DNA of 64,000 nt from Buchnera aphidicola (Muscaphis stroyani) (lineage in GTDB: Bacteria; Pseudomonadota; Gammaproteobacteria; Enterobacterales; Enterobacteriaceae), in assembly GCF_005080865.1 (NCBI RefSeq), contig NZ_CP034861.1, forward strand, positions 62,001 through 126,000, in the 5' to 3' direction. Shown one piece after another: positions 1 through 64,000 of this stretch (position 1 is its first letter; each line of letters starts with the position of its first letter). The notes below the pieces were generated by a model. That model was not told where the DNA came from, ran no database searches, and was given only the letters and a program-made list of their open reading frames with translations. Both the position numbers and the translations under genes were made by a program.

Positions 1-376
1 TTTGGTTTAAATATTTCAGCAATAATTAAAAATAAACCGCCTAATATTAATGAGTACATAATGTTGACAGGATGATAAAAAGACTTGATTTTTCTGTAAA
101 AAAAAAACCTAAAAGTATTGTAGGAAAAATAGTAATTAAAACATATCCATGTTGGATATATGTCATTTTTTTAAATTTTTTATAAAAAAATAGAAATATT
201 CCTATAGAAGATCCGAGTTGAACAAAAATTTCTATTATATTCGTATATTTATTTTCGATATTTAACCAATTATTAATGATAATCATATGTGCTGTAGATG
301 AAATTGGAAAAAATTCTATGATTCCTCCCACTAATCCAATAAATGCAATATAAATACTACTAATTGGATAATACAT
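1..376 (-). pseudogene. uppP: Undecaprenyl-diphosphatase, 5' part, frameshifted at a homopolymer and cut by the window edge
   Basis: UppP (BacA) is an inner-membrane enzyme that dephosphorylates undecaprenyl diphosphate, recycling the lipid carrier for peptidoglycan. The N-terminal residues match the family, including the segment EFFPISSTAHM, which corresponds to the conserved E...SSTGHM active-site region. The open frame stops at position 47 after 109 residues. Adding one base to the ten-A tract at 98-107 (ten T in the sense strand) restores a reading IKSLF...VNIMYSLILGG...AEIFKP that matches E. coli IKSLF...NVMYALVVGG...AECLKP and runs off the window. It lies downstream of crr, separated by a terminator-like hairpin. 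It is either a young pseudogene, a gene rescued by slippage, or a homopolymer sequencing error. Confidence 0.85.
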
Positions 377-408
377 TTTTTCTCCTTTTTTATTAATTTG
401 TTTTCTTA

Positions 409-438
409 GAAAAACGGTACTAAAATAGCACCGTTTTC
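409..438 (-). terminator. Hairpin between crr and uppP, probable terminator of the pts operon
   Basis: An inverted repeat pairs AAAACGGT (411-418) with ACCGTTTT (430-437) around a 11-base loop. Read on the minus strand it lies just after the crr stop codon and the stem ends in a T-rich stretch, the shape of a Rho-independent terminator. Confidence 0.65.
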
Positions 439-447
439 AATTAACAA

Positions 448-951
448 TTAATTGTACAAAGACATAATAATTGTTTTTCCTTCAGTAATTATGCCCGATG
501 ATTTTTTAATTTTCTTAAAATTTTCTATATTAGAAATTATTACTGGAGTTAATATAGATGGAGCATTTTTTTTTATAAAATTCAAATCAAAGCTAATAAT
601 ATCTTCTCCTATTTTAACTTTTTGTTTATTTTTTGCTATTTTTTTAAATCCTTTTCCTTTTAGTTTGACTGTATCAATTCCAAAGTGTACGAATAATTCC
701 ACTTCATCTTCTGAAATAATTGAAAAAGCATGCATGCTATCTAATATTTTATTAATAGTTCCATTAACTGGTGAAACTATTTTATTTCCTGACGGTTGAA
801 TAGCTATTCCATCACCTACAATTTTTTGAGAAAAAACAACATCTGGTACATCTTCTAAATTTACTATACAACCTGATATAGGGGCAAATATTTCTATCTT
901 TTTAGAAAAATTAGATGTTTTTTCCTTAAAAAAATTAGAAAAGATGCTCAT
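448..951 (-). CDS. crr: PTS glucose-specific EIIA component (IIA-Glc)
   Basis: This is the soluble IIA-Glc phosphocarrier, which takes phosphate from HPr and passes it to the membrane EIICB. The 167-residue length is close to E. coli's 169. The two active-site histidines are present: the one in MHAFSI (residue 74) and the phosphorylated one in [11 protein letters not shown] (residue 89). It is the last gene of ptsH-ptsI-crr, 26 bases after ptsI, and is followed by a terminator hairpin. In E. coli IIA-Glc is also a regulator of adenylate cyclase and permeases. Such partners are not visible here, so I infer that only the transport role remains. Confidence 0.97.
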
Positions 952-977
952 TTTTTTCTCCTAAATGATATTTTTAT

Positions 978-2711
978 TTAACTTCTGTTAATTGCCTGAC
1001 TTTTCATGAATTTCTCTATTAAATTTAGTATTTCTTTTTCAGTAGGTAAAGTTAAAGCTTCTTTAGCTAATTCTTGAGCATCTTTGAATGATATGCTTCG
1101 AATAATTTTTTTAATTTTAGGTATACTAATAGAACTCATACTAAACTCGTCTAATCCCATCCCCAGCAATAAAACGGTAGCTCGTTCGTCTGCCGCAAGT
1201 TCTCCGCACATTCCAGTCCATTTTTTATGTACATGGGAAACATTGATAACTTTCTGAATTAGATTTAAAACAGACGGATGCATTGGTTTGTATAATTTTG
1301 AAATTAAATCATTTCCCCTGTCTACAGCTAAAGTATATTGTGTTAAATCATTGGTTCCGATGCTAAAAAAATCAACTTCTTTTATTAAATAGTGAGATAT
1401 AATTGCTGAAGAAGGTGTTTCTATCATTATTCCAATTTTAATTTTTTCATCAAATTTTATATTGTTATGATTTAATTGTGATTTGAGATGTTCAATTTCA
1501 ATTTTTAATAGTCTGATTTCTTCAACTGATATAATCATTGGAAATAAAATACATATTTTACCAAAAGCAGATGCTCTAAGAATCGCTTTTAATTGTGTAT
1601 GCAGCATTTCCTTTCTGTCCATTAAAATTCTTATAGCTCGCCATCCAAGAAAAGGATTTTCTTCTTTTGGCAAATTCATATATGGGAGATCTTTATCTCC
1701 TCCAATATCCATCGTTCTTATAATGACTTTTTTATTTTTCATTAATTCAGCAATTTTTTTATAGGCTTGAAACTGTTCGTTTTCAGTAGGAAAGTTTTTT
1801 CGACCCATAAACAAAAATTCAGTTCTATAAAGACCTATGCATTCGGCGCCATTTTTTTTTGCAGAATAAATATCTTGAACATTACCAATATTGGAACCAA
1901 TTTTAATTTTTTTTCCATCAATTGTTGTAGCTTTTAAATTTTTTAAAATTTTTAATTGATTTATTTTTGATGTATATAATGTTTTTATTTTTTTCTTTTT
2001 ATAGATAAGCTCTTCGGATGGATTCACTAAAATTTGATTGTTTATGCAGTCTAATATGATGAAATCATTATTTTTTACTATATTCGTAATATTTCCAGTT
2101 CCTACAATTGCTGGTATCTCCAATGATTTTGCCATGATAGAGGTATGAGATGTTTGACTTCCTAGATCTGTGATAAATCCTAAAACATTCTTAAAATTAA
2201 TTTGAGCCGTTTCTGATGGAGTTAAGTCTTTTGCAATCAAAATTACTTTATGCTGAATAGAATTCAAATCGACAACATTTATTTTGAGTATATTTTTTAA
2301 TAAACGACGACCAATGTCTCTTACGTCAATAGCTCTGTTTTTTAAATATTCGTCTTTTATCTTTTCTAATGCTTTAGCTTGTGATTCAATAACAAATTCC
2401 GCGGCAGCTGCTGCAGATTTATTTTTTTTTGTGATTAAAGAAACAATTTCTTGCTCTAACTCTTCATCTTCTAAAAGCATAATATGACCTTCAAAAATGC
2501 TTTCTTGTTTTTTACCAAATTTTTCTCCTGTTTTAATTTTGATTTCTGTTAGTTGTTGTATTGATTGATTTCGACTGTCAAAAAATTTTTTTATTTCTGA
2601 TTCAATTTGTTCAACAGTGATTGTTTTTTTTTGAATAATAATTTTTTCTTCTTTTAATAAAAAAGCGGGACCAAAAACTATACCCGGTGATGCTAAAATA
2701 CCTGAAATCAT
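978..2711 (-). CDS. ptsI: PTS enzyme I (phosphoenolpyruvate-protein phosphotransferase)
   Basis: Enzyme I takes phosphate from phosphoenolpyruvate and hands it to HPr, the first step of PTS sugar uptake. The 577-residue protein is full length (E. coli 575). It has the HPr-binding N-terminal domain, the phosphohistidine motif [17 protein letters not shown] near residue 190, and the C-terminal PEP-binding barrel with [14 protein letters not shown] and the catalytic cysteine in the GMCGELAAD segment. It is in operon with ptsH upstream and crr downstream. The 141-base ptsH-ptsI gap holds a hairpin that could reduce readthrough, as expected where HPr is needed in excess over enzyme I. Confidence 0.98.
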
Positions 2712-2799
2712 TGCATTGCCTTTAATATAAAGTTTATTTATTCAGACAAAGAAAAACATAAAATGTTAGAAAAACATTTTTTTATTTTTATATAAAAAT

Positions 2800-2823
2800 C
2801 CGGAAGTATTATATAACCTCCGG
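2800..2823 (-). terminator. Hairpin between ptsH and ptsI, possible partial terminator
   Basis: CCGGA (2800-2804) pairs with TCCGG (2819-2823). On the minus strand the stem follows ptsH by about 30 bases and is followed by ATTTTTATA. GC-rich stems are rare in this sequence, so conservation is likely functional. Transcription must still pass it to reach ptsI unless ptsI has its own promoter. Confidence 0.5.
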
Positions 2824-2852
2824 TATTATGAAATTTATAAAAATTTTATCAA

Positions 2853-3110
2853 TCACTCTAATTCTGTCATTATTTTTGATAAATGTTCAATTGCTTGTTT
2901 TTCGTCTTCACCTTCTGCGGATAATACGACAAGACTTCCTTTAACTAAACCCAATGTTTGGATCTTAAAAAGACTTTTTGCGTTTGCGGATTTTCCTTTA
3001 TAAAGAATGGAAATTTCAGAGTTAAATTTTTTAGCTTCTTTAACAAATTGAGCTGCAGGACGAGTATGTAAACCGTGTGGAGCTGTAATTGTAATTTGAT
3101 TTTGAAACAT
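2853..3110 (-). CDS. ptsH: PTS phosphocarrier protein HPr
   Basis: HPr shuttles phosphate from enzyme I to the IIA proteins. The 85-residue length is the same as E. coli's. His15 lies in the motif [10 protein letters not shown], and the Ser46 region [12 protein letters not shown] is present. I chose the ATG at 3110 because it gives the canonical start and has an AGGGG ribosome-binding site upstream on the minus strand. A longer in-frame reading from 3137 adds nine residues with no family support. It is the first gene of the ptsH-ptsI-crr cluster and lies downstream of cysK, as in E. coli. Confidence 0.97.
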
Positions 3111-3279
3111 TTTAATTCCCCTAATTATTGAGAGCATGAGATATAATATATTTATATTTTATAAAAAATTTTTATAAAGTATTAAAACGTTAATAATTAT
3201 TATCTTTAGATATTATTTTTTAATAAAAATACTCTTTTAAGAGCGTTTAAGCGATTAAATTTATATTTTTTCGGTTTTT

Positions 3280-4221
3280 TCATTCAAAAAGCTCTGTACT
3301 TAAATAGCGCTCTCCTGAAGAAGGCAGTATTACTACTATTTTTTTGTTTCTATAATTTCTGTTTTTTTGCATTTTTAATGCAGCAGCTAAAGCTGCTCCG
3401 GAAGAAATTCCGGATAATATTCCTTCTTTTTTCATTAATTGTTGAGCTGCAAATATAGATTCTTCAATAGACACTGTAACCACTAAATCAATTAATTTTA
3501 ATTCTAAGTTTTTTGGAATAAAACCAGCTCCAATACCTTGAATTTTATGAGATCCTGGAACTATTTTTTTTCCTGATAACGTCTGTGTAATTACAGGTGA
3601 TTCGCAAGGTTCAACAGCAACACTAATAAAATTTTTTTTATTTTTAATATTTTTAATATATCTTGTAATGCCAGTAATAGTACCGCCTGTTCCAACTCCA
3701 GATACTAATACATCTATCATTCCATTGGAATCTTTCCAGATTTCTGGTCCAGTTGTTTTTTCATGAATTTCAGGATTAGAAGGATTTTCAAATTGTTTTA
3801 ATAAAAAATATTTTTTTGGATTGTGAGACACTATTTCTTCAGATTTTAGAATAGCGCCTTTCATACCACATTGACCATCTGTCAAAACTAGATTAGCCCC
3901 TAAAGCTTTTAATATTTTTTGTCTTTCAATAGACATTGTGTCAGGCATGGTAAGAGTTAATTTATAATTTCTAGCTGCTGCAACATAAGCAAGTGCAATT
4001 CCAGTATTTCCACTAGTAGCTTCTATTAATTCAATATTTTTTCTTAAATATCCTTTTTTTTCTGCATTCCATATCATGTTAGCACCAATACGACATTTTA
4101 CACTAAAACTTGGATTTCTAGATTCTACTTTTACTAAAATATTTTTATTTCCTATTCTGTTTAAACAAATTAAAGGTGTATTTCCAATAGTTAGAGAATT
4201 ATCTTTATATATTTTAATCAT
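3280..4221 (-). CDS. cysK: Cysteine synthase A (O-acetylserine sulfhydrylase)
   Basis: CysK is a PLP enzyme that makes cysteine from O-acetylserine and sulfide, the last step of sulfate assimilation. The PLP lysine is in [14 protein letters not shown], the substrate loop is [11 protein letters not shown], and the phosphate-binding loop is [10 protein letters not shown]. At 313 residues it is about ten shorter than E. coli's 323, ending just after [10 protein letters not shown], so only the last helix is trimmed. It lies upstream of ptsH as in E. coli. A short palindrome CTCTTTTAAGAG at 3232-3243 could end its transcript, but it is weak. Confidence 0.97.
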
Positions 4222-4443
4222 TTTTTCCTGTTTTTATTTAAAAATTTATTTGTTAAGAAACAACTGTATAGATGATTACAATTTTATTAATTACTAATAA
4301 ATTATTTCTATATTGCATATTAAATTAAAAACTTTAGTTCGAAAATTATACATAAAATTATATAATACAAAATATTAATAAATACTAATATTATTAGTTC
4401 TGAAAGTTTGAGATAATTGAATTTTAATTTTTTTATTTTTTGA

Positions 4444-6471
<2,028 letters not shown>

Positions 6472-6491
6472 AAGTATTTTATGAATATTTT

Positions 6492-6564
6492 TGGGTCGTG
6501 CAGGATTCGAACCTGCGACCAATTGATTAAAAGTCAACTGCTCTACCAACTGAGCTAACGACCC
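6492..6564 (-). tRNA. tRNA-Lys (anticodon TTT)
   Basis: The minus strand folds into a complete cloverleaf with a 7-bp acceptor GGGTCGT/ACGACCC, D-stem GCTC/GAGC, anticodon loop CTTTTAA, and T-loop TTCGAAT. The anticodon is TTT and the discriminator base is A. No CCA is encoded. It is paired with tRNA-Val(TAC), and in E. coli the valU-X-Y-lysV cluster likewise lies beside gltX. Confidence 0.97.
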
Positions 6565-6576
6565 TAAATTTTTTGG

Positions 6577-6649
6577 TAGGTGATGACGGACTCGAACCGC
6601 CGACCTCCTCCGTGTAAAGGAGGAGCTCTACCAACTGAGCTAATCACCT
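6577..6649 (-). tRNA. tRNA-Val (anticodon TAC)
   Basis: The minus strand gives a full cloverleaf with acceptor AGGTGAT/ATCACCT, anticodon stem CCTCC/GGAGG and loop TTTACAC, hence anticodon TAC. The T-arm reads GGCGGTTCGAGTCCGTC. It is 12 bases upstream of tRNA-Lys and probably co-transcribed with it. CCA is not encoded. Confidence 0.97.
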
Positions 6650-6844
6650 TTTTATCATTGACTATATTAGTTTAAAGACAGACAAAACAGAGTCAATCTT
6701 TTTTTATTAAAAAACATTTGTTTGTTGTAATTTTAATCATTACGATCAAAGTATAATCTTTTTCGTATTAATTTTATGAAAAATTAATTCTATATATATA
6801 ACTTTTTATCACATTAATAACTATGTTCATGATTTGAGGGAAAA

Positions 6845-8254
6845 ATGACAGTAATAACTCGTTTTGCACCAAGTCCCACTGGAAATTTGCATATTGGAAG
6901 TATTCGTACTGCCTTGTATTCTTGGTTATTTGCGCGTCATTATAATGGAAAATTTCTACTGCGCATAGAAGACTCAGATGTTGAACGTTCTACATTAGAG
7001 TCTGTTCAATCCATCTTGAGTGGATTAAAATGGCTTGGACTGAATTGGGATAAGGGTCCGTACTTTCAATCTGAAAGATTAGATCGATATAAAAATGTTA
7101 TTCGATTAATGTTAAATGAAGGAAAAGCTTATAAATGTTATTGCTCGTTTGAAAAAATAAAAAAAGAGCGTGAATTCCAAATTTCTAAAAATAAAAAGCC
7201 ACGTTACAGTGGTACTTGTAGAAATTTAAAAAATGAAATAAGATTTAATCAAGATTATGTAGTTAGATTTAAAAATCCACTTTCAGGGAAAGTTATTTTT
7301 AGTGATCAAATTAGAGGTAGGATTAGTTTTGATAATTCTGAATTAGACGATTTAATTATCCAACGTTCAAATGGAATGCCTACTTATAATTTTTGTGTTG
7401 TAGTAGATGACTTAGACATGAATGTTACTCATGTTATTCGAGGCGAAGATCATATTAATAATACTCCTCGTCAAATTAACATTTTAAAATCTTTAGAAGC
7501 TAACATACCTATTTATGCACATGTATCTATGATACTTGACGAAACAGGAAAAAAAATTTCTAAGAGAAAAGATTCGATGAATATAATTGAATATCGTGAG
7601 AATGGATTTTTACCAGAAGCATTATTAAATTATATCCTCAGATTAGGATGGTCTTATGGAGACAAAGAAATTTTTGATTTAGTAGAGATGAAAAAATTAT
7701 TTAATTTGAAATTTATTAGTAAATCTCCAAGTATCATAAACGAAAAAAAACTTTTATGGCTCAATAGGCATTATATTAACAATTTACCATTTCATTATGT
7801 ATCTGAATGTTTAAAGTTTTATTTTAAAAAAAGAAATATTGATATCAAGAATGGACCTAATGTGGAGTGTATAATAGAATTATTTAAAAATAGATGCTAC
7901 ACATTTCAGCAAATAGTAGATTCATCTCATTATTTTTATAAAGATTTTAGTTATTTTGATAAAATAGCTGCTCACAAATATTTAGTATGCCATAACTTTT
8001 TAGTTTTAAAAGAATTGTATAAAAAAATATTTTTTCTATATCTTTGGGAAACAAAAGGACTATCTAAAGTAATTGATAAAATATCAATTAAATTTAAAAT
8101 GAAAAAAAAAGAAATAAGTATGATTTTACGAGTTTCGGTTACAGGAAATGTACATTCTCCTGGGATAAGTACTGTTATGTACTTGATTGGTAGAGAAAAA
8201 ACATTAATCAGAATTAATAAAGCTATCAATTATATTAAAAATGTTAATTTTTAA
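6845..8254 (+). CDS. gltX: Glutamyl-tRNA synthetase
   Basis: GltX charges tRNA-Glu with glutamate. It is a class I synthetase of 469 residues (E. coli 471). The HIGH-type signature is [14 protein letters not shown], the KMSKS-type loop is KKISKRKD, and zinc-ligand cysteines lie in KCYCSFEK and SGTCR. The start is the ATG at 6845, preceded by GAGGGAAAA. The C-terminal anticodon-binding domain is present, though more diverged than the catalytic domain. The gene stands between two tRNA clusters. Confidence 0.97.
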
Positions 8255-8383
8255 ATTTGAATTCAAATTCAAGATCACATTTTTATTTTTAAAGTGTTTG
8301 ACATAAATTAGATTTGTTAGTGTAAAATTTTTAAAAATTTAGAGGTGTTTATATTTTCATTTAAAAAATCAAAAAAAATAATA

Positions 8384-8412
8384 TTGACAGATTTACTGCG
8401 TTTTTATATTGT
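8384..8412 (+). promoter_or_regulatory. Sigma-70 type promoter of tRNA-Ala
   Basis: A consensus -35 TTGACA (8384-8389) is spaced 17 bases from a -10 TATTGT (8407-8412). The mature tRNA begins nine bases further on, the usual distance for a tRNA transcription start. A second TTGACA lies at about 8299, but its -10 match is weaker and it is too far from the tRNA. Confidence 0.7.
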
Positions 8413-8421
8413 AATCTTTCA

Positions 8422-8494
8422 GGGGCTGTAACTCAGAAGGAAGAGTGCTTGCATGGCATGCAAGATGTCGGCGGTTCGATTCCGCCCAGCTCCA
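8422..8494 (+). tRNA. tRNA-Ala (anticodon GGC)
   Basis: A full cloverleaf is visible: acceptor GGGGCTG/CAGCTCC, anticodon stem CTTGC/GCAAG with loop ATGGCAT (anticodon GGC), and T-arm GGCGGTTCGATTCCGCC. The acceptor keeps the G3:U70 pair, the alanine identity element. CCA is not encoded. E. coli likewise has alaX/alaW near gltX. Confidence 0.97.
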
Positions 8495-8618
8495 AAAATT
8501 TTTATAATTTATTGATAAATAATGTTTCAAAATAATTAATTTTTAAATTTTTTTTGTATATAGATGTGATTAATAATATTAATATTTTTATATTTATTAA
8601 AAAGCTTAAAATTAATTT

Positions 8619-8656
8619 AATGTGCCATTTCAAATACAATCTGAAAATAGCACATT
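8619..8656. terminator. Hairpin 3' of fliE
   Basis: AATGTGC then ATTT (8619-8630) pairs with AAAT then GCACATT (8645-8656), 11 bp with one mismatch and a 14-base loop. It lies between the 3' end of fliE and the convergent tRNA-Ala, so it may end either transcript. The T-tract is poor. Confidence 0.4.
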
Positions 8657-8670
8657 AGTAGTTATAAAAA

Positions 8671-8976
8671 TTATACTTGTTGATTCATAATTTCTTGGTA
8701 AGCAGCAACTATTTTATTTCTTATTTGTATAGCCATTTGAATGGAAATAGAAGATTTTTGTAGATCTATCATTACATCATTAAGAGATACATTAGATTGA
8801 TTTAATTCAAATTTTTGAGAATTCAATTTTGCATGATTTTGAGTGTTGCTTATGTCTTTTAATGCTTTGTTTATAAAGCTAGAAAAACTATTATTTTTTA
8901 AATTGTTTTTTTCTTTTTTATCTAAAAAATCAATGTTTGTATTATTGTTTTGATAGTTAATGCTGTTAATAAACAT
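8671..8976 (-). CDS. fliE: Flagellar hook-basal body complex protein FliE
   Basis: FliE is a small export substrate that links the MS ring and export gate to the proximal rod. The 101-residue protein (E. coli 104) has the conserved C-terminal helix, SLNDVMIDLQKSSISIQMAI followed by QIRNKIVAAYQEIMNQQV. The middle is low-complexity and rich in Lys and Asn. It is divergent from fliF across a 207-base promoter region, the same arrangement as in E. coli. Its retention fits a flagellar body that still builds at least a rod. Confidence 0.93.
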   Translation of the reverse strand: MFINSINYQNNNTNIDFLDKKEKNNLKNNSFSSFINKALKDISNTQNHAKLNSQKFELNQSNVSLNDVMIDLQKSSISIQMAIQIRNKIVAAYQEIMNQQV

Positions 8977-9183
8977 ATCTTCCTCTGTGTAAAACAGTTG
9001 TATTTTATATTAAGATACTATCACATATTAAAAAAAGACACATGCTTTGTTAAGAATTTTTTGTATTTTTTTAAAATATCGAATAAAAATAATTCAATAA
9101 TTATATTTTATTGAATAAATCAGTAAAACTACTTAATTACTGTTACTTTATAGTGAAAATTAATTTTTGGATAGGAAGATTTC

Positions 9184-10848
9184 ATGAATATTAGTACTGA
9201 AGAAGAATTAGCAGTAAAAGAAAAGAAAAATTTTATTCATTTTCTATCTCATTTTTTTAAAAATTCGCGCATTCTAATTATTTTATTCGCGGCAGCAATT
9301 ATTACTGCTATTCCTGTTTCTTTATGGATTAAATCTCCTAGTTACCAGGTTTTGTATAGTCAGTTATCTAGTGAGGATAGAAAGTCTATCATTGATCAGT
9401 TAAATCAAATGAAGGTTCCATATCATTTTTCTAAAAGTACAGATCAATTGCTAGTGCCAAAAAATAATGTTTATGATTTAAGATTACGTTTAGCAGAAAA
9501 TAATCTTCCCAGAGGTGAAGGAGTCGGGTTTGAATTATTAGATAAGCAAAAATTTGGAATTAGTCAATTTAACGAACAAATAAATTATCAAAGAGCTTTA
9601 GAAGGTGAGTTGGCTCGTACTATTCAAAGAATTAAATCCATAAAAAGCGCGAGGGTGCATATAGCTTTTCAAAAAGAATCGTTATTTTTAAAAGATAAAA
9701 AACAACCATCAGCTTCTGTTGTTTTAGATTTAAAGCCAGGTACAATTTTAGATTCTAATCAAATTAATGCTATTTTGCATTTAATTTCAAGTAGCATATC
9801 TGATTTGTCAGTCAATAATATTACGATTTTAGATCAATTTGGAGAACTGCTCAATCATCCATCTCTTTCATATAATCAAGTTAATAATGCTCAATTCCAG
9901 TATTCAGAACAAATTGAATCTCTTTATAGACATAGAATTCGAAACATTTTAGAACCATTAGTAGGTGTTGGTAATGTTTATGCGCAAGTGACAGCTCAAA
10001 TAGATTTTAATGATCAAGAAAAGACACAGGAAAAATATTTACCTAATTCAAATCATGAAAATCAAGCAGTAAGATCTCATCAAACTAGTGTTCATAATCA
10101 AGTTTATAAAAAAAACCAGAAAGAAAATGCATCAATTTCTGATTCTAACAAAGTTCGTAATAATCAAATTAATCAAAAAAATAGTGAAACGAATAAAAAT
10201 AGTCTTGTTTTAGAAAAAAACCTACCAAAAAACAAATTTATATCTTCTAATTCTAATATTAATCAAGAAAATGTAGTGAATTACGAGTTAAATCACACTG
10301 TTTCGCATACCAAAATGAACATAGGAGAAATTAAAAGATTATCAGCAGCAGTCGTTGTGAATTTTATTAAAGACAAAAATGGAAAATTGGTTTCTTTAAC
10401 AGATCAAGAAATAAATAATATTATACATTTAACTCAAGAAGCCATTGGTTATTCTAAATTTAGAGGTGATAGCGTGCATGTAGTCAATGCATCTTTTGTA
10501 AAACCTGAAGAGAAAGCTTTAGTTGCACTAGACAATAAAAATGAAAATGATTCTTTATATCATGTTTTTTTTGCTTTATCACCGTGGTTTTTGTTAATTT
10601 TATTTATCTTTTTTATTATTAAAAAATATGTTTGTTCTTCTTCAAAAAAAAATTTGTTGGACAATAATTCTATTAAAGAGATGAAATTTTCTTCTGAAGA
10701 AGATAATTTTGAAAAAAATTCATCTCAAAAAAATATTCAGAATGACTTAAATATAGATAAATTAATTCATCAAATTTGTAATATCTCTAATAAAAATCCC
10801 CGCACTATAGCGTTGATTATTCGTCAATGGATGAGTGATAAAACATGA
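9184..10848 (+). CDS. fliF: Flagellar MS-ring protein FliF
   Basis: FliF forms the MS ring in the inner membrane, the base on which the export gate and C ring assemble. The 554-residue length equals E. coli's 552. A transmembrane helix lies near residues 28-50 (ILIILFAAAIITAIPVSLWI), followed by conserved periplasmic ring modules (RLAENNLPRGEGVGFELLD, EGELARTIQRIKSIKSARVH), a low-complexity Asn/Lys region, and a second helix near residue 460 (FFALSPWFLLILFIFFIIKK). The C-terminal tail that binds FliG is recognisable. The stop overlaps the fliG start as ATGA. This is the first gene of a collinear flagellar operon. Confidence 0.96.
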   Translation: MNISTEEELAVKEKKNFIHFLSHFFKNSRILIILFAAAIITAIPVSLWIKSPSYQVLYSQLSSEDRKSIIDQLNQMKVPYHFSKSTDQLLVPKNNVYDLRLRLAENNLPRGEGVGFELLDKQKFGISQFNEQINYQRALEGELARTIQRIKSIKSARVHIAFQKESLFLKDKKQPSASVVLDLKPGTILDSNQINAILHLISSSISDLSVNNITILDQFGELLNHPSLSYNQVNNAQFQYSEQIESLYRHRIRNILEPLVGVGNVYAQVTAQIDFNDQEKTQEKYLPNSNHENQAVRSHQTSVHNQVYKKNQKENASISDSNKVRNNQINQKNSETNKNSLVLEKNLPKNKFISSNSNINQENVVNYELNHTVSHTKMNIGEIKRLSAAVVVNFIKDKNGKLVSLTDQEINNIIHLTQEAIGYSKFRGDSVHVVNASFVKPEEKALVALDNKNENDSLYHVFFALSPWFLLILFIFFIIKKYVCSSSKKNLLDNNSIKEMKFSSEEDNFEKNSSQKNIQNDLNIDKLIHQICNISNKNPRTIALIIRQWMSDKT

Positions 10849-11837
10849 TTTTAAACGGTATTGAAAAAAGCGCATTATTATTAATGTCAATAGGATCTGA
10901 TCAATCAGCAGAAATATTAAAAAATTTAACTCCTTTTGAAGTTCAAGAATTAACAAATGCAATGGTAAATATAAAACAATGTTCTTCTAAAACGTTAACA
11001 ACAGTACTTCATGAATGTTATGACCTTGCTGAAAAATATAATACAATTAGTTGCAATAGCGAAGATTATCTAAATGAAATGCTCACTAAAGCACTGGGAG
11101 GTCAACAAGGACATTTGTTACTAAAAGAAACAATAGAATCTAGAAATATCCAGATATATATTGAATCTCTAAACATTATGAATTCGGAAAAAATAGCTTT
11201 TTTATTACGTGAAGAGCATTCTCAAATTATAGCTACCATACTTATTCATTTAAAAAAAAGCAAATCAGCAAGTATTTTGTCTTTATTAAGTAGACAAAAA
11301 AGAGCTGAAATTATATTAAAAATTTCAGAATTTAAAGGGATTGAAGAATCTAGTTTAATCAAGCTAACTCAAGTTATTGAAAATTTATTAAAAAGAAAAA
11401 AATTGATTTTTTCTGAAAAAGGAGGAATGAAAATTGCAGCCGGAATTTTAAACTCTATGAAAATTGAACATGAAAAAAATACTCTTCAAGAAATTAGAGT
11501 AAAAAATCAAGAGCTAGCTAATGCAATTGTTAAAGAAATGTTTTCTTTTGAAAATATAATAAATTTAGAAGATAAATATATTCAATATATTGTCAAAAAT
11601 GTTGAAAAAGAAAAATTATGTATTGCATTATATAATTCTAGTCAAGTTGTTAAAAATAAATTTTTAGATAATATGTCAAAAGAAGAATCTAATAAATTTA
11701 AATTGAATTTAGAAAAAAAATCCTATGTTTCTGATGAATCTATAAAAAACGAGCAAAAATTAATATTTATAGTAATCAAACATATTTTAGATAATGGAAA
11801 TACTTCATTAGAAAAATTAGGAAAATATTATGCCTGA
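10845..11837 (+). CDS. fliG: Flagellar C-ring protein FliG, torque residues lost
   Basis: FliG forms the upper C ring, binds the FliF tail and FliM, and in motile bacteria carries the torque helix facing MotA. It has 330 residues (E. coli 331). The N-terminal FliF-binding domain, the EHSQIIATIL motif (EHPQ in motile bacteria) and the C-terminal fold align without gaps to E. coli. The five charged torque residues are all replaced: K264 to Tyr263, R281 to Glu280, D288 to Leu287, D289 to Asn288, R297 to Ser296. I infer a structural scaffold that no longer rotates. It overlaps fliF by four bases and fliH by eight. Confidence 0.95.
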   Translation: MILNGIEKSALLLMSIGSDQSAEILKNLTPFEVQELTNAMVNIKQCSSKTLTTVLHECYDLAEKYNTISCNSEDYLNEMLTKALGGQQGHLLLKETIESRNIQIYIESLNIMNSEKIAFLLREEHSQIIATILIHLKKSKSASILSLLSRQKRAEIILKISEFKGIEESSLIKLTQVIENLLKRKKLIFSEKGGMKIAAGILNSMKIEHEKNTLQEIRVKNQELANAIVKEMFSFENIINLEDKYIQYIVKNVEKEKLCIALYNSSQVVKNKFLDNMSKEESNKFKLNLEKKSYVSDESIKNEQKLIFIVIKHILDNGNTSLEKLGKYYA

Positions 11838-12465
11838 TAAAAATTTAGAAAAAAATTGGACTCGATGGCATCCAGAAAAAATAAATTTCACAGAAAAAGA
11901 AATTAAAAATAAAAATATAAAACTTAAATGCGCAGAAAAAAAAGATCATCAATTTAATAAATTAAATGATATTGATATAAATTTACTGAAAGAAGAATCT
12001 TATAATATTGGTTTTCAAAAAGGATTATTAACATGTAAAGAACAAAATAATTTATTGAATAATAAGATACACGATTTATTCATAGATTTTGAAAGTTCTT
12101 TATCTATTTTCGAAGATGCTTTAATTTCTCGTGTGTTTAAAATAATATTTAAAGTTTCAGCTTATGTTATTGGTAAAGAACCTGATATCAGAGAGTCAGT
12201 TTTATTGAAATACTTAAAAAAAGTCATTGAAAAAGAAGGAATTTTTCTCAAAAAACCACAATTGTTTATTCATCCAGATAACAAAGAATTAGTAGAAAAA
12301 ATATTTAAAAAATCGTTAAATATTTATAAATGGAACTTATTTTATGATAAAAATATTGATTTAAATGGGTGTCAAGTAAGATCAGAAAGCGGTTATATAG
12401 ATGCTACTATTGATTCTAGATGGAAAGAATTATGTCGTCTTATTTATTCAGAGGAATATCAATGA
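11830..12465 (+). CDS. fliH: Flagellar export regulator FliH
   Basis: FliH dimerises and docks the FliI ATPase to the C ring through FliN. The 211-residue protein (E. coli 228) keeps the C-terminal domain, including the stretch NLFYDKNIDLNGCQVRSESG, which resembles the V-ATPase E-subunit-like end of the family, and ends with GYIDATIDSRWKEL. The N-terminal half is highly charged and diverged. It overlaps fliG upstream and shares an ATGA stop/start with fliI. Confidence 0.9.
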   Translation: MPDKNLEKNWTRWHPEKINFTEKEIKNKNIKLKCAEKKDHQFNKLNDIDINLLKEESYNIGFQKGLLTCKEQNNLLNNKIHDLFIDFESSLSIFEDALISRVFKIIFKVSAYVIGKEPDIRESVLLKYLKKVIEKEGIFLKKPQLFIHPDNKELVEKIFKKSLNIYKWNLFYDKNIDLNGCQVRSESGYIDATIDSRWKELCRLIYSEEYQ

Positions 12466-13826
12466 ACTTAAGATGTTCTAGATGGCTAAAAAAATTTTCT
12501 TATTTTGAAAAACGAGTAGATGAACTTTCTAATGTTATTTTTTACGGTAGGATTGTAAGTGTTAATGGATTGATTTTAAAAGCAGTAGGTTTAAAGATTC
12601 CAATAGGCGCACGATGTTTTATTGAAAGAATTATAAATGGTCATGATATAAACATTGAAGCTGAAGTAATAGGTCTTTTGAAAAAAGAAATCATTTTATT
12701 ATCTTTTGAAGATACAAATGGAGTTGTTTCAGGTGCTCGTGTATTTTCTAAGTTAGGAAGTAACACTCAATATGTTTTAAACAAAATTCCATTAGGAATG
12801 AAATTGTTAGGAAGAGTTTTAGATGGGATAGGTCATCCTTTAGATGGACGTCCTATACCTCATTTAAAATATTATTCTAAAATTTATAATCACAGTATTA
12901 ATCCATTAAAAAGAAGACCTATTACTAATGTATTAGATACAGGAATAAGGTCTATTAATGGGCTTTTAACTATAGGGATAGGACAGAGAATTGGTTTGTT
13001 TTCTAGTTCTGGTGTTGGAAAAAGTATCTTACTTGGAATGATAGCAAAATATACAAAATCTGATGTCGTTGTTATAGCGTTAATTGGAGAAAGAGGAAGA
13101 GAAGTTAAGGATTTTATAGAAAATATACTAGGTTCTGAAGGAAGCTCTCGGTCTGTAATTATTGCTGCTCCAGCTGACGCTTCTCCTTTAAAGCGAGTGG
13201 AAGGAGCTTCTTATGCTACTAGCATAGCAGAATATTTTCGTTCTAAAAACAAACATGTTTTGCTTATTATGGATTCTTTAACTCGTTATGCGATGGCTCA
13301 AAGAGAAATTTCATTGGCTTTAAATGAGTTTCCAGTATCTAAAGGTTATCCTCCTTCTATATTTTCTAAAATTCCTGATTTATTAGAGCGTACGGGTAAT
13401 ACTTATCATGAAAACGGCTCTATTACTGCTTTTTATACCATCTTAACTGAAAGTGAAGAGGATCATCAAGATCCAGTTTCTTATCTTGCTCGTTCTATAT
13501 TAGATGGTCATATTATTTTATCACGTCAATATTCGGATGCAGGTCATTATCCTGCTATCGATATAGAATCTTCTATCAGTCGAATTATGCCGGATATTGT
13601 AAACGTAAAACAATACTCACAGGCTTGTCATTTTAAAAAATTAGTCTCTGCTTATCAAAGAAATAAAGATTTAATACATGTTGGAGCTTATATTAATGGA
13701 ACAAATCCCATTTTAGATCAAGCTATACGAATTTGGCCCAAAATAGAAAAGTTTTTACAGCAAGAAAAATCAGAAAAAAGTGATTATTCAACTGCTTGTA
13801 AGGAGCTGAATGAAATATTTATTTAA
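12462..13826 (+). CDS. fliI: Flagellum-specific export ATPase FliI
   Basis: FliI is the hexameric ATPase that energises flagellar type III export. From the ATG at 12462, which overlaps the fliH stop as ATGA and has GAGG upstream, the product is 454 residues (E. coli 457). Walker A is SSSGVGKSILL, Walker B is LLIMDSLTRYAMAQRE, and the catalytic glutamate segment is LIGERGREVKDF. These are essentially unchanged, in contrast to the decayed rotor genes around it. That strongly suggests active protein export. Confidence 0.97.
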   Translation: MNLRCSRWLKKFSYFEKRVDELSNVIFYGRIVSVNGLILKAVGLKIPIGARCFIERIINGHDINIEAEVIGLLKKEIILLSFEDTNGVVSGARVFSKLGSNTQYVLNKIPLGMKLLGRVLDGIGHPLDGRPIPHLKYYSKIYNHSINPLKRRPITNVLDTGIRSINGLLTIGIGQRIGLFSSSGVGKSILLGMIAKYTKSDVVVIALIGERGREVKDFIENILGSEGSSRSVIIAAPADASPLKRVEGASYATSIAEYFRSKNKHVLLIMDSLTRYAMAQREISLALNEFPVSKGYPPSIFSKIPDLLERTGNTYHENGSITAFYTILTESEEDHQDPVSYLARSILDGHIILSRQYSDAGHYPAIDIESSISRIMPDIVNVKQYSQACHFKKLVSAYQRNKDLIHVGAYINGTNPILDQAIRIWPKIEKFLQQEKSEKSDYSTACKELNEIFI

Positions 13827-13857
13827 ACATTTTTATTAAAATAATTTGAGTATAATA

Positions 13858-14310
13858 ATGAATTATAAAAAAATTCCATTTTTAATTTTAGAAAAAATAG
13901 AAAAAAAAAATGCAGAAAAAAAAATGATTGATATGAAAAATGTAAGTTTAAATAACAAACAATGTTATCAACAATTAGAACTTTTAATAAATTATCAAAA
14001 CGAATACATAAAAAAATTATTTAATAAAACTTTAGTAGGTATTTTATCTTATGAATGGAATAATTATAAAGATTTTATTTATCTATTAAATTGCATTATA
14101 CAAGATCATAAAACTCAAATAAAAAAAAATGAAAAAAAAATGAAAAAAAAAATAAATAATTATTTAAAAAATCAATCTAAATTAAAAGTTTGGAGTTTGT
14201 TAAATTTTAAAAATAAACAAGTTATATTAAAACATAAAGAATTGATGGATCAAAAATTAAATAATGAATTGTCTCAGTTAAACGCTTTTCAAAAAGGGTT
14301 GTTATCCTGA
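13858..14310 (+). CDS. fliJ: Flagellar export chaperone/stalk protein FliJ
   Basis: FliJ is a coiled-coil stalk inside the FliI hexamer and an escort of export chaperones. The 150-residue product (E. coli 147) keeps QCYQQLELLINYQNEY, matching E. coli QQAEEQLKMLIDYQNEY, and is otherwise a Lys-rich helix. I chose the ATG at 13858. An upstream TTG at 13846 adds four residues. The gene holds an A10 tract (13901-13910) and an A9 tract (13916-13924) but remains in frame. Its stop overlaps the fliK start by one base. Confidence 0.9.
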   Translation: MNYKKIPFLILEKIEKKNAEKKMIDMKNVSLNNKQCYQQLELLINYQNEYIKKLFNKTLVGILSYEWNNYKDFIYLLNCIIQDHKTQIKKNEKKMKKKINNYLKNQSKLKVWSLLNFKNKQVILKHKELMDQKLNNELSQLNAFQKGLLS

Positions 14311-15467
14311 TGTTAAAAATTATTGGTGATTTGAGTTTTCAAAAAAAAATGTTTTCTTCTATCAAAAAGAATAATTTTTGTAATTTGTCAAGCGAAGATA
14401 ACAAATCTAAATTATTTTTTAATCAATTAAAAACGTTTTTAATGAAAAAAGAGATTAAATTTAATAATATTTTTACTAAATCTAAAAAAAATAAAGATGA
14501 AGATGTTACATATTCAAATTTTTCGATTAACAATTTAATAAATATTTTAAATAAAAAAAATTTTATTTCAAATAAAAATCAAATAAATCATTTTATGTTT
14601 TCAAAAATAGAAAAAAAAAAAATAAATACTTCTAAAAAAGATGCATACAATAATATGTTAGATAATTTTAACAAGAATTTAAACAAAAAACCTAAAATAA
14701 AAAAAATAATTTTGAAAAAAAAATTATTATCTAACAAAAATAAATTTTTTCTATATAATGAATTAAAAAAAAATAAAACAATGAAAAATATAAATTTTAA
14801 AAATTTACATAATAAAATTACTATTAATAAAAAAGATACTGTAAATTTTGAAAAAAAGCACATCCAATTTAAAGAAAATAGTAAACAATTAGTTCTTTTT
14901 ACTCATAATAAAAGTAAAAACAATAATTGTATTTTTTTAAAAAATTTTCATAAGTCAAATCAATTAACGCGTTATCTTAATCCATTGAATAGAGTTGAGG
15001 AACAAAGTTACAAAAGATTACACACAGATAAGTTAAATTCTTGTTTTTTTGAAAATGTCTTAGAATGGCAAAAAAAAATTACTGAAAAAATACTGCTATC
15101 GATTTCCAATAAAGATCATAAAGCAGAAATTTCTTTGAAACCAGAATCTCTTGGTTTTATACATGTTCAAATTAAAATGAAAAAAAATCAAGCAATATTA
15201 AACTTAATTTCTGATCATAATGATGTTAGAGCCATTTTAGAAAGCTCTCTTCCTTTTTTACGTGATTCTTTGAGGCAAAACGGAATTAAATTAAAAAAAG
15301 CAAATGTTTATAGTACTTTTTTAGATATGAATGAAATGTTAGAAAAAAAATATAAAAAAACAGTATATAATGATGTTCACCAAAATTTTCAATTAAATAA
15401 ATTTTTTATTTTAGTAAAGAATCAAAAAAATCTTAAAAATTATGAATCAATTGATGTACATGTTTGA
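14310..15467 (+). CDS. fliK: Flagellar hook-length control protein FliK
   Basis: FliK is a secreted ruler whose C-terminal domain switches the export gate from rod/hook to late substrates. It has 385 residues (E. coli 375). Only the C-terminal domain is well conserved: KAEISLKPESLGFIHVQIK, then LPFLRDSLRQNGIKLKKANV. The first ~240 residues are a Lys/Asn-rich low-complexity stretch. An A12 tract at 14611-14622 is the longest homopolymer I noticed, and the frame is intact through it. The 107-base gap after it has no fliL. Confidence 0.9.
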   Translation: MLKIIGDLSFQKKMFSSIKKNNFCNLSSEDNKSKLFFNQLKTFLMKKEIKFNNIFTKSKKNKDEDVTYSNFSINNLINILNKKNFISNKNQINHFMFSKIEKKKINTSKKDAYNNMLDNFNKNLNKKPKIKKIILKKKLLSNKNKFFLYNELKKNKTMKNINFKNLHNKITINKKDTVNFEKKHIQFKENSKQLVLFTHNKSKNNNCIFLKNFHKSNQLTRYLNPLNRVEEQSYKRLHTDKLNSCFFENVLEWQKKITEKILLSISNKDHKAEISLKPESLGFIHVQIKMKKNQAILNLISDHNDVRAILESSLPFLRDSLRQNGIKLKKANVYSTFLDMNEMLEKKYKKTVYNDVHQNFQLNKFFILVKNQKNLKNYESIDVHV

Positions 15468-15574
15468 TTTAAAAAATGAGTAAATTAACAAAAATAATTA
15501 TTTTTATAATAAAAAACAAACTTTTAGATTTGTTTTCAACAACTTTTACCTGTGAAGTTTTGTGAGGTATATAA

Positions 15575-16924
15575 GTGGGAAAAAGCAATAATTTTCACAA
15601 TAAACTAAAAAAAGTTTATTCTCGAGAAGAAAATTTAAAAAATTTTATTACACAAGAAGAAATTAACGAATTAGAAGAAATTAATTATAATTTTATCCAT
15701 GAGATCATAAAAAATTTGTCTGATTTTTCTAAAGGTTTTGTAAAATTAACTTCTTATAGCATAAACATAGAATCTAATTTTTTTATAGAAAAACCACAAT
15801 TCAAAATATATTCAAATTTAATAGAAACTTTTCATTTTCAAAAAAAATCTTTTATATTTTTATCTTCAAATTTTTTACCCACTTTAATAGATGTTCTATT
15901 TGGTGGAAATGGTTGCTTTCAAGAAGATGAAAAAAAAACAAAAATTACTTATACTGAATATTTAATTAATACAAAATTAATAAAAATTATATTAGAATCT
16001 TTTACTAATGCTTGCAAAAAGTTTTTTTTAATTAAAATGAAATTTATTAACACAAAGATACTCTTTCATTTAAAAGATTTTAATCACAATTCAACAAAAA
16101 CAATAATTAGTCGTTTTAATTTGTATATTAATAATGTTAAAGTTTATTTTATTTTTTTAATTCCATTGTCGATAGTAAAAAAATTAAAAAATTCTACTTT
16201 TATCTCATCAAAAAAAGTTTTAAATTTAGAGGGAAATGATTTAAAAACTATATCTATTGATGATTTAGATGATGTAAAATTAGAGATTATAGTTAAATTA
16301 AATGGAATTTCTGTGTCTGAATCTCAATTATCTAACTTATCAGTTGGAAATATATTTTCAATTCAAAATCCTAATAAAATTATTGCCTTAATAGAAAAAA
16401 AACAAATATTGTTAGGATATTATAAGTCATATAATGATAAATCTGCTTTTCTTGTAAAAGAATTTATTAACGATAATTTAAATTCTATTACGACAAGGAA
16501 TATTTCAATGAGTAATTTAAAAAAAAATATTGCGAAAAAAAACTTTGACAATTCTAAAAAATTGATTAATTCTAAAAAAAATATTAATCATGAAAGTTGT
16601 TATTTTAATGAAGCTTCAGTATCTGATCATAATATAAAAAACAATACTTTGTATGATTCTAAAAAAGAAATAAGTCATAAAAATATTATAGAAAATTTAC
16701 CAGTAAACATTACTGTGCAATTAGGAAAATTAAAAATAAAAATTAAAGATTTCCTTAATTTATCAAAAGATAATGTATTAATTTTAGACAAATCTATACA
16801 AGAACCATTAGATGTTTTTATGAATGATTGCTTAATTGCTTCAGGTGAAATTGTATTTTTAGAAAATAAGTATGGTTTACGAATTACTGAAGTAAAAAAT
16901 AATTTTAAAAAAAAATTAGTTTGA
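15575..16924 (+). CDS. fliM: FliM-FliN single reading frame (C-ring switch proteins)
   Basis: The first ~311 residues are FliM, with the FliG-binding GGXG motif FGGNGCF (110-113) and the SpoA domain ([20 protein letters not shown]). The frame then runs without a stop into FliN. The FliM N-terminal CheY-binding motif (LSQAEIDALL in E. coli) is absent, so chemotactic switching is not expected. The start is the GTG at 15575 with GTGAGG upstream. FliM's natural end coincides with the fliN ATG at 16508. An ATGA overlap like that of fliF/fliG is still there, but its TGA is not in the FliM frame. The cell may make a 449-residue fusion, separate FliN, or both. Confidence 0.88.
16508..16924 (+). CDS. 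fliN: FliN, probable internal start within the FliM-FliN frame
   Basis: FliN forms the bottom of the C ring and docks FliH for export. The 138 residues from the ATG at 16508 match E. coli FliN in length (137) and in the SpoA domain: [48 protein letters not shown] ribosome-binding site AAGGA at 16495-16499 sits eight bases before the ATG, which supports separate translation even though the upstream FliM frame reads through. The linker between the two SpoA domains is Asn/Lys/Ser-rich. Confidence 0.8.
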
Positions 16925-16935
16925 ATTTAAATTTT

Positions 16936-18078
16936 ATGAAAAATAATTTTTTTTCTCATTTAGTATTTAGCGATTTTCAAACTATATTTAATGGTACAAA
17001 ATTATTTGAAATAACAAGCGCATTGTCTCAAATAATACTTTTAATACTTTTTTTAAGTTGGATATTAAAAAAAATATCTATTTTTAAAATTAAAAATATA
17101 AATTCTTCTATGAAAATTATAGACAAAATAGTGGTTGGATCAAATGAATCTATTATTATACTAAAAGTTAAAGATAAACAATTAGTTTTAGGTATTACAA
17201 CTAAAAAAATTACCCATTTATGTACAATATCATCTGTTCAATCAAGAGATGAATTAGATGCAGAAAAAAAAAGTAATATTTTAGAAAAACATGCTTTTCA
17301 TCATTCTTTAAAAAATTTTGATAAACTCCCCCGGAAAAAAAAAATGTTTTATCGAATTGTTTCAATTTTATTTCTATTATTATTTTGTCCGCTGGTTTAT
17401 GCAGAAACGCCTCAAATAACTAGTCATATTTTAGAAGATGGAGGGCAAACTTGGTCTATTCCAGTTCAAACGTTAGTGCTTCTTACATCACTTACTTTTT
17501 TACCAGCGTTTATTTTGATGATGACTAGTTTTACAAGAATTATTATTGTTTTTGGTTTGTTACGAAATGCATTAGGAACTCCGTACGCACCTCCAAATCA
17601 AATATTAATAGGTTTAGCTCTTTTTTTAACTTTTTTTATTATGTCCCCTACTTTTGATGAAGCGTATAAAAATGCTTATATTCCATTTAGTAAAGAAAAA
17701 ATAAGCATGGAAGAAGCTATAAGCAAAGGATCTGTTCCATTCAGAGAATTTATGTTGCATCAAACTCGAACATCTGATATAGAATTATTTTCAAAATTAG
17801 CAAATATTACTTCTTATTCTAATCTTCAAGAAATACCGATGAGAGTTATACTACCATCGTTTGTTACTAGTGAATTGAAAACAGCATTTCAGATTGGATT
17901 TACTATTTTTATACCCTTTTTGATTATTGACTTAGTAGTTGCTAGTGTATTAATGGCTTTAGGTATGATGATGGTCCCTCCTACAACAATTTCTTTACCT
18001 TTTAAATTAATGTTATTTGTGTTAGTTGATGGATGGCAGTTACTGATTACTTCATTAGCTCAAAGTTTTAATTCATAA
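16936..18078 (+). CDS. fliO: FliO-FliP single reading frame (export gate)
   Basis: The first ~136 residues are FliO, a small membrane protein that helps FliP assemble. A transmembrane helix near residues 19-42 is followed by the family segment [24 protein letters not shown]. The frame then enters FliP at Met 17344 with no stop. The join is an A10 tract (17335-17344) whose last A is the first base of the FliP ATG. The start could also be a TTG at 16921 overlapping the fliN stop. FliO normally ends at this point, so the missing stop probably arose from an indel that put two overlapping genes in one frame. Confidence 0.82.
17344..18078 (+). CDS. fliP: Flagellar export gate protein FliP, likely separate start inside the FliO-FliP frame
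   Basis: FliP forms the core of the helical export gate with FliQ and FliR. From Met 17344 the product is 244 residues (E. coli 245) and begins with a plausible signal sequence, [20 protein letters not shown]. The conserved core is very well preserved: [20 protein letters not shown] is [21 protein letters not shown] here, followed by [35 protein letters not shown] and [10 protein letters not shown]. No good ribosome-binding site precedes the ATG (only CCGG then A10), so translation may depend on ribosomes coming from fliO or on the fused protein being made. Confidence 0.85.
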
Positions 18079-18145
18079 TGTTTTTTAAAAATTTATTTTT
18101 TTTGAATGATAGATTTTAAATTCACTGCTAAAAATAGAGATTTTT

Positions 18146-18415
18146 ATGACTCCTGAATATGTAATGGCATTATTTTATGAGGCCATAAAAGTTACATTAA
18201 TGCTTGCATCTCCGCTTCTGCTATCAGCTTTAATTAGTGGTTTAATTATTAGTATATTGCAAGCGGCAACACAAATTAATGAACAAACTCTTTCGTTTAT
18301 TCCTAAATTTATTTCAGTTTTAAGTGTGATTATAATACTTGGACCTTGGATGCTAGGTACCATGATGGATTATATGCATAATTTGTTTCACAACATACCA
18401 TTAATTGTAAAATAA
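18146..18415 (+). CDS. fliQ: Flagellar export gate protein FliQ
   Basis: FliQ is an 89-residue membrane protein (E. coli 89) of the export gate, with two hairpin helices. The family start MTPEYVMALFYEAIKVTLML and the motif AATQINEQTLSFIPKFISV are almost identical to E. coli. It follows fliP by 67 bases, and its stop overlaps the fliR ATG by one base. High conservation fits a working gate. Confidence 0.97.
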   Translation: MTPEYVMALFYEAIKVTLMLASPLLLSALISGLIISILQAATQINEQTLSFIPKFISVLSVIIILGPWMLGTMMDYMHNLFHNIPLIVK

Positions 18416-19200
18416 TGATAAAATTTAATACTTTACATACAATAGAATTAATTAGTTATTTTTTATGGTCTTTAACTCGAATTTTATCTTTTTTATCTAC
18501 AGCTCCTATTTTTAGTGATAAATTAATAAGTAAAAAAAATAAAATAATGTTATCTATTTTCATTAGTATTTTAATAGCTCCTATGATACCTGAAATACAT
18601 GTAACGTTATTATCATCTGTGGGCCTTTTAATATTAATTCACCAAATACTAATTGGTACCGCATTGGGTTTTATTACTCGATTATTGTTTGCAGCAGCTA
18701 ACATGGCAGGAGAAATAATTAGTATGCAGATAGGTTTATCATTTTCAAATTTTTATAATTCTAGTAACCACATTGGAAATACGACAATTTCTCGTTTATT
18801 AAATATTTTTTTATTATTTTTTTTTCTCACTATTAATGCTCATCTTTATTTAATTTCCGTTTTGGTAGATAGTTTTTATAAAATTCCTATTGATATTCAT
18901 TTTTTACATTCTAATATTTTTTTTATTTTGTCAAAATTTTCTAGTTTTATTTTTATTAATGGTGTCATGTTTGTTTTACCAATTATAATATTTTTATTAT
19001 CCATCAGCATTATAATGAGTTTTTTAAATAGATTATCTCCACAAATGTCTATATTTTCTATTGGTTTTTCTTTAAGTTTGTTAATAGGAATATTCATGCT
19101 ATATGCTATGATATCTATTATTTTTCCTTTATTTCAAAGTTTTTTAAATGAATTAAAAATTTTTACATCTTATTTTTTTTATCAATTTCAAATTTTGTAA
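18415..19200 (+). CDS. fliR: Flagellar export gate protein FliR
   Basis: FliR completes the FliPQR export channel. It has 261 residues (E. coli 261) and several membrane helices. Recognisable family segments include APIFSDKLISKKNKIMLS, LGFITRLLFAAANMAGEIIS, MQIGLSFSNFYN and RLSPQMSIFSIGFSLSLLIG. It is the last gene of the operon and is followed within about 12 bases by a long palindromic terminator shared with the convergent rpmG. Confidence 0.96.
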   Translation: MIKFNTLHTIELISYFLWSLTRILSFLSTAPIFSDKLISKKNKIMLSIFISILIAPMIPEIHVTLLSSVGLLILIHQILIGTALGFITRLLFAAANMAGEIISMQIGLSFSNFYNSSNHIGNTTISRLLNIFLLFFFLTINAHLYLISVLVDSFYKIPIDIHFLHSNIFFILSKFSSFIFINGVMFVLPIIIFLLSISIIMSFLNRLSPQMSIFSIGFSLSLLIGIFMLYAMISIIFPLFQSFLNELKIFTSYFFYQFQIL

Positions 19201-19212
19201 ACATTTTTTAAG

Positions 19213-19244
19213 TAAAGTATAATTTTTTAAAAAATTATACTTTA
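19213..19244. terminator. Perfect 32-base palindrome, bidirectional terminator of fliR and rpmB-rpmG
   Basis: TAAAGTATAATTTTTT (19213-19228) is exactly reverse-complementary to the next 16 bases. It lies between two converging transcription units and has T-runs on both strands, the form expected of a two-way Rho-independent terminator. Confidence 0.75.
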
Positions 19245-19296
19245 GTTTTTGATTAATAATATAAAAAATTAAAAATTAATATTTATTTTTTTAATG

Positions 19297-19464
19297 TTAT
19301 TTAATTTTTCCTTCGTGATATAAAACGTGTTTTCGAACGACAGGATCATATTTTTTAAAAACTAATTTGTCTGGTGTATTTCGTTTGTTTTTAGTTGTAG
19401 TATAATAATGACCAGTTCCTGCAGAAGATATGAGTTTAATTTTTTCTCTATTTTTTTTAGCCAT
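19297..19464 (-). CDS. rpmG: 50S ribosomal protein L33
   Basis: This 55-residue protein of the large ribosomal subunit matches E. coli L33 (55 residues) along its whole length: [20 protein letters not shown], then [13 protein letters not shown], ending [18 protein letters not shown]. It lies four bases downstream of rpmB and is clearly co-transcribed with it, the same rpmB-rpmG order as in E. coli. The ATG is at 19464 on the minus strand. Confidence 0.97.
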
Positions 19465-19468
19465 TAAA

Positions 19469-19705
19469 TTAATTACCTTTATTTTTAGAATTTATTGAAT
19501 TCAAAAATGACTCAATGCCTTTTTTATCAATACAACGCATTCCATGTACTGAAACTCTTAATTTAATAAATCTTTTTTGTGAAGGAATCCAAAAACGATG
19601 ATATTGAATATTTGCTAGAAATTGTCTTTTTGTTGCATTCATTGCATGGGAACGATTATTTCCAATCATTCTCTTTTTGCTAGTTATTTGACATATACGT
19701 GACAT
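19469..19705 (-). CDS. rpmB: 50S ribosomal protein L28
   Basis: L28 is a 78-residue protein of the large subunit, the same length as in E. coli. It begins [20 protein letters not shown] and keeps [19 protein letters not shown] and [17 protein letters not shown]. It heads the rpmB-rpmG pair, with a G/A-rich ribosome-binding site (AGGAAAAAAA) just upstream on the minus strand. It is divergent from tamB. Confidence 0.97.
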
Positions 19706-19932
19706 TTTTTTTCCTGTAATTAAGATTCAATATAATATTTTTTTAAAATTATACTAAATTTTATATTTTTTAAACAATGTTTTTTGTTATTAAAAAATTT
19801 TAAAATTATTAATAATATAAAAATATCGTTTTCATTATAAACTTTAATTCAAAATGTACTATACACTATAGTTTATAATTAATTGATTTATTTTCTATTA
19901 TTAATGTGCTGGTATGTAATAAGGATATTTTT

Positions 19933-22860
19933 ATGAAAACATATCAGAGATACTTATCTAGATCTTTGATTTTATTTTTTAGCTTATTGCTTATGTTTTT
20001 GTTACTTATAGAGAGTAATATAGGATTTAAGTGGTTCTTTAATTTTACAAATTACTTTTTTTTAGGGTCAAAAGTTGAAAAAATATCAGGTAATTGGAGA
20101 GACTTTACACTACAAAATATTTATTGTAATATTTTAGGAATGTCTGTAAAAGCAAAGAAAATAAGATGCATAATAGACTATGCTTCTTTTTTTAAGATGT
20201 CTTTAATTATTAAAGAAATAGAAACAAAAGATATGCAAATTAAAATCAACGATAATCAAAACGCATATTTAAAAAAAAATATTTCTAAAGATAATTTTAA
20301 AAAATCTATTTTTTTAGGACATTCTTTAACTATTAATAAAATACATTTTGATAAAATTTTTTTTAAAACTGCAAAAAAAAATATTTTTCTGTCTGATATT
20401 TTTACTGGAATTCAATGGACAGGAAGTAATCTTGTTATTTTCCCTTCTTATATCAGTGATATTAATATAGAAAAATCTAATATTCAATCAAAAATTTTTA
20501 TTCAAAATCAAAAAATTTTTAAAAAAAAAGATTTTAATTCACAAAAAATATCTAATTTTTTTCGATTTTTTTCAGAAAAAATAAAAAATTTAATTTTGTT
20601 AAATACAGATTTAAAAAATTTAATATGCGCTAATTTTAGTTTTGTTGATGATTTTAATAATAAACAAAATATTTCTGAAATAGAGATAAAAGCTCAAATA
20701 AAAAATAATACTATCAAAATAAAAAAATTTAATTCTCGTTTTCATTCAATTAAGATAAAATCTTACGGTCAAATTGTTTTAAAAAATAATTGTTCAATTT
20801 TTTCTACAATACATAGTGAAATATCAACATTAGAGCTTCATGATAAAATTTTAAATCTGTCGATTAAATCAAAATTAAATAATAAATTTAAGTTTATATT
20901 AAATGTTAATAATTTAATGCGTACAAACGTACAAGGAGTAATTTTTTTAAATCGTTTAAATTGTCCTTTTCAAGTAAAATTAAGTAGTACTCATTTTTTT
21001 CTTCCTATAGAAAAAAAAATTGGATTAAGATCAAACTCTTTTTCTGCAATTTTAAAAGGTAATATTAATAATTATTTTTTATCTTTGCAAAATATTTTAT
21101 ATATAAAAAATTTTCCTTCGATACTATTTAAATTAAATAGTCATGGTAATTTAAAAAATATTTTTTTAGATAAACTTATTTTTTTACCAATAAAGAATAT
21201 ACATTCTTCAGAAGAAAAGAATAAATTGATTTTTAATAAAAAAGAAATAAATTCTAATGATACTAAATATAATCAGATTTTAGCTAATTTAATTGGAAAA
21301 TTAGATATATCAGTCACTTCAAGTGAAAAATCACATAATTTGTCTGTTCCACAAATTCGTTTTAATGGAAATATAATGAATAAAAAATTTTCTATATTAA
21401 GTTCTTTATTTTATAAAAATTTTAGTTTTTTAGACATTCCAAAAATGAACATATCTTTAGGAAAAAATAAAGCGTGGTTAAAAGGCATGTTTAATAAAAA
21501 TATTTATGTTAATTCTGCCTTTTGTTTCGATCATTTGGATTATTTTTCTCCTTTTTTGAAAGGAGTGATTAAAGGAAAATTCCATTTATCAGGTTCTCGT
21601 TCTAACCCAAGACTCTATAGTTCGTTTTCAGCAAATCATGTTATTTGGAACGATTTTAACTTAAATAAGATGGAAATTTCCTCCAGAATACATAGTCATA
21701 ATAAAATTTCAGGAAATTTTTTATTTGATATAAAAAAAATGAATTCTTCTTTTTTAAATATTGATTTTTTAAAAATTAGATCTTTTTGGAATGATAAAAA
21801 TCAAAAATTTTATTTTTCATTGAAAAACAAAGATTGTTTTATTAATTTTGTTTTTTATGGAATTTTAAATAAAAAAACAAAATTTTGGAATGGTTTTTTT
21901 AAAAAAATTGATATTCAAACCTCTAATTTTAAATGGATTATCAAAAAAAACATTGTAATACGTAATTACAACATTAAAAAGAAAACAAATGATTATATTC
22001 AAAAAAAATTAAAAAATTCTATCAAATTATCTAATTTTTTATTAATTTTAAAAAATTTTTTTAAAAATTCTTCTCATGGTTCTATTTTAAAGTTTCATGG
22101 TCAGACATTAATTAATGCTGAATTAAAATGGTTATCAGATGTCAATTTTATTAATGGAACGTTTATTTTAGAAAGCAAAAAGTTAATATTAGAAAAAATA
22201 ACAAAAGAAAAAAGTCTTATTAAAAAAATTAACTTTTTAAATTTTTCTATAAATTTAAAAGGAAATAATTTAACATCACATTGGATTTTAAAAAATTCAA
22301 ATCATTTATTAGAAGAAAGTAGTTTATTGGGTTTTTTAAATATTAATGATGTTTATAATACAAAAATAATTCATGGAAAATGTTTTATCTTAAACTTTCC
22401 TGTTTCTATTATTGATTTTTTTACAGTTTATTTTCAAAACACACAAGGTGTTTTAATAGGTAATATGAATTTTTCTGGTTCTTTATATAATCCAAAGATA
22501 GTAGCTGATATTAATTTAAAAAATATTTTTATTAAAGGGCGTAACTTATTAACATATATTAGTATGTTTTTTTGTTCTTTTTTTAATTATTCAAATTATA
22601 TAGATATTAATCAAGAAATCATAATAAAAAAAGGAAGTTTGTTTTTTCAATTAAGTTTAAATAGAAAAAAACAAAACGGTTTAGAATGGAGTATTTTGTT
22701 TAATAGCGATAATTTTAAAATTGAAATTTTTCCAAGAATCCAATTCACAGTCTCCTCTCAGCTTAATTTTCATTATTTTTTATCAAAATGTAGTATGAAT
22801 GGGTATTTAAAATTTTTACTATTTTATTTTTATATACATGAAAATAATATAATAATTTAA
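19933..22860 (+). CDS. tamB: TamB-like protein (YtfN), missing its C-terminal region
   Basis: TamB is an inner-membrane-anchored periplasmic protein of the AsmA/bridge-like family, linked to phospholipid transport and outer-membrane biogenesis. The ATG at 19933 has AAGGA upstream and an N-terminal anchor (SLILFFSLLLMFLLL). WRDFTLQNIY matches E. coli WRDLTLSDVRY, and similarity is traceable to about E. coli residue 1040 (IEIFPRIQFTVSSQLN against VRITVPPMVRMDVSPD). The product is 975 residues against E. coli's 1259: the last ~220, the region contacting TamA, are absent and ppa follows within 20 bases. The sequence is very Lys/Asn/Phe-rich and diverged. tamA is not upstream, where E. coli has it; rpmB is there instead. 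Confidence 0.85.
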   Translation: MKTYQRYLSRSLILFFSLLLMFLLLIESNIGFKWFFNFTNYFFLGSKVEKISGNWRDFTLQNIYCNILGMSVKAKKIRCIIDYASFFKMSLIIKEIETKDMQIKINDNQNAYLKKNISKDNFKKSIFLGHSLTINKIHFDKIFFKTAKKNIFLSDIFTGIQWTGSNLVIFPSYISDINIEKSNIQSKIFIQNQKIFKKKDFNSQKISNFFRFFSEKIKNLILLNTDLKNLICANFSFVDDFNNKQNISEIEIKAQIKNNTIKIKKFNSRFHSIKIKSYGQIVLKNNCSIFSTIHSEISTLELHDKILNLSIKSKLNNKFKFILNVNNLMRTNVQGVIFLNRLNCPFQVKLSSTHFFLPIEKKIGLRSNSFSAILKGNINNYFLSLQNILYIKNFPSILFKLNSHGNLKNIFLDKLIFLPIKNIHSSEEKNKLIFNKKEINSNDTKYNQILANLIGKLDISVTSSEKSHNLSVPQIRFNGNIMNKKFSILSSLFYKNFSFLDIPKMNISLGKNKAWLKGMFNKNIYVNSAFCFDHLDYFSPFLKGVIKGKFHLSGSRSNPRLYSSFSANHVIWNDFNLNKMEISSRIHSHNKISGNFLFDIKKMNSSFLNIDFLKIRSFWNDKNQKFYFSLKNKDCFINFVFYGILNKKTKFWNGFFKKIDIQTSNFKWIIKKNIVIRNYNIKKKTNDYIQKKLKNSIKLSNFLLILKNFFKNSSHGSILKFHGQTLINAELKWLSDVNFINGTFILESKKLILEKITKEKSLIKKINFLNFSINLKGNNLTSHWILKNSNHLLEESSLLGFLNINDVYNTKIIHGKCFILNFPVSIIDFFTVYFQNTQGVLIGNMNFSGSLYNPKIVADINLKNIFIKGRNLLTYISMFFCSFFNYSNYIDINQEIIIKKGSLFFQLSLNRKKQNGLEWSILFNSDNFKIEIFPRIQFTVSSQLNFHYFLSKCSMNGYLKFLLFYFYIHENNIII

Positions 22861-22880
22861 TTTTTAATAAATTTGTTTTC

Positions 22881-23408
22881 TTATTTTATCGCTCTTTTGT
22901 ATGCTGAAACAATTTCTAATTTAGCATCTTTGCAATTTCCCCATCCGATTATTTTAACCCATTTTGAGTTGTCTAGTTTTTTATAGTATTTAAAAAAATG
23001 AAAGATTTGATTTTTAAGAAGTTCAGGCATATCTGATATGTCATTTATATTTTTATATTCCTGGCAAATATTTTCAACTGGAACTGCTATTATTTTTGCA
23101 TCATTTCCTGATTCGTCGTTCATGTTTAATACGCCAATAGGTTTACAATTAATAATAGAGTTAGATTGTATTGGGTAAGGAGAGGGCACTAAAACATCTA
23201 ATGGATCTCCATCAAGAGATAAAGTATTATTAATATATCCATAATTACATGGGTAAAACATAGGTGTAGATATAAATCTATCAACGAATAACATACCAGA
23301 TTTTTTGTCTATTTCATATTTAACCGGAGATGAATTAGATGGGATTTCAATAATTACATATATATCATGTGGTATGTTTTTTCCTGCAGCAATATTTTTA
23401 AGATTCAT
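22881..23408 (-). CDS. ppa: Inorganic pyrophosphatase
   Basis: Ppa hydrolyses pyrophosphate released by biosynthesis, and is essential. The 175 residues equal E. coli's 176. The signature DGDPLDVLV with its metal-binding aspartates is intact, as are the Lys/Glu active-site segments IEIPSNSSPVKYEIDKKSG and NYGYINNTL. It is convergent with tamB, 20 bases apart, and divergent from pmbA. In E. coli ppa is also near tamB. Confidence 0.97.
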   Translation of the reverse strand: MNLKNIAAGKNIPHDIYVIIEIPSNSSPVKYEIDKKSGMLFVDRFISTPMFYPCNYGYINNTLSLDGDPLDVLVPSPYPIQSNSIINCKPIGVLNMNDESGNDAKIIAVPVENICQEYKNINDISDMPELLKNQIFHFFKYYKKLDNSKWVKIIGWGNCKDAKLEIVSAYKRAIK

Positions 23409-23642
23409 TTTTTTTCTCTTTTATAGTTTTAGATGTTTTTATTTAATAAATTTAATCTTCTTATATTAGTAAAAATATTTTTTATAAGATAAAAAAATCA
23501 AGGTATACTAGTTTCTATTAACTGTATCATTCAAAAACAATTATAGCTAGAATTTATAAACATTAACTTATTAAAAATAAAAATTTTTAGATATTAAAAA
23601 GATTTTATGTTAAAAATATCATTAATTTAAAAAGGAGTATTT

Positions 23643-24980
23643 ATGAAATCGAATCAAGAAATAGAAAAAGAAGAAAAGTTACTTGTTGATACTATTCAAA
23701 AAATATTAAATTTGTCTAGAGAAAAAATTTCTATTGAAGTATCGGCAAAAAAAACTATAGGTCTTAGTGTAAATATAAGAAATAGTATAATTGAAAATAT
23801 AGAATTTAACAGTGATAGTTTATTATTAATGACTGTATATAATAAATTTTCTAAAGGAACTGTATCATCTAAAGATTTTAGTGAAAACGGCATTAAAAAT
23901 ATGTTAGATATGGCAATTAAAATTTCTAGATACTCTTCTTCTGATTATTTCTCAGGACTTCCTGAAAAAGAATTATTATGTTTAAATTCTATTGATTTAG
24001 ATTTATTTCATCCTTGCGACTTTAGCGTTAAAAACGCTGTTCAGCTTTCTACTATGACAGAACGAGCAGCTTTTAAATATGATAAAAGAATTGTTAATAG
24101 CGAAGGTAGTTTTTTTGATAGCTGTGCAACTATACATATTTTTGGAAACAGCTTAGGAATTTTACAAAAATATAAATCTACTCGTTATTCAATATACAAC
24201 TGTGTAATTTCCAAAGATAATCACTGTATGCAAAGAGATTTTGATTACTCAATATCTCGTAAAATAAACGATTTAAAAAAACCAGATGATGTTGGAAAAA
24301 ACGCAGCTCAAAAAGCCATATCCCGAATAGGATCTAAGAAGATACGTACTATGAAAACTGCAGTTATTTTTTCTAAAGAAGTGTCTTCTTCATTTTTTTC
24401 TCATCTTGTTCATGCAATAAGTGGCGATAATATATGTCAAAGATCTACTTTTTTAATAAATGATTTAAATAAAAAAATTTTTCCTGAATGGTTAAATATT
24501 AAAGAATATCCTCATATAAAACAAGGATTAGGAAGCAGATTCTTTGATAGTGAAGGTGTGGCTACTAAAACGAAAAACATTATTAAAAATGGAGAATTAA
24601 AAACGTGGTTGTTAAACAGCTACAATGCTCGAAAAATTGGATTATTGAGCACAGGTAATTCTGGAGGTATTTCTAATTGGATTATTTCACATCGAAATGT
24701 GTCTTTTCAAGAACTTTTAAAAAATATGAATCAAGGAATTTTAGTAACAGAATTAATAGGTCAAGGAGTTGATATCATCAGTGGGCACTATTCAAGAGGA
24801 GTTTTCGGTTTTTGGGTTGATAATGGAAAAATTGAGCACCCAGTTCATGAGATTACTATATCTGGAAATTTGAGGAATATGTGGAGAAATATTGTGAGCA
24901 TCAGTAATGATATTGAAAAAAGAAATAAAATTCAGTGTGGATCAATACTAATATCAGAAATGCAAATTTCTGGTAATTAA
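23643..24980 (+). CDS. pmbA: Metalloprotease TldE/PmbA
   Basis: PmbA (TldE) is the partner of the TldD protease. In E. coli the pair matures microcin B17 and degrades the CcdA antitoxin, and the general role is peptide processing. The 445-residue length matches E. coli's 450. Conserved blocks include [42 protein letters not shown] and [23 protein letters not shown] precedes the ATG at 23643. tldD is not in this window, and no toxin substrates are evident, so a housekeeping peptidase role is likely. Confidence 0.95.
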
Positions 24981-25103
24981 TAATTAAATACTATTATATT
25001 TTTTATATCTAAATATAAAAAATAAAGGCAATAAATTTGTTATTTTTACACTATAAAATGTGATAAATTGAAATAATTTTAATAAAATTATAATTTCTTG
25101 ATT

Positions 25104-25480
25104 TCGGAAGTTGACCTATAAGCCGGGTTCTGTTTTGAACAGTCATTTATCTAGGATAGTAATTGCTTACTAACTCAAGCAGCCTACCCAGGTTTTTTTG
25201 GTACGAGCAATACCAATTTATAACCTCTATTTGGCTTTGCTCCAGGTGGAGTTTACCGTGCCATAATTGTTACCAATTATGCGGTGCGCTTTTACCGCAC
25301 CTTTTCACCCTTTCCAATATGTTTTTATTACAATAAAAAATATATTTGGTGGTTTTCTTTCTGTTGCACTAGTCATAAGCTCACGCTCTCCAGGAGTTAC
25401 CTGGCACCTTGCTCTAAGGAGCCCGGACTTTCCTCTTTTTAGTTTTATAAAAACTAAACAGCGACTGTTTGGTCAACTTC
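25104..25480 (-). ncRNA. rnpB: RNase P RNA (M1 RNA), type A
   Basis: The minus strand begins GAAGTTGACCAAACAGTCGC at 25480, matching the 5' end of E. coli M1 RNA. It contains the conserved core segments GAGGAAAGTCCGGGCTCC and the P4-forming 3' portion ending AGAACCCGGCTTATAGGTCA. Other recognisable parts are GGGTGAAAAGGTGCGGTAA, CTGGAGCAAAGCCAAATAG and GGTAGGCTGCTTGAG. The length of about 377 equals E. coli's. The 5' end is exact to a base or two; the 3' end is estimated. It is the catalytic RNA that trims tRNA 5' leaders. Confidence 0.97.
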
Positions 25481-25512
25481 AAAGTACATTATATATTTTT
25501 TTTAAAGAATTG

Positions 25513-26364
25513 TCATTTTTCTTGTTTTAATGCATATTGATATAAAATATTTTTTCTAATTTTATAAATTTTTGAGGTTGCTACAACCGATATTTTTAAT
25601 GGAAATAGATTTCTTAAAATCTTAAAACAATTCAATATTTCTTCGGATAAAATTTCATTTTTTAGTTTTTTAAAACCATTGATAATAATTACTATTTCTC
25701 CTTTATAACGGTATTCATCTTCTCTCATCCATTTTAAAATTTTTTTGGCTTCTCCTCCGCGAATTGATTCCCATTTTTTAGTAATTTCTTTAGCTATAAC
25801 TATGTGTCTATTTTGATCAATTTGATCTATTATATCTTGAATACTTTCGAGTATTCTGTGTTTTGATTCATAAAAAATTATTGTTCGAGTTTCTTTTTTT
25901 AAAGAGCGAAGTAAATCACACCTCATTTTTTTTTTTGAAGGAAGAAATCCTTCATAGCAAAAACGATTAGTTGATATTCCTGATGCACTTAGCGCTGTAA
26001 TTGCAGCACAAGGGCCAGGAAGAGGTACAACTTTTATATTATAAGAATGGCATATTTTGACTAAAATATAACCAGGATCGTTAATTAACGGAGTGCCAGC
26101 ATTTGAAACCAGAGCAATATTTTGACCTTTTTTTAATTTTTCAATTAAATAATTACTTTTTTTTTGTTCATTATGTTTGTTAATTAATGTTAAACTTTTT
26201 TTTATTTTAAAATTTTTTAATAAAATGCCAGTATGTTGAATACTTTCAGCAGCAATAATATCAGCATTTTTTAATGTATTTAAAGCTCGTTGGGTAATAT
26301 CTGATAAGTTTCCAATTGGTGTTGGTACAATATAAAGAATGCCTGTATACAATAAATTCATCAT
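25513..26364 (-). CDS. rsmI: 16S rRNA 2'-O-ribose C1402 methyltransferase RsmI
   Basis: RsmI (YraL) methylates the ribose of C1402 in the 16S rRNA decoding centre using SAM. The 283 residues match E. coli's 286. Conserved parts are the N-terminal LYIVPTPIGNLSDITQRAL, the SAM-binding AGTPLINDPGY and LPGPCAAITALSASG, and the FCYEGFLPSKKK loop. It lies 32 bases upstream of the rnpB 5' end on the same strand and is divergent from fabB. Confidence 0.96.
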   Translation of the reverse strand: MMNLLYTGILYIVPTPIGNLSDITQRALNTLKNADIIAAESIQHTGILLKNFKIKKSLTLINKHNEQKKSNYLIEKLKKGQNIALVSNAGTPLINDPGYILVKICHSYNIKVVPLPGPCAAITALSASGISTNRFCYEGFLPSKKKMRCDLLRSLKKETRTIIFYESKHRILESIQDIIDQIDQNRHIVIAKEITKKWESIRGGEAKKILKWMREDEYRYKGEIVIIINGFKKLKNEILSEEILNCFKILRNLFPLKISVVATSKIYKIRKNILYQYALKQEK

Positions 26365-26514
26365 TTATCCATTTGATTATGATTAAAGTTCAACATTTAT
26401 TAGAAAAATTATTAATTTAATACTTTTTTAATTTATTTTTGATATGTTAAGTTAATATTAATATATTCGATTTTTAAAATATATAATTTTATAAATATTT
26501 TAGAGGTTTTTAAA

Positions 26515-27738
26515 TTGAAAAGAGTAGTGATTACAGGATTTGGAATCGTTTCAAGTATAGGAAATAATAAAAAAGAAGTACTCAAATCTTTATATAACGG
26601 AATTTCTGGTATTACATTTTCTGAAGAAATGAAAAATGCAGGCATGAGAAGTCAAGTTTGGGGGAATATTTTGTTAAAAAATAAGTTTCATATTACAAAT
26701 AAAGTATTTCGATTTATGAATAATGCTGCTATTTATGCGTTTTTGTCTATGAAAGAAGCAATAAAAGATTCAAATTTAAAAAATTGTCAATATCAAAAAA
26801 ATTCTCGTGTTGGTTTAATTGTTGGCTCTGGATGTAGCTCTTCTAAGTCTTTTTCAAATAATTACAATTCAATAAAAAATAAAAAAAATATCTTAAAATC
26901 TACGAGTCCTTATGTTGCAATTAAATCAATGAATTCAGTAATTTCTGCATGTTTATCTACTTTATTTCAGATTTATGGAGTAAATTATTCCATTAGTTCA
27001 GCTTGCTCAACTTCTTCAAATTGCATTGGAAATGCATTTGAATTAATTAAATCAGGTGTACAAGATATTGTCTTTGCTGGTGGAGCTGAGGATATTAGTT
27101 TGGAATTAGCTTCTGAGTTTGACGCTATGAGAGCTCTTTCATCTAAATTTAACAAAACTCCTATTAAATCATCAAGAGTGTACGATGTAAACCGTGATGG
27201 TTTTGTAATATCAGGCGGCGCTGGAATATTAGTTTTAGAAGATCTAGATTGTGCTTTATCTCGATCTGCTTGCATTTATGCTGAAATAATTGGATATGCT
27301 ACTACATCAGATGGTTCAGATATGATTTTACCTTCTGGAATTGGAGCAGAAAGATGCATGAAATTAGCAAAAAAAGAACAAAATGCATCAATTGATTATA
27401 TAAACGTCCATGGTTCATCTACTCAAGTTGGTGATTTAGTTGAGTTAAAAGCAATTAAAAAAGTATTTTTAAATGATCTAAAACAACTAAAAATTTCAGC
27501 TACGAAGTCCATGACTGGTCATTCTTTAGGAGCTTCTGGAGTACATGAAATAATTTATACGTTGCTAATGATGAAATATAATTTTATAGCTCCAACTATT
27601 AATATTAAAAATTTAGAGCCTTATGCAAAAAAAATGAATATTATTCAAAAAACAGTTAATGTGATTATTAACACGGCTATGTCGAATAGTTTTGGTTTTG
27701 GTGGAACAAATGTTTCATTAATCATTAAAAAATATTAA
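26515..27738 (+). CDS. fabB: Beta-ketoacyl-ACP synthase I
   Basis: FabB condenses malonyl-ACP with acyl-ACP in fatty acid elongation and is the synthase needed for unsaturated chains in E. coli. The 407 residues match E. coli's 406. The Cys-His-His triad is present in ISSACSTSSNCIGNA (Cys), NVHGSSTQVGD (His) and KSMTGHSLGASG (His). The start is a TTG at 26515 with AGAGG eight bases before it. It gives the canonical MKRVVITGFGIVSSIGNN, and no ATG is available nearby. This is the only lipid-synthesis gene here. Confidence 0.96.
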   Translation: MKRVVITGFGIVSSIGNNKKEVLKSLYNGISGITFSEEMKNAGMRSQVWGNILLKNKFHITNKVFRFMNNAAIYAFLSMKEAIKDSNLKNCQYQKNSRVGLIVGSGCSSSKSFSNNYNSIKNKKNILKSTSPYVAIKSMNSVISACLSTLFQIYGVNYSISSACSTSSNCIGNAFELIKSGVQDIVFAGGAEDISLELASEFDAMRALSSKFNKTPIKSSRVYDVNRDGFVISGGAGILVLEDLDCALSRSACIYAEIIGYATTSDGSDMILPSGIGAERCMKLAKKEQNASIDYINVHGSSTQVGDLVELKAIKKVFLNDLKQLKISATKSMTGHSLGASGVHEIIYTLLMMKYNFIAPTINIKNLEPYAKKMNIIQKTVNVIINTAMSNSFGFGGTNVSLIIKKY

Positions 27739-27858
27739 TATATTTATTAACATATTTAATTTTTCTAAATTTTATTTTAATTAAAATATATTTTCATGTA
27801 ATAAGACATAAGCATTTTTTAATATAAATTAATGAATTGAAAAATTATGAGGATAAAA

Positions 27859-28809
27859 ATGAATCAATTAAATGCGTTAAAAAAATTTACAACTATTGTT
27901 GCAGATACAAGTGATATAGAATCTATTCGTAAATACAAACCAGAAGATGCAACAACTAATCCATCCTTAATATTAAAAGCCGTGAATATAAAAAGTAATC
28001 AACATTTTATTGATAAAGCTGTAAAATATGCAAAACAGAAAGGAGGTTCGTATAGAAAAAAAATTATTAATGCGAGCGATAAGATTTTAGTAGATCTCGG
28101 AACAGAAATTTTAAAATATGTTCCAGGTTATATTTCTAGCGAAGTTGATGCGAGATTATCTTTTGATAAAGAAAAGTGTATTTTAAGAGCAAAAAAAATT
28201 ATTAATATGTATGAAGAACAAGGTATTTCTCGTAAAAGAGTATTAATTAAATTAGCGTCTACATGGGAATCAATTAAAGCAGCAGAAGAACTTAAAAAAG
28301 AAAATATTTTTTGTAATTTAACACTTTTATTTTCTTTTGCACAGGCGCGTGCTTGTGCAGAAGCAAAAATATTTTTAATTTCTCCTTTTGTTGGAAGAAT
28401 TTATGATTGGTATTTTTCTCAAAAAGAACTTTTTTCGTCTTTTTTAAAAGAAGATCCAGGAGTTTTATCTGTATCTAAAATTTTTCATTATTATAAAAAA
28501 CATAATTATAAAACAATAATTATGGGAGCAAGTTTTAGAAATATTAAACAGATCTTAGATTTGGCAGGATGTGATCGACTAACTATTTCTCCTATTTTTT
28601 TAGAAGAGCTGGAATCAAGTACTGAAATAGTAGAAAGAAAACTTATTCCTTCTAATATTTTTTTTCAAACTCCAGTATCGTTTTCTGAAGAAGAATTTCG
28701 ATGGGAACATAATCAAGATGCGATGGCTGTTCAGAAATTATCAGAAGGAATACGAGATTTTGGAAAAGATCAGTTATCTTTAGAAAAAATATTTTATAAA
28801 AAAATATAA
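27859..28809 (+). CDS. talA: Transaldolase A
   Basis: Transaldolase moves a dihydroxyacetone unit between sedoheptulose-7-phosphate and glyceraldehyde-3-phosphate in the non-oxidative pentose phosphate pathway. From the ATG at 27859, which has GAGGA upstream, the product is 316 residues, exactly the E. coli TalA length. The Schiff-base lysine is in [10 protein letters not shown], and further motifs are [17 protein letters not shown], and [12 protein letters not shown]. An ATG at 27847 adds four residues and is less likely. It pairs with tkt 54 bases downstream, as in the E. coli talA-tktB pair. Confidence 0.97.
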
Positions 28810-28863
28810 ATTTCTTAAATAAGTTTAATCATTTAAATTTTTTATTCATTAATTGGAAAAAAT

Positions 28864-30861
28864 ATGTGTTCACGAAAAGAATTAGCCAATGCAGTTCGTA
28901 TGTTAAGTGTAGATGCAGTAGAAAAAGCACAATCAGGACATCCTGGAATGCCTATGGGTATGGCAGACATATCTGAAGTATTATGGAGAGATTTTTTAAA
29001 ACACAACCCTAAAAATCCTAATTGGAGTGATCGTGATCGATTTGTTCTTTCTAATGGTCACGGATCCATGTTGTTATATAGTTTATTACATCTTACTGGA
29101 TACGATTTATCAATACAAGAACTAATGAATTTTAGACAAATTAATTCTAAAACTCCAGGTCATCCAGAAGTAGGTGAAACTCCTGGTATAGAAACCACTA
29201 CTGGTCCTTTAGGGCAAGGATTAGCCAATGCAGTCGGTATGGCTATTGCTGAAAAAAATTTAAGTTTTTATTTTAACAGAAAAAATTTTAAAATAGTTAA
29301 TCATTATACATGGGCATTTGTTGGTGATGGTTGTTTAATGGAAGGAATCTCTCATGAGGTTTGTTCTTTAGCAGGGACTTTAAAATTAGGAAAATTAATT
29401 GTTTTTTACGACAATAACGGCATTTCGATAGATGGAGAAATTGCTAATTGGTTTACAGATGATACACCTCAACGTTTTAAATCATATCATTGGCATGTGG
29501 TAAAAGATGTTGATGGTCATGACTCTAAATCTATTATAAAAAGTATTGAAGAAGCGAAATCAATTAAAGATAAGCCTTCTATCATTATTTGTAATACTGT
29601 TATTGGTTTTGGTTCTCCTAATAAATCCGGAAGTTCTGAAGCGCATGGATCCCCTTTGGGAGAAAAAGAAATTATTTTAACACGAGAAAAATTAAAATGG
29701 AAGTATCCACCTTTTTATATACCAAGCAAGATTTATAGAAAATGGAATGCAATAGAAAAAGGTTCAAAATTTGAAGAATCTTGGAATAAAAAATTTGATT
29801 TATACCAATCTATGTATCCTAAATTAGCTTCTGAATATATTAGAAGAATGAACAATGAATTATCTCTAGATTGGTATGAAAAAAATATAAACATTATTTC
29901 AAATGCTCAAAAAAACCCAAAAAAAATTGCAAGTCGAAAAGCGTCACAAGACGCTTTAGAAAAATTTGGTCCATTGCTACCAGAATTAATAGGAGGATCG
30001 GCTGACTTGTCTCCTAGCAATTTAACTATGTGGTCAGGTAGTAATGCAATTAAAAGTAATTCGTTTGGTAACTATATTCACTATGGAGTTCGAGAATTTG
30101 GAATGAGCGCCATTGCAAACGGAATATCTAATCATGGTGGATTTATTCCATACACATCCACTTTTTTAATATTTGTTGAATATGCAAGAAATGCAGTTCG
30201 AATGGCTGCTTTAATGAATAGTAAACATATTTTTATATACACTCATGATTCTATTGGTTTAGGTGAAGATGGCCCAACTCATCAACCAGTAGAACAATTA
30301 GCTAGTTTACGAATGACTCCAAATATAGATGTTTGGAGACCTAGTGATCAAGTTGAAACACTAGTGGCTTGGAAAAATGCTATTGAGAAAAAAAATGGAC
30401 CAACAGCAATTATTTTGTCACGTCAAAATTTATCTCAATTTCATAGAGAAAATTTAAAATTAAGTGATATTTCTTATGGAGCATATATATTATATGATTC
30501 AAAATCTCCGATTGATATTATTTTTATTTCTACCGGATCTGAATTAGAAGTTGCTTTTCTTGCTGCAAAAAAAATAGCTTCTTTAGGATATTCTATTCGA
30601 GTAGTTTCGATGCCTTCGACTAATGTGTTTGATAGGCAGGATGATAATTATAAAGAATTAATTTTACCATCTAGTGTTACTAAAAGAGTAGCAATTGAAG
30701 CTAGTGTAAAAGATTTTTGGTATAAATATGTAGGAATTAATGGTTTAATAATTGGAATGGAAGAATTTGGAAAATCTGCACCAGCAGATGTATTATTCAA
30801 AGAATTTGGGTTTACTGTAGAAAACATAGTAAATAAATCAAAGATTTTATTAGAATCGTAA
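28864..30861 (+). CDS. tkt: Transketolase
   Basis: Transketolase transfers two-carbon ketol units between sugar phosphates using thiamine diphosphate, supplying erythrose-4-phosphate for aromatic amino acids and ribose-5-phosphate for histidine and nucleotides. The 665 residues match E. coli's (663-667). The N-terminal motif is [13 protein letters not shown], the thiamine-binding block [12 protein letters not shown] runs on to NNGISIDG, and the pyrimidine-domain part is [13 protein letters not shown] with [12 protein letters not shown]. Position next to talA suggests tktB orthology, but tktA and tktB cannot be told apart reliably. A strong terminator follows. Confidence 0.95.
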
Positions 30862-30879
30862 TTCTAAAAATATTTTCAA

Positions 30880-30905
30880 GGGGCTTTTAAAAGCCCCATT
30901 TTTTC
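30880..30905 (+). terminator. Rho-independent terminator of talA-tkt
   Basis: GGGGCTTT (30880-30887) pairs with AAAGCCCC (30890-30897) around a TT/AA loop, followed by ATTTTTTC. The stem is the most GC-rich hairpin in the window and lies 18 bases after the tkt stop. Confidence 0.9.
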
Positions 30906-30958
30906 ATTAAAACGTTTATATTATGTTTAAAAATAAAGATAAAATAGGATAACCGAAC

Positions 30959-32086
30959 ATGGTTTGTGAAATTACTGAGCTAGCTAAAAAATTAATTTGC
31001 ATTCCTTCCATTAGCCCAAGAGATTTAGGTTGTCAAAAAATTTTGATAAAGCGATTAAAATCCATTGGATTTCAAATCCAAGAAATTAATATATGTGATA
31101 CAAAAAATTTTTGGGCTTTTAGAGGAACTGGAAAAACATTGACATTTGCAGGTCATACAGATGTAGTTTCACCAGGAGAAGAAAAAATTTGGAAGACAAG
31201 TCCTTTTGATCCTGTAATTCGAAATGGTATTCTCTTTGGAAGAGGGTCTTCAGATATGAAAGGAGCTCTAGCAGCTATGATTATTGCAGCTGAGAGATTT
31301 GTTAGTAAATTTCCAAATCATCAAGGACGTTTGTCTTTTTTAATTACTTCTGATGAAGAATCAAGCGCTGTTAATGGTACTTTAAAAGTAGTAGAGTATT
31401 TAATAAATAAAAAAGATACTATTGATTATTGTATTGTAGGAGAACCATCTAGTAGTCAAATTGTTGGTGATGTAATAAAAAATGGAAGACGTGGATCTAT
31501 AACAGCTAATGTTAAAATTTACGGTGTACAAGGGCATATTGCTTATCCTAATTTAGCAGAAAATCCAATCCATAAAGGATTACCTGTTATTTTAAAAATA
31601 TTATCTTTAAAATTAGATAATGGAAATTCTTTTTTTTCACCAACTAGCGTAAATTTTTCAAATATTCATGCAGGAAGTGGAAGTAGTAATATTATTCCAA
31701 GTTCTTTATTTTTTCAATTTAATTTTCGTTTTAGCACAGAAACTTCTGACAAAGAAATTAAGTTAAAAATTAAAGATATTTTAGATAAAAGCAATTTAAA
31801 GTATTCCATAGAATGGTTTCTATCAGGACAACCTTTTTTAACTAAATCTGGTTTGTTGTTAGATACTGTAATACAATCTGTTGTATATATAAATCATATT
31901 AATCCAATTATATCTACTAATGGGGGAACCTCTGATGGCAGATTTATTTCACTAATGAATGCTCAAATAGTTGAATTAGGACTACTTAATAATACCATCC
32001 ATAAAGTCAATGAATGTGTCAAAATATCTGATTTAAAAGCATTAAGCCTGATTTACGAAGATGTTATGAAAAAATTACTTGTTTAA
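30959..32086 (+). CDS. dapE: Succinyl-diaminopimelate desuccinylase
   Basis: DapE is a zinc M20-family hydrolase that releases succinate from N-succinyl-LL-diaminopimelate on the way to lysine and peptidoglycan. The 375 residues equal E. coli's. Metal ligands lie in [12 protein letters not shown] (His), [14 protein letters not shown] (Asp), [12 protein letters not shown] (Glu-Glu), and [18 protein letters not shown] (C-terminal His). The start is the ATG at 30959, shortly after a terminator. A hairpin follows at 32104-32132. Confidence 0.97.
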
Positions 32087-32103
32087 AAAATAAACATTTT
32101 TTG

Positions 32104-32132
32104 ATGCAGAATATCATAAAGACACTCTGCAT
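32104..32132 (+). terminator. Hairpin after dapE
   Basis: ATGCAGA (32104-32110) pairs with TCTGCAT (32126-32132) with a 15-base loop and is followed by TTTAAG. The T-tract is short, so termination is only probable. The rest of the 351-base dapE-dapA gap is described under the bamC-like relic. Confidence 0.5.
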
Positions 32133-32227
32133 TTTAAGTGAAACATGATACAGTTTTAAACAATGATATTCTTGTGTTTCATTTTTAAATTACTTATATT
32201 TACATCAACAAATTTTTAAAATTTTTT

Positions 32228-32410
32228 TTATTTAATCGGCAGAATACTGTGATTTGATTGATTTAATTTTTTATTTTGGAGAGGCGTATTTATTTCATTT
32301 AGTATAATTAACATTTTTAATTCCTGATATTCATAATTTAAAACTCAATCGTTTTTTGTATTGACAACATTCAAATAAGAACCAGATGCTATTAATAAAA
32401 AAGTACACAA
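32228..32410 (-). pseudogene. Short relic resembling the N-terminus of bamC (nlpB), downstream of dapA
   Basis: In E. coli dapA is followed by bamC, an outer-membrane lipoprotein of the BAM complex. Here, 27 bases after the dapA stop, one minus-strand frame of 61 codons has a single internal TGA (32345-32347) and reads FLLIASGSY near the start, like the BamC lipobox LLLAACSS but without the cysteine. It later reads LNEINTPLQNKKLNQSNHSILPI, which lines up gaplessly with BamC LAELHAP...AIPV at five identities plus conservative changes. An ATG at 32312-32314 with AGGA upstream could still start 28 residues. Similarity is weak; synteny is the stronger evidence. The rest of the gap is AT-rich and I see nothing else in it. 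Confidence 0.35.
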
Positions 32411-32437
32411 TTAAATCAGTATTTTTAAAAAATATCT

Positions 32438-33322
32438 TTATATCTTTTGAAGATTGGCATATTTCATTGCTTTTTCAAGTTTTAAACAAGTAGAATTTGA
32501 AATTGGAGTTAAAGGTAATCTTAATGTATCATTTTTTATTAATCCTATTTTTTTCGCTAACCATTTTACTGGAATGGGATTAGGTTCTATAAATAAAGCT
32601 TCGTGCAATAATACAAGACGTTCATTAATAAATCTTGCTTTAATAAAATCTCCCTTTAATGCATATGAACACATTTTCGCCATTTCTTTTGCTGCTATAT
32701 TCGCTGTAACTGATATAATACCTTGTCCTCCAAGTTGCATAAAATCTAATGCTGTTGCGTCATCTCCACTTATAAGTAAAAAGTTTTTTTTTGCTAATTT
32801 TTTAATTTTACTAATTCTTGATAGATCACCAGTTGCTTCTTTGATCCCTATTATATTTTCAAATTCAGATAATCTAGCTACAGTTTGAGGAAGTAAATCA
32901 CAACCGGTTCGACTAGGAACGTTATAAAGAATTTGAGGCAATTTAGTGTTTTCTGAAATGGCTTTAAAATGTTGATATAATCCTTCTTGAGTAGGTTTAT
33001 TATAATAAGGAGTTACAGTAAGACATCCTGAAACTCCAGATTTTTCAAATCTTTTAGTTAAGGAAATTGCTTCAGTTGTAGCATTTGCTCCTGTTCCTGC
33101 AATAACTGGAATTTTTGAGTCTGCTAACTCTAAAGTTAGCATAACAATATTTATATGTTCTTTTTGACTTAGAGTTGCTGATTCCCCAGTAGTTCCAATA
33201 GAAACAATTGCTTTTGTTTTATTTAGTATGTGATAATTAACTAGTTTTTTTAAACTAGAATGACAAATTTGACCTTTTTCATTCATTGGAGTTATTAATG
33301 CAACAATACTTCCTGTAAACAT
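32438..33322 (-). CDS. dapA: 4-hydroxy-tetrahydrodipicolinate synthase
   Basis: DapA condenses pyruvate with aspartate semialdehyde, the committed step to diaminopimelate and lysine. The 294 residues match E. coli's 292. The Schiff-base lysine is in [10 protein letters not shown], and the catalytic tyrosine region [18 protein letters not shown] and the GTTGESATL motif are intact. At the lysine-feedback site His56, Glu84 and Tyr106 remain, but His53 is Gln ([11 protein letters not shown]), which could weaken inhibition. It converges with dapE and is followed by a possible bamC relic. Confidence 0.97.
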
Positions 33323-33531
33323 TTGTTTTCGCCTCTATAAAAAATTTATTTTATTTTTACATATATCTAAAATTAAGATAATAAATAAAAATTATAAATA
33401 CTGTATTACTTTTTTATTTTTATAAAAATTTGATTTTTTGAAATTTATTTTAATAAAAATTATTTTTATTTATAAATATTTTAAGAAGTTACTGATTTTT
33501 TAGTAAAAGTAAATTTGTTAAAAATATTTTT

Positions 33532-34602
33532 TTAAAGATTAATTTGTCCACATTGAGCTCGAAATCTTAATATGTGATCCATTATTACAATTGCAACCAT
33601 AGCTTCAGTAATTGGAACAGCACGAATTCCTACACATGGATCATGTCTTCCTTTAGTAACAATTTTTTTTATTTTGTGATTTTTGTCAATTGTATTTCCT
33701 ATTTTTTTTATACTTGATGTAGGCTTAAAAGCAGCTTTTAAAACAATGTTTTCACCGTTACTAATACCTCCTAAAATTCCACCAGCATGATTAGTTAAAA
33801 ATCCATTTGGAGTAATTTCATCTCGATGCTCGCTTCCCTTTTGCTTTATAGAAGAAAATCCATCTCCAATTTCTACTCCTTTTACTGCATTTATACTCAT
33901 TAGTGCATGAGCTAAATCAGCATCTAGACGATCAAAAACTGGTTCTCCTAGTCCTATTGGTACGTTTTCAGCAACAATTGTAATTTCTGCTCCGATGGAA
34001 TCTCCTGTTTTTTTTAAGTTTTTAATGAGATTTTCCAGATGTATAATTTTTTCTGAATCAGAGCAGAAAAAAGGATTTTTTTCTACTTCTATCCAAGATT
34101 TAAACGAACAATTAATATCTCCCATAGCTGATAAGTATGCTCGAATGATAATTTTATATTTTTCTTTTAGATATTTTTTAGCAAATCCTCCTGCTGCAAC
34201 TCTCATTGCAGTTTCTCTAGCTGAGGATCTTCCTCCTCCTCGATAGTCTCTAATTCCATATTTTTTTTCATAAGTAAAATCAGCATGACCAGGTCTAAAT
34301 AAGTCTTTTATATTATTATAATCTGATGAGCGCTGATCTTTGTTATTAATTATTAATCCGATACTAGTCCCTGTTGTGATACCATTAAACATTCCAGAAA
34401 GTATATGAATTTGGTCTGATTCACGACGTTGAGTAGTATATCGAGAAGCTCCAGGTCGTCTTCGATTTAAATCAAATTGCAAATCTTTGGAGCATATACT
34501 AATACCTGGAGGCATTCCGTCAATAATGCATCCTAATGATGCTCCATGTGATTCTCCAAACGTTGTTACACGAAATATATCTCCAATTGTATTTCCAGCC
34601 AT
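33532..34602 (-). CDS. aroC: Chorismate synthase
   Basis: AroC uses reduced FMN to convert EPSP to chorismate, the branch point for phenylalanine, tryptophan and tyrosine. The 356 residues match E. coli's 361. Signature motifs are [36 protein letters not shown], and [17 protein letters not shown]. The C-terminal [14 protein letters not shown] is present. It is divergent from smrB across a 257-base AT-rich region in which I could not pick out promoters with confidence. Confidence 0.97.
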
Positions 34603-34859
34603 TTTGTACCTTTTTTTAGAATAAATGTATAAAATTATAAAGAATAAAAAATAGAAATATTAGAATATATATGAATAAAAAAAATTTTTTAGTTTCATTT
34701 TTCAATTTTTTATTATTTTTGTATATTGAATAATGATAAATGTTTTATTTGTTGTTTTTCTAAAAACTAAATTATATAATTAATTAAAATCATCATACAA
34801 ATTAAAAAATAATATTTTTAAAATATCAGATTATATTAATATTTTGGTAATAAATAATT

Positions 34860-35393
34860 ATGAATAAAAATAGGCAATGCACTAATAATAGTGATATTTT
34901 ATTCCGTAAATGGTTAGATAATACTCGTGAAATAGTACAAGATACAATATTTCATTCTAGAATTCATAAAGTTAATTCTAATACATCATTGAAACGTACT
35001 TTCTTAGAACAAGATTCTCATAGTCATTATTTTTCTAACAAAAAAAATAAGAATTTATTTAGATACGATCCTGTGTCTTACGTATGCAATAAAACTTTTA
35101 TTCATGTACTAAATCGTTTAAAACAAGGAAAATATAACCCAGAAATTTTTTTAGATTTACATGGATTAACGCAGTATCAGTCACAAAAAGAACTTGCAAA
35201 ACTAATGGTAGCGTGTCAGAAAGAAAGAGTTTTTTGCGTACATATTATGCATGGATATGGTGAGCATATTTTAAAAAAACAAATTCCTTTTTGGTTATCT
35301 CAACACCCAGATGTTATAGCTTTTCATCAAGCTCCTAAAATTCTTGGAAGTGGCGCTGCAATTGTAGTGATAATTAAGATTAGATCTTGTTAA
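34860..35393 (+). CDS. smrB: Ribosome rescue endonuclease SmrB (YfcN)
   Basis: SmrB is an Smr-domain nuclease that in E. coli cuts mRNA between collided ribosomes and so starts tmRNA rescue. The 177-residue product (E. coli 183) has the Smr motifs: FLDLHGLTQYQSQKEL (DLHG) and CVHIMHGYGEHILKKQIPFW (HGxG), ending GSGAAIVVII. The N-terminal helix that binds ribosomes is shortened and Asn-rich. In E. coli yfcN is beside aroC, and that link is kept here. It stands alone in its orientation between aroC and the his operon. Confidence 0.93.
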   Translation: MNKNRQCTNNSDILFRKWLDNTREIVQDTIFHSRIHKVNSNTSLKRTFLEQDSHSHYFSNKKNKNLFRYDPVSYVCNKTFIHVLNRLKQGKYNPEIFLDLHGLTQYQSQKELAKLMVACQKERVFCVHIMHGYGEHILKKQIPFWLSQHPDVIAFHQAPKILGSGAAIVVIIKIRSC

Positions 35394-35537
35394 AATAAGA
35401 ATGAAATTGAAAATAATGTTTGTTTATTCAATAACATAAAACGTTTTTATTTTTTCATTTTTTTAAAAATTTTATAAGATTTATTTTAATAAAAATAATA
35501 TCTTTATATGTTTAAAGTGTATAAAAATATTTTTTTG

Positions 35538-35559
35538 AAAACCCTTATTTTTGGGTTTT
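35538..35559 (+). terminator. Hairpin ahead of hisG, terminator or vestigial attenuator
   Basis: AAAACCC (35538-35544) pairs with GGGTTTT (35553-35559) and is followed by TTTATTTTT. It stands 66 bases before hisG and 144 after smrB. The position is that of the his attenuator, but no short reading frame with a histidine run is present between smrB and hisG. It may simply end smrB. Confidence 0.7.
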
Positions 35560-35625
35560 TTTATTTTTAAAATATATAAAATTTATAAATATATTATTTC
35601 CAGCATAAAATGTTAAGGAATAGTT

Positions 35626-36525
35626 ATGTTTAATAGTAATCACGTTCGTATTGCAATGCAAAAAACAGGTCGATTAAGCAACGATTCTATAAAGTTACTT
35701 AAATCTTGTGGTATTAAAATAAATTTGAAACAACAAAAATTAATAGCTTTTGCCGAAAATATGCCGATTGATGTTATGCTTGTTCGTGATGATGACATCC
35801 CCGGATTAATAATGGACGGAGTAGTAGATTTAGGAATAGTTGGAGAAAATGTTCTTGAAGAAGAATTGTTAAATAGGATGTCACAAAAATCTGATAGTGA
35901 CTATATTACTCTGAAACGTCTTGATTTTGGAATTTGTAAATTATCTTTAGCTGTACCTTATGATGCTAATTATTTTGGTATCACATATTTTAAAAATCTT
36001 AGAATTGCTACTTCTTATCCTTATTTGTTAAAAAAATATTTAGATAAAAAAAATATTTCTTTTAAAACATGCATGTTAAATGGTTCAGTAGAAGTTGCTC
36101 CCCGAGCTGGTTTGTCCGATGCAATTTGCGATTTAGTTTCAACAGGTGCTACATTAGAAGCTAATAGTTTGAGAGAAGTGCAAGTTATTTTTCGATCTCA
36201 AGCATGTTTAATTTCCAGAACAGGAAGAATTAATAGTGAAAAAAAAGAAGTAATTAATAAATTAATGACTCGTATTCAGGGTGTAATTAAAGCTAGAGAA
36301 TCAAAATATATTATGCTTCATGCTCCTGTTAATAAATTAAAAGAAGTTGTATCTTTATTAAGAGGAGCAGAGAGGCCGACTATTCTAAAACTAGCTGGTG
36401 ATAATAATCGAGTAGCAATGCATATGGTGAGCAGTGAAACATTATTTTGGGAAACTATGGAAAAATTAAAATCTTTAGGAGCTAGTTCAATTTTAGTTTT
36501 ACCAATAGAAAAAATGATGGAGTAA
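35626..36525 (+). CDS. hisG: ATP phosphoribosyltransferase, long form
   Basis: HisG joins ATP and PRPP in the first step of histidine synthesis. The 299 residues match E. coli HisG (299), the long form with a C-terminal ACT-like regulatory domain. Conserved parts are [46 protein letters not shown] and the PRPP loop [16 protein letters not shown]. It is the first gene of an unbroken eight-gene operon; hisD begins six bases after it. The regulatory domain is retained, so histidine feedback may still operate. Confidence 0.97.
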
Positions 36526-36531
36526 AATTAT

Positions 36532-37839
36532 ATGATTTATTTTAATAAGATTGTTCATTGGAATGAATTAAATTTAGATGAGAAGAAAAAAATCTTATCT
36601 AGACCTAGCGTTCAAAAAAGTTTTTTAGTGAAAGAGACAGTTCAAAAAATTATCAAAAAAGTTAAAATTTTAGGCGATCAAGCTCTAAAAGAGTATACTT
36701 TATTATTTGATAAATGTCATATAAATGAGTTTAAATTGACAAAAGAGCAGATTAACGCATCTTTTTTAAAGATAAATAAAGATTTAAAACAATCAATTTT
36801 AATTGCTAAAAAAAATATTACATGTTTTCATCAAGCTCAAATTTCATCGGAAGTAGACATTGAAACTCAATTTGGAGTGCGTTGTCAGCAAATTAATTTA
36901 CCTTTAAATTCTATAGGAATTTATATTCCAAGCGGAACAGCTCCTTTATTTTCTACTGTTTTAATGTTAGGAATACCTGCGGTAATTGCTGGTTGTAAGA
37001 AAATAATTCTCTGCTCTCCTCCTCCAATCAGTGAAGAAGTTCTGTATGCATCATATATATGCGGCATTAATGAAATATTTCAAGTAGGAGGGGCTCAAGC
37101 TATTGCAGCTCTTGCTTTTGGCACTCAAACTATCCCTAAAGTTGACAAAATTTTTGGACCAGGAAACAGTTATGTTACAGAAGCAAAATTACAAGTAAGT
37201 TCAATTTACAATGGACCTGCTATAGACATGTTGGCTGGTCCTTCCGAATTATTAATTATTGCTGATAATAAGTCTAATCCAGATTTCATTGCTGCAGATT
37301 TATTATCTCAAGCAGAGCACGGATTGTCTTCTCAAGTAATATTATTAACTCCTTATATTAATTTAGCTAAAAAAGTTATAATTTCTATTAATAATCAATT
37401 AATTAATTTATCTAGATTGAAAGAAATTACCAGTTCTTTAAAGAATAGCATAATCATTGTTACTGACAACATTACTGAATGTATAAATATATCTAATATT
37501 TATGCACCTGAACATTTGAGTATTCAAACAGAGCAGCCAAGAAAAATATTAGACAGTATATTAAATGCCAGTTCAGTTTTTTTAGGTTCTTGGTCTCCAG
37601 AAACAGCAGGTGATTACGCATCTGGAACAAATCATGTTTTACCTACATATGGGAAATCCGTTTCAAGCTCTTGTTTGGGATTAGCCGATTTTCAAAAACG
37701 TGTTTTAGTTCAGGAATTAACGTCTCAAGGTTTAATTAATTTATCTCATACTCTTCAGATTTTGTCTGAAGCAGAGAAATTAGAAGGACATAAAAATGCT
37801 GTAAAAATTAGAGTTGATTCTGTTAAAAGGAATATATAA
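36532..37839 (+). CDS. hisD: Histidinol dehydrogenase
   Basis: HisD is the zinc enzyme that oxidises histidinol to histidine in two NAD+-dependent steps, the end of the pathway. The 435 residues match E. coli's 434. Signature segments are IYIPSGTAPLFSTVLMLGIP, FQVGGAQAIAALAFGT, KIFGPGNSYV and AEHGLSSQVILLT, with the zinc-ligand region GSWSPETAGDYASGTNHVLP. Its stop codon overlaps the hisC start by one base. Confidence 0.97.
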   Translation: MIYFNKIVHWNELNLDEKKKILSRPSVQKSFLVKETVQKIIKKVKILGDQALKEYTLLFDKCHINEFKLTKEQINASFLKINKDLKQSILIAKKNITCFHQAQISSEVDIETQFGVRCQQINLPLNSIGIYIPSGTAPLFSTVLMLGIPAVIAGCKKIILCSPPPISEEVLYASYICGINEIFQVGGAQAIAALAFGTQTIPKVDKIFGPGNSYVTEAKLQVSSIYNGPAIDMLAGPSELLIIADNKSNPDFIAADLLSQAEHGLSSQVILLTPYINLAKKVIISINNQLINLSRLKEITSSLKNSIIIVTDNITECINISNIYAPEHLSIQTEQPRKILDSILNASSVFLGSWSPETAGDYASGTNHVLPTYGKSVSSSCLGLADFQKRVLVQELTSQGLINLSHTLQILSEAEKLEGHKNAVKIRVDSVKRNI

Positions 37840-38903
37840 TGAACGATATAACTAAACTATTAAGAAAAAATGTTCAAAAATTAGTACCTTACCAATCCGC
37901 TAGACGAATTGGAGGTCATGGAGATGTATGGTTAAATGCAAATGAATCGCCTTTATCAACAATTTTTGAAACAGAAAAAAAAATGTTTAATCGTTATCCA
38001 GAATGTCAACCTAAAAATTTAATAAAATCATATGCTCGTTACGTTAATTTATCACCTGATCAAATTTTATCAACTAGAGGAGCTGATGAAGGGATTGAAT
38101 TATTAATAAAGGCTTTTTGCGAACCTGGAATAGATAAAATTATTTACTGTCCACCTACTTATGATATGTATCAAATTAATGCAAAAATTGCAGGAGTAAA
38201 AATAGAAGAAATTCCTACTATAAAAAATACATGGAAAATAGATGTATCTAGTATTAAATTAAAATTAAATCAGGTAAAATTAATATATATCTGCAATCCT
38301 AACAATCCAACTGGTAACATTATATCGCAAGATACTCTCATAAATTTGCTGAAAATAACTTCTGGTAAATGCTTAGTGGTAATTGATGAAGCTTATATCG
38401 AATTTTCTCCAAACAATAGTATGATTAATTTTTTAAAAGAATATTCAAATTTAGTTATTTTAAGAACTTTATCAAAAGCTTTTGCTTTAGCAGGAATAAG
38501 ATGTGGTTTTACTTTATCAACAAAAGAAGTTATAAATGCTTTACATAAGGTAATTAGCCCTTATCCAATACCTTCTCCTGTTTCAGATATAGCCGCTCAA
38601 GCTTTAACTGTAGATTCTATTAAATTAATGAAAAATAGAGTTTCAATTTTAAATTTAAATCGTTTTTGGTTAGTTAAAAAATTAAAAAATATGCCCTGTG
38701 TTAAAAAAGTATTTAATAGTCATGCTAACTATGTATTAGTTCAATTTTTTATGTTTGACAAAATTTTTAAAACTTTATGGAATAATGGTATCATTTTAAG
38801 AAATCAGAATCACAAAATAAATCTACGAGAATGCTTGAGAATTTCTATTGGATCTCGTCAAGAATGTATGCGTGTAATTGAAGAGCTAAAAAAGTTTGTT
38901 TAA
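37839..38903 (+). CDS. hisC: Histidinol-phosphate aminotransferase
   Basis: HisC is a PLP aminotransferase making histidinol phosphate from imidazole acetol phosphate and glutamate. The 354 residues match E. coli's 356. The PLP lysine lies in LRTLSKAFALAGIRCGF, and further motifs are LNANESPLS, STRGADEGIELL, CNPNNPTGN and VIDEAYIEF. In symbionts this enzyme class may also serve aromatic amino acids, but that cannot be judged here. It is in operon, one base overlapping hisD. Confidence 0.97.
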   Translation: MNDITKLLRKNVQKLVPYQSARRIGGHGDVWLNANESPLSTIFETEKKMFNRYPECQPKNLIKSYARYVNLSPDQILSTRGADEGIELLIKAFCEPGIDKIIYCPPTYDMYQINAKIAGVKIEEIPTIKNTWKIDVSSIKLKLNQVKLIYICNPNNPTGNIISQDTLINLLKITSGKCLVVIDEAYIEFSPNNSMINFLKEYSNLVILRTLSKAFALAGIRCGFTLSTKEVINALHKVISPYPIPSPVSDIAAQALTVDSIKLMKNRVSILNLNRFWLVKKLKNMPCVKKVFNSHANYVLVQFFMFDKIFKTLWNNGIILRNQNHKINLRECLRISIGSRQECMRVIEELKKFV

Positions 38904-38933
38904 TCTCAACAATAAAAGTTTTGGAGATTTTTA

Positions 38934-40001
38934 ATGAAGCATAAAATATTATTTGTTGATAGAGATGGAACTTTAATTGATGAACCATCTATAGATTTTC
39001 AAGTAGATAGTATAAGTAAATTAGTTTTTAAAAGAAATGTTATTTCTTCATTATCTAATTTAATTAAATTAAATTACAAACTTGTTATGGTGACTAATCA
39101 AGACGGTTTAGGAAGTAACAATTTTAAATGGGAAGATTTTAATCTTCCTCATAATTTTATGTTAAGTATATTTCGTTCAGAAAAAATTATTTTTGAAGAT
39201 ATATTAATTTGTTCTCATTTTGAAAAAGAAAAGTGTAAATGCAGAAAACCTCAAATTAAAATGTTAAAACCTTGGATAAAAGATGATTTGATAGATCGAA
39301 AACATAGCTATGTTATTGGAGATCGAATTGTAGATATGGAATTAGCTAAAAATATTGGAGTTTTAGGGATTCAGTATCAAGACGATATTTGTAATTGGAG
39401 TAAAATCGAAAAAATAATTACCAAAAGAAATAGATATGCGGAAACTATTAGAGAAACAAAAGAAACTAAAGTTCATGTGAAAATTTGGATGGATTTAGAA
39501 GAAGTTAGTACAATTGATACAGGTGTAAATTTCTTTAATCACATGTTGGATCAATTATCAATACATAGTGGAATTTGCATGAATATTAAAACAATTGGAG
39601 ATCTTAAAATTGACGATCATCATACAGTTGAAGATACAGGTATCGTATTAGGGAAAACGTTGTTAAAAGCGTTAGGGGATAAAAAAGGATTAAATAGATT
39701 TGGTTTTTCTTTGCCTATGGACGAAAGTAGATCGGATTGTATCATAGATATTTCAGGTCGTCCGTATTTTAAGTTTAACGCTCATTTCAATCATAAAATG
39801 ATTGGTGATCTCAGTACAGAAATGATTGAACATTTTTTTTATTCTCTTTGTTATTCTATGAATATTACATTGCATTTATCGAGTAAAGGTAAAAATGATC
39901 ATCATTGTGCTGAAAGTTTGTTTAAAGCATTTGGACGAGCATTACGTCAATCTATTCAAATAATAGGACAGGTTTTGCCAACATCAAAAGGTATTTTATA
40001 G
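38934..40001 (+). CDS. hisB: Bifunctional histidinol-phosphatase / imidazoleglycerol-phosphate dehydratase
   Basis: HisB has two catalytic domains. The N-terminal HAD phosphatase (residues ~1-165) has the nucleophile motif [19 protein letters not shown] and a zinc loop CKCRKPQ. The C-terminal dehydratase (~166-355) has the metal-binding [18 protein letters not shown] and [20 protein letters not shown]. The 355 residues equal E. coli's. GGAG precedes the ATG at 38934. The TAG stop shares a base with the GTG start of hisH. Confidence 0.97.
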
Positions 40002-40591
40002 TGAGTATAGTAATATTAGACACCGGTTGTTCTAATTTGCATTCAATTAAAGTTGCGATTGAAAGATTGGGATATTTCCCTACAATTACTTCTGAATCTT
40101 CTATAGTTAAAAAATCTAAAAAAATATTTTTACCAGGAGTAGGTACAGCTGCTACAGTAATGAAAATGCTATTCGAAAAAAATTTAATTAATCTAATAAA
40201 AATCAATAAACAACCTATTTTAGGTATATGTCTGGGGATGCAGATTTTTTACGATTTCAGTGAAGAATGTCATGGAGTAAAAACTCTTGGAATTATTCCA
40301 GGATCTGTTTCTCTTTTGAAATCTAAAAATTTACCATTACCTCATATTGGATGGAATACAATTAATTTTGATAGCACGCATTTTTTGTTTAATAAAATTG
40401 ATGCTAAATCAAGATTTTATTTTGTCCACAGCTATTGCGTTCCAATTGATAAATATACATTGGCAAAAACTAATTATAGTGTATCTTTTAGTTCTGTAAT
40501 ACAAAAACAGAATTTTTTTGGAGTTCAGTTTCATCCAGAAAAATCTGGTGATGCTGGATCGCAGTTATTAAAAAATTTTTTAGAGATTTAA
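40001..40591 (+). CDS. hisH: Imidazole glycerol phosphate synthase, glutaminase subunit
   Basis: HisH releases ammonia from glutamine for HisF. It is a class I glutamine amidotransferase of 196 residues (E. coli 196). The nucleophile Cys lies in [17 protein letters not shown], and the His-Glu pair is in [11 protein letters not shown]. The start is a GTG at 40001 that overlaps the hisB stop by one base, so translation is probably coupled. The partner hisF is two genes downstream. Confidence 0.96.
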
Positions 40592-40595
40592 AATT

Positions 40596-41333
40596 ATGAT
40601 TATTCCCTCATTTGATTTAATTAACGGTCAGTTAGTTCGCTTGTATCAAGGAAATTATTCCAAAAAAAAATATTATTCTATGAATTTGTATGATTGTTTA
40701 AAAGATTATAAATTTAATGAAGTAAAATATGTTCATTTAGTAGATTTAGATGGTGCTCAAAATAGAAAAAAAAGGCAAATAAAATTATTTAAAAAAATTC
40801 TTTCTTATAGCCCTATTTCTATACAAATCGGTGGTGGAATTCAAACAGAAGAAGATATTAATGATTTTCTTGAAGCAGGCGCCAAAAGAGTAGTAATTGG
40901 TTCTGCTGCTGTCAAAAACAAAAAGGAGGTTGCTCGATGGTTAAAAAATTATGGACCTGATTCTATCATATTGGCTTTAGATATTTATATTAACGATAAA
41001 AATGAAAAAAAAATATTAATAAATGGATGGCAACAGAAAACTTCAGTTTCTTTAGAAGAGATGATTAAATATTTTTTGTCAAATGGATTAAAACACGTAT
41101 TGTGTACAGACATATCAAAAGATGGAACGCTTTCTGGTCCTAATATTAATTTATATTCAGAAATTACTAATACTTTTAAAAATATAAAATTCCAAGCTTC
41201 TGGAGGTGTAGGATCTTTAAATGATATTATTAATTTAAAATTAAGCGGAGTAGAAAGTGTCATTATTGGCCGTAGTTTATTAGAAAAAAAATTTACGATA
41301 CAAGAGGCTTTAAAATGTTGGCAAAAAGAATAA
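40596..41333 (+). CDS. hisA: ProFAR isomerase (HisA)
   Basis: HisA opens the ribose of ProFAR by an Amadori rearrangement on a (beta-alpha)8 barrel. It has 245 residues, the E. coli length. The catalytic aspartates are in [20 protein letters not shown] and the phosphate loops are [15 protein letters not shown] and [13 protein letters not shown]. Asp8 of the usual IIPALDLI motif is kept as IPSFDL. It overlaps hisF by 19 bases. Confidence 0.96.
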
Positions 41334-42091
41334 TAGCATGTTTAGATGTCAGCAATGGAGTAGTAGTGAAAGGTATTCAATTCAAAAATCACGAAATTAT
41401 AGGTGATATTTTAAATTTAGCTAAACGATATACGCAAGAAGGAATAGATGAATTAGTATTTTATGATATAACAGCTGCTACAAGTAACAAATTAGTAGAT
41501 AGAAGTTGGATAGAAAAAATTGCAGATTTAATAAATATTCCTTTTTGCGTTGCTGGAGGAATTAAAAGTGTAAAAGATGCAAATAATGTTTTGTCATTTG
41601 GAGCAGATAAAATATCTATTAACTCTTCAGCTCTGACAGATCCAAATTTAATCACAAGAATAGCAGATCGATTTGGTGTGCAATGCGTAGTAGTAGGCGT
41701 TGATTCTTGGTTTGATAAAACTAAAAACTGTTATATGGTGCATCAGTTTACAGGAGATGTTAATTTAACGTATCAAACCGACAAAAAAACTTTAGATTGG
41801 GTTCATGAAGTTCAAAAGTATGGGGCAGGAGAAATTGTTTTAAATATGATGAATCAAGATGGGCTTCAAAATGGTTATGATTTGAATCAGCTTAAAATAA
41901 TGAAAAAAGCATGTAAAGTTCCATTAATTGCGTCTGGAGGAGCAGGACAAATTAAACATTTTTATGACGCATTTCATTATGCAAATGTAGATGGTGTACT
42001 TGCTGCATCTGTTTTTCACAAAAATGTAGTTAATATAAAAGAATTAAAAAATTTTTTAATTAACAAAGGTATGGAGATCAGAGAATGCTAA
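41315..42091 (+). CDS. hisF: Imidazole glycerol phosphate synthase, cyclase subunit
   Basis: HisF uses HisH-derived ammonia to form imidazole glycerol phosphate and AICAR. The 258 residues match E. coli's 258. The catalytic Asp11 is in [15 protein letters not shown], the second in CVVVGVDSW, and the phosphate-binding loops are [14 protein letters not shown] and [14 protein letters not shown]. It begins inside the end of hisA and overlaps hisI by seven bases, suggesting tight translational coupling. Confidence 0.97.
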
Positions 42092-42699
42092 ATTCAAAAG
42101 AGTTATTACAAAAATTAAATTGGATAAAAACTAATGGTTTGATTCCTGTAATAATTCAAGAAAATTTATCTCATGAAGTTTTGATGCATGGGTATATGAA
42201 TCAAGATGCTTTTTTAAAAACTCAAAAAGACGGTGTAGTAACTTTTTATTCTAGAACTAAAAAACGTTTATGGACTAAAGGAGAAACGTCAGGTAACTTT
42301 TTAAAAGTTCAAAAGATTACTACTGATTGCGATTATGATGCATTATTAATACTAGTTAAACCTTTAGATGAAACATGTCATTTAAGAAAAAAAAGCTGTT
42401 TTTTCTTAGAAGAAACACCTACAGCATTTTTGTTTAATTTAGAAAAAATTATAGAAAATAGAAAAATAATAGATATAAATAATTCATATACATCTAAATT
42501 ATACAAGTCTGGGACTCATCGAATTGCTCAAAAAGTAGGAGAAGAAGCTATAGAGACAATACTAGCGGCAATGAAAAAAGATAAAAATGAGTTAATTAAT
42601 GAATCTTCAGATTTAATTTATCACTTAATTGTTTTATTGCATGATCAAGATTTAGATTTTAATACAGTTATACAGAATTTAAAGATGAGAAAAAATTGA
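42085..42699 (+). CDS. hisI: Bifunctional phosphoribosyl-AMP cyclohydrolase / phosphoribosyl-ATP pyrophosphatase
   Basis: HisI (HisIE) carries the second and third steps of the pathway. The N-terminal cyclohydrolase has [36 protein letters not shown] and the zinc cysteines DCDYDALL and [10 protein letters not shown]. The C-terminal MazG-like pyrophosphatase has [15 protein letters not shown] and [13 protein letters not shown]. The 204 residues match E. coli's 203. It is the last his gene; no clear terminator follows in the 148-base gap. Confidence 0.97.
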
Positions 42700-42847
42700 T
42701 ATTATAAGTAAAATTTAAATATTTTAATAATCTTTTAATTATTACTTATTTTAAATTTATATTAAAATTGTTAAATTTTAAGTTTAAAAACGTATTTTCA
42801 TAAAAAATAATAAAATGTATCTATTCTTATATAATCAGGAAAATATA

Positions 42848-44275
42848 ATGTTAAAAAACCAAATTGGTGTTGTTGGAATGGCAGTTATGGGAAGAAATTT
42901 AGCATTGAATATTGCAAATAATAATTATACTGTGTCTATATTTAATAGAACTCGCTTAACTACAGAGAAAGTAATAAAAGATAATTCAGAAAAAAAAATA
43001 TTTCCATACTTTTCTATTAAAGATTTTGTCAATTCACTTTCATTACCTAGATGTATTATATTAATGGTCAAATCAGGTCAAGCTACAGATGATACAATTA
43101 AAAACATTATACCTTATCTTAAAAAAGGAGATATATTAATTGATGGAGGCAATACTTTTTATAAAGACACCATTCGAAGAAATCATGAATTATCTAAAAA
43201 TGGAATTAACTTTATTGGAATGGGCGTATCTGGAGGAGAATTAGGAGCGCTTAATGGTCCTTCAATAATGCCCGGAGGTCAAAAAGAAGCATATAACCTT
43301 GTTTCTTCTGTATTTAAAAAAATATCTGCTAAATTTAAAAATCAACCATGCGTAAGTTACATAGGTCCTAACGGATCAGGTCACTATGTTAAGATGATTC
43401 ACAATGGCATTGAATATGGTGACATGCAATTAATATCAGAGTCATATTTTATATTAAAAAATTTGTTAAATATGACAAATCAAGAATTAGCCACGGTATT
43501 TTCTAATTGGAACAAAGGAGAACTCAACAGTTACTTAATTGACATTACAAAAAATATTTTTAAGTATAAAGATGAAAACAGTAATTATTTAATTGATTAT
43601 ATTTTAGACGAAGCAGAAGATAAAGGCACAGGAAAATGGATAAGCAAAAATGCTTTAGAGCTTCGAGAACCTTTATCATTAATTACTGAGTCTGTTTTTT
43701 CACGTTATCTTTCCTCTTTGAAAAATCAACGAATTGTTGCTTCAAAAATTTTAAAAGGACCTAGAATCAGTATTAATTTTACAGAATCAGAAAAAACTAA
43801 TTTTATTGAATCTTTAAGACAGGCTTTATATTTAGGAAAAATAATTTCTTATGCTCAAGGGTTTTCACAGTTAAAAAAAGCATCAGAAAAATACTCTTGG
43901 AATTTGAAATATGGAAAAATTGCTCAAATTTTTAGACAAGGCTGTATTATTAGAGCAAGTTTTTTAGAAAAAATAACCGATGCATATGATACTAATAAAA
44001 ATGTTACTAATTTATTATTAACACCTTATTTTTCAAAAATAGCTAGTGTATATGAAAGTTCGTTGCGAAAAGTTTTAATTTATTCTATAAAATATGGAAT
44101 TCCTGTACCATGTTTTTCTTCGGCAATATCTTATTATGACAGTTACAGATCAATGAATCTACCAGCTAATTTAATTCAAGCTCAAAGAGATTATTTCGGA
44201 GCACATACTTATAAAAGAATTGATGATAATAGTTATTTTCATACGAATTGGTCAGAGAAAAAAAATAAAAAATAA
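42848..44275 (+). CDS. gnd: 6-phosphogluconate dehydrogenase, decarboxylating
   Basis: Gnd oxidises 6-phosphogluconate to ribulose-5-phosphate and makes NADPH. I chose the ATG at 42848, with CAGGA upstream, which gives 475 residues (E. coli 468) and the canonical [21 protein letters not shown] fold. An ATG at 42815 would add eleven residues. Further motifs are [29 protein letters not shown] and the catalytic [13 protein letters not shown]. In E. coli it is likewise located near the his operon. Confidence 0.96.
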
Positions 44276-44435
44276 TGAGCACTATATTTTTAATTATCTA
44301 TGAATAAGATTAATACTTAATTCTAGTTTTACATCAAAAAATTGTTATAGTAAATAATATATAACTATATACTTAATATAAAATAATGTAATTTTTTATA
44401 TTTAATTAAATGTATTGATTATATGTGGTAAAAAA

Positions 44436-45017
44436 ATGCGTTTATGTGATAGAGATATTCAGGAATGGTTAGATAAAAAAAAATTAATAATTACTCCTTA
44501 CCCTAAAAAAAATTTGATTAATGGGATTACTGTTGATATCCATTTAGGATACACTTTTAGAATCTTTCAAAATTATAGTGTTCCCTGTATTAATTTAAGT
44601 AACTCTAAAAAAAATATGAATTCAGTGTTGTCTAAAATCATGAGTAAAGAAATCAAATTTTCAAAAAGAAATCCATTTTTTTTACAACCAGGTGTGCTAG
44701 CTCTTTTTTCGACTTTAGAAAGCGTGAGTATTCCATCTAATCTAGTGGGTTGGTTAGATGGAAGGTCTTCTTTTGCAAGACTTGGATTAATGATTCATGC
44801 TACATCGCATAGAATTGATCCAGGATGGAAAGGAAATATTGTATTAGAAATGTTTAATGCTGGAAAAATAACATTAGTATTGCATCCTAAAATAAAAATT
44901 GCAGCACTTAGTTTTGAATTTCTTTCTAATTCAGTTTTAAGGCCTTATAATTCTCGAAATGAATCAAAATACAAAGAACAGAAAGGAGTAGTTCCTAGTC
45001 GAATTGATAAAGAATAA
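44436..45017 (+). CDS. dcd: dCTP deaminase
   Basis: Dcd deaminates dCTP to dUTP, the main source of dUMP for thymidylate. From the ATG at 44436 the product is 193 residues, the same as E. coli. The start MRLCDRDIQEWLD is canonical, an upstream TTG start at 44415 is not needed. Active-site segments are GWLDGRSSFARLGLMIH, HRIDPGWKGNIVLEMFNAG and the C-terminal GVVPSRIDKE. No strong ribosome-binding site is visible. Confidence 0.96.
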   Translation: MRLCDRDIQEWLDKKKLIITPYPKKNLINGITVDIHLGYTFRIFQNYSVPCINLSNSKKNMNSVLSKIMSKEIKFSKRNPFFLQPGVLALFSTLESVSIPSNLVGWLDGRSSFARLGLMIHATSHRIDPGWKGNIVLEMFNAGKITLVLHPKIKIAALSFEFLSNSVLRPYNSRNESKYKEQKGVVPSRIDKE

Positions 45018-45142
45018 AAGAATATTTTGTTTTAATGATACAATTAATTATTTATGTTTTTTAACTAATAAATCTATTACTCTCAAAGAGTATATGATTT
45101 TATCTTAAATTCTTTATATTTTCATTTAAAAATAAAACAATT

Positions 45143-46789
45143 ATGTCCAGTAAATTTAGAAAAATCTTGGTTACTTGTGCTTTTCCTTATTCAAATGGTT
45201 CCATTCATATAGGTCATATGCTTGAACATATTCAAGCAGATTTTTGGGTTCGTTATCATAGAATGCTTAAAAATGAAGTTTGGTTTATCTCTTCAGAAGA
45301 CGCACATGGTACTGCTATAATGTTAAAATCCAAAAAATTAGGAGTTTCTCCAAAAAAACTCATAGATGATGTTAAAAATTGTCATAAAAAAGATTTTTTA
45401 CATTTTAACATTTCACACGATAATTATTGTTCAACTCATAGTTCAGAAAATTTACGATTATTAAGAGAAATATTTACGTGCTTAAATAAAAAAAAATTAA
45501 TTCAAGAAAAAACTATTTCTCAGTTTTATGATAATTCAGAAAATATTTTTCTTCCTGATAGATTTGTAAAAGGAATTTGCCCTATTTGTAAATCAAACGA
45601 TCAATATGGAGATAATTGCGAATTGTGTGGTGCAACTTATGAACCTATTGATTTAATTAATCCAATATCTTCAATTTCAGGAAAAAAACCTATTTTAAAG
45701 AAAACTAAACATTTGTATTTAAACTTGCCAATGTTTAATAAAATGTTAAAAAAATGGATAAATTCAGGTATTTTGCAAGATTCCGTGATCAAAAAAACAG
45801 AAGAATGGCTAAAGATTGGTTTAAAAAAATGGGGTATTTCTCGAGATGCTCCGTATTTTGGTTTTAAAATTCCCAATTTTATAAATAAATATTTTTATGT
45901 TTGGATGGATGCACCTGTAGGTTATATTAGTGCGTTTAAAAATCTTTGCAAAAATAATAATTTATTAAATTTTGATGATATGTGGCGCAATTCATCAACT
46001 TATGAATTGTACCATTTTATTGGAAAAGACATTATTTATTTCCATACTTTATTTTGGCCTGTAATTCTGGAATCTTCTTCTTTTCGAAAACCAAATGGAA
46101 TATTTGTGCATGGTCACTTAACTATGAATGGATTAAAGTTATCGAAATCTCGTGGCATTTTAATTAAAGCGAGTCATTGGATCAGATGCTTTGATTCCGA
46201 TAGCTTGCGTTATTACTATGCAAGTAAATTATCTAATAATATTGAAGATATAGAAATGAACTTGGAAGATTTTGTTTATAAAATTAATGGAGATATAGTT
46301 AATAAATTAGTTAACTTAGCCTCTAGAAATGCTAGTTTTATTAACAAATATTTTAATGGATATTTATCAGACAAGTTAATCGACGAAGATTTATATCAGA
46401 ATTTTGTTAATTCAAGATATCAAATTGAAAAATTTTTTGAAAATCGTGAATTTAGTTCAGTAGTTCGAGAGTCTATGAAGCTATTAGATACAGCTAATAA
46501 ATATATTAATGAAAAAAAACCATGGAAATTAAAAATAAATAAAAAAAATGTTGTTAAATTACAAATGATTTGTACTATGGGAATTAATTTTTTTAGAGTA
46601 GTAATGATTTTTTTAAAACCTATATTACCAGATCTATCAAAAAAATCTGAATCTTTTTTGATGGAAAAATTAAGTTGGTATAATATAAAAAAACCTTTAC
46701 TTTCACATAAAATAAAAAATTTTGAAACGTTATACACAAGAATTACACGTGATCAGATATTAAAATTAATAAATTTATGTGAAGAGTAA
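45143..46789 (+). CDS. metG: Methionyl-tRNA synthetase, without the C-terminal dimerisation domain
   Basis: MetG charges elongator and initiator tRNA-Met. The HIGH motif is SIHIGHMLEHIQADFW, the zinc knuckle has CPICKSNDQYGDNCELCG, and the KMSKS-type loop is KLSKSRGI. The product is 548 residues against 677 in E. coli. The missing C-terminal part is the tRNA-binding/dimerisation domain; E. coli MetG cut at about residue 550 is known to be active as a monomer. So this is a trimmed but competent enzyme. Confidence 0.96.
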   Translation: MSSKFRKILVTCAFPYSNGSIHIGHMLEHIQADFWVRYHRMLKNEVWFISSEDAHGTAIMLKSKKLGVSPKKLIDDVKNCHKKDFLHFNISHDNYCSTHSSENLRLLREIFTCLNKKKLIQEKTISQFYDNSENIFLPDRFVKGICPICKSNDQYGDNCELCGATYEPIDLINPISSISGKKPILKKTKHLYLNLPMFNKMLKKWINSGILQDSVIKKTEEWLKIGLKKWGISRDAPYFGFKIPNFINKYFYVWMDAPVGYISAFKNLCKNNNLLNFDDMWRNSSTYELYHFIGKDIIYFHTLFWPVILESSSFRKPNGIFVHGHLTMNGLKLSKSRGILIKASHWIRCFDSDSLRYYYASKLSNNIEDIEMNLEDFVYKINGDIVNKLVNLASRNASFINKYFNGYLSDKLIDEDLYQNFVNSRYQIEKFFENREFSSVVRESMKLLDTANKYINEKKPWKLKINKKNVVKLQMICTMGINFFRVVMIFLKPILPDLSKKSESFLMEKLSWYNIKKPLLSHKIKNFETLYTRITRDQILKLINLCEE

Positions 46790-46854
46790 TTCTTTAATCT
46801 ATGAAACGAAATTAAAAAATTTTAAAAATATAAACATATTTTAATTATTTTATG

Positions 46855-48150
46855 TTAAATTTTACATTTCCAAGATATTTTCCAAGTATTTCGGGCATGA
46901 TAATCGTTAATAATAAATACACCTAAAGCGCTGATTAGTTGATTATTATAAAATAAAAGTGGTGTATTTTTTCGAAGCCAGGGAGGAATTTTTTTTTCTT
47001 GCCATATTTTTTTTATTTTTCTTTTTTTTTCTCTTCCTAATATTAAAATACTTCCTTCAAATTGAAATCGAATATTAATTAATTCATTTTTTCTCGGAGA
47101 TGGTAAAGTAATGCCTTTTTTATCTTGCATTAATTGACCTAAATCATTCGGAAGATAAAGTTCAATATCTTTGTTGTGCCAAAATATTATTGTATGATAT
47201 ATACTTGGTTTAATTTTGATAAAATAAAGTCGTTTTTTGTAACGTCTAATTTCATTTTTTTTTTGTAAAATAATTTTAGAATTTGAATCTGTTTTGCTCA
47301 AAACAATGATATTATAAATATATTCAATATTTTTATATGAAGGCATTTGAATTTGATTTAAAGAAATCCAATATCTTATCAGTGCTTTGCTCATAATTTT
47401 TGTTATATTTTTAAAACTATCTATACTTAGAGATCCGTCAATTTGATGGATTTTATGGATTTTTTCTTTTAAAAAAGAATTTAGCAAAATAGTTTCTTCA
47501 TGACATATTTTTGAGGTACGAGCACAATTTTTTAGAAAATAAGGCCATCTTTTTTCAAAAACAGGGATGACTTTACTTCTTATAAAATTACGATCATAAT
47601 TAATATCCAAATTACTAAAATCTTCAATCCATTTTATTTTGTTGTTAACAGCCCATGACTTTAGTTCTCTCTTAGAGTAAGTTAAAAAAGGACGAACTAT
47701 TTTTTTGTTTTTGTTAAACGTAGTTTCATAAAGCATACTTGAAAGTCCATTTGGACCGCTTCCTCTTTTTAAAGCAAGCATTAATGTTTCACATTGATCA
47801 TTCATATGATGACCTGTAAGTAATATTTCGTCTGTTAACAAATTGTTGAAAATTGAATGATATCTCTTTTTTCTTAGAGTTTCTTCAACATTTTTGTTTT
47901 TTAAATCTAAATTAATATTTTCTACAATAAATGGTATTTTATAAAGAACACAATTTTTTTTACAGTGATTTTCCCATTTTTTTGAATAATCATGAAGATT
48001 ATGATTAATGTGAATAGCACGTATTTTTATGTGGGAATATTGATTTTTTATTTTGATCATCTGATGTAAAAGAACTGTAGAATCTAATCCACCACTATAA
48101 GCTATTAAAAAATTTTTTTTTTGATATTTATCAATAATTTTTTTAATCAA
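46855..48150 (-). CDS. tilS: tRNA(Ile)-lysidine synthetase
   Basis: TilS modifies C34 of the CAT-anticodon tRNA-Ile to lysidine so that it reads AUA, a codon that is abundant in this AT-rich genome. The 431 residues match E. coli's 432. The PP-loop motif is AYSGGLDSTVLLH, followed by GHHMNDQCETLMLALKRGSG and the tRNA-binding middle domain. The C-terminal part (GREKKRKIKKIWQEKKIPPW) is recognisable. It is convergent with metG and stands downstream of tRNA-Val(GAC). Confidence 0.95.
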   Translation of the reverse strand: MIKKIIDKYQKKNFLIAYSGGLDSTVLLHQMIKIKNQYSHIKIRAIHINHNLHDYSKKWENHCKKNCVLYKIPFIVENINLDLKNKNVEETLRKKRYHSIFNNLLTDEILLTGHHMNDQCETLMLALKRGSGPNGLSSMLYETTFNKNKKIVRPFLTYSKRELKSWAVNNKIKWIEDFSNLDINYDRNFIRSKVIPVFEKRWPYFLKNCARTSKICHEETILLNSFLKEKIHKIHQIDGSLSIDSFKNITKIMSKALIRYWISLNQIQMPSYKNIEYIYNIIVLSKTDSNSKIILQKKNEIRRYKKRLYFIKIKPSIYHTIIFWHNKDIELYLPNDLGQLMQDKKGITLPSPRKNELINIRFQFEGSILILGREKKRKIKKIWQEKKIPPWLRKNTPLLFYNNQLISALGVFIINDYHARNTWKISWKCKI

Positions 48151-48231
48151 AATACAAAGTACCTGAAAAAATAATATTTTAAATACAGAAATTGAAATTG
48201 TATAAAATTAAAATTTGAGATTAATGTTTTA

Positions 48232-48305
48232 TACGTTCGATCGGACTTGAACCGATAACCTCCACCATGTCATGATGGCGCTCTAACCAGTTGAGCTACG
48301 AACGT
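48232..48305 (-). tRNA. tRNA-Val (anticodon GAC)
   Basis: The minus strand folds with a perfect 7-bp acceptor ACGTTCG/CGAACGT, D-stem GCTC/GAGC, anticodon stem CCATC/GGTGG with loop ATGACAT, and T-arm ATCGGTTCAAGTCCGAT. The anticodon is GAC, and the sequence closely resembles E. coli valV/valW. The CAT next to the loop could be misread as a Met anticodon, but the loop places GAC at positions 34-36. Confidence 0.93.
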
Positions 48306-48416
48306 AAACAAATTGTTTTTTATGAAGTATTAAATTATATATTTGTTTTTAAAAAAAACAAATATTTTTTATTTTAATATACAAATATAATCTTAAAAAT
48401 TTTTTGAGGAGAATTT

Positions 48417-49034
48417 ATGTTTACAGGTATTATTCATGGTACTGCCAAAATTGTTTTTATAGAAAAAAAGAAAAACATGAACACTTACGAAATCAATTTA
48501 TCTCGAAATTTATCTAAAAACTTAAAAATAGGAGATTCGGTTTCTCATAATGGATGTTGTTTAACTGTAAAATTAATTCGTAATTTTAATGCTATTTTTG
48601 ATATTATTCAAGAAACTTTGAATAATACAAATTTAGGAACGTTAAAGATTGGAGATTATGTTAATATTGAACGATCAGTAAAATATGGAGATGAAATTGG
48701 TGGTCATATAATATCTGGTCACATAATGAGTACTGCGCAAGTATCTAAAGTAGAAATTTTAGACAACAGTCGAATCCTATGGTTAAAGATTAAAAAAAAA
48801 TTTTTAATGAAATACATTTTTTATAAAGGATTTATTTGCGTTGATGGAATAAGCCTTACTATCGGATCAATCATTAATAATAAATTTTCTATTCATTTAA
48901 TACCAGAAACTTTATTTCGAACTACAATATCTCATAAAAAAAGGGGAGATATTATGAATGTTGAAATTGATTTAAATACTCAAATAATAGTTGACACTGC
49001 GGAACGCATAATAACTCAAATAAGTAAAAATTAG
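48417..49034 (+). CDS. ribE: Riboflavin synthase, alpha chain
   Basis: This enzyme (ribC in E. coli nomenclature) dismutates two lumazine molecules to riboflavin. The 205-residue protein (E. coli 213) shows the two lumazine-binding repeats: [13 protein letters not shown] with [14 protein letters not shown], and [16 protein letters not shown] with [19 protein letters not shown] precedes the ATG at 48417. I see no FMN riboswitch in the 110 bases upstream. Supply of riboflavin to the host is known for Buchnera. Confidence 0.96.
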
Positions 49035-49111
49035 TAAGCTTATGTGCAATATTTTTTAATATTTTTTAAATTTTTTATATTAAATCAATATATTTTATAA
49101 AGGAGTTATGC

Positions 49112-49692
49112 GTGAAAAATTATTTTTTTTTCTTTCTTTCTAATATGTTAATTGATAATTTTATTTTAGTAAAGTTTCTTGGTTTATGTCCCTTTATTGG
49201 CGCTTCTAATAAAATTCAAACAGCTATTGGAATTAGTCTTTCAACTACTTTTGTTGTTTTTATTTCATCGTTTTTTTTATCTTTTATTAACTTTTTTTTT
49301 TAGTTCCATTAAATTTAGTTTATTTAAGAGTTATAGCTTATATGTTAATTATTTCATCAAGTGTTCAATTTTTAGAATTGGTGTTGCGCCATATAAGTCC
49401 TGTATTATACCGTCTAATTGGAATTTTTTTACCTTTAATAACCACAAATTGCGCCGTTTTAGCAATTCCTTTATTTAGTCTCTATTCAAAGCACACATTT
49501 ATAGATGCAATATTATATGGATTAAGTGCGTCATTTGGATGTTCATTAGTAATGATTTTATTTTCCAGTATGCGTGAACGAATAGCATCATCTGACGTAC
49601 CTGTTCCTTTTCAAGGTGCTCCTATTGCTTTGATTACAGCGGGCTTAATGTCAATCACCTTTATGGGTTTCAAAGGTTTAATAAAATTTTGA
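49112..49692 (+). pseudogene. rsxA: Electron transport complex subunit RsxA, frameshifted in a T10 tract
   Basis: RsxA (RnfA) is a six-helix membrane subunit of the Rnf/Rsx electron transport complex. It starts with GTG at 49112 behind AGGAG and reads [20 protein letters not shown], like E. coli. The frame stops at 49301-49303 after 63 residues. One extra T in the ten-T tract (49292-49301) joins it to [20 protein letters not shown], then [20 protein letters not shown] to the end at 49692, matching E. coli without a gap. All downstream residues look selected, so rescue by slippage or a sequencing error is at least as likely as true loss. Confidence 0.85.
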
Positions 49693-49694
49693 TT

Positions 49695-50198
49695 ATGTCT
49701 AATATTTTAGCTATTTTATTTTTTGGCACTCTTTCTTTTGTTTTAGGAGTGATATTAAGTTATACTGCTAATAAATTTCGAACAGAAATAGATCCAATAG
49801 TAGAAAAAATTAACAGATTGCTACCTCAAAGTCAATGCGGTCAATGCAACTACCCTGGATGTTACTCTTATGCGAAAGCAATTATTAAGAAAAATGAAAA
49901 AATTAATAAATGTACTCCTGGAGGAAGTGAATTAGAACTAAAAATTTCCAAATTACTTAATTTTAAGACTTCTTTAAAAACAACTGTGATAAATGAAAAA
50001 AAAATATTTTATACTGTTTGGATTGATGAAAAAAACTGTGTTGGATGTTCTAAATGTGCTTCTTTTTGTCCAGTTGATGCAATAGTAGGAACTCCTGGTT
50101 TTGTGCATACTGTGTTACAAAAATTTTGTAATGGTTGTAATATTTGCTTATCTCATTGTCCAACTGATTGTATTAAAAAAAAAATATTCTATGAATAA
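49695..50198 (+). CDS. rsxB: Electron transport complex ferredoxin subunit RsxB
   Basis: RsxB (RnfB) is the iron-sulfur subunit. I chose the ATG at 49695, three bases after the rsxA stop. The product is 167 residues, shorter than E. coli's 192 at the C-terminus. After an N-terminal membrane anchor there is a [16 protein letters not shown] cluster motif and a double [4Fe-4S] ferredoxin with [16 protein letters not shown] and [15 protein letters not shown]. All cluster cysteines are intact. Its stop overlaps the presumed rsxC start. Confidence 0.95.
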
Positions 50199-51851
50199 TA
50201 AAAAATACTCATGTATTATAAAAATTTTAAAACAAATATTTTCCATAAATTTCTGGAGAAATATTATTTTTAATCATATATACATAAAAAAAAATATAAT
50301 TTTAAAGGAGGAATAGATTATTCTTCTTTAAAAAAAGAACAATCAAATGAAACTGTTAAAAATTTTTTATCATTTCCTAAAAAATTTATAATTTTTATAA
50401 AACACAGTCTTCTTCAAAAAAATCAATTACGCGTTCGAATAAATCAAAAAGTATTAAGAGGGCAGCCCTTAAGTTTTGGAAGTGAAACTATTGTTCCCGT
50501 TCATTCACCTGCTTCAGGTTATATAAAAAATATTTCTTTTTTTTCTTTTTCAGAAAATAAGAGCAATGAATATATTAAAATTGTAATTATTTCTGACGGG
50601 GAAGATAAGTGGATCAAATTACATCCTATTAAAAACTATAAAAAACACACTCCTGAAAAACTCATTAGAATTATTCATAAATCAGGCATAATTGGGCTTG
50701 GAGGAGGTAAATTTCCATCTTCTCAAAAATTGAAATTGAGTATAAATAAAGTACATACTTTAGTTATTAATGCAGTAGAAAGTGAACCTTTCGTAACATC
50801 TGATGATTGTTTGTTTAATAATTATTTAAATGAAATTTTGGTGGGATGTAAGATAATATCTTGGATATCTAAAATAAAACTTGTTTTAATTGTTGTTCAA
50901 GAAAATAAAACTGAAATTATTTCAAAGATTAGTTCTTTAATTCATAATCAATTATTATTTAAATTGTGTCTTATTTCAAATAAATACCCTGGCGGAAGCA
51001 GTAAAATATTAATTAAAGCGCTAACAGACAAAGAAATTCCCTATAAAAAACATGCAATAGACATTGGATTTCTCGTTTTTAATGTCGCTACAGTGTATTC
51101 AATAAAAAGAGCGGTGTTCAATGGTGAACCGTTAACTGAAAGAATAGTTACTTTTTTAGGAGATAAAAATTTTTTTCATGGAAATTTTTGGGTCAAAATC
51201 GGTACTCCAATTAGTTATTTTTTAATGCACTTCAAAATACAAGCATATTCTGACATAAACATATATTTAGGAGGAATGTTGATGGGAAATAAGGTTTTTG
51301 ATTTAAACAATTCCACACTTCAAGGTCAAAACTGTATTTTTATCACATCCAATAAACTTATAAACAAAAAATATACAGAATATGCTTGTATCAGATGCGG
51401 ATTTTGTTCGAAAGCATGCCCAATCAACTTACTTCCTCAGCAATTGTATTGGTATATTCAATCAAAAGAACATGATCAAACAAATAAACATCATATTTTA
51501 GATTGCATTGAATGTAAAGTATGTGAACAATTGTGTCCAAGTAACATTCCATTAGTAAAATATTTTAAATATGAAAAAAAAATACAACACAATATTAACA
51601 TCGAGAATAATAGAAGAAATTTATCGTTAGTTCGTTTTGAAAAAAAACAAAAAAGATTGTTTTTTAATAAAAAAATATTCAGTAAAGATGATTTATTTTT
51701 AAAGTCAAATCCTATTTTGAGAATAAATGATTTTAATTCTAAGAAAATAGAAAAAACTTTAAATTCTTTTGAAATTGAAGAAAATAAAAAAAACAAAAGA
51801 AAAGAAATTATTCAACAAGCAATAAATCGTATGAAATTAAAAAATAAGTAA
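50191..51851 (+). pseudogene. rsxC: Electron transport complex subunit RsxC, frameshifted in an A9 tract
   Basis: RsxC (RnfC) is the peripheral NADH/flavin and iron-sulfur subunit. A frame opens with ATG at 50191, overlapping rsxB, and stops after 41 codons. One extra A in the nine-A tract at 50286-50294 gives KYNFKGGIDYSS, matching E. coli IWDFNGGIHPP, and continues through KVLRGQPLSFGSETIVPVHS and GIIGLGGGKFPSSQKL to an intact remainder. Two [4Fe-4S] motifs are present, CIRCGFCSKACP and CIECKVCEQLCP. The long Ala/Lys repeats of E. coli are nearly gone. An internal start at 50730 would lack the N-terminal domain. Confidence 0.87.
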
Positions 51852-51879
51852 TGATTATAATACATTGGTAGATTAAAAA

Positions 51880-52920
51880 ATGAATGTTCTTCATATTTAC
51901 AACGTTTATAGTACTAGACAAATAATGTTTTTAGTTGTCATAGCTTGTATTCCAGGTATTTGTTCAAAGTGTTATTTTTTTGGATGTGGAACTTTAATAC
52001 AGGTGCTGTCTTTTATAGCGCTTTCTTTTTTATCTGAAACAATTCTTGTTAAAGTGCGTGCTAAAAGTTTTAGCAAAAATGTAAAAGATAATTCAGGAAT
52101 AGTAACTGCATTGCTTCTTGGTGTAAGCGTTCCGCCTTTGATTCCTTGGTGGATGATTGTAATCGGCGTTTTTTTTTCTATTGTTGTTGCTAAACATTTA
52201 TATGGTGGACTCGGTCAAAATATATTTAATCCTGCTATGATTGGATATGCAGTATTATTGATTTCATTTCCATTGCATATGAGTAATTGGATTGAAAAAA
52301 ATGATAATTTTTTGCGTTTTAAAGACATCCAAAACGCTGTAAATATTATTTTTACAAAAAATACAAATATTAATAATACAGTAAATGTTCAATTTTTTCC
52401 TGATTGCGTTACACAAGCAACTCCTTTAAATCATTTTAAAAATCAAACTCATTTAAATTATGATAATGTCATTCAAAATACTATTAATTCAAATCAACAA
52501 GAAATAATAAAAGTAAGTTGGATATGCATTAATATTAGTTTTTTAATTGGCGGATTATTCTTAATATATAAGAAGGTAATTTGTTGGCGAATCCCGTTTA
52601 GTATTTTATTAACTTTATGTTTATGTTCAAGTATTAATTATTTTTTTTTAAAAAATATATCATCATCTCCTTTAGTACATTTGTTTTCAGGAGGAACTAT
52701 GATATGTGCTTTTTTCATTGCTACTGATCCTGTGACTACTGCTTGTACTAACATTGGAAGAATAATTTTTGGTATTCTAGTAGGCTTTTTAGTTTATTTT
52801 ATTCGTAATTATAGCGATTATCCAGATTCAATTGCGTTTGCAGTTTTGTTTTCCAATATGATTACTCCATTAATTGATTACTACATTAGGTATTCTGGGT
52901 ATGGCCACAAACGTATATAA
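51880..52920 (+). CDS. rsxD: Electron transport complex membrane subunit RsxD
   Basis: RsxD (RnfD) is a multi-helix membrane subunit carrying a covalent FMN. It has 346 residues (E. coli 352). The flavinylation-site region reads CVTQATPLNHF, matching E. coli GISQATPLDTF, with the acceptor threonine kept. Further matches are KDNSGIVTALLLGVSVPPL, YGGLGQNIFNPAMIGYAVLL and [16 protein letters not shown]. It overlaps rsxG by 20 bases if rsxG starts at 52901. Confidence 0.95.
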   Translation: MNVLHIYNVYSTRQIMFLVVIACIPGICSKCYFFGCGTLIQVLSFIALSFLSETILVKVRAKSFSKNVKDNSGIVTALLLGVSVPPLIPWWMIVIGVFFSIVVAKHLYGGLGQNIFNPAMIGYAVLLISFPLHMSNWIEKNDNFLRFKDIQNAVNIIFTKNTNINNTVNVQFFPDCVTQATPLNHFKNQTHLNYDNVIQNTINSNQQEIIKVSWICINISFLIGGLFLIYKKVICWRIPFSILLTLCLCSSINYFFLKNISSSPLVHLFSGGTMICAFFIATDPVTTACTNIGRIIFGILVGFLVYFIRNYSDYPDSIAFAVLFSNMITPLIDYYIRYSGYGHKRI

Positions 52921-53518
52921 GACTTATAAAAGTACATTTAAAAATGCAATTTTAATTAGTATAATTTCTACTTTTTTAGTGTCTAGTACAATATTTATAC
53001 ACAATTCAACAAAAAATAAAATTTTATATCAAACGGAAAAAGAAAACAAAAAATTAATGGATCAAGTGATTCCTAAAAAATTGTTCAATACTGTTAATAA
53101 AAAGCTATATTGGGTTAAAAATACGCTTTTAGGAGACCATGAATATCATGATTTATGGTTATTTTTTGATAAAAAATGTCCAAAATTTGCAGTTATTAAA
53201 AGTATTGCTCCCGATGGTTATTCTGGGTCTATACATATGTTAATTTCTTCAGATTTTAATGGAAAAATTATTAGAGTTAGAATTTTATCTCACAAAGAAA
53301 CTCCAGGTATTGGTGATAAGATTGAATTATCAGTATCTGATTGGATTAATTGTTTTTCTGGATTAACAATTAAAAGTTTAAAAGATAAACAATTGTCATT
53401 AAGAAAATATGGAGGTAAAATTGACCAATTTACAGGTGCAACCATAACTCCTCAAGCTGTTACAAATGCTGTTAAAAGAACCGTTTTTTTTGTAAAAAAA
53501 ATTCCTTTTATGTTTTAA
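52901..53518 (+). CDS. rsxG: Electron transport complex subunit RsxG
   Basis: RsxG (RnfG) is a periplasmic flavoprotein with one N-terminal membrane helix. From the ATG at 52901 the product is 205 residues (E. coli 206). The FMN-attachment motif is [17 protein letters not shown], and [19 protein letters not shown] with [14 protein letters not shown] matches E. coli closely. A start at 52874 is possible but would overlap rsxD more. It is in operon between rsxD and rsxE. Confidence 0.94.
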
Positions 53519-53549
53519 TGATAAATCTTTTTATTCAGAGAAGAGATTA

Positions 53550-54233
53550 ATGAACGTTAAACAATTTTTAAATGAAAAATTATGGAAAAATAATTCTTCT
53601 TTAGTTCAATTATTAGGTTTATGTCCTGTTTTATCAATCACTACAAGCGCTATCGATTCTATAGCACTTGGAATAGCGACAACTTTAGTACTTATGATAA
53701 CTAATACCACTGTTTCTATTTTCAAATTTTTTATACCAAAAGATATTAGAATTCCTATTTACATGATGATTATATCTTCAGTTGTAACATGCATTGAAAT
53801 GTTGTTACATGCTTATGCATTTGAACTGTACAAATCTTTAGGAATTTTTATTCCTTTGATTGTTACCAATTGTGTTATTGTTGGACGTGCTGACATGTTT
53901 GCTTATCAAAGTTCTGTATTAATTTCTTTTTTAGACGGTTTATTTATAGGATTAGGATCTACTTTTTTTATGTTTTTAATAGGATCTATACGAGAAATTT
54001 TAGGTCAAGGAACCTGGTTTTTTGGAATTTATAAAATATTTTCCGCATTAAATGATACAAATTATTTTACTTTAATTGAAAAGAATTCAACTATTATTTT
54101 AGCGATTTTACCACCAGGTGGTTTTATTATATTAGGATTTGTAATCGCTTTAAAAAATTTTATAGATTATAAAATACTAAAAAACAACACTTCTAGTGAC
54201 ATTAAATGTCCTTGCAAAAATAAAATTAATTGA
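53550..54233 (+). CDS. rsxE: Electron transport complex membrane subunit RsxE
   Basis: RsxE (RnfE) is a six-helix membrane subunit paralogous to RsxA. The 227 residues match E. coli's 231. Conserved segments include [55 protein letters not shown] and [13 protein letters not shown]. It is intact, unlike RsxA, which makes full loss of the complex less likely. nth starts seven bases after it. Confidence 0.96.
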
Positions 54234-54240
54234 TAAAAAT

Positions 54241-54882
54241 ATGAATAAAGATAAACGATACAAAATTTTACTATTATTTTTTAGAAAAAACCCTAATCCT
54301 ACTACAGAATTAATATTTAATTCTAATTTTGAGTGCTTAATATCTGTCATACTTTCATCAAAATCCACCGATATTGCAGTTAACAACACCACTAAATTGC
54401 TTTTTAAAATCGCTAATACTCCTAAAAAAATTTTAAATTTAGGAATTTATAATTTAAAACTTTATATCAGGAACATTGGATTGCATAATATTAAAGCATT
54501 AAACATAATCAACACTTCTTTTTTGTTAATCACTAAACATAATGGAAATGTTCCAAATAATCGTTTTGAATTGGAATCGTTACCAGGTGTTGGAAGAAAA
54601 ACAGCAGGTGTAATTTTAAATTTGCTATTCAATGAAAAAACAATCCCTGTAGATACGCATGTTTTTAGAGTTTCTAATCGAACTAATTTTGCTTCAGGAA
54701 GAAACATACAAGAGGTAGAAAAAAAATTAAATAAAGTTGCACCAAAAGCTTTTAAAATACATGTTCACCATTGGTTTGTTTTACATGGTCGATATATTTG
54801 CACTGCACGTAATATAAAATGCAGTACATGTTTTATAAATAAATATTGTGAATTTAGAGAAAAAATTTTTAAATCAATGTAA
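54241..54882 (+). CDS. nth: Endonuclease III
   Basis: Nth is a bifunctional DNA glycosylase/AP lyase for oxidised pyrimidines. From the ATG at 54241 the product is 213 residues (E. coli 211). The catalytic Lys120 is in LPGVGRKTAGVILN and Asp138 in VDTHVFRVSNR. The [4Fe-4S] cysteines 187, 194, 197 and 203 match E. coli. E. coli Gln41 is Lys here. An earlier in-frame start at 54196 lies inside rsxE and is not needed. It closes the rsx operon, as in E. coli. Confidence 0.96.
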   Translation: MNKDKRYKILLLFFRKNPNPTTELIFNSNFECLISVILSSKSTDIAVNNTTKLLFKIANTPKKILNLGIYNLKLYIRNIGLHNIKALNIINTSFLLITKHNGNVPNNRFELESLPGVGRKTAGVILNLLFNEKTIPVDTHVFRVSNRTNFASGRNIQEVEKKLNKVAPKAFKIHVHHWFVLHGRYICTARNIKCSTCFINKYCEFREKIFKSM

Positions 54883-54928
54883 AAATCTATTTTTAAAAAA
54901 TTAACTTATATTTTTATAGGATGTTTAA

Positions 54929-57111
54929 GTGATTATTGCAAACGTTGTTATGCCTTTTTTAATCAGACAATCTTTTAAATATTTTGTTCCAGATTCTATA
55001 ATTCCAGTTATTGGAGCTCGTGTAGTAGTACCATTTCATTCAAAAGACAAAATAGGTGTTATCGTTTCATTCAATTGTCAACATAAAACAAGTAAATTAA
55101 ATTTTAAGTTTATTAAGTTATTGATTGATAATAAACCATTATATACAAAAATTTTATTTGATCTTTTAACATGGTTAAGCAATTATTATTTTTGCCCTAA
55201 AGGAATCATATTTTTTTATGTTTTACCTAAAAGATTAAAGACTGATTACATTATTAAAAAAAAATATTGTTTAAAATGGTCTATTACAAAGAAAGGACAA
55301 GAAATAGATATTCAAAATTTTAATTTGTCTCAGAAACAACGATATAATTTATTTTTTCTAAAAAAAAGTGATGTATTTTACAATGAATTAAAAAAATATA
55401 ATTTATCTAAATTTGTTTTAAAAAAATTAGAGTTAAAACATTTGTGCGAGTCTAATTTATTTTATACAGATTATTTAAAAGTTCAATCTGTTCCAAAAAT
55501 TAAAAAAAAGATTTTTTTAAACAAAAAAGCTATTTTTTGTGTAGATAAGATTTTATCAGTCAAAAAATTTTCATCTTGGTTAATAACAAAAACAAGTTTA
55601 TTTTCGAAAGTAAAATTTTATATTAGTTTAATTCAAAAAATATTAGATAAAAAGATGCAAATTTTAATTTTAGTTCCTTATGAAAAAAATATAAAAAAAA
55701 TTATCTCTTTTTTAAAAATGTACTTTGACATTTCTATTGGAACTATCCACTGTCAATTAACTGATTCTGAGCATTTAAAAAATTGGATAAAAATCAAAGA
55801 TGGAGAATATTCTATAGTCATAGGCACAAAAAAAAATATTTTTTCACCATTTTTAAAATTAGGACTCATCATTGTCTATGAAGAACATAATTTATATTAT
55901 AAAAATTTACATCAATTTAGGTACAATGCTAGAGATGTAGCAGTTTTAAGGGCTTATAAAGAAAATATACCAATTATTCTTGATTCTGATACTCCATCTT
56001 TAAAAACTTTACATAATGTTTTTTTTAAAAAATGCATTTTTCTTAAAATTAGCAATCATACGCCAATAGTTAATTATAATTGTGATAATGTAATTAATTT
56101 AAAATCTGAAAAAATTAAAAGCGGTTTATCTTTAACTTTAATTAATAAAATTTATGAAAATTTAAAAAAAAATCATCCAGTTTTATTAATTTTTAATAAA
56201 ATAAATCTTGTTTTTTTTGGCATTATTTGTAAAAATTGCGGATGGGTAGCTAAATGTAGTGTTTGTTGTGATTATCTAGAAACAAAACCAGATAATAACA
56301 ATCTATTTTGTCAATATTGTTTAATTAAGATTAAAAAACCAAAATTTTGTTGTAGTTGTGGATTTTATTCTCTTCATGCGTTTAATTTTAGTATTGATCA
56401 AATTAAAAATAGAATAAAAAGTATTTTTCCACATGTTTCGTTGTTTTTTTTATTAAATAAAAAAATGAGTAAAAAGACTCAATCGAAATATTTAAAAATT
56501 TATGATTCTAAATCATATGTAATTTGTGTTATGGAAGATTTAGTTAAATATTATTATTTTCCTTACGTAAAACTGATTGGTTTGATTGGTATTGATCATT
56601 TTTTTTTTCTTTTAATTTCCATTCAATAGAATATTTTACACAATTTTATTTAAATTTAAATACATTAACCAAACATAATTCTTCATCTTGCCCAGTTTTA
56701 GTACAAACATCACATTTTGATAATTTACATTTAAAAAATTTTTTTCATAGCGGATATTTTGAAACTGCTAAAAATATTATAAAAATTCGTAAAAAATTTT
56801 TTTTGCCTCCTTGGAGTTTTCATCTTATTATTTATTCTTCAAGTTTTTATTTAAATAACAATGATTATTTTTTAGAATTTATAAAAGATTTATTCAAAAA
56901 AAAATTGAGAAAAAATAATGTTACTTTATGGTTTTTAGGTCCAAATCCTTCTTTTACTTTAAAAAATTTATATAAATATCATTCTCAATTACTCATTCAA
57001 TCCTCTTCTAAAGAATATCTTATAAATTTTTTAAATGGTGTTATAGATGAAATTCAATCTTTTTCTATTTTAAAAAAAGTGAAATGGTTTATTGACGTTG
57101 ATCCTATTTAA
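54929..57111 (+). pseudogene. priA: PriA-like primosomal protein: frameshifted in a T10 tract and lacking ATPase motifs
   Basis: PriA restarts stalled replication forks. A GTG at 54929 behind AGGA gives the family N-terminus (MIIANVVMPF). The frame stops at 56629, but one extra T in the T10 at 56599-56608 joins it to a C-terminal part ending KKVKWFIDVDPI, as in E. coli (VKWVLDVDPIEG), stop at 57111. All eight zinc cysteines (434, 437, 443, 446, 461, 464, 474, 477) keep E. coli spacing. The Walker A GSGKT is replaced (TKTSLFSKVKFY), DEEH is YEEH, and the QxxGRAGR motif is gone. Helicase activity is not expected. It could be a structural primosome loader or a decaying gene. Confidence 0.82.
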
Positions 57112-57321
57112 TTCATAATTTTGGATTATATTTTTTAAATTTTTTCATATAATTATATATTTTACTGATTAAAACTTTAAAAAAATAATTCTATATAATA
57201 TATTTTAAATAAACTATTTCAGTTAGTAATGTTAAAAGTTTTAAAAATATACTTATATTTTTTTAATTATTTTATAAGTTTAATACAACTAATTTTAAAA
57301 CATATTAAAATGGTATATCTA

Positions 57322-58605
57322 ATGATTAAATCAAATTTAATTAATGAACTACAAAATAGAGGATTAATATCTTATATAACACATAAAGATGAAATAAAAA
57401 AAATTATTCAAAATAATTCTATATCCCTCTATTGTGGTTTCGATCCTACTGCTGATAGTTTACATATAGGTCATCTTTTGCCTTTAATTACTTTGAAAAG
57501 ATTTCAATTATCTGGACATAAACCCATAGTGTTAATAGGCGGGGCTACAGGTTTAATTGGTGATCCTAGCTTTAAAAAAAAAGAAAGATTACTGAATTCT
57601 AACAATGATATTGATGTTTGGACTCAGAAAATTATTATTCAAATTTCTTATTTTTTAGATTTTCATTCTCAAAAAAATAATGCACTTGTTCTAAATAATA
57701 AAGATTGGTTTAATAAGATTAATATCTTATCTTTTTTGAGAAATATTGGAAAACATTTTTCGATTAATACTATGATTAGTCGTGAATCAGTAAAGCAAAG
57801 AATAAAGAGACGTGATCAAGGAATTTCTTTTACTGAATTTTCTTATAATTTGTTACAGGCATATGATTTTTTTATTTTAAACAAAAAGTACAAAGTTTCT
57901 TTACAAGTTGGAGGATCTGATCAATGGGGAAATATTTCTTCAGGAATGCACTTAATACATCGAGTTTCTAAAAAACAAGTATATGGTTTAACTGTACCTC
58001 TTTTAACGAATTCCAATGGTGTTAAATTTGGAAAAACAGAATCAGGTACTATTTGGTTAGATGCAAAAAAAACAAGTCCGTATAAATTTTATCAATTTTG
58101 GATGAATATAGAAGATTCAAATGTTTATTATTTTTTAAAATTGTTTACTTTTATAGATACTAATGAAATTGATATTAAAGAGAAAAAGAAACACATAAAT
58201 GATCAAATTATAAAAGACAAATCTTTACTTGCTAAAAATGTAACTCGTTTTGTTCATGGGGAAGAAAAATTATTAGCAGCAGAAAGAATAACAGAAGCTT
58301 TATTTTTAAAAAATATTAATCACATGAAAGAATCAGATTTTCAACAATTAGAACAAGATGGCATACCTTGTGTCAAATTAAATCAAACGAAAGATTTAAA
58401 AGAAGCTCTGGTGCTATCTAAATTATCAAAATCTCGAAGTCAATCTAATAATATGATAGTTTCAAATTCTATATCAATTAATGCTCATAAAAATACAGAT
58501 CAAAATTATGTTTTTAGAGAAGTTGACAAATTATTTGGTCGATTCACTTTATTGTCTAAAGGAAAAAAAAATCATTGTTTAATTTGTTGGATTAAGAATG
58601 ATTGA
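57322..58605 (+). CDS. tyrS: Tyrosyl-tRNA synthetase
   Basis: TyrS is a class I synthetase with a C-terminal S4-like domain. I chose the ATG at 57322 (MIKSNLINELQNRGLIS), giving 427 residues against E. coli's 424. ATGs further upstream (57310, 57229) would add low-complexity residues. The HIGH motif is LHIGHLLPL, the KMSKS-type loop is KFGKTESG, and YCGFDPTADS and GGATGLIGDPS are intact. Its 3' end overlaps sufA, which is convergent, by 14 bases. Confidence 0.95.
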   Translation: MIKSNLINELQNRGLISYITHKDEIKKIIQNNSISLYCGFDPTADSLHIGHLLPLITLKRFQLSGHKPIVLIGGATGLIGDPSFKKKERLLNSNNDIDVWTQKIIIQISYFLDFHSQKNNALVLNNKDWFNKINILSFLRNIGKHFSINTMISRESVKQRIKRRDQGISFTEFSYNLLQAYDFFILNKKYKVSLQVGGSDQWGNISSGMHLIHRVSKKQVYGLTVPLLTNSNGVKFGKTESGTIWLDAKKTSPYKFYQFWMNIEDSNVYYFLKLFTFIDTNEIDIKEKKKHINDQIIKDKSLLAKNVTRFVHGEEKLLAAERITEALFLKNINHMKESDFQQLEQDGIPCVKLNQTKDLKEALVLSKLSKSRSQSNNMIVSNSISINAHKNTDQNYVFREVDKLFGRFTLLSKGKKNHCLICWIKND

Positions 58606-58987
58606 AATCATTTTCGTTAAGTGAAAAGCTTTCACCACAACCGCAAAAATGATTTAATTTTTTATTGTAAAACTTAAAAATTTTATTAATATTGCTATTT
58701 ATAAAATCAATTTCAATTCCGTTTAAAAAATTTGCCTCTTGAGCGTTAACATATATTGAAATATTTTTATATGTAATGACTATTTCTTTTTCATGTTTTT
58801 TTTTAGCTAATGTCATAGTATATTTGAATCCGGCACATCCTGATTTTTTTATACTTAATCGTATGCTTTTTTTATCATCGCTTAAATTTGTTAAAAAAGT
58901 TATTTGTTTTATTGCAGATTCAGTGATTTTAATATTATAAGATTTATCATTTTTTTTATAATTAGAATTTATTTTTTTTTCTTTCAT
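58592..58987 (-). CDS. sufA: A-type iron-sulfur carrier protein SufA-like
   Basis: A-type carriers bind a [2Fe-2S] or [4Fe-4S] cluster and hand it to apoproteins. The 131-residue protein has the three ligand cysteines 51, 115 and 117 in SGCAGFKYTM and CGCGESFSL. NKIFKFYNKKLNHFCGCGES is closer to E. coli SufA (NQIFKFHNPKAQNECGCGESF) than to ErpA or IscA. The E. coli sufA neighbourhood (ydiK side) is also preserved, because ydiK is adjacent here. The other suf genes are not in this window, so it may serve another cluster-assembly system, such as Isc. Confidence 0.85.
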   Translation of the reverse strand: MKEKKINSNYKKNDKSYNIKITESAIKQITFLTNLSDDKKSIRLSIKKSGCAGFKYTMTLAKKKHEKEIVITYKNISIYVNAQEANFLNGIEIDFINSNINKIFKFYNKKLNHFCGCGESFSLNENDFNHS

Positions 58988-59220
58988 AAATTTTTCTCTT
59001 TTTAAAATAATTTTTTATAAAATAATGAGAATTCTTATATTTCTTATTAAATATTATCTGAAAAATTCATTATATTTTTTAAGTAATATTATTTTATTTA
59101 TTATTTTTATAAATTTTAATGTTACAATTATACAATATTTTAAAAATTTTTATTATATTTTATAATAAGTTTATTTTAAATAAAAAATTATTTATAAAGA
59201 TATTGAGGTGAAATAATTAT

Positions 59221-60297
59221 ATGCAAAATCCAAAAGAAAATATGGATTTATCGCAGTCTATTTTATCACTAATATTTGTCATTTCCATGAGCATTGTAAG
59301 TTTTTTAGTTATTTATCCATTTATATTAAGTTTTTCCTGGGCTAGCATGATTGTGATTGCTACATGGCCTCTTATGTTAAAATTACAAAGATTATTTGGA
59401 GGAGATCGTTTTTTTGCAGTCTTATTAATGATTTTAATTTTAATATTATTGTTTATCATTCCAATTGTATTTCTAGTGCATAGCTTGATTCAGAGCAGTA
59501 TACCTTTAGTGCATTGGTTAAGTTCAAATACTTTGGAATTTCCAGAATTATCTTGGCTTCAGGATATTCCGCTTGTTGGAAAAAAAATATTTTCTAGTTA
59601 TCATAAATTACTTGAAGGAGATGGTGGTGAGTTAATAAGAGAAGTAAAGCCTTACATGGGACGTACGACTGAATTTGTAGTTGTTCAGGCAAAAAAATGT
59701 GGATTATTTATTGTTCATTTAGGATTAATGTTATTTTTTAGTATAATATTATATTGGAATGGAGAAAAAATAAGTAATTCTATTCGTCATTTTGCTTTTC
59801 GGCTAAGTAATAAAAATGGAGATGCCATTGTTTTACTTGCTGCTCAAGCAGTAAGAGCTGTTGCGTTAGGAGTAGTAGTTACTGCTTTAATTCAAGCGAT
59901 ATTATCTGGAATAGGGTTGTTTATTTCTGGCATGCCATATTGGACATTATTAATGATTGTAATTGTTTTTTCATGTTTAATACAACTAGGACCTTTACCT
60001 ATTTTAATACCATGTATTTTATGGCTTTACTGGAATAAAGACACTAATTTAGGAACAGTACTTTTAGTGTGGAGTTTGTTTTTATTTATATTAGATAACG
60101 TGCTAAGACCATTTTTAATACGGATGGGTGCAGATTTTCCTATTATCTTAATTCTATCTGGAGTTATAGGTGGTTTAATTGAATTTGGAATAATTGGATT
60201 ATTTATTGGACCTGTAGTATTAGTTATTTTTTATCGATTAATAATATCATGGTTATATGGCATTTCGATATCTTCTTTTTTAGAAAAGAGTCAGTAA
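59221..60297 (+). CDS. ydiK: AI-2E family membrane protein YdiK
   Basis: YdiK is an AI-2E (PerM-like) family membrane protein, whose substrate is unknown; export of small molecules is assumed for relatives. The 358 residues (E. coli 370) have seven or eight predicted membrane segments and the family motif LDNVLRPFLIRMGADFPIIL, then LILSGVIGGLIEFGIIGLFIGP. GAGGTGA precedes the ATG at 59221. Its survival here makes it a likely transporter between symbiont and host, but the sequence does not show what is carried. Confidence 0.88.
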   Translation: MQNPKENMDLSQSILSLIFVISMSIVSFLVIYPFILSFSWASMIVIATWPLMLKLQRLFGGDRFFAVLLMILILILLFIIPIVFLVHSLIQSSIPLVHWLSSNTLEFPELSWLQDIPLVGKKIFSSYHKLLEGDGGELIREVKPYMGRTTEFVVVQAKKCGLFIVHLGLMLFFSIILYWNGEKISNSIRHFAFRLSNKNGDAIVLLAAQAVRAVALGVVVTALIQAILSGIGLFISGMPYWTLLMIVIVFSCLIQLGPLPILIPCILWLYWNKDTNLGTVLLVWSLFLFILDNVLRPFLIRMGADFPIILILSGVIGGLIEFGIIGLFIGPVVLVIFYRLIISWLYGISISSFLEKSQ

Positions 60298-60673
60298 AAA
60301 TATCTAAAAATATATTAATAAAAAATACTGTTTTAAAAATAGGTAATATAATTAATTACATTCATAATTAATATTGTTTTCAGAATAAAAAACCAAATCT
60401 AGATTATGATAGTTTAAAAATTTTATTATATTAATTTATAGAAAAAATTAAGAAACTTCTTTCTTAAAATTTATCTTCATTTTATATCCTTGTTAGAACT
60501 TCTATCACTTTATTTATAGTATACTATCAACATTTTTTTTCCTAATATTATAAAAATTTTTCTATTAGATATTTTTTAAAATTTATAGGAATGAGCTTAT
60601 GAATAGTTAGTTTGTCATGATTTTTATCATATCTTTCTGTTCTTTCTAAAATAAAATTTATTTAGAGAAAAAA
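60298..60673. other. Gene-free 376-base region before aroH
   Basis: No reading frame longer than noise and no RNA fold that I recognise. It holds a 12-base palindrome ATAGTATACTAT at 60516-60527 that contains a -10-like TATACT, followed by an eight-T run. No matching -35 is found at a proper distance, and the palindrome lacks the CTAG core of a TrpR operator. The region is probably the aroH promoter area or decayed sequence; E. coli has no matching gene here that I can identify. Confidence 0.4.
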
Positions 60674-61720
60674 ATGAAAAAAACAGATGAATTGCGTACA
60701 ATAAGAATTGATCCATTAATAACCCCAGCTGAGTTAGCAAAAAAATATGCTATTACCTCAAAAATTATGGATAATGTTATTAAAACAAGACATAATATTG
60801 CTCGTATTATGACTGGAAAAGATTTACGATTATTAGTGGTAATAGGTCCATGTTCAGTTCATGATCCTGTTGCGGCAGTAGAATATGCCCATCGATTATA
60901 TGAATTGCGTATAAAATATCAAGAACGTCTTGAAATTATAATGCGAACATATTTTGAAAAACCAAGAACAGTAGTAGGCTGGAAAGGACTAATTTCAGAT
61001 CCAGATTTAAATGGAAGTTTTCGAGTAAATCATGGATTAGAAGTAGCAAGAAAGTTATTATTAGACATTAATGCATTAGGTATGCCTGCAGCAACAGAAT
61101 TTTTAGATATAGTCATAGGTCAATTCATTGCGGACTTAATTAGTTGGGGAGCAATTGGAGCAAGAACCACAGAAAGTCAAATTCATAGAGAAATGGCTTC
61201 AGCTTTATCTTGTCCTGTAGGATTTAAAAATGGTACTGATGGAAATATAAAGATTGCAATTGATGCGATTCGTGCAGCACAAGCGCGACATTTATTTTTT
61301 GCTCCTGATAAAAATGGACAAATGACAATTAACCATACGAGCGGTAATCCGTATGGACATATAATTATGAGAGGGGGAAATTCTCCTAATTATCACTCTT
61401 GTAATATAAACTCAGCAATTAAAAATTTACGTGAATTTAATTTATTAGAAAATTTGATGGTTGATTTTAGTCATGGGAATTGCTTAAAACAACATCTGCG
61501 TCAAAAAAATGTATCTGAATCTGTTTCAAAACAAATTTATCACGGATCTAAATCAATTTTTGGAGTAATGATTGAAAGTTTTTTAGAAGAAGGTTTCCAA
61601 CAAGTAGTTGATAATCATCCTTTAATTTATGGAAAATCTATTACAGATGCTTGTTTAAATTGGAAAGATAGCATTCAAATTATTAAACAATTAGCAGACG
61701 CTGTAGATGTTCGTTTTTAA
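60674..61720 (+). CDS. aroH: 3-deoxy-7-phosphoheptulonate synthase (DAHP synthase), AroH type
   Basis: This enzyme joins PEP and erythrose-4-phosphate in the first step of the shikimate pathway. The 348 residues equal E. coli AroH. Conserved blocks are LLVVIGPCSVHDPVAAVEYA, RTYFEKPRTVVGWKGLISDP, TEFLDIVIGQFIADLISWGA and IMRGGNSPNYHSCNI. The sequence is closest to the tryptophan-sensitive isozyme in the parts compared. It provides aromatic precursors together with aroC in this window. A perfect ten-base-pair hairpin follows. Confidence 0.96.
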   Translation: MKKTDELRTIRIDPLITPAELAKKYAITSKIMDNVIKTRHNIARIMTGKDLRLLVVIGPCSVHDPVAAVEYAHRLYELRIKYQERLEIIMRTYFEKPRTVVGWKGLISDPDLNGSFRVNHGLEVARKLLLDINALGMPAATEFLDIVIGQFIADLISWGAIGARTTESQIHREMASALSCPVGFKNGTDGNIKIAIDAIRAAQARHLFFAPDKNGQMTINHTSGNPYGHIIMRGGNSPNYHSCNINSAIKNLREFNLLENLMVDFSHGNCLKQHLRQKNVSESVSKQIYHGSKSIFGVMIESFLEEGFQQVVDNHPLIYGKSITDACLNWKDSIQIIKQLADAVDVRF

Positions 61721-61724
61721 TTTT

Positions 61725-61752
61725 AATGCTAGTCTAATTATTGACTAGCATT
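61725..61752 (+). terminator. Hairpin terminator of aroH
   Basis: AATGCTAGTC (61725-61734) pairs perfectly with GACTAGCATT (61743-61752) around an eight-base loop, five bases after the aroH stop. It is followed by a TA-rich stretch with a short T-run at about 61765. Confidence 0.75.
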
Positions 61753-61897
61753 TAATTATTAATATTTTTAGATTTTTAACAGAATTTATTATTTAATTCG
61801 ATATTAATTTAAATAGTGACATAATTAACATATATTTCACATGTTCTTGTATAAAGAATTAAAGATAAGTTAATATTTTACTTAAGGATTTTATAGA

Positions 61898-63823
61898 ATG
61901 CCTGTAATAAGATTTTGCGATGGAAGTCAGCAGGTGTATAAACATTCTGTTTCATTAAGAAATATTATAAAAAATATAAAACCAAGTATAATAAAGTCCA
62001 TTATTTCTATTTCTGTAAATAATAATTTTGCAAATTTAGATCATTTAATAACACAAGATTCGTTTATATTGTTTTTTGATAAAAAAGATAAGAACTCATT
62101 GAAAATAATTCGACGTTCTTGTGCTCAATTATTAAGCTATGCTATTAAAATTATATGGCCTCTTTCTAAAATAGGTGAAAGTAACATTACAGAAAATGGT
62201 TTTTATTGTGATGTAGAATTAGATAATTCAATAATAGAAAAAGATCTTATCTTATTAGAAAAACAAATGCATGTGCTAATAAAAAAAGAATATACTATTT
62301 TTAATAAAACAATTTCTTTTAAAAAAGCATGTCAGATTTTTAAAAATAATTCTGAAATGTATAAAGTTTATTTAATAAATAAATTATCTGATCAAACAAA
62401 AATTTCTTTGTATTATCATGAAGATTATATAGACATTGATACAGGAATGCAGGTATTTAATATACAATTTTGTAACAATTTTAAGTTACAAAAAATAGGA
62501 GGAGTTTATTGGGATAACAATCATGAAAATAAAATGTTACAAAGAATTTATGGTACTGCTTGGGGGTCCAAAAAAGATCTAGAAGAACATTTAAAATATT
62601 TAATTGAAATAGAAAAAAGAGATCATAGAAAAATAGGAAAATCTCTCAATTTATATCATATGCAAGAAGAATCTCCAGGAATGATTTTTTGGCATAATTA
62701 TGGATGGATAATTTTCAATGAATTAAAAATGTTTGTTCGAGAAAAATTAAAAGAATATCAATATCAAGAGGTTAAAACACCGTTATTATTAGATAAGTCT
62801 ATATGGAAACAAAGTGGTCATTGGGACAATTATAAAGATGCTATTTTTACTACTTTATCAGAGCATCGTGAATATTGTATTAAACCAATGAATTGCCCTG
62901 CTCATATTCAAATTTTTAATTATGGATTAAAATCGTATCGAGATTTACCTATTCGAATATCAGAGTTTGGTAGTTGTCATCGCAATGAATCTTCAGGTTC
63001 TTTACATGGTTTAATGAGAGTTCGCAATTTTACTCAAGATGATGCTCATATATTTTGCACTGTAAATCAAGTTAGAAGTGAAATTAAAAATTGCATTAAA
63101 ATGGTATACGATTTGTATAGTATATTTAATTTTAAAAAGATATTAGTAAAATTTTCTACTCGACCAAAAAACCGAATTGGTAGTGATGAAATATGGGATC
63201 GGGCAGAAAAAGATTTGTCAGATTTGTTGATAGAAAATAATCTTTTATTTGAGTATCAAACAGGAGAAGGAGCATTTTATGGACCTAAAATTGAATTTGT
63301 TTTACAAGATTCTTTAAACAGGAACTGGCAGTGTGGCACTATTCAGCTTGATTTTTATTCTCCAATTCGTTTAAACGCATTCTATATTGATGAATATAAT
63401 AAAAGAAAAACACCTGTAATGATTCATCGTGCAATATTAGGTTCAATAGAACGATTTATAGGAATATTAATTGAGGAATGCTCTGGAAATTTGCCTACAT
63501 GGTTATCTCCCATACAAGTAGTTGTTATTAGCATTTCTAAAAAATACGCAGATTATGTGAAAAATTTAGAAAAAAAATTATCTAATCATAATATTCGCGT
63601 TAAATCAGATGTAAGAAATGAGAAAATAGGGTTTAAAATTCGAGAGCATACGTTACATCGAATTCCATATATTTTAGTGTGTGGTGAAAAAGAAATAAAT
63701 TTACAAAAAGTTTCAGTTCGTAATCGAAACGGTTACGATTTTGGAATGTTAAATATTGATTGTTTTATTAAAAAACTAAAAAAAGAAATTTTTATTAAAA
63801 GTTTTTATCAAATGGAGGAATAA
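61898..63823 (+). CDS. thrS: Threonyl-tRNA synthetase with a disabled editing site
   Basis: ThrS charges tRNA-Thr. The 641 residues match E. coli's 642, with TGS, editing, catalytic and anticodon domains all present. The catalytic zinc ligands are intact (CIKPMNCPAHIQIF, DDAHIFC, HRAILG), as is RVRNFTQDDAHIF. The N2 editing site, which removes serine from Ser-tRNA-Thr, has lost its key residues: E. coli HLLGH is QLLSY (residues 77-81), and CRGPH is DTGMQ (181-185). So charging should work but proofreading should not. The stop is three bases before the infC start, as in E. coli. Confidence 0.97.
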   Translation: MPVIRFCDGSQQVYKHSVSLRNIIKNIKPSIIKSIISISVNNNFANLDHLITQDSFILFFDKKDKNSLKIIRRSCAQLLSYAIKIIWPLSKIGESNITENGFYCDVELDNSIIEKDLILLEKQMHVLIKKEYTIFNKTISFKKACQIFKNNSEMYKVYLINKLSDQTKISLYYHEDYIDIDTGMQVFNIQFCNNFKLQKIGGVYWDNNHENKMLQRIYGTAWGSKKDLEEHLKYLIEIEKRDHRKIGKSLNLYHMQEESPGMIFWHNYGWIIFNELKMFVREKLKEYQYQEVKTPLLLDKSIWKQSGHWDNYKDAIFTTLSEHREYCIKPMNCPAHIQIFNYGLKSYRDLPIRISEFGSCHRNESSGSLHGLMRVRNFTQDDAHIFCTVNQVRSEIKNCIKMVYDLYSIFNFKKILVKFSTRPKNRIGSDEIWDRAEKDLSDLLIENNLLFEYQTGEGAFYGPKIEFVLQDSLNRNWQCGTIQLDFYSPIRLNAFYIDEYNKRKTPVMIHRAILGSIERFIGILIEECSGNLPTWLSPIQVVVISISKKYADYVKNLEKKLSNHNIRVKSDVRNEKIGFKIREHTLHRIPYILVCGEKEINLQKVSVRNRNGYDFGMLNIDCFIKKLKKEIFIKSFYQMEE

Positions 63824-63826
63824 AGT

Positions 63827-64000
63827 ATTAAAGGCGGAAAACGAATTCAATTTATACGTCCTAATCGTATTAATGGTGAAATACGAGCTATTAAAGTTCG
63901 ACTAACAGGTGTTGACGGCGATAAAAATGGCATAGTTAATTTACGTGAAGCTTTGGAAAAAGCCGAAGAATTAGGGCTAGATTTAGTTGAAATTAGTCCA
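63827..64000 (+). CDS. infC: Translation initiation factor IF-3, N-terminal part, AUU start
   Basis: IF-3 keeps ribosomal subunits apart and checks start codons. The first 58 residues run off the window end: [20 protein letters not shown], then [20 protein letters not shown], ending DLVEISP, matching E. coli. The start is an ATT at 63827-63829, with GGAGGA at 63814-63819 seven bases upstream. E. coli infC also uses AUU, which makes it subject to autoregulation by IF-3. It is in operon after thrS. Confidence 0.95.

Follow-up and report, generated by a model that had tools for sequence, protein, structure and literature searches.

Apparent ancestral loss of threonyl-tRNA synthetase proofreading in Buchnera, with a replacement pocket that looks maintained

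The threonyl-tRNA synthetase (ThrRS) of Buchnera aphidicola (Muscaphis stroyani) has lost all four catalytic residues of its editing site, and most of the residues found in their place are conserved throughout the genus. ThrRS proofreading was apparently lost in the Buchnera ancestor, and across the Buchnera examined the replacement pocket looks maintained, not decaying. To call the site simply eroded would leave out part of the picture, since its replacement residues are conserved across the genus. We consider it probable that editing was lost and that the N2 domain was kept as a repacked scaffold. The window, by which we mean the whole stretch of 64,000 nucleotides analyzed (positions 62,001 to 126,000 of contig NZ_CP034861.1, forward strand), belongs to an obligate symbiont with a small genome of 630,615 bp in three contigs. 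The two small contigs resemble the leu and trp plasmids of Buchnera aphidicola, the best hits having 80% and 77% identity. The features discussed below are as follows, in positions of the window.

61898..63823, + strand: thrS, threonyl-tRNA synthetase, 641 aa; intact open reading frame, the sole ThrRS gene found in the genome
61898..62083, + strand: N1 domain, about residues 1-62 (alignment to E. coli ThrRS)
62084..62566, + strand: N2 editing domain, about residues 63-223, catalytic residues replaced (profile match, alignment)
62114..62116, + strand: R73 (E. coli H73), codon CGT (alignment, codon reading)
62126..62128, + strand: Q77 (E. coli H77), codon CAA (alignment, codon reading)
62138..62140, + strand: Y81 (E. 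coli H81); Tyr in 36/36 Buchnera (alignment)
62207..62209, + strand: C104 (E. coli Y104); Cys in 33 and Ser in 3 of 36 Buchnera (alignment)
62438..62440, + strand: Asp at E. coli C182, codon GAT; Asp in 35 and Asn in 1 of 36 Buchnera
62444..62452, + strand: Gly-Met-Gln at E. coli G184-P185-H186; Gly and Gln in 36/36 Buchnera
62450..62452, + strand: Gln at E. coli H186, codon CAG (alignment, codon reading)
62621..63496, + strand: catalytic domain, approximate border (profile match, alignment)
62894-62896, 63047-63049 and 63425-63427, + strand: zinc ligands Cys, His and His, kept (alignment)

The gene encodes a bacterial-type class II ThrRS, with strong profile scores for the class II core and the anticodon-binding domain and an end-to-end alignment to the solved E. 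coli ThrRS 1qf6 (E 1.1e-265). The N1 border (about residue 62) and the N2 borders (about residues 63 to 223) follow those of the E. coli enzyme. The editing-domain profile PF07973 barely passes in the window ThrRS, at 25.3 bits against a cut-off of 24; in a scan of the genome, ThrRS scored 30.1 bits and AlaRS 63.7. A second match to the ThrRS query covers residues 516-635 only, at 34%, and lies in a 572-codon frame of the kind in which the PF04073 search described below placed the ProRS insert. A frame error or pseudogene was considered for the window thrS and ruled out, the reading frame being intact.

Residue numbers are those of the 642-aa ThrRS of a larger-genome relative and equal E. coli numbering. 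In the alignment, the larger-genome relatives read HSCAHLLGH from H73 through H77 to H81, and then CRGPH from C182 to H186. The window enzyme carries H73R, H77Q, C182D and H186Q, and its pocket letters are R73, Q77, Y81, D182, T183, G184, M185 and Q186; K156 and D180 are present, and none of the set H73, H77, C182 and H186 that marks an editing-competent ThrRS remains. An earlier, sequence-only reading of this DNA had held that the four catalytic residues are lost, that CRGPH has become DTGMQ with the loss of C182 and H186, and that the catalytic zinc ligands and overall length are intact. The alignment bears this out, with C334, H385 and H511 kept and 641 aa aligned end to end. The same reading took the change from HLLGH to QLLSY to represent H73 and H77, when it actually records H77Q and H81Y. 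Its interval of 62126..62452 does enclose three of the four sites, but the true H73 codon ends 10 bases before that interval begins.

It had also called for an alignment across Buchnera strains, in which C182 and H186 proved to be absent from 36/36 Buchnera. Site 81 is Tyr and site 186 Gln in all 36, site 182 is Asp in 35 and Asn in 1, and site 77 is Gln in 34 and His in 2. Site 73 is far more diverse (Y26 R3 C3 H2 S1 N1), with H73 retained in 2 genomes, and site 183 is variable within the genus. D180 and G184 are kept in 36/36 and K156 in 35/36, with Arg in the remaining one; site 185 is M, L or I. The N2 domain is present in all 36, and no Buchnera row that covers residues 334, 385 or 511 has lost them (36, 36 and 35 rows, respectively). 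The Buchnera sequences group as a single clade on the tree of the ThrRS core, so one change of the pocket in the ancestor is the simplest account.

For comparison, a family sample of 149 genomes was used, from which 53 small genomes of at most 2.4 Mb (sizes rounded) were fetched and 52 scored; of the 94 larger genomes, the best-scoring 28 were read. We infer from their large genomes that these larger-genome relatives are free-living. All 28 have the full tetrad, and since C182 and H186 are absent from 36/36 Buchnera, the loss of the tetrad is not a matter of chance. Among the 52 small-genome relatives, 15 are intact, 26 are altered at one or more tetrad residues and 11 lack N1 and N2 altogether, the last encoding proteins of about 400-430 aa; several of the altered rows differ at one residue, and altered does not equal inactive. 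At or below 0.7 Mb (n=29, sizes rounded), 1 is intact, 18 are altered and 10 are without the domain. Absence of the domain requires 7 changes on a quick tree whose long branches are unstable. Genomes without N2 have one PF07973 match each, except for G111 with none; among the matches listed, the single match is AlaRS in G042, G150 and G165.

The replacements seen in these relatives hint at the routes that mutation offers. At site 186, altered relatives have Gln in 9, Leu in 2 and Met, Ser, Ile and Glu in 1 each, and never Tyr; at site 73, Tyr is the commonest replacement (10 of 24 replaced). Gln at 186 takes 6 changes on the family tree, a tree that is weak for counting independent events, and a mutational route shaping the replacements at 186 and 73 is suggested by these patterns. 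Of the scored small-genome relatives, 41 have the domain, and none of these carries Asp at 182. One relative, L103 (G125, 301-2226), shares Y73, Q77, Y81, C104, G184, M185 and Q186 with Buchnera but keeps C182. It is not adjacent to Buchnera on a careful tree, and its pocket could possibly be an intermediate through shared ancestry or the product of convergence.

A few loci showed peculiarities of their own. In the roughly 300-kb genome G136, the ThrRS match (L108) contains seven in-frame TGA codons, which hints that TGA is read there as tryptophan; no N1/N2 region was matched, and the locus, fragmented under table 11, was excluded from all alignments. Upstream of the 410-aa ThrRS L110 (G150) lies a weak stretch, interrupted by many stops, that matches the N-terminal domains collinearly at a nonsignificant E of 4; it may be what is left of the editing domain after decay. 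In the Buchnera genome G007, thrS lies at the contig start in two frames and pheT has several stops, both within 6 kb of the ends of the single contig; poor sequence quality where the contig ends join seems a likelier cause than biology. The split gene (L039) was excluded from trees, codon counts and dN/dS, and its first frame is within the residue counts of 36. L096 was left out of trees, and L040, a second copy of the G024 locus, was dropped.

The many different altered tetrads among small-genome relatives (26/52), and the loss of the domain in others (11/52), are what one would expect if the editing domain were simply under little selection and the Buchnera replacements were leftovers of drift. 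The variation at sites 73 and 183 within Buchnera agrees with this, as does the faster evolution of N2. By a simple method applied to non-independent pairs, dN/dS among Buchnera was 0.42 for N2, 0.41 for N1, 0.14 for the catalytic domain and 0.35 for the anticodon domain, with Buchnera dS probably compressed by A+T bias; the corresponding values among larger-genome relatives were 0.044, 0.086, 0.026 and 0.071. The ratio of N2 to N1 dN/dS is thus 1.02 in Buchnera vs 0.51 in the larger-genome relatives, roughly a doubling of the relative rate of N2. N2 is relaxed relative to N1, yet constrained; a dN/dS of 0.42, not 1, indicates that the domain is still under selection.

Evidence against such decay comes from the replaced positions themselves. 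Codon changes were counted by parsimony on a Buchnera tree of 35 sequences built from the catalytic and anticodon domains, and the comparison set comprised 46 N2 sites with one residue throughout the 28 larger-genome relatives and a replacement in Buchnera. These 46 sites have a median of 8 later amino acid changes. Sites 81, 186, 182, 77 and 104 have 0, 0, 1, 2 and 2, and five sites drawn at random from the 46 would total as few changes with p about 1e-4, these five having been picked after looking. For the tetrad, which was known beforehand, slowness is supported at p=0.026, and at p=0.003 without site 73, which drifts (10 later changes). Among the 26 radical replacements in N2 that date to the Buchnera stem (BLOSUM62 <=0), 186, 182, 77 and 104 are the four slowest. 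Former active-site positions in a randomly decaying domain should vary like other replaced sites, and these do not.

Nor is low mutation the reason at 77, 81, 104, 184 and 186, given that synonymous changes were found at each of them on the Buchnera tree; Q186 is encoded by CAA in 25 and CAG in 11, and G184 uses all four codons. At site 182 no synonymous change was seen (GAT 35, AAT 1), which makes the evidence for locking weaker there. Taken with the near-uniform Q186, Y81, D182 and Q77, these results make plain decay an unlikely explanation. It is worth noting that locking extends beyond the pocket: equally slow radical replacements are found in other domains, with 2/13 radical sites never changed later in N1 (6, 44), 3/18 in the catalytic domain (295, 297, 378) and 1/12 in the anticodon domain (637).

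We think it probable that the Ser-tRNAThr deacylase site of N2 was already inactive when the extant Buchnera lineages diverged. With an intact aminoacylation site, tRNAThr would still be charged normally, with removal of serine lost. With no protein found in the genome to take over, some serine would be expected at threonine codons. The former active site would have been refilled with a Buchnera-specific set (Q77, Y81, C104, D182, G184, M/L/I185 and Q186), held by purifying selection since the Buchnera ancestor, and the pocket would most likely now serve only the fold, with N2 acting as a scaffold that positions the tRNA. Several observations sit uneasily with this account. A locked pocket is equally expected from a function; dN/dS in N2 is about that of N1 and slightly above that of the anticodon domain; and the tetrad is not wholly locked, with 73 drifting and H73 and H77 each still present in 2 of 36. 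In addition, relatives live without N1 and N2, so a need for the scaffold would not be general.

One way for a locked pocket to reflect function is residual or altered editing, in which Asp182 and the two Gln orient water or the tRNA end for a substrate-assisted deacylation of Ser-tRNAThr. The near-invariance of K156, D180 and G184 beside the replaced residues, together with the locking itself, would be in keeping with this. Asp182 has no counterpart among the small-genome relatives, however, and we know of no enzyme with such a pocket (Asp182 plus Gln) that edits. Furthermore, PMC4041444 reports that editing by E. coli ThrRS depends critically on each of the four tetrad residues; it gives an editing kcat 7000-fold lower for H73A and 70-fold lower for H186A and links oxidation of C182 to an editing defect. 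We give residual editing a slim chance.

Alternatively, the former pocket may have been co-opted to bind or process a different molecule, perhaps a metabolite or some other misacylated tRNA. Radical replacements that were then locked would fit, as would retention of the domain in 36/36 Buchnera when it is dispensable in relatives. Against this, nothing points to a ligand, and a buried cavity that had been repacked would look no different. Moreover, the PheRS pocket also has a fixed replacement (Asn in 29/30 at the H265 position) beside drifting sites, suggesting that dead pockets share some structural cause. Of the readings considered here, co-option is the least probable. A related possibility, slimmer than residual editing, is that the pocket was rebuilt in the genus ancestor as a new site (Q77, Y81, C104, D182 and G-M-Q186) and kept for a function of its own; candidate roles would be binding of a charged tRNA end or of a metabolite, or clearing of another mischarged tRNA in a genus that lacks D-aminoacyl-tRNA deacylase (DTD).

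The sequence-only reading had expected serine to be mischarged at threonine codons and not removed, and the evidence supports this as the likely outcome. A free-standing editing protein that replaces the lost site would undercut it, as that reading had pointed out; none was found among the families tested. In the window genome, the AlaX-type family PF07973 matched only an 886-codon AlaRS frame and ThrRS, and one other Buchnera gave the same lack of a free-standing protein (2 genomes searched in all). The YbaK family (PF04073) occurs once per genome in 36/36 Buchnera, inside a ProRS-sized frame and never free-standing, and DTD (PF02580) occurs in 0/36. This leaves room for other deacylases or host-supplied proteins.

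A compensating change in the amino acid site was also considered and set aside: 24 positions within or near the active site were compared, and 20 of them show no change in any Buchnera row. Varying positions include 376 (V31 I5), 434 (W35 G1) and 509 (I31 M4), and Gly336Ala is private to the window genome among the 36 Buchnera, where NCPGH reads NCPAH (62900-62902). With threonine synthase (thrC) kept in 36/36, the symbiont can probably synthesize threonine, and we suggest no more than tentatively that serine mischarging is lower as a result.

Proofreading seems to have been lost selectively. In AlaRS, read like PheRS and LeuRS in 30 of the 36 Buchnera genomes, the two histidines of HxxxH are kept in 30/30, as are the cysteine and histidine of CxxxH, and the pockets of PheRS and LeuRS are altered. 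In PheRS (pheT loci L133-L162), the E334-aligned position varies widely beside the nearly fixed Asn. In LeuRS, the T252 position is L15 T13 I2, the D342 position N29 S1 and the D345 position D25 H5; the window-genome enzyme retains T252 and D345, and it is altered but not necessarily dead. Reference letters for PheRS and LeuRS came from the solved chains 9twr and 7n8y, with the residue numbers H265, E334, T252, D342 and D345. IleRS and ValRS of the window genome retain the editing motifs inspected. By analogy, the kept and lost set appears to fit the E. coli fitness ranking of ThrRS and AlaRS lesions: in the available text of PMC6918089, ThrRS C182A grows like the wild type and AlaRS C666A is impaired. 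The same text reports that forced, high-level Ser-for-Thr substitution is harmful in E. coli, which counts against our preferred account of lost editing and a retained scaffold.

The Buchnera case is of a known general kind, with a small obligate-symbiont genome, lost editing residues and no replacement protein among the families tested. Reportedly, Melnikov et al. (2018, PNAS), whose work reached us through reviews, found degenerated editing sites across host-restricted bacteria; the phenomenon is the same in kind and may already include Buchnera genomes. Editing-deficient mycoplasma ThrRS and degenerated editing domains in host-restricted bacteria are established in the accessible parts of PMC4014445, PMC7373986, PMC10057733 and PMC11020763, and the sequence-only reading was right that such losses are on record (PMC10057733, PMC7373986). 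We found no title or abstract on ThrRS editing in Buchnera in the open-licence literature, and what appears to be new is that the replacement pocket is fixed and locked across the genus. These findings suggest that an ancient obligate symbiont can settle into a stable and selective loss of proofreading, and that such loss is not always erosion in progress.

The E. coli ThrRS has the same full-length architecture and catalytic zinc ligands as the window enzyme, and the single losses C182A, H73A and H186A cripple its editing, as far as the available portions of PMC4041444 and PMC6918089 go. In Buchnera, all four residues have been replaced naturally (R, Q, D and Q in the window), with the loss fixed through the genus. 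Similar in pattern are the editing-defective ThrRS, PheRS and LeuRS of Mycoplasma (Li et al. 2011, as cited in the accessible parts of PMC4014445 and PMC7373986), the same three synthetases in a host-restricted bacterium of another phylum. There the loss was a measured activity, whereas in Buchnera it is read from sequence; Buchnera also differs in its intact AlaRS editing residues and in a ThrRS pocket that forms a conserved set. Finally, yeast mitochondria have a minimal ThrRS without an editing domain that aminoacylates (PMC4267643, available text), as do the 11 family relatives here. Unlike these minimal enzymes, Buchnera keeps and conserves N1 and N2, which poses the question of why an apparently dead active site should be so constant though relatives live without the whole domain.
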